From a virus: DNA of 21,060 nucleotides. The notes under the pieces are model-generated. The model did no database searches. It saw nothing but the letters and a program-made list of their open reading frames with translations, and was not told the origin of the DNA. The position numbers and the translations under genes were made by a program. Within the stretch, counting starts at the first letter, position 1. Every line of letters starts with the position of its first letter. Shown here piece by piece: positions 1 through 21,060 of the stretch. The DNA lies in IMG/VR virus record IMGVR_UViG_3300028925_007497, positions 1-21,060 of that record, one strand, 5' to 3'.

Positions 1-1
1 G

Positions 2-523
2 CATAGTGAAGCAAACTCTGATAAGAACAATCCAAATTATAAAGATGGTTTGTTTGTAGGTGCGAGTAAAGACCCAAAGATAGCGGCAGCAGCTGCACAA
101 GTAACTCGTGATAATAGGACTCCAGAAAAAAAAGAAGAAGATAACAAAAAATGTATAGATCGTAAGAAAGAAAAGCGTGCTAATATGACTCCAGAAGAGA
201 AAGAGAGAGATAGAATAAAACACAGAGATAGTGTGAGAGTATCGCGTGCTAATAGGACTCCAGCAGAGAAAGAAGAACATCTAAGGAAAGCAAGGTTAAA
301 AGATGCTGAGAGAAGTGCTAAGAAGAAGGCAGAGAGAACAGATTGGGTAAGAGGCCCATATAAGAAGAAGAAGTCATCTATGACTCCAGAAGAACTAGAA
401 GAAGAAAGAGAAGAACATAGAAGAAAAAATAGAATAGCAACTGATAAGTACAGAGCTAAGAAGAAGGCAGAGAAAGAGAAAGAGAAGGGGGGAGAAGGAA
501 CACTAGACGCTTTCTTTGGATAA
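2..523 (+). CDS. Lys/Glu-rich repeat protein, 5' end outside window
   Basis: This reading frame is open to the left edge of the window, so only its last 173 residues are visible and the true start lies upstream. A TTG at 50 could start a 157-residue form, but the in-frame codons before it continue sensibly (ending NNPNYKDGLFVGASKDP), so I favour a longer gene. After about residue 30 the protein is almost entirely Lys, Arg and Glu. It carries four loose repeats of the form (N/S)(R/M)TPEEKEE (NRTPEKKEE, NMTPEEKER, NRTPAEKEE, SMTPEELEE), each followed by a charged helix, and should form charged helices or coiled coil. I do not recognise a family. The stretch around NNPNYKDG is faintly like the NUMOD3 helices of phage homing endonucleases and might mean a nuclease domain lies upstream, but this is weak. 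DNA or RNA binding is plausible from the charge only. Confidence 0.7.
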   Translation, partial: HSEANSDKNNPNYKDGLFVGASKDPKIAAAAAQVTRDNRTPEKKEEDNKKCIDRKKEKRANMTPEEKERDRIKHRDSVRVSRANRTPAEKEEHLRKARLKDAERSAKKKAERTDWVRGPYKKKKSSMTPEELEEEREEHRRKNRIATDKYRAKKKAEKEKEKGGEGTLDAFFG

Positions 524-720
524 TGTTAGTGCTTACTCTGTTATTCCCACAATTCCCCACTTTGCGGAAGCATTTATAAAAGGCTCATATAAACATAGAG
601 CATATGTGATTAGTGTTTGTTAGGTATCGGCATTTATTCTTCACTATCGCAGAATATATTCGAGAATCTCAGTATATCGCCAATTAAATCAATTATTTTC
701 ACTTATTTAGCATAAAGCCC

Positions 721-749
721 TTGACAATAGTACTCAGCTCTGTTATAAT
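721..749 (+). promoter_or_regulatory. Consensus sigma70 promoter (early type) before small gene
   Basis: TTGACA at 721-726 and TATAAT at 744-749 are separated by exactly 17 bases, and TG at 741-742 gives an extended -10. Transcription would start near 756, about 28 bases before the ATG at 784. The 260-base gap upstream (524-720) holds no gene that I can support and no convincing terminator. Confidence 0.9.
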
Positions 750-783
750 AGCTGTATAAGATAATGATGGAAGAGAGAAGAAA

Positions 784-1017
784 ATGAATATAAACATCTG
801 GGTTGATTCAGAGAACTATATGGGTCGAGGTATTGCTGGAGAGTATGCCTCTGAGATAGACTCTATACCCGGCCCAGAGAACAAGATGGAACTACCCTGT
901 AATACTTGTTCTAACTATGATGACTGCGCCATTACTGCTAAGGAATGCTCTGCGTTTCGCTCTTGGTGTACCACAGGTCAGTATGATGTTGCTAAGGTTA
1001 TGAAGTTGCTAAAATAA
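784..1017 (+). CDS. Small cysteine-rich protein (77 aa), possible zinc binder
   Basis: This is a small soluble protein with five cysteines in its second half (C39, C42, C48, C55, C62; pattern CxxC-x5-C-x6-C-x6-C). Such spacing is typical of small metal-binding or zinc-ribbon-like folds, so zinc binding is the natural guess, but no family is recognised. A purine-rich stretch (GGAAGAGAG) ends a few bases before the ATG and serves as ribosome site. The gene is alone between two strong promoters (721-749 and 1031-1059), so it is probably expressed early, like the small host-takeover genes of T4-type phages. That role is inferred from position only. Confidence 0.8.
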   Translation: MNINIWVDSENYMGRGIAGEYASEIDSIPGPENKMELPCNTCSNYDDCAITAKECSAFRSWCTTGQYDVAKVMKLLK

Positions 1018-1030
1018 TGCTCGAAAGGCC

Positions 1031-1059
1031 TTGACATTGCTTCCTAGTAGTGTTATAAT
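1031..1059 (+). promoter_or_regulatory. Consensus sigma70 promoter (early type) before small-gene cluster
   Basis: TTGACA at 1031-1036 and TATAAT at 1054-1059 have a 17-base spacer and an extended -10 TG at 1051-1052. The ten bases TGTTATAATA and the following GCT(A/G)TATA are the same as in the promoter at 721, so the two probably derive from one another or share a further control. It lies in the 69 bases between two small genes and would drive the overlapping cluster from 1087 through the tRNA. Confidence 0.9.
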
Positions 1060-1086
1060 AGCTATATAGAAATGAGAGAGTAGATT

Positions 1087-1329
1087 ATGAAAATCAAAGG
1101 TGCAATGACTGTTTTAAATAACGAGTGTGAGTTTCTAGGAAAGTCGCTAGATGAATTGCTTGCCACTCCTATAGAGATACTTAGAGAAACCAGCCCTTTT
1201 AAGGTGATGGAAGCTGTTACTGTCTATGAGAAATCACTAGAGGACTTTAGAGTAAAGAGTACTAATGTACTAGCAGCTGATAACTCGTATACTGGGCCCA
1301 ACATAGCCTATAATGGGAAGTTACTATGA
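1087..1329 (+). CDS. Hypothetical small phage protein (80 aa)
   Basis: First gene of a tightly packed cluster, starting about 20 bases after the expected transcript start, with a GAGAG ribosome site just upstream. The 80 residues are mixed alpha/beta in character, with no signal peptide, membrane segment or metal-ligand cluster. I do not recognise a family. Its stop codon overlaps the next start as ATGA (1326-1329), the usual sign of coupled translation, which supports both this gene and the next being real. Likely early expression from the promoter at 1031. Confidence 0.75.
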   Translation: MKIKGAMTVLNNECEFLGKSLDELLATPIEILRETSPFKVMEAVTVYEKSLEDFRVKSTNVLAADNSYTGPNIAYNGKLL

Positions 1330-1487
1330 GTAAAGAAAAAGATTTATATCAAATGTTTATGGACAGTTTAGATTTTGAGTCAAAAGAAGCTACTCAAGAA
1401 GATTTTGACCTGTATGAAAGAATGGAAAGATTTAGGAGATTTCATGTAATCTCTGAAGAAGTCGAAGCATGGGCAAGCACATCATGA
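1326..1487 (+). CDS. Hypothetical acidic small protein (53 aa)
   Basis: The frame runs ATG-AGT-AAA-GAA from 1326 to a TGA at 1485-1487 and gives 53 residues starting MSKEKDLYQMFMDSLDF and ending EVEAWASTS. It begins inside the stop of the preceding gene (ATGA at 1326) and ends in another ATGA (1484-1487) that holds the next start. Two such overlaps in a row are strong support for a real though tiny gene. The protein is acidic and predicted helical, with no recognisable domain. Confidence 0.7.
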   Translation: MSKEKDLYQMFMDSLDFESKEATQEDFDLYERMERFRRFHVISEEVEAWASTS

Positions 1488-1681
1488 AAACAATGACTGC
1501 ATTTAAATACTTAGTTACACAAAGTAAGAAAAATAAACAAACTTTAAATGAATATCTCTATGACTTAGAGTTCATCATGATGCAACATCAATACATGATG
1601 GATGATAAACTCATAGAAGCTTATACCACTTGGAAGGAACGGCCGCTCATACCACAGGTAGAGTCTTCGCATGTTCTATAA
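1484..1681 (+). CDS. Hypothetical small helical protein (65 aa)
   Basis: The frame could start at ATG 1469, but the ATG at 1484 overlaps the TGA of the previous gene as ATGA, and all junctions in this cluster are of that kind, so 1484 is preferred (protein begins MKTMTAFKYLVTQ). The 65-residue product looks mainly helical with a Met-rich middle (EFIMMQHQYMM). No family is recognised. Its last 11 bases overlap the following gene. Function unknown; expected to be co-expressed with its neighbours from the promoter at 1031. Confidence 0.68.
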   Translation: MKTMTAFKYLVTQSKKNKQTLNEYLYDLEFIMMQHQYMMDDKLIEAYTTWKERPLIPQVESSHVL

Positions 1682-1865
1682 GACTACCATTCATTTAGAG
1701 GGTCAACTCATCACATGTGAGTATAGACTCAATAAAGTTGACTCTGTACAGGCAGCACTAGCTAATGTCAGTGTTGACATAGATGTACATTCATGTGTCA
1801 TCACTACAGTATTATCGTTAGTTGATGCGCCTGATCCGGTAGTCAATCGTAATTTGCTCCGTTAG
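1671..1865 (+). CDS. Hypothetical small protein (64 aa) whose stop lies inside a tRNA gene
   Basis: This 64-residue protein (MFYKTTIHLEGQLITCEYRL...) starts within the last 11 bases of the preceding gene in another frame and ends in TAG at 1863-1865, which is inside the 5' part of the tRNA-Thr (1856 onward). The predicted pattern is mainly beta strand. No family is recognised. Overlap with the tRNA means that a ribosome finishing this gene would sit on the tRNA acceptor sequence before processing, so translation and tRNA maturation from one transcript would compete. The gene could be a chance frame, but the continuing overlap pattern favours it. Confidence 0.6.
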   Translation: MFYKTTIHLEGQLITCEYRLNKVDSVQAALANVSVDIDVHSCVITTVLSLVDAPDPVVNRNLLR

Positions 1866-1931
1866 CTCAGTTGGTAGAGCAGTTGCCTTGTAAGCATCAG
1901 GTCGTAGGTTCGACTCCTATACGGAGCTCCA
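1856..1931 (+). tRNA. tRNA-Thr (anticodon UGU)
   Basis: A full cloverleaf can be drawn by hand. The acceptor stem (1856-1862 with 1921-1927) has seven perfect pairs, the D stem is GCTC/GAGC, and the T arm has the loop TTCGACT. The anticodon loop CTTGTAA (1887-1893) gives UGU, which reads ACA. The anticodon stem has one T-T mismatch (1883/1897). The CCA end is encoded at 1929-1931. The Thr-rich late genes downstream use ACA heavily, which fits a phage tRNA that supplements the host. Confidence 0.95.
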
Positions 1932-1935
1932 GTTC

Positions 1936-2020
1936 GGAGAGGTATCCCATTAAGGTTGGTATGGGCCACAGTGAAGTTCTTCTTATATGAAGTGTGGCGA
2001 TGGGTGTTGGGATACTCTCC
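1936..2020 (+). ncRNA. Candidate structured RNA directly after tRNA-Thr
   Basis: Bases 1936-1949 pair with 2008-2020 as a 13-bp stem with one bulged G (1942). Inside, 1966-1970 pairs with 1993-1997 (CCACA/TGTGG) and 1979-1982 with 1989-1992 (CTTC/GAAG) around a six-base loop. An 85-base arm of this kind beginning five bases after a tRNA CCA end looks like a stable RNA co-transcribed and cut out with the tRNA. It does not fit a tRNA: there is no T arm. The sequence following the stem, ATTTTATT, could make it an unusual terminator instead. Structure is seen by eye; identity as an RNA gene is inference. Confidence 0.5.
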
Positions 2021-2074
2021 ATTTTATTCTGTGTACCGGTTGTCACACAGCAGCCCCCCATTAAAACTGGCATG
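1946..2074 (+). repeat. 18-base motif present twice in the gene-free region
   Basis: CCCATTAAGGTTGGTATG (1946-1963) and CCCATTAAAACTGGCATG (2057-2074) agree at 14 of 18 positions, and all four differences are transitions. The copies are 111 bases apart. The first lies in the long stem structure, the second in the hairpin region that follows. Conservation of this kind within non-coding sequence suggests duplicated, related RNA elements. Confidence 0.6.
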
Positions 2075-2150
2075 CTGAGTTTAATCTATAAGTGTAGTTA
2101 AGTACCTAAGCGATATCTCGCGCACTACCTTTGCGGGTGGTGGTGGCAGT
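2029..2150 (+). other. Gene-free stretch with several hairpins, possible second RNA
   Basis: Between the structure ending at 2020 and the gene at 2179 no coding frame is convincing. Hairpins visible are: 2029-2034 with 2045-2050 (CTGTGT/ACACAG), 2061-2068 with 2078-2084 (seven pairs and one bulged A, loop containing GCATGC), 2094-2098 with 2124-2128, and a small GCGA/TCGC hairpin at 2110-2121. A G-rich run (2134-2147) follows and could pair with the C-run at 2054-2059. Whether this is one RNA, two, or a structured leader of the gene at 2179 cannot be decided from sequence. Confidence 0.4.
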
Positions 2151-2178
2151 TCCACAGGTTACTATAATGAGAAAGTAA

Positions 2179-2406
2179 ATGAGTAATACAGCATACAAGT
2201 GGTCAGGAACGCTGATGTTCTTAACAGCAGCACTACTGTTATCATCTAACATAGAAATATCTAAGTACGGATATGCTATCTTTCTTATGGGGCATATTAC
2301 TCTCAGTTACTTCTTTTGGTTTAGAGTAAGAGATACCGCAATGTTTACTCACAACTTCTTCTTTATACTCATAGACCTATGGGGATTATATCGTTGGTTC
2401 TTCTGA
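2179..2406 (+). CDS. Small three-helix membrane protein (75 aa)
   Basis: The protein is almost wholly hydrophobic, with three likely membrane segments at about residues 8-23, 30-48 and 55-72, and aromatic-rich ends (SYFFWF, WGLYRWFF). Similar short membrane proteins occur in marine T4-like phages to my memory, but no function is established; a role in altering the host membrane or in superinfection exclusion would be a guess. The ribosome site is weak (GAGAAAG). It has no clear promoter of its own and may be read through from upstream. Confidence 0.75.
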   Translation: MSNTAYKWSGTLMFLTAALLLSSNIEISKYGYAIFLMGHITLSYFFWFRVRDTAMFTHNFFFILIDLWGLYRWFF

Positions 2407-2474
2407 GAAAGAGCCCCCCCCTGAAACTGAGCGTTATTCAATTGCACTACCCTGCATTATAATACGGAAATCTA

Positions 2475-2503
2475 TTGACACTATAACTTACCTGTGTTAT
2501 AAT
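2475..2503 (+). promoter_or_regulatory. Consensus sigma70 promoter (early type)
   Basis: TTGACA at 2475-2480, a 17-base spacer and TATAAT at 2498-2503, with the extended -10 TG at 2495-2496. It shares TGTTATAATA with the promoters at 721 and 1031. The start of transcription is expected near 2510. A second TATAAT at 2458-2463 has no good -35 box at the right distance. Confidence 0.9.
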
Positions 2504-2516
2504 AATACATTATCAT

Positions 2517-2520
2517 GGAG
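2517..2520 (+). promoter_or_regulatory. Ribosome binding site that selects the start at 2530
   Basis: GGAG lies nine bases before ATG 2530. The upstream ATG at 2515 overlaps this site and would be only about five bases from the expected transcript start, so it has no room for a ribosome site of its own. Confidence 0.65.
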
Positions 2521-2529
2521 ATATACAGT

Positions 2530-2958
2530 ATGAGTGGTATGCACCTATTACCTGTTTATTATACAACGACTAATCACAAGAAGCGTAAGAAGAAAGTGAA
2601 TAGGAGTAAGTATGAAGCGGCATGTATAAAACACAATAAGTTCTTGAAAAGATATAATCTAGGCCCGCAGCTTTCGTTACAGGAATATATCGACAATGTT
2701 CATGGCAAGGTTACATTCGGTTCAAAGACCTTGACTGAACTCTCGGTGTCTTCGTATGAGAGGGCTTCTCTGAGAAGCAAACCTGATACTATACCTTCTG
2801 TTAGTTTGGCGTTTAAATCAAATCCTATGGAGGGATGTGTAAAGGAACGACCTTATTATACCGGAGAGGCAGTGATAGGACAGGCTTATAACAAGGGAGG
2901 AATGCAAGTGCTGACACCCGAAGAAGTAAGAGATCCCATGACAGGAAAACGTAGATAA
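2530..2958 (+). CDS. Conserved basic phage protein of unknown function (142 aa)
   Basis: The start at 2530 (MSGMHLLPVYYTTTNHKKRKKK) is chosen over an ATG at 2515 because of the ribosome site at 2517-2520. The N-terminus is short and hydrophobic/aromatic, followed by a very basic run (residues ~16-24) and a helical, charged section. The C-terminus reads AYNKGGMQVLTPEEVRDPMTGKRR in two pieces: an invariant-looking AYNKGG motif and the ending DPMTGKRR. I recall this N- and C-terminal pattern as common to many marine T4-like phage proteins, none with a known role. Basic charge suggests nucleic acid contact, but this is inference. A strong early-type promoter lies directly upstream. Confidence 0.82.
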   Translation: MSGMHLLPVYYTTTNHKKRKKKVNRSKYEAACIKHNKFLKRYNLGPQLSLQEYIDNVHGKVTFGSKTLTELSVSSYERASLRSKPDTIPSVSLAFKSNPMEGCVKERPYYTGEAVIGQAYNKGGMQVLTPEEVRDPMTGKRR

Positions 2959-2961
2959 ATA
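2954..2961 (+). promoter_or_regulatory. Possible late promoter (GATAAATA)
   Basis: GATAAATA matches seven of eight bases of the T4 late element and fits the looser NATAAATA described for cyanophages. It spans the end of the preceding gene, 62 bases before the oxygenase start. The leader between them holds a GC-rich palindromic patch (about 2980-3001). Confidence 0.35.
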
Positions 2962-3023
2962 AACGAGAATAGAAAGCGTTAGCAGCCGCGTTTCGGCGCG
3001 CGAAAAAACTCCGAGTAAAATCC

Positions 3024-3554
3024 ATGATAAAAAAGTTAAAAAAGAATCGGTTCGATCATGAGTTTCATATAAAGTTACCGTTGGTTCAAAGATCGTTGAA
3101 TGTAAATAATGGTATCCTTGCTGATATAATCATGACGCGAGGTGATGTACAACAGCGAAGAACTAATGTTCAAGCTGATATGACCGAATGGGAACTACAT
3201 AGATTGTACGAACCTGTTCAGGCGTTATGTACTCAGGCGCTAGAGGTTGCAGAAGAAATATATCCTGCTACCTTTAATGACTCTAAACTTTATACACGAA
3301 GGTGTTGGGGTGCGTCTTATAGTAAAGATGATTTTACTAAAGAACATAATCATGCAAGCAATGTGTATAGTTGGTGTTACTATATAAGTATGCCTGAAGG
3401 AGCATCACCTATTATCTTTCCTGAGGCGAATCTAACCATAACTCCGAATGAAGGTGATCTCATTTTGTTTTCTGGTTTGGTAAGACACTCTGTTCCCCCT
3501 AGCGATTATGAAGGGAAACGCATTATGATTGCGGGGAATATAAATGTACGATAA
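3024..3554 (+). CDS. 2-oxoglutarate/Fe(II)-dependent oxygenase family protein
   Basis: The protein (176 aa) fits the phage 2OG-Fe(II) oxygenase group related to prolyl hydroxylases. The C-terminal half has the expected order: an HNH metal motif at 108-110 (KEHNHASN), beta strands with SWCYYISMPEG, then GDLILFSGLVRHSVPP with the distal ligand H155, and R166 in GKRIMIAGNI, which should bind 2-oxoglutarate. In this family the carboxylate of the usual HxD is often replaced, as here. Such enzymes hydroxylate proteins, nucleotides or small molecules; the substrate in T4-like marine phages, where they are frequent, is unknown. It stands between the early-type region and the structural genes, with a possible late promoter at 2954, and is followed within seven bases by a tRNA-like gene. 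Confidence 0.8.
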   Translation: MIKKLKKNRFDHEFHIKLPLVQRSLNVNNGILADIIMTRGDVQQRRTNVQADMTEWELHRLYEPVQALCTQALEVAEEIYPATFNDSKLYTRRCWGASYSKDDFTKEHNHASNVYSWCYYISMPEGASPIIFPEANLTITPNEGDLILFSGLVRHSVPPSDYEGKRIMIAGNINVR

Positions 3555-3560
3555 GCATAT

Positions 3561-3632
3561 GCTGGTTTAGCTCAGTGGCAGAGCATTCTCTCAGGCGGGA
3601 GAAGGTGGGGAGTTCGAGTCTTCCAACCAGCA
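3561..3632 (+). tRNA. tRNA-like gene with an 8-base anticodon loop, isotype unclear
   Basis: The acceptor stem (3561-3567 with 3625-3631) has seven perfect pairs, the D stem is GCTC/GAGC, and the T arm has loop TTCGAGT and five pairs (one G-T). The anticodon stem TTCTC/GAGAA (3586-3590/3599-3603) is perfect but encloses eight bases, TCAGGCGG, and the only T near position 33 is the first loop base. Reading T3591 as U33 gives CAG (Leu), but there is no long variable arm. The base after the acceptor stem is A, and it is followed by CCT, so CCA is not encoded. The options are a real frameshift-type tRNA, a degenerate tRNA, or a base error in the sequence. Confidence 0.8.
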
Positions 3633-3638
3633 CCTAAT

Positions 3639-3980
3639 CTAAGGTCTTTCTTCTATAAGACTTTCCCAAGCATCATTCTTTAACCACTCTCGATCTTGAT
3701 AATTATAATCATGAGCCTGTATGTGGTCATCAACCATAGATTCTATATTCCGAACATCTGAATGAATGTGTTCAACATACTTGGTATTTTTAATTTTATC
3801 GACCTCATCTATTAATAGACGAATTTCGTTTTGCGTATCTTGCTCGAAGGACGTTTGATATTTTTCTAGCTCTTCTACTTTTGAGTTAATCAAGAAAAAC
3901 AAACAACCATATGATATGAATATTAAGATTACTAACATAAAACTTTTCTCGTCAGCAGCCCTTGCAGATTTCTTTGTCAT
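3639..3980 (-). CDS. Membrane-anchored coiled-coil protein (113 aa)
   Basis: This is the only minus-strand gene that I support. Residues 1-13 are basic (MTKKSARAADEKS), 14-31 form one membrane helix, and the rest is charged heptad-like coiled coil (about 33-90), ending WLKNDAWESLIEERP. Type II topology with the coil outside the cytoplasm is expected from the charge. The layout resembles inner-membrane spanins (Rz type), which help lysis, but small structural or host-modifying proteins look the same and no partner o-spanin is visible, so lysis is only a guess. The start is supported by AGAGG five bases upstream and by an exact late promoter at 3997-4004 on the same strand. It converges on the tRNA-like gene. 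Confidence 0.8.
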   Translation of the reverse strand: MTKKSARAADEKSFMLVILIFISYGCLFFLINSKVEELEKYQTSFEQDTQNEIRLLIDEVDKIKNTKYVEHIHSDVRNIESMVDDHIQAHDYNYQDREWLKNDAWESLIEERP

Positions 3981-3996
3981 TGTAACCTCTTTCTAT

Positions 3997-4004
3997 TATT
4001 TATA
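3997..4004 (-). promoter_or_regulatory. T4-type late promoter, leftward
   Basis: TATTTATA on the plus strand is TATAAATA on the minus strand, an exact T4 late element, 16 bases before the minus-strand ATG at 3980. The transcript would start near 3991, just ahead of the AGAGG ribosome site. It faces away from the rightward late promoter at 4009. Confidence 0.75.
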
Positions 4005-4008
4005 TCCT

Positions 4009-4016
4009 TATAAATA
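4009..4016 (+). promoter_or_regulatory. T4-type late promoter, rightward, for the baseplate operon
   Basis: An exact TATAAATA is followed by AAGGAG (4023-4028) and ATG 4036. Transcription near 4022 would leave a leader of about 14 bases. No further exact late element is seen before the short-gap genes up to 14008, so this promoter may serve the whole baseplate block. Confidence 0.85.
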
Positions 4017-4035
4017 ACTAGTAAGGAGTTTATTC

Positions 4036-5508
4036 ATGTCTGAAAATTACTTTATGGGTCTTGACGGATTCGTATGGTTTACTGGTGTTGTTGAAGATAG
4101 AAACGACCCAGATAAACTTGGTCGGGTTCGTGTTCGTTGTCTTGGATTTCATACAGAGGATCTAGTTGATATACCAACCGCAGACTTGCCGTGGGCAACT
4201 GTTATGCATCCTGTTACTGATCCCTCAATGCAAGGACTAGGCAACAGCCCTTCCTTTCTTGTTGAAGGTAGTTGGGTAATCGGTTTCTTTTCTGATGCAA
4301 ATTTAAAACAACAACCTATCATAATAGGAAGCCTGCCGGGCATACCACTTGATGGTGCTGACCCAACAAAAGGATTTAATGATCCTCGTAGTGCAAATTC
4401 CTTTCAAGAAGATTATCTAGGAACTCCATCATATGGCCCCTATCCTGTAGATGGTGAAGAATACGATATGCCGTCTGGTCATAGTATTGGTGAATCAGAT
4501 ACAAATAAACTTGCACAAGGACAATATTCTGAAGAACACGATGCACTTATAAGAAGAAGAACCAATCAACAAAAAGATATTCCAACTGCAACGCAACCCA
4601 ATTTATCTACAGTATCGGATAGTGCAGTAATTGAAACTCGGAGTACTTTTAACGAACCAGACCCCAAAGGTATTCTTGAAAATGCAGATCCATATTTTTC
4701 TTCACAATATCCATACAACCATGTATTTGAATCTGAGTCTGGACACATTACAGAAATAGATGATTCGCCCGGCGGTGAAAGAATATTAAAAGAACACAAG
4801 TCTGGAACATACGAAGAAATAATTGCAAACGGAAGCAAGACAGTAAAAGTTATCGGTGATAATTGTGAAATCATTATGGGTGGTTCAGATGTTTATATTG
4901 CTGGTGCAGTTAATCTAACAATAGGTGGAACTGTTCGTCATCTTGTCAAGGGTGATTATCATTTAGAAGTTGAAGGAAACTATACGCAAAAGATACACAA
5001 GAATATGCGTACAAAAATTGGAGCTGGTGTTTCTGGTGGAAACCTTGAAGAAGAAATAAAAGGAAATCACGCATTTAATATTTCAAATAATATTAAGGGG
5101 CGTATCGGAGAAGATGTTGATGTTACCACAGAAGGTAATGAACAAAGAATTAATAACGGAACATATAAGTTGGTAGCAAAGAGTAATATTTTTGCAGCTA
5201 CAACTGGTGGTACTTTAACACTTAATGCTAGTGGTAATGTTTCGATTGATACTACCTCTGGTATTATGTCAATCAAATCTGGTACAACTTTAAATATGAA
5301 ATCTGCAACTGCAATGACTGTTGGTTCAGAAACTACATTTACTGGAACATCAACTGGCATTGGAACATTTACATTCTCTGGTGATGGAAGTAACTTTATT
5401 GCAAACAATGGGTCTAGTGTTGCTATCGGTCTTACAACTCATACTCATACTCAAGATGCAGATAGTGATGGTGATACACAGGCAACTACAAATGTGCCTA
5501 ACGCTTAG
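4036..5508 (+). CDS. 5: Baseplate hub/tail spike protein, T4 gp5-like without lysozyme domain
   Basis: The N-terminal ~125 residues match the OB-fold domain of T4 gp5 and VgrG proteins (FTGVVEDRNDPDKLGRVRVR; LPWATVMHP; VEGSWVIGFFSD; PIIIGSLPG). From about residue 235 the sequence is the start of the VgrG-like spike (VFESESGHITEIDDSPGGER) and then short, Gly/Asn-rich strand repeats expected for the triple-stranded beta-helix needle. Residues 468-472 (THTHT) near the C-terminus are typical metal-binding tip histidines. T4 gp5 (575 aa) has a lysozyme domain between these parts; here the ~110-residue linker is polar and shows none of it, as I recall for cyanophage gp5. The trimer should form the central spike below the tail tube. 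First gene after the late promoter at 4009, with AAGGAG as ribosome site. Confidence 0.93.
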   Translation: MSENYFMGLDGFVWFTGVVEDRNDPDKLGRVRVRCLGFHTEDLVDIPTADLPWATVMHPVTDPSMQGLGNSPSFLVEGSWVIGFFSDANLKQQPIIIGSLPGIPLDGADPTKGFNDPRSANSFQEDYLGTPSYGPYPVDGEEYDMPSGHSIGESDTNKLAQGQYSEEHDALIRRRTNQQKDIPTATQPNLSTVSDSAVIETRSTFNEPDPKGILENADPYFSSQYPYNHVFESESGHITEIDDSPGGERILKEHKSGTYEEIIANGSKTVKVIGDNCEIIMGGSDVYIAGAVNLTIGGTVRHLVKGDYHLEVEGNYTQKIHKNMRTKIGAGVSGGNLEEEIKGNHAFNISNNIKGRIGEDVDVTTEGNEQRINNGTYKLVAKSNIFAATTGGTLTLNASGNVSIDTTSGIMSIKSGTTLNMKSATAMTVGSETTFTGTSTGIGTFTFSGDGSNFIANNGSSVAIGLTTHTHTQDADSDGDTQATTNVPNA

Positions 5509-5518
5509 GAAAGTATAG

Positions 5519-6757
5519 ATGTCAAATTTTAAAATACCCGATCTCTGTGGTGCAAGTCCTGAACTTAATCTTGCGTCATCGAAGATTGCAGATTTAGAAT
5601 CACAAATAACTTCACAGATAAATGCAGAGGCATCTGCTGCAAAGGCTGCTATTGAGAGCAAACTTACAGATGTCAAATTAGGACTTGATGGACTTGTTCC
5701 AGATTTACCAGAACTACCAAATCTAAATTTTCAATCAGAACTTACAAGTCTTATATCTTTTGACATATCAACTCCACAGGGGTTGACACAGTACACATCA
5801 AAACTCAATGATTTAAAATTAAAGTTTGGTGATACCCTTACTAAGTCTGGAAAAGATTTTGATAGTTTAGTATCATCTGCAACTGATGCTATTTCTGGTG
5901 GTGGAAATGTTTGTGGAGTTGTACCTAATCTTGAATTGCCTGCAGCAGGCGGAGAGGTTTTAGAAAAAGCAGAAGGTGTAAAGGCTGCACTTGAAAATGC
6001 TATAGATGAAGAAGTTTCAACTGTATCAGATAATGTTAATGCAACTGCACTAAAGGCTGAACTAGAATCTACAACTGCATCATACGCAGATAAAACCACA
6101 TATGAAATAACTGAAAAATCAACAAAGATAACAACACCTGCTGGAACTAAAGTATCAGCTACTACAAAATCTGATGCTGGTGCTTCGGGATATTCTGAAA
6201 AAGGATTTGCTTATAAAAAAGGCAAAAAAACACTTGTCTATATTAGTCCAGAATTTCGAGCAATAATGGATTTAAAAACACCAGATGGAAAACCTGTAGG
6301 TGGTGTGGCTAACAAAGCAAGAAAATACAAAGACTTTGATATACCAATTGATGCTGTCCAATGGATTAACGAAGAAGCATTTGATTATAGTGAGCTCAGT
6401 GATTTTATTGAAAAAGAAATATACTTCCCAATGCCAACCAAGATTTTAAGTGCTGGTGCTGTAGAAGTTAGGTTAAATGACGCAGGCACTAAAGTAATAA
6501 CAAAAGGTCTTATATATCGTTTAAGTCTGGCCAATGCTTATTTAAAAAGAATCAAGAGTGGGGTGAAAGGTAAGGATAATGTCACAAAAAACCTCGCTGC
6601 TTTAAATGTAAGTATTGTTCAGGAGGAATTCTCGGCAATCCTTGCATTTGCGTTTGATGGCGAACAATATGACTTAGCAGAAGGTACTTGGGATTATATA
6701 AAAATAATTTATGAATATAATGAAAAAATAGATGCAGGAATTAAAAAAGACGAGTAA
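5519..6757 (+). CDS. Unrecognised structural protein between gp5 and gp25 (412 aa)
   Basis: The gene starts ten bases after gp5, with AGGAAAG as ribosome site. The N-terminal ~200 residues are predicted helical and Ala/Ser/Leu-rich (for example QITSQINAEASAAKAAIES at about 28-46), with a Gly-rich patch and GNVCGVVPNLELP near 130. The C-terminal ~170 residues look like a mixed alpha/beta globular domain (YISPEFRAIMDLKTPDGKP...; FDYSELSDFIEKEIYFP; AILAFAFDGEQYDLAEGTW). I do not recognise a family. Its place inside the baseplate operon makes a virion or tail-assembly role likely. The helical front could act as a scaffold or a hub-associated rod, but this is inference. Confidence 0.82.
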   Translation: MSNFKIPDLCGASPELNLASSKIADLESQITSQINAEASAAKAAIESKLTDVKLGLDGLVPDLPELPNLNFQSELTSLISFDISTPQGLTQYTSKLNDLKLKFGDTLTKSGKDFDSLVSSATDAISGGGNVCGVVPNLELPAAGGEVLEKAEGVKAALENAIDEEVSTVSDNVNATALKAELESTTASYADKTTYEITEKSTKITTPAGTKVSATTKSDAGASGYSEKGFAYKKGKKTLVYISPEFRAIMDLKTPDGKPVGGVANKARKYKDFDIPIDAVQWINEEAFDYSELSDFIEKEIYFPMPTKILSAGAVEVRLNDAGTKVITKGLIYRLSLANAYLKRIKSGVKGKDNVTKNLAALNVSIVQEEFSAILAFAFDGEQYDLAEGTWDYIKIIYEYNEKIDAGIKKDE

Positions 6758-6797
6758 TAAATTTCCTAAATAGTATATAAACTAGGGGTTCTTACAG

Positions 6798-7226
6798 ATG
6801 GCGCAGTATGATGCAACAACAACCAATAATAGCAAACGTAGTGCTAGGATATATTCAGACATAGATTTGTTCTTTGGAAAAAAAACTTCCAATGATGATA
6901 TTCAAAGCATTACTGATATTAAAGCTGTTAAGCGTTCTGTTCGTAATCTGGTATTAACTAATCATTATGAAAAACCATTCCACCCAGAGATTGGTTCTGG
7001 TGTTCGCGATATGTTGTTTGAAAACATGACTCCAATTACAGCACAGATACTTTCAAGAAAGATTGAAGATGTAATTAATAACTTTGAACCAAGAGTAAGA
7101 TTAGTAGGTATTACAGCAAACCCAAATTTGGATAAAAACTCATACGAAGTTTCGATAGAATTTTATGTCGTTAATGCTCCCACAGAATTAGTTGACCTAT
7201 CCATAATGTTAGAGAGATTACGATAA
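6798..7226 (+). CDS. 25: Baseplate wedge protein gp25
   Basis: At 142 residues it is close to T4 gp25 (132 aa). The conserved features are visible: ARIYSDIDLFF near the start, VKRSVRNLVLTNHYEKPFHPEIGSGVRDMLFE (about 44-75), and the EPR motif at 97-99 (NFEPRVRL) typical of the gp25/GpW family. gp25 joins gp6 in the inner wedge and is linked to starting sheath assembly; related proteins (TssE) act in type VI secretion. It is preceded by a 40-base gap with an AGGGG ribosome site, wider than other junctions here, and it overlaps gp6 by one base (TAATG at 7224-7228). Confidence 0.95.
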   Translation: MAQYDATTTNNSKRSARIYSDIDLFFGKKTSNDDIQSITDIKAVKRSVRNLVLTNHYEKPFHPEIGSGVRDMLFENMTPITAQILSRKIEDVINNFEPRVRLVGITANPNLDKNSYEVSIEFYVVNAPTELVDLSIMLERLR

Positions 7227-9163
7227 TGGCCGTAAATGAAAAAAGACTTAGAGTAACAGAGCTTGACTTTGATGATATTAAAGGCAACCTAAAAACTTTT
7301 CTAAAAGCACAGAACCAGTTTACCGACTATGACTTTGAGGGTTCTGGTATGAGTGTTCTTTTAGATACGCTTGCATACAATACACACTATATGGCTTACA
7401 ATGCTAATATGGTTGCAAACGAAATGTTTCTAGATAGTGCATCTTTACGATCAAGTGTAGTTTCACACGCAAAGAAATTAGGATACGAAGTATCATCTTG
7501 TCGCGCCCCTCAAGCAACAGTTAATATATCTCTTGCAACAAATCTACCAACAAGGACAATGCCGGCAGGAACAACATTCACCTCTTCAGTAAATGGTGTA
7601 AATTATAATTTTGTTACAGTCGCTGATATAACATCTAGTAACTCTGGTAGTTCTGTAAACTTTGACAGCACAACAATATATGAAGGAACATTTATTACAT
7701 CCAAGTATCTAGTAGATAGTTCTGATGTAGACCAAAGATTTATTATTGATGACGCAAGAGCGGACACCACAACACTTAGTGTAAAAGTACAAACATCTGC
7801 AAGTGATACTTTCGTAAGAACATACACTAAGGCAACAGACATTTCTCAACTTACTGATTCTAGTACAGTATACTTTATACAAGAAGTAGAAATAGGAAAG
7901 TTTGAAGTATACTTTGGTGATGGTGTTTTAAGTCAAGCGGTATCTGATGGAAACATTGTTACTTTAGAATATGTTGTTACAAATAAAGGTGTGTCAAATG
8001 GTGCAAGAGCATTTACATCATCTTCAGCAATTAATGCTATAACCGATATTACTGTAACAACAGTAGCTATCGCGAGTGGTGGTGCTGAGGCGGAATCAAT
8101 AGCATCTGTTAAATTAAACGCACCCTTAGATTTTGCAGCACAAGGTCGTGCAGTTACAACAAATGATTACAAGACTTATGTTAATAAACTTTTTGCAAAT
8201 ACTCAAGCGGTTTCTGTTTGGGGTGGTGAAGACGGAAGTTATGATACAAGTACAGGGGTAAGTTCTACACCAGAGTATGGTAAGGTTTTTATCTCTATTA
8301 AGTCTACTACTGGAAACAATCTAACTGATGCACAGAAATCAAATTTGGTTACTGCATTATCTCCATATAAAGTATCTTCTGTTACTCCTGTAATCGTTGA
8401 TGCAGAAACAACATATCTTATTTTAAAAACAACGGTTCAATATGATTCTAGTTCAACTACACTTATTGATTCACAGTTGGCAACAAAAGTAAGTGCTACT
8501 ATTTCAAGTTATAACACAAGTGATTTGCAAACTTTCAATGCTCCCTTTAGACACTCAAGGTTACTAGGACTGATTGATAATACAGATAGTTCTATTTTGA
8601 ATAATACAACAACAGTTACACTGGCGAAATATGTTGTACCAACATTAAATGTATCAACATCTTATATCTTAAACTTTAACAACACATTTTTCAATCCACA
8701 CTCTGGACACAACTCAGCTGGTGGTGGTATTGTTTCTTCAACAGGGTTCTTAATGAGTTCTGTTGATTCAACAAAAGAATATTTCTTTGACGATGATGGA
8801 GCTGGTAATATTAGAATTTATTATTTAGTTTCTGGTACAAGACTTTATCATAGTACTACTGCTGGAACAATAGATTATGTAAATGGAAAGATAACAGTAA
8901 ATTCAATTATGATTTCTGCTGTGTCTGATGTTGATGGTGTAGTTTCTACACAAGTTCGCGTTACAGTAATTCCAAGTTCGTATGATGTTGTTCCTGTGAG
9001 GAATCAGATTCTTGAACTTGATGCGGTGAACTCTACTGTTGTTGCTTCTATTGATGCAACAGCGGCAACTGGTATTGGTTATACAACAACAACAACTACA
9101 GCGGGAACAACTACAACAACGGTGTCGACTACCCCATCTTCATCAACTTCATCGGCGTACTAA
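7226..9163 (+). CDS. 6: Baseplate wedge protein gp6
   Basis: Its length (645 aa) matches T4 gp6 (660 aa). The N-terminal region carries the conserved section LRVTELDFDDIKGNLKTFLK ... GSGMSVLLDTLAYNTHYMAYNANM ... EMFLDSASLRSSVVSHAKKLGY (about 8-88). The central region (GRAVTTNDYKTYVNKLF; VWGGED; YGKVFISIKS, about 310-375) is the gpJ/gp6-type domain. gp6 dimers link neighbouring wedges into the baseplate ring. The start overlaps the gp25 stop, which indicates coupled translation. The last ~28 residues are a Thr/Ser run, encoded in part by an ACA triplet repeat (9083-9096) that may vary in length by slippage. Confidence 0.94.
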   Translation: MAVNEKRLRVTELDFDDIKGNLKTFLKAQNQFTDYDFEGSGMSVLLDTLAYNTHYMAYNANMVANEMFLDSASLRSSVVSHAKKLGYEVSSCRAPQATVNISLATNLPTRTMPAGTTFTSSVNGVNYNFVTVADITSSNSGSSVNFDSTTIYEGTFITSKYLVDSSDVDQRFIIDDARADTTTLSVKVQTSASDTFVRTYTKATDISQLTDSSTVYFIQEVEIGKFEVYFGDGVLSQAVSDGNIVTLEYVVTNKGVSNGARAFTSSSAINAITDITVTTVAIASGGAEAESIASVKLNAPLDFAAQGRAVTTNDYKTYVNKLFANTQAVSVWGGEDGSYDTSTGVSSTPEYGKVFISIKSTTGNNLTDAQKSNLVTALSPYKVSSVTPVIVDAETTYLILKTTVQYDSSSTTLIDSQLATKVSATISSYNTSDLQTFNAPFRHSRLLGLIDNTDSSILNNTTTVTLAKYVVPTLNVSTSYILNFNNTFFNPHSGHNSAGGGIVSSTGFLMSSVDSTKEYFFDDDGAGNIRIYYLVSGTRLYHSTTAGTIDYVNGKITVNSIMISAVSDVDGVVSTQVRVTVIPSSYDVVPVRNQILELDAVNSTVVASIDATAATGIGYTTTTTTAGTTTTTVSTTPSSSTSSAY

Positions 9164-9166
9164 TAA

Positions 9167-12100
9167 ATGTCTGAGAATAAATCAAAATTTACTACTAAGG
9201 TTTCTCCCCTGATCGAAGGGCAAGTTCCCGACTTTGTTCAAGCAGACCATCCAGTATTTGTAAATTTTGTAAAAGATTACTTTCAATATCTTGAGGCGGG
9301 TAGATTAACTCTTACTGCCAATGTTGATTATGTTTCATTAGAAACAATTACTACGGCATACATCTTAGAAGAAAGTGGTGACAGAATTGTTACTGAACTT
9401 GGAGCTGGTACTCTAGGTCAGTTTGTAAATGGTGAAACTGTTACTGGTAGTTTATCAAAGGCAACTGCAAAAGTTCTTGTTGATGATTCTAGAAACTCAT
9501 ATCTTTATGTTACTGGACAACAATTATTTCAAACTGGAGAAACTATAACTGGTGGAACATCTGGTTCTACTGGTACGGTTGATTCATATCAAGCAAACCC
9601 AATTCAAAGTATCCAACAGATGTTGGAATATGCAAATGTCGATAACACTCTCTACGATTTCTTAGATAACATGCGTGATGAGTTTATGGAAGCAATTCCA
9701 GAAACGCTTGCAATTGGTGTTAATAAAAGAAATCTAATTAAAAATATTAAAGACCTGTATGCAGCTAAAGGAACATCAGAGGGTCACAAACTCTTTATGC
9801 GTATGTTGTTAGGTGAAGAATCAGAGATTTTCTATCCTAACATCTATATGATGAAACCATCTGCTGGTGAATGGCAAGCTTCAACTGTTCTTAGAGCTGC
9901 AGCGGTAGGTTCTTCTGTAGGAAATGAATTTGTTAATCAGTTAATCACTGGTGGAACTTCTGGTGCTACTGCTATTGTTGAAAAGTCTGTTACCAAACAA
10001 GAAATAAATGAAACATTCAATGACTCTATTATTGAGTTTACAATTGCAGAAATTAAAGGAACCTTTGTTGAAGGAGAAATCATATCTGGTATTTCCACAA
10101 CTAAAGATGTTATCATTTCATTTACTGTACAGGGCATTGTTTCTGATACAGCAATAACAAACGATGGAATACTTTATGAAGATGGTGAGGTTGTTGATGT
10201 AGAACAAATTGGTAATCAATTTGCAAATGTTGTTGTTGATGGTATTAACACTGGTTCGGTAAGCGAACTCTTTGTAGAAACTACTGGTACAAAATTTGAA
10301 GTGGGTGATGCTCTTACATTTACTAAGAACTCATCTGATACAGATGTCAAAGAGGCCACTGGTGTTGTAAGCATAGTTGGTGGTGGTGTCCTTCAAGAGA
10401 CAGGAACAGATACCATTACACTTGAAGCTGCAACTAATACTCAACTAGAATCATTTGCGATTTCACTTGAATTTACTACTTCAGATAATTTTATTGGTGA
10501 TGGTACAACCAAAGTATTTAATCTTGTTAATACAAGTGGAACACTAGACACACTTTATGTAACATTTGATAATGTGGTTTATCCCGCTATCGCATCGGAC
10601 GGTTCTGTAAACTGGAGTGCAACAAACACACAAATAACATTTACATTTTCAGTGGCACTTAATACTAAAATATATGTTCGTGGTAATCTGCAAGACTCTT
10701 TAGTTTTAGATGGAACATCTATTATTACTGTGGATAGTGAAAGTGTTGTTCTGGGTATAGGACATCAAATACTCAGTGAAGAAACTATAGAAGTATCGGA
10801 CACATACACAACTGCAAATGACCAGATTGTTTTAGAGTCTGATACATTCACAAATATTGATGCGGGTGCTACACTAGAATCTGGACACCTAATTAAAGCA
10901 GTAGTGACTGATGGTGGTTTTGGTTATACAAAACTTCCAACGGTTTCTATAACAAGTACCACTGGTGTTAGTGGAAGCATACACGCAACAACTACAGACA
11001 TTGGTTCTATCAAAACAATAAAGATTACTAACACAGGAATTAGATATAGTGTCAGTAATCCACCAGAACCATTATTCAGAGCTCACTTTGTTCTTAAAGA
11101 TGTGTCGGGTACTTTTGCCGCAAGTAACACACTAACCTCATCAGGACACACTGGTGTTGTTAAGGCGTTTGATACTAATACTAAAGTTCTTGACACTACA
11201 TTTGAAAATGTCATAAGAGTTGAACAGGAACAAACATCAACATTCCAAGAAGGTATTCAACTTGAACAAGCTACAGAGTTGCTTCTTCCCGAAGGTATTC
11301 TTCTTGAAGACGAACAAGAATTTAATGATACAGGAAGTATTCTTTTAAATGGTTCTGGAGTATTTACTCCATCTCCTAAATCACTAGTATATAAAGTTCA
11401 GGTTTACTATGACACAGTACAAGAAAAAAATGTGTTTTTTATTAATGGTGTATCACAACCAGAATTAGTTTTATATGAAGGCAACACTTATTACTTTGAT
11501 TTATCAGACCCTACACTATACAAGGTTCTTACATCAGGTCAACACATATTAAGATTCTCTGAAACTTCAGGTGGAACTCACAATGGGGGTTCAGCCTATA
11601 CTACTGGTGTAACAACCTCTATTGCATCAATAGCTATTGGTACTGCCGGTGCCTATATTCAAATTGTTGTTGCAGCTAACGCACCCAGACTATACTATTA
11701 TTGCACTAACCACGCTGGTATGGGAGCGGGTATAAGAACTTCAACATATGATACGACTGTTCTTGACGAAGGTTCTAGTATAGTACTAGATGGTGCTGAT
11801 AGAATCGACCACTTCTTCGTGCAAGAAGCTGGTACAACAGGAAATGCAACTGACAGGATTCAACTTGAGAGTGAAGGTTTTGGTGGTTTCTTATTAGACG
11901 AAGCGTTTGATTTAAATCAAAGCAAACTTGTCGCATTACAGGAAGCTGGTAGTAAGTTATTGCATGTGAGTATTCGTAGAGAAAACTCAACTACAAATGC
12001 TAACAGCGATCAATATGTTCTTCTTAATGGAATAGATAGTTCTGGTACAGATGCTAACTCTAAACTTGCAAACGAAGATTTTGGTAATACTCTTGTCTTA

Positions 12101-14008
12101 GACTCTACTGATGCAACTGGTACAGATGCAAGAAATGGATTCTTACTGGACGATGAAACTGGTGCCGGTCAAATTACTCTTGACTCTACTGCAACTGGTT
12201 CAATAGATGCGGGAGATCACATTGTTAATGAAAGCCCAATAGATTTCTCTTTACAAAATCTTACTATCACAGATTCGAGTGGTGCTACTGCTACAATTGT
12301 GACTGCCGATATTGCTACAGGAACATCCACTGTTGCAACAACATCAACCACAGATGCATCTTATGCAAATGCTCAAAACAGACTTGGTGAATCTTTAGTT
12401 CGTATTCAAGACTCTTATTATTATCAAGACTATTCGTATGAAGTTCAGATTGGTGCATCACTCTCCACTTATATTAATGAATTAAAGAAAGCAGTTCACC
12501 CAGCTGGGTTCCAACCATTTGGTAAGGTTACTCTTGCAACGCTAGTCTCTGCTCAAATTGCTACTGCGGGTGCTGGTGTTGCTGCATACACAGGTGATAC
12601 AGATACATTCTCGCCAATCCTTGCATCTACATTCAAGACTATCTTTGACCAACTCTTACAGACAAGACTACAGGCATATCCTGTTGCAGAGATTGGTGTT
12701 CGCGATCAGAAAATTATTCAAGAAGATGGAACTTTGCCGGGCGACAATCTTGTACTTGATGCAAGTGCAGCTTCAACTGATGTAGGTTCAAACATACTCT
12801 TTGAAGATAGTCTAGGTATGGACTTGGAAGATGGCTTCCAAATAAAAGGTGATGGATTGTTATGGGAAAATAATACCGTAACACATAGTTCAGATATAAC
12901 TCATGGCACTGGTACTGGTGGTAGTCATATAATGACAGAGAAGTCATATGCACCTTCAGGTAAAGGTGACAGAGTTCTCGTTAAAGAACTTGTAACAAAG
13001 ATTACTGCAAGACCTTCTCCTAAATTTACAAGAAACTTATTAACATATCTAGCAGAGTATCCATTTGGAAATGAGCTGGGGGGTGATGGTATAATTTTAG
13101 AAGGTTCAACTTTCACTGAAGATGTTCTTCAGTTAGATGGAACACTACCTCTTGACCAAGCAGACACATTCTTTATGTTAGAAGAAGATATTGCTGGCGC
13201 CCTAGACTATGAAACATTTAATATCGCAAGTGAAGGAGATGACGGACATTCTAGAATACTACAAGAAGGTGGAGAGTGGAACTTCCCCGCTGGGTTTGTA
13301 GTAAATGCTGGCGGTAGAATTATTCTTGATGGAAATAATAGTAATGAAGAAACTATTCCTCTTTCTCAGATTGGAAACTATCGTTTCAGTGATATACTGA
13401 AAGAGACTAAGATTGTCATCAATGATGGTAACACAAATAATTTTATTGTTGATGCTGGTACTGATGTCGGTATTGAATTAGAAGGTGCAGACTTAGGACA
13501 ACTCATTTTAAACGGAACAGATGATAACAGCTTAAATGGTGGAAATCATCTTCTACAGGAAACCACAAAAAGAAATAGATTTGACTTAGAAGAAAATGGT
13601 TCTATTGTCGTAGAAAGTTTTGATACTCTTTCAGTTATTGATAAGTTGATAGATGAAACAAACGAAGACATTATTGTATTAGAAGATGCAACGGAATCAC
13701 GCAAGTGGTTCAAGAGTGGATACACCAGTGATACTACTGCTACACTGTCAGCCATTGTACTTGAAACAACAAACATTATTGTAAGTGCTGGTCAAATTCC
13801 CGCAGAAAATTTACTCATAAATAGTAATACTGGTGGACTTCCTTTGGTGCGCTCAGCTGACATTCATGTTAGAGATACTGGCGACATTGCGTTGGAAGAT
13901 GAAACAGATACAACACATGGATTTTTAATCCTAAACAGCACCAGTGGTTCTTCTACTAATGCCGGTGAAAATATCCAGTTTGAGGGTGCAACTGGTATAA
14001 CTTACTAG
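9167..14008 (+). CDS. Very large baseplate/tail structural protein in the gene 7 position (1613 aa)
   Basis: The gene begins three bases after gp6 without a clear ribosome site, so it is probably coupled. The first ~245 residues form a conserved globular part (VPDFVQADHPVFVNFVKDYF; KRNLIKNIKDLYAAKGTSEG; LLGEESEIFYPNIYMM) that I recall from the large protein after gp6 in cyanophages and pelagiphages; by position it may stand for T4 gp7 (1032 aa), but sequence kinship to gp7 is not visible. Several TGxTSGATAxV-like beta repeats follow. Residues ~742-856 form a cupredoxin-like segment (separate entry). From about 690 on, many short repeats with the pattern ILLE.GT..../LLNGT/VLDG occur, probably a long beta-rich arm. 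Near 1085-1290 there are more globular parts (SLVRIQDSYYYQDYSYEV; ELKKAVHPAGFQPFGKVTL). It is likely a wedge/peripheral baseplate component or fibre attachment protein. Confidence 0.82.
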   Translation: MSENKSKFTTKVSPLIEGQVPDFVQADHPVFVNFVKDYFQYLEAGRLTLTANVDYVSLETITTAYILEESGDRIVTELGAGTLGQFVNGETVTGSLSKATAKVLVDDSRNSYLYVTGQQLFQTGETITGGTSGSTGTVDSYQANPIQSIQQMLEYANVDNTLYDFLDNMRDEFMEAIPETLAIGVNKRNLIKNIKDLYAAKGTSEGHKLFMRMLLGEESEIFYPNIYMMKPSAGEWQASTVLRAAAVGSSVGNEFVNQLITGGTSGATAIVEKSVTKQEINETFNDSIIEFTIAEIKGTFVEGEIISGISTTKDVIISFTVQGIVSDTAITNDGILYEDGEVVDVEQIGNQFANVVVDGINTGSVSELFVETTGTKFEVGDALTFTKNSSDTDVKEATGVVSIVGGGVLQETGTDTITLEAATNTQLESFAISLEFTTSDNFIGDGTTKVFNLVNTSGTLDTLYVTFDNVVYPAIASDGSVNWSATNTQITFTFSVALNTKIYVRGNLQDSLVLDGTSIITVDSESVVLGIGHQILSEETIEVSDTYTTANDQIVLESDTFTNIDAGATLESGHLIKAVVTDGGFGYTKLPTVSITSTTGVSGSIHATTTDIGSIKTIKITNTGIRYSVSNPPEPLFRAHFVLKDVSGTFAASNTLTSSGHTGVVKAFDTNTKVLDTTFENVIRVEQEQTSTFQEGIQLEQATELLLPEGILLEDEQEFNDTGSILLNGSGVFTPSPKSLVYKVQVYYDTVQEKNVFFINGVSQPELVLYEGNTYYFDLSDPTLYKVLTSGQHILRFSETSGGTHNGGSAYTTGVTTSIASIAIGTAGAYIQIVVAANAPRLYYYCTNHAGMGAGIRTSTYDTTVLDEGSSIVLDGADRIDHFFVQEAGTTGNATDRIQLESEGFGGFLLDEAFDLNQSKLVALQEAGSKLLHVSIRRENSTTNANSDQYVLLNGIDSSGTDANSKLANEDFGNTLVLDSTDATGTDARNGFLLDDETGAGQITLDSTATGSIDAGDHIVNESPIDFSLQNLTITDSSGATATIVTADIATGTSTVATTSTTDASYANAQNRLGESLVRIQDSYYYQDYSYEVQIGASLSTYINELKKAVHPAGFQPFGKVTLATLVSAQIATAGAGVAAYTGDTDTFSPILASTFKTIFDQLLQTRLQAYPVAEIGVRDQKIIQEDGTLPGDNLVLDASAASTDVGSNILFEDSLGMDLEDGFQIKGDGLLWENNTVTHSSDITHGTGTGGSHIMTEKSYAPSGKGDRVLVKELVTKITARPSPKFTRNLLTYLAEYPFGNELGGDGIILEGSTFTEDVLQLDGTLPLDQADTFFMLEEDIAGALDYETFNIASEGDDGHSRILQEGGEWNFPAGFVVNAGGRIILDGNNSNEETIPLSQIGNYRFSDILKETKIVINDGNTNNFIVDAGTDVGIELEGADLGQLILNGTDDNSLNGGNHLLQETTKRNRFDLEENGSIVVESFDTLSVIDKLIDETNEDIIVLEDATESRKWFKSGYTSDTTATLSAIVLETTNIIVSAGQIPAENLLINSNTGGLPLVRSADIHVRDTGDIALEDETDTTHGFLILNSTSGSSTNAGENIQFEGATGITY
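11390..11734 (+). other. Cupredoxin-like segment inside the large baseplate protein
   Basis: Within the 1613-residue protein, residues ~742-856 read as a beta sandwich (VQVYYD; VFFINGVSQPELVLYEGNTYYFDL) ending in LYYYCTNHAGMGAGI. His793 (GQHILRF), Cys846, His849 and Met852 reproduce the ligand order of type-1 copper sites, and the C-x2-H-x2-M spacing equals that of amicyanin. Similar LYYYC..H.GMGG segments recur in marine phage tail proteins in my memory. Copper binding is not shown; the segment may use the fold only for stability or receptor contact. Confidence 0.6.
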
Positions 14009-14017
14009 GACAATCTG

Positions 14018-14025
14018 TATAAATA
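14018..14025 (+). promoter_or_regulatory. T4-type late promoter before fibre 1
   Basis: An exact TATAAATA lies 18 bases before the ATG at 14044, with AAGGA at 14031-14035 close to the expected transcript start. It begins ten bases after the stop of the large baseplate gene. Confidence 0.85.
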
Positions 14026-14043
14026 AAGTAAAGGAAATAAAGA

Positions 14044-16587
14044 ATGCCATATATTGGAAAAAGTAGTGACGGATTTGGAATCAGAGAGAGGTTTACCTAC
14101 TTAGCTTCTGCGGGTGATACTACGCTGAGTGGTTCAGATTCATCTAACAGAACTCTTACGTTTAATGATCCAGAATATGTTGATGTATTCTTAAATGGTG
14201 TTCGTCTTAAAAATGGTACTGACTTTAATCTCAGTACTGTAAATACAGTTGCCGGACTTACTGCTCTGGCTGCTAACGATGAACTGGAAGTAATCGTACA
14301 TGATATATTTTCATTTGCAGATACAGTAAGTTCTGCTAATGGTGGTACATTTAGTAATAACCTAATTGTTAAAGGCAATCTTAGTGTTACTAAAGATGCA
14401 GCTGTTCTTAACTTTGGTGCAGATTCAGATGTATCCCTTACTCATGTTGCAGACACAGGACTTCTTTTAAATGGAACCTCCGTTATTCAATTCAATGACG
14501 CATCACAGAGTATTGGTGCGCCCAGTAATGCTATACTTGATATCAATGCAACTGATGAAATAGAATTAAATGCAACTCTAGTAGATGTCAATGCAAACTT
14601 AGATGTCTCTGGTACAATATTAGGTACTACCATAACTGCTTCTACAGCATTTGTACCAGATGCAAGTGATGGTGCTGCATTAGGAACAACCGCTCTGGAA
14701 TTTTCAGACCTATTCCTAGCAGATGCTTCAACAATTAAATTTGGTGCAGACCAAGATGTATCCCTTACTCATGTTGCAGACACAGGACTTCTTTTAAACT
14801 CAACCAGAAAAATTCAGTTCGGAGATAGTGCAACATTTATTCATCAGAGTGCTGATTCAGTACTGACTATTGATGGGGAAGCAACCATTGATTTAAACGC
14901 ATCAACTGCTGTTCTCGTAAGTAATGATTTAAAATTAAATAGTGATGCAGCTATCTTAGGTTTTGGTGCAGACAATGATGTAACATTAACACACGTTGCT
15001 GATACAGGTATTCTTCTGAATGGTACATCAGTAATTCAATTCAATGATGCGAGTCAAAACATTGGGGCTCCTAGTAATGCCATACTTGATATCAATGCAA
15101 CAGACGAAATAGAAATCAACGCGACCTTGTGTGATGTCAATGCTAACTTAGATGTGAGTGGAACAATCGTTGGTGCAAGCACTTTGTCTGCAACAACAAT
15201 TACCGCATCTACTGCATTTGTACCAGATGCAAGTGATGGTGCTGCATTAGGAACAACCGCTTTGGAATTTAGTGATTTGTTTTTGGCAGACGCTGCTGTT
15301 ATTTCATTAGGTGATGACCAAGATGTTACTTTAACTCATGTTGCTGATACAGGAATATTACTTTCTAGTACTGATAAACTAATGTTTAATGATGCCAGTC
15401 AATTTATACAAGGTGCTAGTGCAACTGTTTTAGATATTGCCGCTACAGATGAGATAGAATTAACAGCTACTTTAATTGATGTGGTAGGAAACTTAGTAGT
15501 TTCTGGTGATGCAAGTGTTGGAGATGATTTATCTCTTGTTTCTGATGCCGCAATTATCAAACTCGGTGCAGATGGTGATGTAACACTAACACATGTCGCA
15601 GATACAGGACTTCTTTTAAATGCTGCAAGTGTAGTTCAGTTTCGTGATTCAGCAATTAACATTGGTTCGCCAGCAGATGGTGATTTAGATATTAATGCTG
15701 ATGACGAAATAGAATTAAATTCAACTCTAATTGACATCAATGGTAATGTTGAGATTAGTGGTACTCTTGCTCAGGTCGGAGTGGCAACTTTTACTGCTAG
15801 AGATATTCATAGTGGTGGAATAACAATAGCAAATGGTGGACAGATAGGTTCTGTTGGAGATGCAGATGCAATAGCAATCGCCAGTGGCGGTGGTGTAACT
15901 TTAACACAAACTTTATCAGCAGCTGCTGGAACATTTAGTGGTATTCTGAAAACAGATGATACTACTGCTGCAACAAGTACAACAGATGGTTCATTGCAAA
16001 CTGATGGTGGTTTATCTGTAGCTGCTGACGCAGTTATTGGTGATGATTTGAAACTACTAAGTGATGGTGCGATTATAACAATGGGTGCAAACTCTGATAT
16101 TAATCTTACTCATGTTCATGATACTGGAATAACAACAAATGGTGAATTCACCTCAACAGTTATTCGTGCAAGAAAACCAATTAAAACTGAATTCAATGCT
16201 TCGGGTGCTGTAACAGCAACTCTTACCGCAGCTGAATCTGGTGCAACTGTACTCATTCATGGTACTCAAAATAATGTAATCAACTTGCCTGCGGCCGCGA
16301 CAACTAATCCCGGCCTGTTCTATGACCTTATTGTATTAACAGCAGTTGGTGGTAGTACAAGTACAATTGTTAATATAGCTGGTTCAGGTGGCAACTTTGT
16401 TGGTTCGTTGAGTCTTGCTGGTGGTACTGCTGCAAACGCAGTCTTTGATAATGCTGGAGATGCATTTACTTTTGTTGCGGGTACAGGTATTGGATCAAGA
16501 GCAAGAATCACATGTCTACTAGACAATGGTACAAACGGAACATGGCAAGTAGAATCAGTTGCAGATGCAATAGCAACTATTGATTAA
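14044..16587 (+). CDS. Repeat-containing tail fibre protein 1 (847 aa)
   Basis: The N-terminal ~110 residues are a phage fibre-type domain (SLTFNDPEYVDVFLNGVRLKNGTDF-like; here LTFNDPEYVDVFLNGVRLKN, about 39-58). The middle is a string of modules centred on LTHVADTG(L/I)LL (five copies plus one LTHVHDTG). These are followed by IQFNDASQ(S/N)IGAPSNAILD, INATDEIELNATL, DVNANLDVSGTI, and twice STAFVPDASDGAALGTTALEF. A KTDDTTAATSTTDGSLQTDG module lies near 640. The C-terminal ~170 residues (VLIHGTQNNVINLPAAATTN...) form a different, probably globular domain. The repeats are expected to fold as a trimeric beta-structured shaft. It should be a distal tail or receptor-contact protein. Late promoter and AAGGA site lie directly upstream. 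Confidence 0.85.
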   Translation: MPYIGKSSDGFGIRERFTYLASAGDTTLSGSDSSNRTLTFNDPEYVDVFLNGVRLKNGTDFNLSTVNTVAGLTALAANDELEVIVHDIFSFADTVSSANGGTFSNNLIVKGNLSVTKDAAVLNFGADSDVSLTHVADTGLLLNGTSVIQFNDASQSIGAPSNAILDINATDEIELNATLVDVNANLDVSGTILGTTITASTAFVPDASDGAALGTTALEFSDLFLADASTIKFGADQDVSLTHVADTGLLLNSTRKIQFGDSATFIHQSADSVLTIDGEATIDLNASTAVLVSNDLKLNSDAAILGFGADNDVTLTHVADTGILLNGTSVIQFNDASQNIGAPSNAILDINATDEIEINATLCDVNANLDVSGTIVGASTLSATTITASTAFVPDASDGAALGTTALEFSDLFLADAAVISLGDDQDVTLTHVADTGILLSSTDKLMFNDASQFIQGASATVLDIAATDEIELTATLIDVVGNLVVSGDASVGDDLSLVSDAAIIKLGADGDVTLTHVADTGLLLNAASVVQFRDSAINIGSPADGDLDINADDEIELNSTLIDINGNVEISGTLAQVGVATFTARDIHSGGITIANGGQIGSVGDADAIAIASGGGVTLTQTLSAAAGTFSGILKTDDTTAATSTTDGSLQTDGGLSVAADAVIGDDLKLLSDGAIITMGANSDINLTHVHDTGITTNGEFTSTVIRARKPIKTEFNASGAVTATLTAAESGATVLIHGTQNNVINLPAAATTNPGLFYDLIVLTAVGGSTSTIVNIAGSGGNFVGSLSLAGGTAANAVFDNAGDAFTFVAGTGIGSRARITCLLDNGTNGTWQVESVADAIATID
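14428..14471 (+). repeat. 44-base direct repeat within fibre 1 (second copy 14755-14798)
   Basis: Both copies encode DVSLTHVADTGLLL and are identical over 44 bases. They are modules 1 and 2 of fibre 1, 327 bases apart, a whole number of codons. Confidence 0.85.
14647..14694 (+). repeat. 48-base direct repeat within fibre 1 (second copy 15214-15261)
   Basis: Both copies encode AFVPDASDGAALGTTA and are identical over 48 bases, 567 bases apart (189 codons). The same peptide with one change occurs in fibre 3 near 19257 with many base differences. Confidence 0.85.
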
Positions 16588-16594
16588 TAGTGTT

Positions 16595-16602
16595 TATAAA
16601 TA
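16595..16602 (+). promoter_or_regulatory. T4-type late promoter before fibre 2
   Basis: An exact TATAAATA in the 50-base gap between fibre genes, 35 bases before the ATG at 16638. A ribosome site AAAGGA at 16625-16630 follows. Confidence 0.85.
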
Positions 16603-16637
16603 TACAGTAATTATAGAAAAAGGTAAAGGATTAACTA

Positions 16638-18542
16638 ATGGGTAGAGCTAGAATTATTGCAGATTTGGTCGGGTTTAGTACTGACTCTGGCGTTCTGAAC
16701 TTTGGTGCTGATAAAGAGATTACTCTTACTCATGACCCAGATGATGGTCTGATTTTAAAACATGCCGCAACAGCAGACGATAGTTTTCCAGAATTAACTT
16801 TCCAAACTGGGGATACGAATATTGCTGTCAATGACTTATTGGGTAGGATTAATTTCCAAGCACCTGATGAGGGTGCTGGCACAGACGCGATATTAGTTGC
16901 AGCTGCAATCGCAGCTATTTCAGAAGGTGACTTTAGTTCATCTGCAAACGCAACATCACTAATATTCCAAACTGGTGCAAGTGAAACTGCAACCACAAAA
17001 ATGACTTTAAGTTCTGGTGGTAATCTAACAGTTACAGGAGCAACTACTGTTGGTGGTTTACTTACTGCTAGTGCAAAAATAGATTTAAACGGAACAGAAT
17101 TAATTTTAGATGCTGATGCAGATACTAGTATTACAGCAGATACAGATGACCAGATAGATATTCGTATCGCTGGTGCAGATGACTTTACATTTACTGCTAA
17201 TTTATTTACTGCGGTATCAGGAAGTATAATAGCTGCTCAAGCATTAACTGCGACTACTTTAGTTACTAGTGGCATTATCAAAACTGATGATACAACTGCG
17301 GCAACTTCTACAACAGATGGTTCACTACAAACTGATGGTGGTTTGTCTGTAGTCTTGGATGCAGTAATTGGTGATGACTTACTTATGCTCAGTGATGCAT
17401 CAGTCATTCATTTTGGTGCAGACAGTGATGTAACCTTGACACACGTTGCTGACACCGGACTATTGCTTAACGGTACAAGTGTAATTCAATTTAATGATGC
17501 ATCACAGAGTATTGGTGCGCCAAGTAATGCTATATTGGATATTAATGCAACAGACGAAATAGAATTAAACGCAACACTATGTGATGTTAATGCTAATCTT
17601 GATGTTAGTGGAACTATTGTTGGTGCTAGTACCCTATCTGCAACAACAGGAACCTTTAGTGGTGTCTTAAAGACAGATGATACTACAGCAGCAACTTCTA
17701 CAACTGATGGTTCATTGCAGACTGATGGTGGTTTATCGGTGGTTGGTGATGCAATCTTTGGTGACGATGTGAAATTGCTAAGTGACGGTGCTATTCTTGC
17801 ATTCGGTGCCGGTGGTGACGCAACACTAACTCACACAAATGATGTTGGTATTACTCTTGGTTCAACAAACAAATTAATGTTTAATGATGCAACTCAGTTT
17901 ATTCAAGGTGCAAGTGGTACTATACTAGATATTGCTGCGACAGATGAAATAGAACTTACCGCGACTCTTATTGAGATTGTTGGTAATTCTACTGTATCTG
18001 GAACTTTAGGAGTAGCCGGTGCATCAACACATGGTACAGTTGCGACTGAACATGGTGCTGGCGCAGTCGCAACAAGCTTTGCTCCAATCACTAGACGTTC
18101 AATATCAAACGGTGTTATTACAACAAAAATTCATTTTGATCTAACCGCACTTGGTGCAAAAGGTGGAACTGCGAATGATGTTATCGGTCTTCCGGCTGGT
18201 GGAAATGCATTCATTGGTAGAAATGTAGTAGCAAACAATGGTATTATTTTCAGAGCAGAACTAGCATGTATTGAGTTGCCTGCTGTTGCAAGTGGTACTG
18301 TAACTACAGATATTGATATTGCAACAAACTCATCTGGTACTATTGCATTCGATGCTGCTGGTGGTACTGCTAAATTGTTTAATACTGGTGCGATGGTTGC
18401 TGGACAAGAATTGTCAAACATTACACCAGCACTAACTGCAAATGATTTCTTCTACTTAGTAGAGGGTGATACTGCTGCTACTGATGCTGTATATAATGCT
18501 GGTCAATTTATATTGACACTTTATGGACACGCAATTAGTTAA
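16638..18542 (+). CDS. Repeat-containing tail fibre protein 2 (634 aa)
   Basis: This protein lacks the N-terminal FLNGVRL domain of fibre 1 and starts almost at once with a module (VLNFGADKEITLTHDPDDGLIL), then an insert (~25-160) unlike fibre 1. It carries one full LTHVADTGLLLNGTSVIQF module whose 46 residues (HVADTG to ELNATL) are identical to the first module of fibre 1, two KTDDTTAATSTTDGSLQTDG modules, and a degenerate LTHTNDVG copy. The last ~160 residues (ITRRSISNGVITTKIHFDLT ... QFILTLYGHAIS) form a distinct domain that I recall as the C-terminal cap of other marine phage virion proteins. It is likely a virion fibre or decoration component. It stands alone between two late promoters. 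Confidence 0.84.
   Translation: MGRARIIADLVGFSTDSGVLNFGADKEITLTHDPDDGLILKHAATADDSFPELTFQTGDTNIAVNDLLGRINFQAPDEGAGTDAILVAAAIAAISEGDFSSSANATSLIFQTGASETATTKMTLSSGGNLTVTGATTVGGLLTASAKIDLNGTELILDADADTSITADTDDQIDIRIAGADDFTFTANLFTAVSGSIIAAQALTATTLVTSGIIKTDDTTAATSTTDGSLQTDGGLSVVLDAVIGDDLLMLSDASVIHFGADSDVTLTHVADTGLLLNGTSVIQFNDASQSIGAPSNAILDINATDEIELNATLCDVNANLDVSGTIVGASTLSATTGTFSGVLKTDDTTAATSTTDGSLQTDGGLSVVGDAIFGDDVKLLSDGAILAFGAGGDATLTHTNDVGITLGSTNKLMFNDATQFIQGASGTILDIAATDEIELTATLIEIVGNSTVSGTLGVAGASTHGTVATEHGAGAVATSFAPITRRSISNGVITTKIHFDLTALGAKGGTANDVIGLPAGGNAFIGRNVVANNGIIFRAELACIELPAVASGTVTTDIDIATNSSGTIAFDAAGGTAKLFNTGAMVAGQELSNITPALTANDFFYLVEGDTAATDAVYNAGQFILTLYGHAIS
17601..17678 (+). repeat. 78-base exact direct repeat, copy in fibre 2
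   Basis: Identical base for base to 20260-20337 in fibre 3. It encodes DVSGTIVGASTLSATTGTFS and GVLKTD. Flanking sequence diverges at once on both sides. Exact identity is unusual here, where other shared modules differ at many third positions. Confidence 0.9.
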
Positions 18543-18583
18543 TAACAATTAAGGAAATAGAATAACTGAGGTGTTTCCTCTCT

Positions 18584-18591
18584 TATAAATA
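18584..18591 (+). promoter_or_regulatory. T4-type late promoter before small protein and fibre 3
   Basis: An exact TATAAATA in the gap after fibre 2. The transcript should start about 18597, downstream of the first in-frame ATG at 18595, so that ATG cannot be used from this promoter. A small GAGG/CCTC hairpin (18569-18581) just upstream has no long T-run and is not a clear terminator. Confidence 0.85.
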
Positions 18592-18609
18592 CTAATGACA
18601 ACAATCTTG

Positions 18610-18615
18610 AAGGAG
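18610..18615 (+). promoter_or_regulatory. Ribosome binding site that selects the start at 18625
   Basis: AAGGAG lies nine bases before ATG 18625 and within the longer frame that begins at 18595, so the shorter protein beginning MSEQVINING is preferred. Confidence 0.8.
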
Positions 18616-18624
18616 AATTTAAAT

Positions 18625-18879
18625 ATGTCAGAACAAGTAATTAATATAAATGGTACAAAGTATACTGAAGAAGATTTTAACCAAGAACAGAGTTATTTAA
18701 TTCAACAAATTCGTTCTTGTAAAGCACAGGTTACAAAAAAGAACTTTGAGTTAGATCAAGTTAAAGTTGCAGAAAATGCCTTTACAAATGCATTTCTTGT
18801 TTCTATGAAGGCATCAGAAGAAGCCGAAGAAACAGAAAGTAAGATCGAAGTGGTTGAAGAAAAAAAAGAAACTTCATAA
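18625..18879 (+). CDS. Small coiled-coil protein between fibre genes (84 aa), DUF6447-like
   Basis: The protein begins MSEQVININGTKYTEEDFNQEQSYL, then a helical heptad-like stretch (about 20-65) and an acidic Glu/Lys tail. The opening INGTKYTEEDF and the following helix resemble the small proteins grouped as DUF6447, which I recall beside tail fibre genes of marine phages; this match is from memory. The position directly before fibre 3, on the same late transcript, suggests a helper of fibre assembly or a minor tail component, but no function is known. The next start (18889) is nine bases after its stop. Confidence 0.82.
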   Translation: MSEQVININGTKYTEEDFNQEQSYLIQQIRSCKAQVTKKNFELDQVKVAENAFTNAFLVSMKASEEAEETESKIEVVEEKKETS

Positions 18880-18888
18880 GGAAGCCTC

Positions 18889-21060
18889 ATGGCACTAAGT
18901 AGAATTACAGAAGCAGTTGCATCATTCACTGATTTAACCATTGGTGATGACTTAACTCTAACCGATGATTTGTTGCTCGCATCAGATGCGGCACTCATAA
19001 AATTCGGTGCTGATGGAGATGTTATCTTCACGCATGTTGCTGACACTGGATTGCTTTTAAATAGTACATCAGTAATCCAGTTCAATGATGCATCACAGAG
19101 TATTGGCGCGCCTAATGCAACCACATTAGACATCAATGCTACAGATGAGATTGAACTCAATGCAACCTTATGTGATGTTAATGCTAACTTAGATGTCTCT
19201 GGTAGTATAGTTGGTGCTGGTACAATATTGGGTACAATCATATCTGCATCCACAGCATTTGTACCAGATTCAACTGATGGTGCAGCTCTTGGTACAACTG
19301 CGTTAGAATTTAGTGATTTATTCCTTGCAGATGGAGCTGTTATTAATCTGGGTGCAGACCAAGACATAAAAATAACACACGTTGCAGATACAGGTGTATT
19401 ACTCAATGCTGCAAGTGTAATTCAGTTTCGTGACTCTGCGATTAATATTGGTTCACCCGCTGATGGTGATTTAGACATCAACGCAGATGACGAAATAGAA
19501 CTCAATTCAACTTTAATTGATGTCAACGGAAACCTAGATGTTTCTGGTACAGGTGTTATTGCTGGCGCAGTTACAACTGCGGCTCTAACTGCTAGTGGTA
19601 TTATTAAAACAGACGACACAACCGCTGCAACTTCTACAACAGATGGTTCATTACAAACAGATGGTGGTCTATCAGTAGCCGCAGATGCAGTTATTGGTGA
19701 TGACCTATTATTACTTAGTGATGCAGCTGTTCTTAACTTTGGTGCAGACTCAGAAATAAAACTAACTCATGTACATAATACAGGATTACTATTAACAGAT
19801 AGTGGTGGTACACCTACTTTACAATTCCACGATGCTAACGAATCAATATCTTCAGATGGTGGTCATCTTATCTTCACATCAAATGGTGTTACATTTGATT
19901 TGCCAAGTGCTGATGGAGATGATGGACAGGCACTAGTAACAAATGGTTCTGGTGTATTATCTTTTGCAGCTGCTGGTTCAAGTAATCCATCAAGTGCTGA
20001 CGGACAGGCATTAGGTTCTGCTTCATTAGAATGGTCAGATTTATTCTTGGCAGATGCTGGTACGATTCAATTTGGTAATGACCAAGATGTCATACTAACA
20101 CATGTTGCAGATACAGGACTTCTTCTAAGTGGTACAAATGTAATTCAATTCAATGACGCTTCCCAAAACATAGGGGCGCCAAGTAACGCTATACTTGATA
20201 TAAACGCAACAGATGAAATAGAATTAAATTCTACACTTGTTGATCTTAATGGTAATTTAGATGTTAGTGGAACTATTGTTGGTGCTAGTACCCTATCTGC
20301 AACAACAGGAACCTTTAGTGGTGTCTTAAAGACAGATAGTACTACAAATGCAACAAGTACAACTGATGGTTCCTTACAAACAGATGGCGGTCTATCAGTA
20401 GCATTAGATGTTGTTATTGGTGATGACTTATTCTTGTTATCAGATAGTGCAGTTTTAAACATAGGTGCAGGTTCAGATTTAAAAATAACACATGATGGCA
20501 CAAATGGTGATTTTGAATCTGCTGGTAACTTAACATTTGATGTAGCAGGAGGTATAATTCTTGATGGTGCTGGAGATATTACATTAGACTCTGCGTTTGA
20601 TATTATTCTTGATGCTGATGCTAATGATGTTATATTTAAAGATGCTGGTACTGAACACTTTAGAATCACTAATAGCGGAACTAGCACTGTAACATTAGAC
20701 GCTGTTGGAGATATTACACTTGATGCAGGAGGCGGAGATGTAAATTTTGCTGATGACGGAACAGCTTTTGCATTTGTTGCTGTAAGTGGTAATAATGCCA
20801 TATTTGGTAATCCTGTTTCAGATGGTAAAATATTCATTCAAGGAAGTGACGGAGGAACTGGTCAAGTTTACATTGAAATAGACCCTTCGGTAGGCGAAGG
20901 CAATATTGGTTTTCATGCTAATGGTAGTTTAGCCATGAATCCAGTTGGACTGACTTTGGCCAACCAAACGAACGGCCCTACTTTATCGCAGAATACGAGT
21001 GCTAGCTCTTTTGAATTCCAAACTTTTAGAAATAATGGTACTCAAAAAGGAGCTATTGTT
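18889..21060 (+). CDS. Repeat-containing tail fibre protein 3, 3' end outside window
   Basis: An open frame of 724 codons runs from ATG 18889 to the right edge without a stop. The ribosome site AAGGA (18878-18882) overlaps the previous stop. The N-terminus (MALSRITEAVASFTDLTIGD) has no FLNGVRL domain. Four (L/I/F)THV(A/H)xTG modules follow, with the same IQFNDASQ, INATDEIEL, FVPDSTDGAALGTTALEF and TDGSLQTDGGLSV units as fibres 1 and 2. From about residue 530 the modules give way to shorter repeats (FDVAGGIILDGAGDITLDS; VTLDAVGDITLDAGGGD), and near 21000 to FEFQTFRNNGTQKGAIV. That last section looks like the approach to an S74-type autoprotease/chaperone domain found at fibre tips, which would lie outside the window; this is inference. 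Confidence 0.85.
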   Translation, partial: MALSRITEAVASFTDLTIGDDLTLTDDLLLASDAALIKFGADGDVIFTHVADTGLLLNSTSVIQFNDASQSIGAPNATTLDINATDEIELNATLCDVNANLDVSGSIVGAGTILGTIISASTAFVPDSTDGAALGTTALEFSDLFLADGAVINLGADQDIKITHVADTGVLLNAASVIQFRDSAINIGSPADGDLDINADDEIELNSTLIDVNGNLDVSGTGVIAGAVTTAALTASGIIKTDDTTAATSTTDGSLQTDGGLSVAADAVIGDDLLLLSDAAVLNFGADSEIKLTHVHNTGLLLTDSGGTPTLQFHDANESISSDGGHLIFTSNGVTFDLPSADGDDGQALVTNGSGVLSFAAAGSSNPSSADGQALGSASLEWSDLFLADAGTIQFGNDQDVILTHVADTGLLLSGTNVIQFNDASQNIGAPSNAILDINATDEIELNSTLVDLNGNLDVSGTIVGASTLSATTGTFSGVLKTDSTTNATSTTDGSLQTDGGLSVALDVVIGDDLFLLSDSAVLNIGAGSDLKITHDGTNGDFESAGNLTFDVAGGIILDGAGDITLDSAFDIILDADANDVIFKDAGTEHFRITNSGTSTVTLDAVGDITLDAGGGDVNFADDGTAFAFVAVSGNNAIFGNPVSDGKIFIQGSDGGTGQVYIEIDPSVGEGNIGFHANGSLAMNPVGLTLANQTNGPTLSQNTSASSFEFQTFRNNGTQKGAIV
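20260..20337 (+). repeat. 78-base exact direct repeat, copy in fibre 3
   Basis: Identical to 17601-17678 in fibre 2 and in the same reading frame. Before it, the last three bases differ (tta against ctt), and after it codons diverge (DST against DDT). Confidence 0.9.

Follow-up and report, generated by a model that had tools for sequence, protein, structure and literature searches.

The 21,060-nucleotide stretch of viral DNA analysed here (the window) carries, directly behind a tRNA-Thr gene, a structured RNA of about 85 bases that we call M1. That M1 is a genuine conserved structured RNA is practically certain: its fold, its partly unpaired invariant core, its presence as one copy per contig and its coding strand are established. 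The initial annotation had treated a whole gene-free interval of 247 bases as a possible unnamed structured RNA locus. This proposal stands for the ~85 nt at 1936-2020 and falls for the full 247 bases.

A conserved RNA fold behind the tRNA-Thr gene

The window comes from a T4-like marine phage and corresponds to a virus record of 21 kb. It includes a gp5-like baseplate hub gene at 4036 and gp25/gp6-like genes at 6798 and 7226; the nearest gp6 sequences were those of Methylophilales phage Melnitz (51.6%) and of the Pelagibacter phages Mosig (51.1%) and HTVC008M (49.2%). SAR11 and OM43, the hosts of isolated relatives of this phage group, are both among the commonest marine bacteria. As had been noticed before, the interval at 1932-2178 starts right at the encoded CCA end of the tRNA and contains no plausible gene: the next plus-strand ORF follows immediately after it, and the sole ORF reaching into it is on the minus strand (58 aa, 1897-2073). 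Four small ORFs and the tRNA, all in the orientation of M1, separate M1 from the nearest strong promoter upstream, and tRNA-Thr and M1 probably lie on one transcript in the window. The long stem with one bulge and the further two-part hairpin enclosed by it, both described from the window by the initial annotation, correspond to P1 (13 bp in the window, with one bulged G) and to P2 with P3, respectively (Table 1).

Table 1. Position of M1, its parts and the surrounding features in the window.
Feature	Position	Strand	Basis and remarks
Sigma-70-type promoter TTGACA-N17-TATAAT	1031..1059	+	read from sequence; nearest strong promoter upstream of M1
tRNA-Thr (tgt)	1856..1931	+	ARAGORN, Rfam; immediately 5' of M1; encoded CCA 1929-1931
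M1, structured RNA P1-P2-P3, ~85 bases	1936..2020	+	covariance model R2, 34 distinct relatives, covariation
P1 5' strand GGAGAGGUAUCCCA	1936..1949	+	single bulged G at 1941/1942
P1-P2 joining strand UUAAGGUUGGUAUGG, conserved	1950..1964	+	invariant columns in alignment A4
P2 5' strand GCCACA	1965..1970	+	covariation
P2-P3 joining strand GUGAAGUU, conserved, AAGUU invariant	1971..1978	+	alignment A4
P3 5' strand CUUC	1979..1982	+	covariation
P3 3' strand GAAG	1989..1992	+	covariation
P2 3' strand UGUGGC	1993..1998	+	covariation; abuts P3, then variable joining strand to P1
P1 3' strand UGGGAUACUCUCC	2008..2020	+	covariation
M2, two-box element AAACTG-N17-TATAAGTG	2064..2094	+	conserved in 26 sequences; elsewhere AAACTG-N17-TATAAATGYAATAAG
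Small membrane-protein-like ORF, 75 aa	2179..2406	+	same-place counterparts in relatives match DUF6552
M3, related two-box element AAACTG-N17-CTACCC	2424..2452	+	occurs in Melnitz as well
Following sigma-70-type promoter TTGACA-N17-TATAAT	2475..2503	+	sequence reading and script

Relatives of M1 were collected by exact-pattern scans of viral contigs and from protein-anchored loci, and identical copies were collapsed to give 34 distinct versions, all on metagenomic fragments of marine T4-like phages, for which Melnitz, Mosig and HTVC008M are the closest isolates; because exact patterns were used, more distant versions were missed. P1, P2 and P3 are present in all 34. Thirty-one of these sequences were aligned with MAFFT (alignment A4), three with inserted hairpins being excluded. 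The invariant core in this alignment consists of CAUUAAGGU.GG..UGG, CA, AAGUUC, GUGUG and GUUG. Additional hairpins were found in the P1-P2 joining strand, between GGU and UGG (L069), and between P2 and AAGUU (L241 and L244, with different stem sequences), and hairpins inserted at loop positions in this way are typical of real RNA folds.

In A4, 91.9% of the cells were paired. Both sides had changed in 15 of the 22 scored pairs (171 cells of this kind; 60 in shuffles), and the covariation score was 0.603 compared with 0.235 in shuffles, none of the 500 shuffles reaching the observed value; A4 covers one phage group and the shuffles ignore relatedness, which is retained in the slid-partner controls, where the score was at most 0.231. 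For P1, 10 of the 12 scored pairs had changed on both sides among the 31 sequences, and one position took as many as six standard pair types. The same was true of three of the four P3 pairs, and P2 pair 35/68 was found as UA 17 times, as CG 13 times and once as GC. An earlier alignment of 22 sequences, made before the distant members were found, gave the same covariation picture. The compensatory changes that the initial annotation had suggested looking for are thus present in the relatives. The conserved coding frame that it had named as the contrary outcome was not found: no reading frame was open across all 31 sequences tested, whose lengths span all three classes modulo 3. G-U cells exceeded A-C cells (26 versus 8, excluding the frayed first three P1 pairs), which together with promoter direction identifies the plus strand as the RNA. 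Folded alone, positions 1934-2022 of the window gave a z of -2.75 relative to shuffles, and the mean over the 34 distinct versions was -2.7. That the hairpin is a chance feature of spacer DNA, or that the region is coding, is hardly tenable. Noncoding DNA does often yield foldable stems, as in the 3' part of this very interval, but covariation, the mean z over 34 versions and the lack of a frame shared by all 31 sequences refute such explanations for 1936-2020.

Distribution of M1 and neighbouring sequence elements

Covariance model R2 matched the window at 1931-2025 (76.3 bits, E 6.3e-19, a rough E-value, the window sequence being in the model). M1 was found once in the window and once in each of 14 contigs, which were up to 72 kb long. 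The same model did not detect M1 in the complete genomes of Melnitz, HTVC008M, T4 and HK022; a match in Pelagibacter phage Mosig (21.9 bits) lay within a coding gene, lacked the core and was rejected. The inability of the initial annotation to assign a known RNA family was borne out by a search of Rfam 15 (4227 families), in which tRNA was the sole match in the window at the gathering threshold and M1 gave none even at E<=10. Only tRNAs were found by Rfam in 15 loci bearing relatives. ARAGORN and Rfam revealed no tmRNA in the window, either one-piece or permuted, and no intron or RNase P was detected upstream of M1 in a three-sequence alignment and in an Rfam search of L247. BLASTN of M1 against 50,697 phage records gave no meaningful match. 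A single match among 84,980 bacterial and archaeal genomes, in Streptococcus ferus, lacked the rest of the core and was taken as chance, and the matches added by the loose pattern TTGGTATGGGN{5,10}AAAGTTC were coding-like sequence without the core. When the downstream gene for the MHLLPVYY.. protein was used as an anchor, 80 loci were obtained and M1 occurred only in four contigs that were already known (L148-L151), indicating that this gene is more widespread than the RNA. A search of the open-access literature retrieved no description of M1, which is not proof of absence.

The 3' part of the interval gave a different result. At least four more hairpins had been proposed there, up to 2128, a claim that could not be upheld, as 2022-2178 folds like its shuffles (z = -0.66). 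Conservation in this part covers about 2054-2120 and comprises AAACTG, 17 bases, TATAAATG (TATAAGTG in the window) and then YAATAAG, with near-fixed spacing in 26 aligned sequences, Melnitz and HTVC008M included. No consensus structure was obtained over these 26 sequences. M2 is a sequence element and not a second RNA domain, and a single folded RNA made of M1, M2 and M3 was rejected on the same ground. The fixed spacing of the two boxes suggests that M2 and M3 are promoter-like or protein-bound DNA elements, possibly unrecognised promoters. The two elements flank the small membrane-protein gene in the window; two-box elements are also found in Melnitz (L145, 25293 and 25739 onward) and in HTVC008M (23933-23957).

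Other candidate RNA modules were observed around M1. A second RNA motif, motif X, is built as stem, W-CTGGAG, hairpin, CTAGR..ACTG, two bases and stem, and its stems differ yet pair. It occurs about 80-560 nt upstream of M1 in L004, L005, L006, L230, L250, L233, L256, L248, L247, L254, L035, L246, L039, L062 and L069, with some copies nested within one another. Over 33 kb, 18 matches were found on the M1 strand and none on the opposite strand; two matches located downstream of M1 (L071 and L256) are probably due to chance. Rfam gave no match to motif X in the loci tested. In L247, L248 and L254, a strongly conserved noncoding stretch of about 290 nt lies between a sigma-70-type promoter and M1; it had no Rfam match in L247, where the nearest upstream ORF resembles, by eye, an HNH endonuclease. 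A hairpin with the loop CAGGGATT..CTCCTTTC.CCCCTTGAACAG and with stems that differ between loci was seen upstream of M1 in L233 and downstream of it in L069. Between M1 and M2, L235 and L256 carry a tRNA-like sequence, GAAAGGTCTGG ... GGTTCAATTCC ... CCCTTTCA, which ARAGORN does not call as a tRNA.

Promoters, downstream genes and possible roles of M1

In 13 of the 34 relatives, a promoter of the TTGACA-N17-TANNNT type ends 17-26 bases ahead of the ATTAAGG core, so that the transcription start would coincide with the first P1 base or lie within a few bases of it. In many other members the distance to such a promoter upstream is 65-410 bases, frequently taken up in part by further noncoding modules, and M1 is often on the same transcript as other noncoding modules. 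In L243 and L252, an intrinsic-terminator-like hairpin upstream of M1 holds in its loop the -35 TTGACA of the M1 promoter.

This arrangement recalls an antitermination or antipausing RNA that would act on RNA polymerase close to the promoter, in the manner of HK022 putRNA. The sizes are comparable (~85 nt for M1, ~70 nt for putRNA), genes lie downstream of M1, and for the members placed a few hundred bases behind their promoter it can be noted that putR likewise lies ~270 nt from the start site (PMC9378689). However, M1 forms one long arm and not two stem-loops, occurs once per contig despite the presence of many such promoters, and is followed almost at once by a new promoter in L241, L246 and L247; moreover, the covariance model finds no match in HK022. 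We consider this role quite unlikely. The long P1, which in many members coincides with the predicted 5' end or lies close to it, could also simply be a 5'-end or spacer element stabilizing the neighbouring transcript or a tRNA precursor against nucleases, the core then being a requirement of the fold and not a binding site. A hairpin serving stability would not need a core of some 30 invariant bases that includes many unpaired ones, which makes this explanation improbable.

What lies downstream of M1 varies. Small membrane-protein genes of more than one type are found there, some matching DUF6552, whereas no ORF separates M1 from the next promoter in L241, L246 and L247. An ORF of 24-26 aa together with tRNAs follows M1 in L243 and L252, tRNA-Cys in L058 and L072, and tRNA-Arg in L230. 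Of the 34 distinct relatives, six have a recognised tRNA near M1, located 5' of it in the window and 3' of it in the rest, and the position of M1 behind a tRNA is thus atypical among relatives.

These downstream sequences bear on whether M1 might be a riboswitch-like cis leader, whose core would bind a metabolite while the formation of P1 would decide the fate of the transcript or free a downstream ribosome-binding site. Its anatomy is that of an aptamer, with a variable, covarying closing stem beside an invariant core, and it is promoter-proximal in the 13 members described above. In L243 and L252, M1 is leader-like, its end being separated by some 20 nt from the ribosome-binding site of the tiny ORF downstream. 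In L252 the 3' strand of P1 could pair with this site, with a predicted accessibility of 0.35 with P1 and 0.04 without it. On the other hand, such a switch was predicted in L252 only, and not in L243, L011, L034, L036 or the window, so that a general ribosome-binding-site switch is unsupported among the six tested. There is no consistent set of downstream genes, some relatives having none, and in the window about 160 nt, M2 among them, separate M1 from the next start codon. We regard a riboswitch as a rather unlikely alternative, which we retain because in two members a small ORF follows M1 directly.

The role that we tentatively prefer, reading it from sequence and its comparison, is that of a putative protein-binding domain within a stable RNA that the phage would make early and that would act in trans. 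M1 would be a structured domain of an early phage transcript, contained within a small stable noncoding RNA. Shielding of the RNA would fall to the closing stem P1, and a protein of the host or of the phage would bind to a surface made up of the invariant joining strands (UUAAGGU.GG..UGG and AAGUUC). The 5' end of M1 in the window would arise by processing at the 3' end of tRNA-Thr. That M1 acts mainly in trans is suggested by the inconstancy of the linked gene and by the units without an ORF, and we hold this part with similar reserve; a role in cis, through read-through into downstream genes, may exist. A broader possibility, which we consider doubtful, is that M1 is one module of an RNA system that also comprises motif X, the ~290-nt RNA and tRNAs, acting in trans (for example by capture of host proteins) with no need for a protein product. 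If so, the early transcription unit would be built mainly of interchangeable structured RNA domains and tRNAs. Standard annotation passes over several structured RNA modules in the early regions of these phages. For M1, the fold is well supported, 34 distinct versions are available and the bases to be mutated are clear.

Comparison with known systems

The tRNA region of T4 encodes two small stable RNAs of unknown role, RNA C and RNA D (PMC3014915). The analogy drawn with them by the initial annotation applies to position, since the window comes from a T4-like phage and the noncoding M1 immediately follows a tRNA in it. It does not extend to homology, as model R2 is unmatched in T4, and most relatives of M1 are not beside a recognised tRNA. 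HK022 putRNA, whose copies are found behind PL and PR, brings about antitermination without protein factors. Like M1 in many of its members, it is encoded by a phage close to an early promoter, and the two RNAs are similar in size; the put element, however, has two stem-loops and is present in two copies per genome (PMC9378689), while M1 is a single arm in one copy and its model does not match HK022. Orphan riboswitch aptamers share with M1 the variable closing stem and the invariant core, but M1 is without a constant downstream gene, a consistent expression platform or an Rfam match. Melnitz, the nearest isolated relative, has a permuted tmRNA and a glutamine riboswitch (PMC9004378). Its tmRNA is likewise a structured RNA gene but occupies a separate and unrelated locus (45984-46446) in a genome that has no M1. 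GOLLD and ROOL are phage-associated RNAs of orphan function that are often near tRNAs, are hundreds of nucleotides long and are present in Rfam. M1, which resembles them in general description, differs in having no Rfam match. The M1 family is new in this respect, and belongs to a kind already known, that of the orphan structured phage RNAs.
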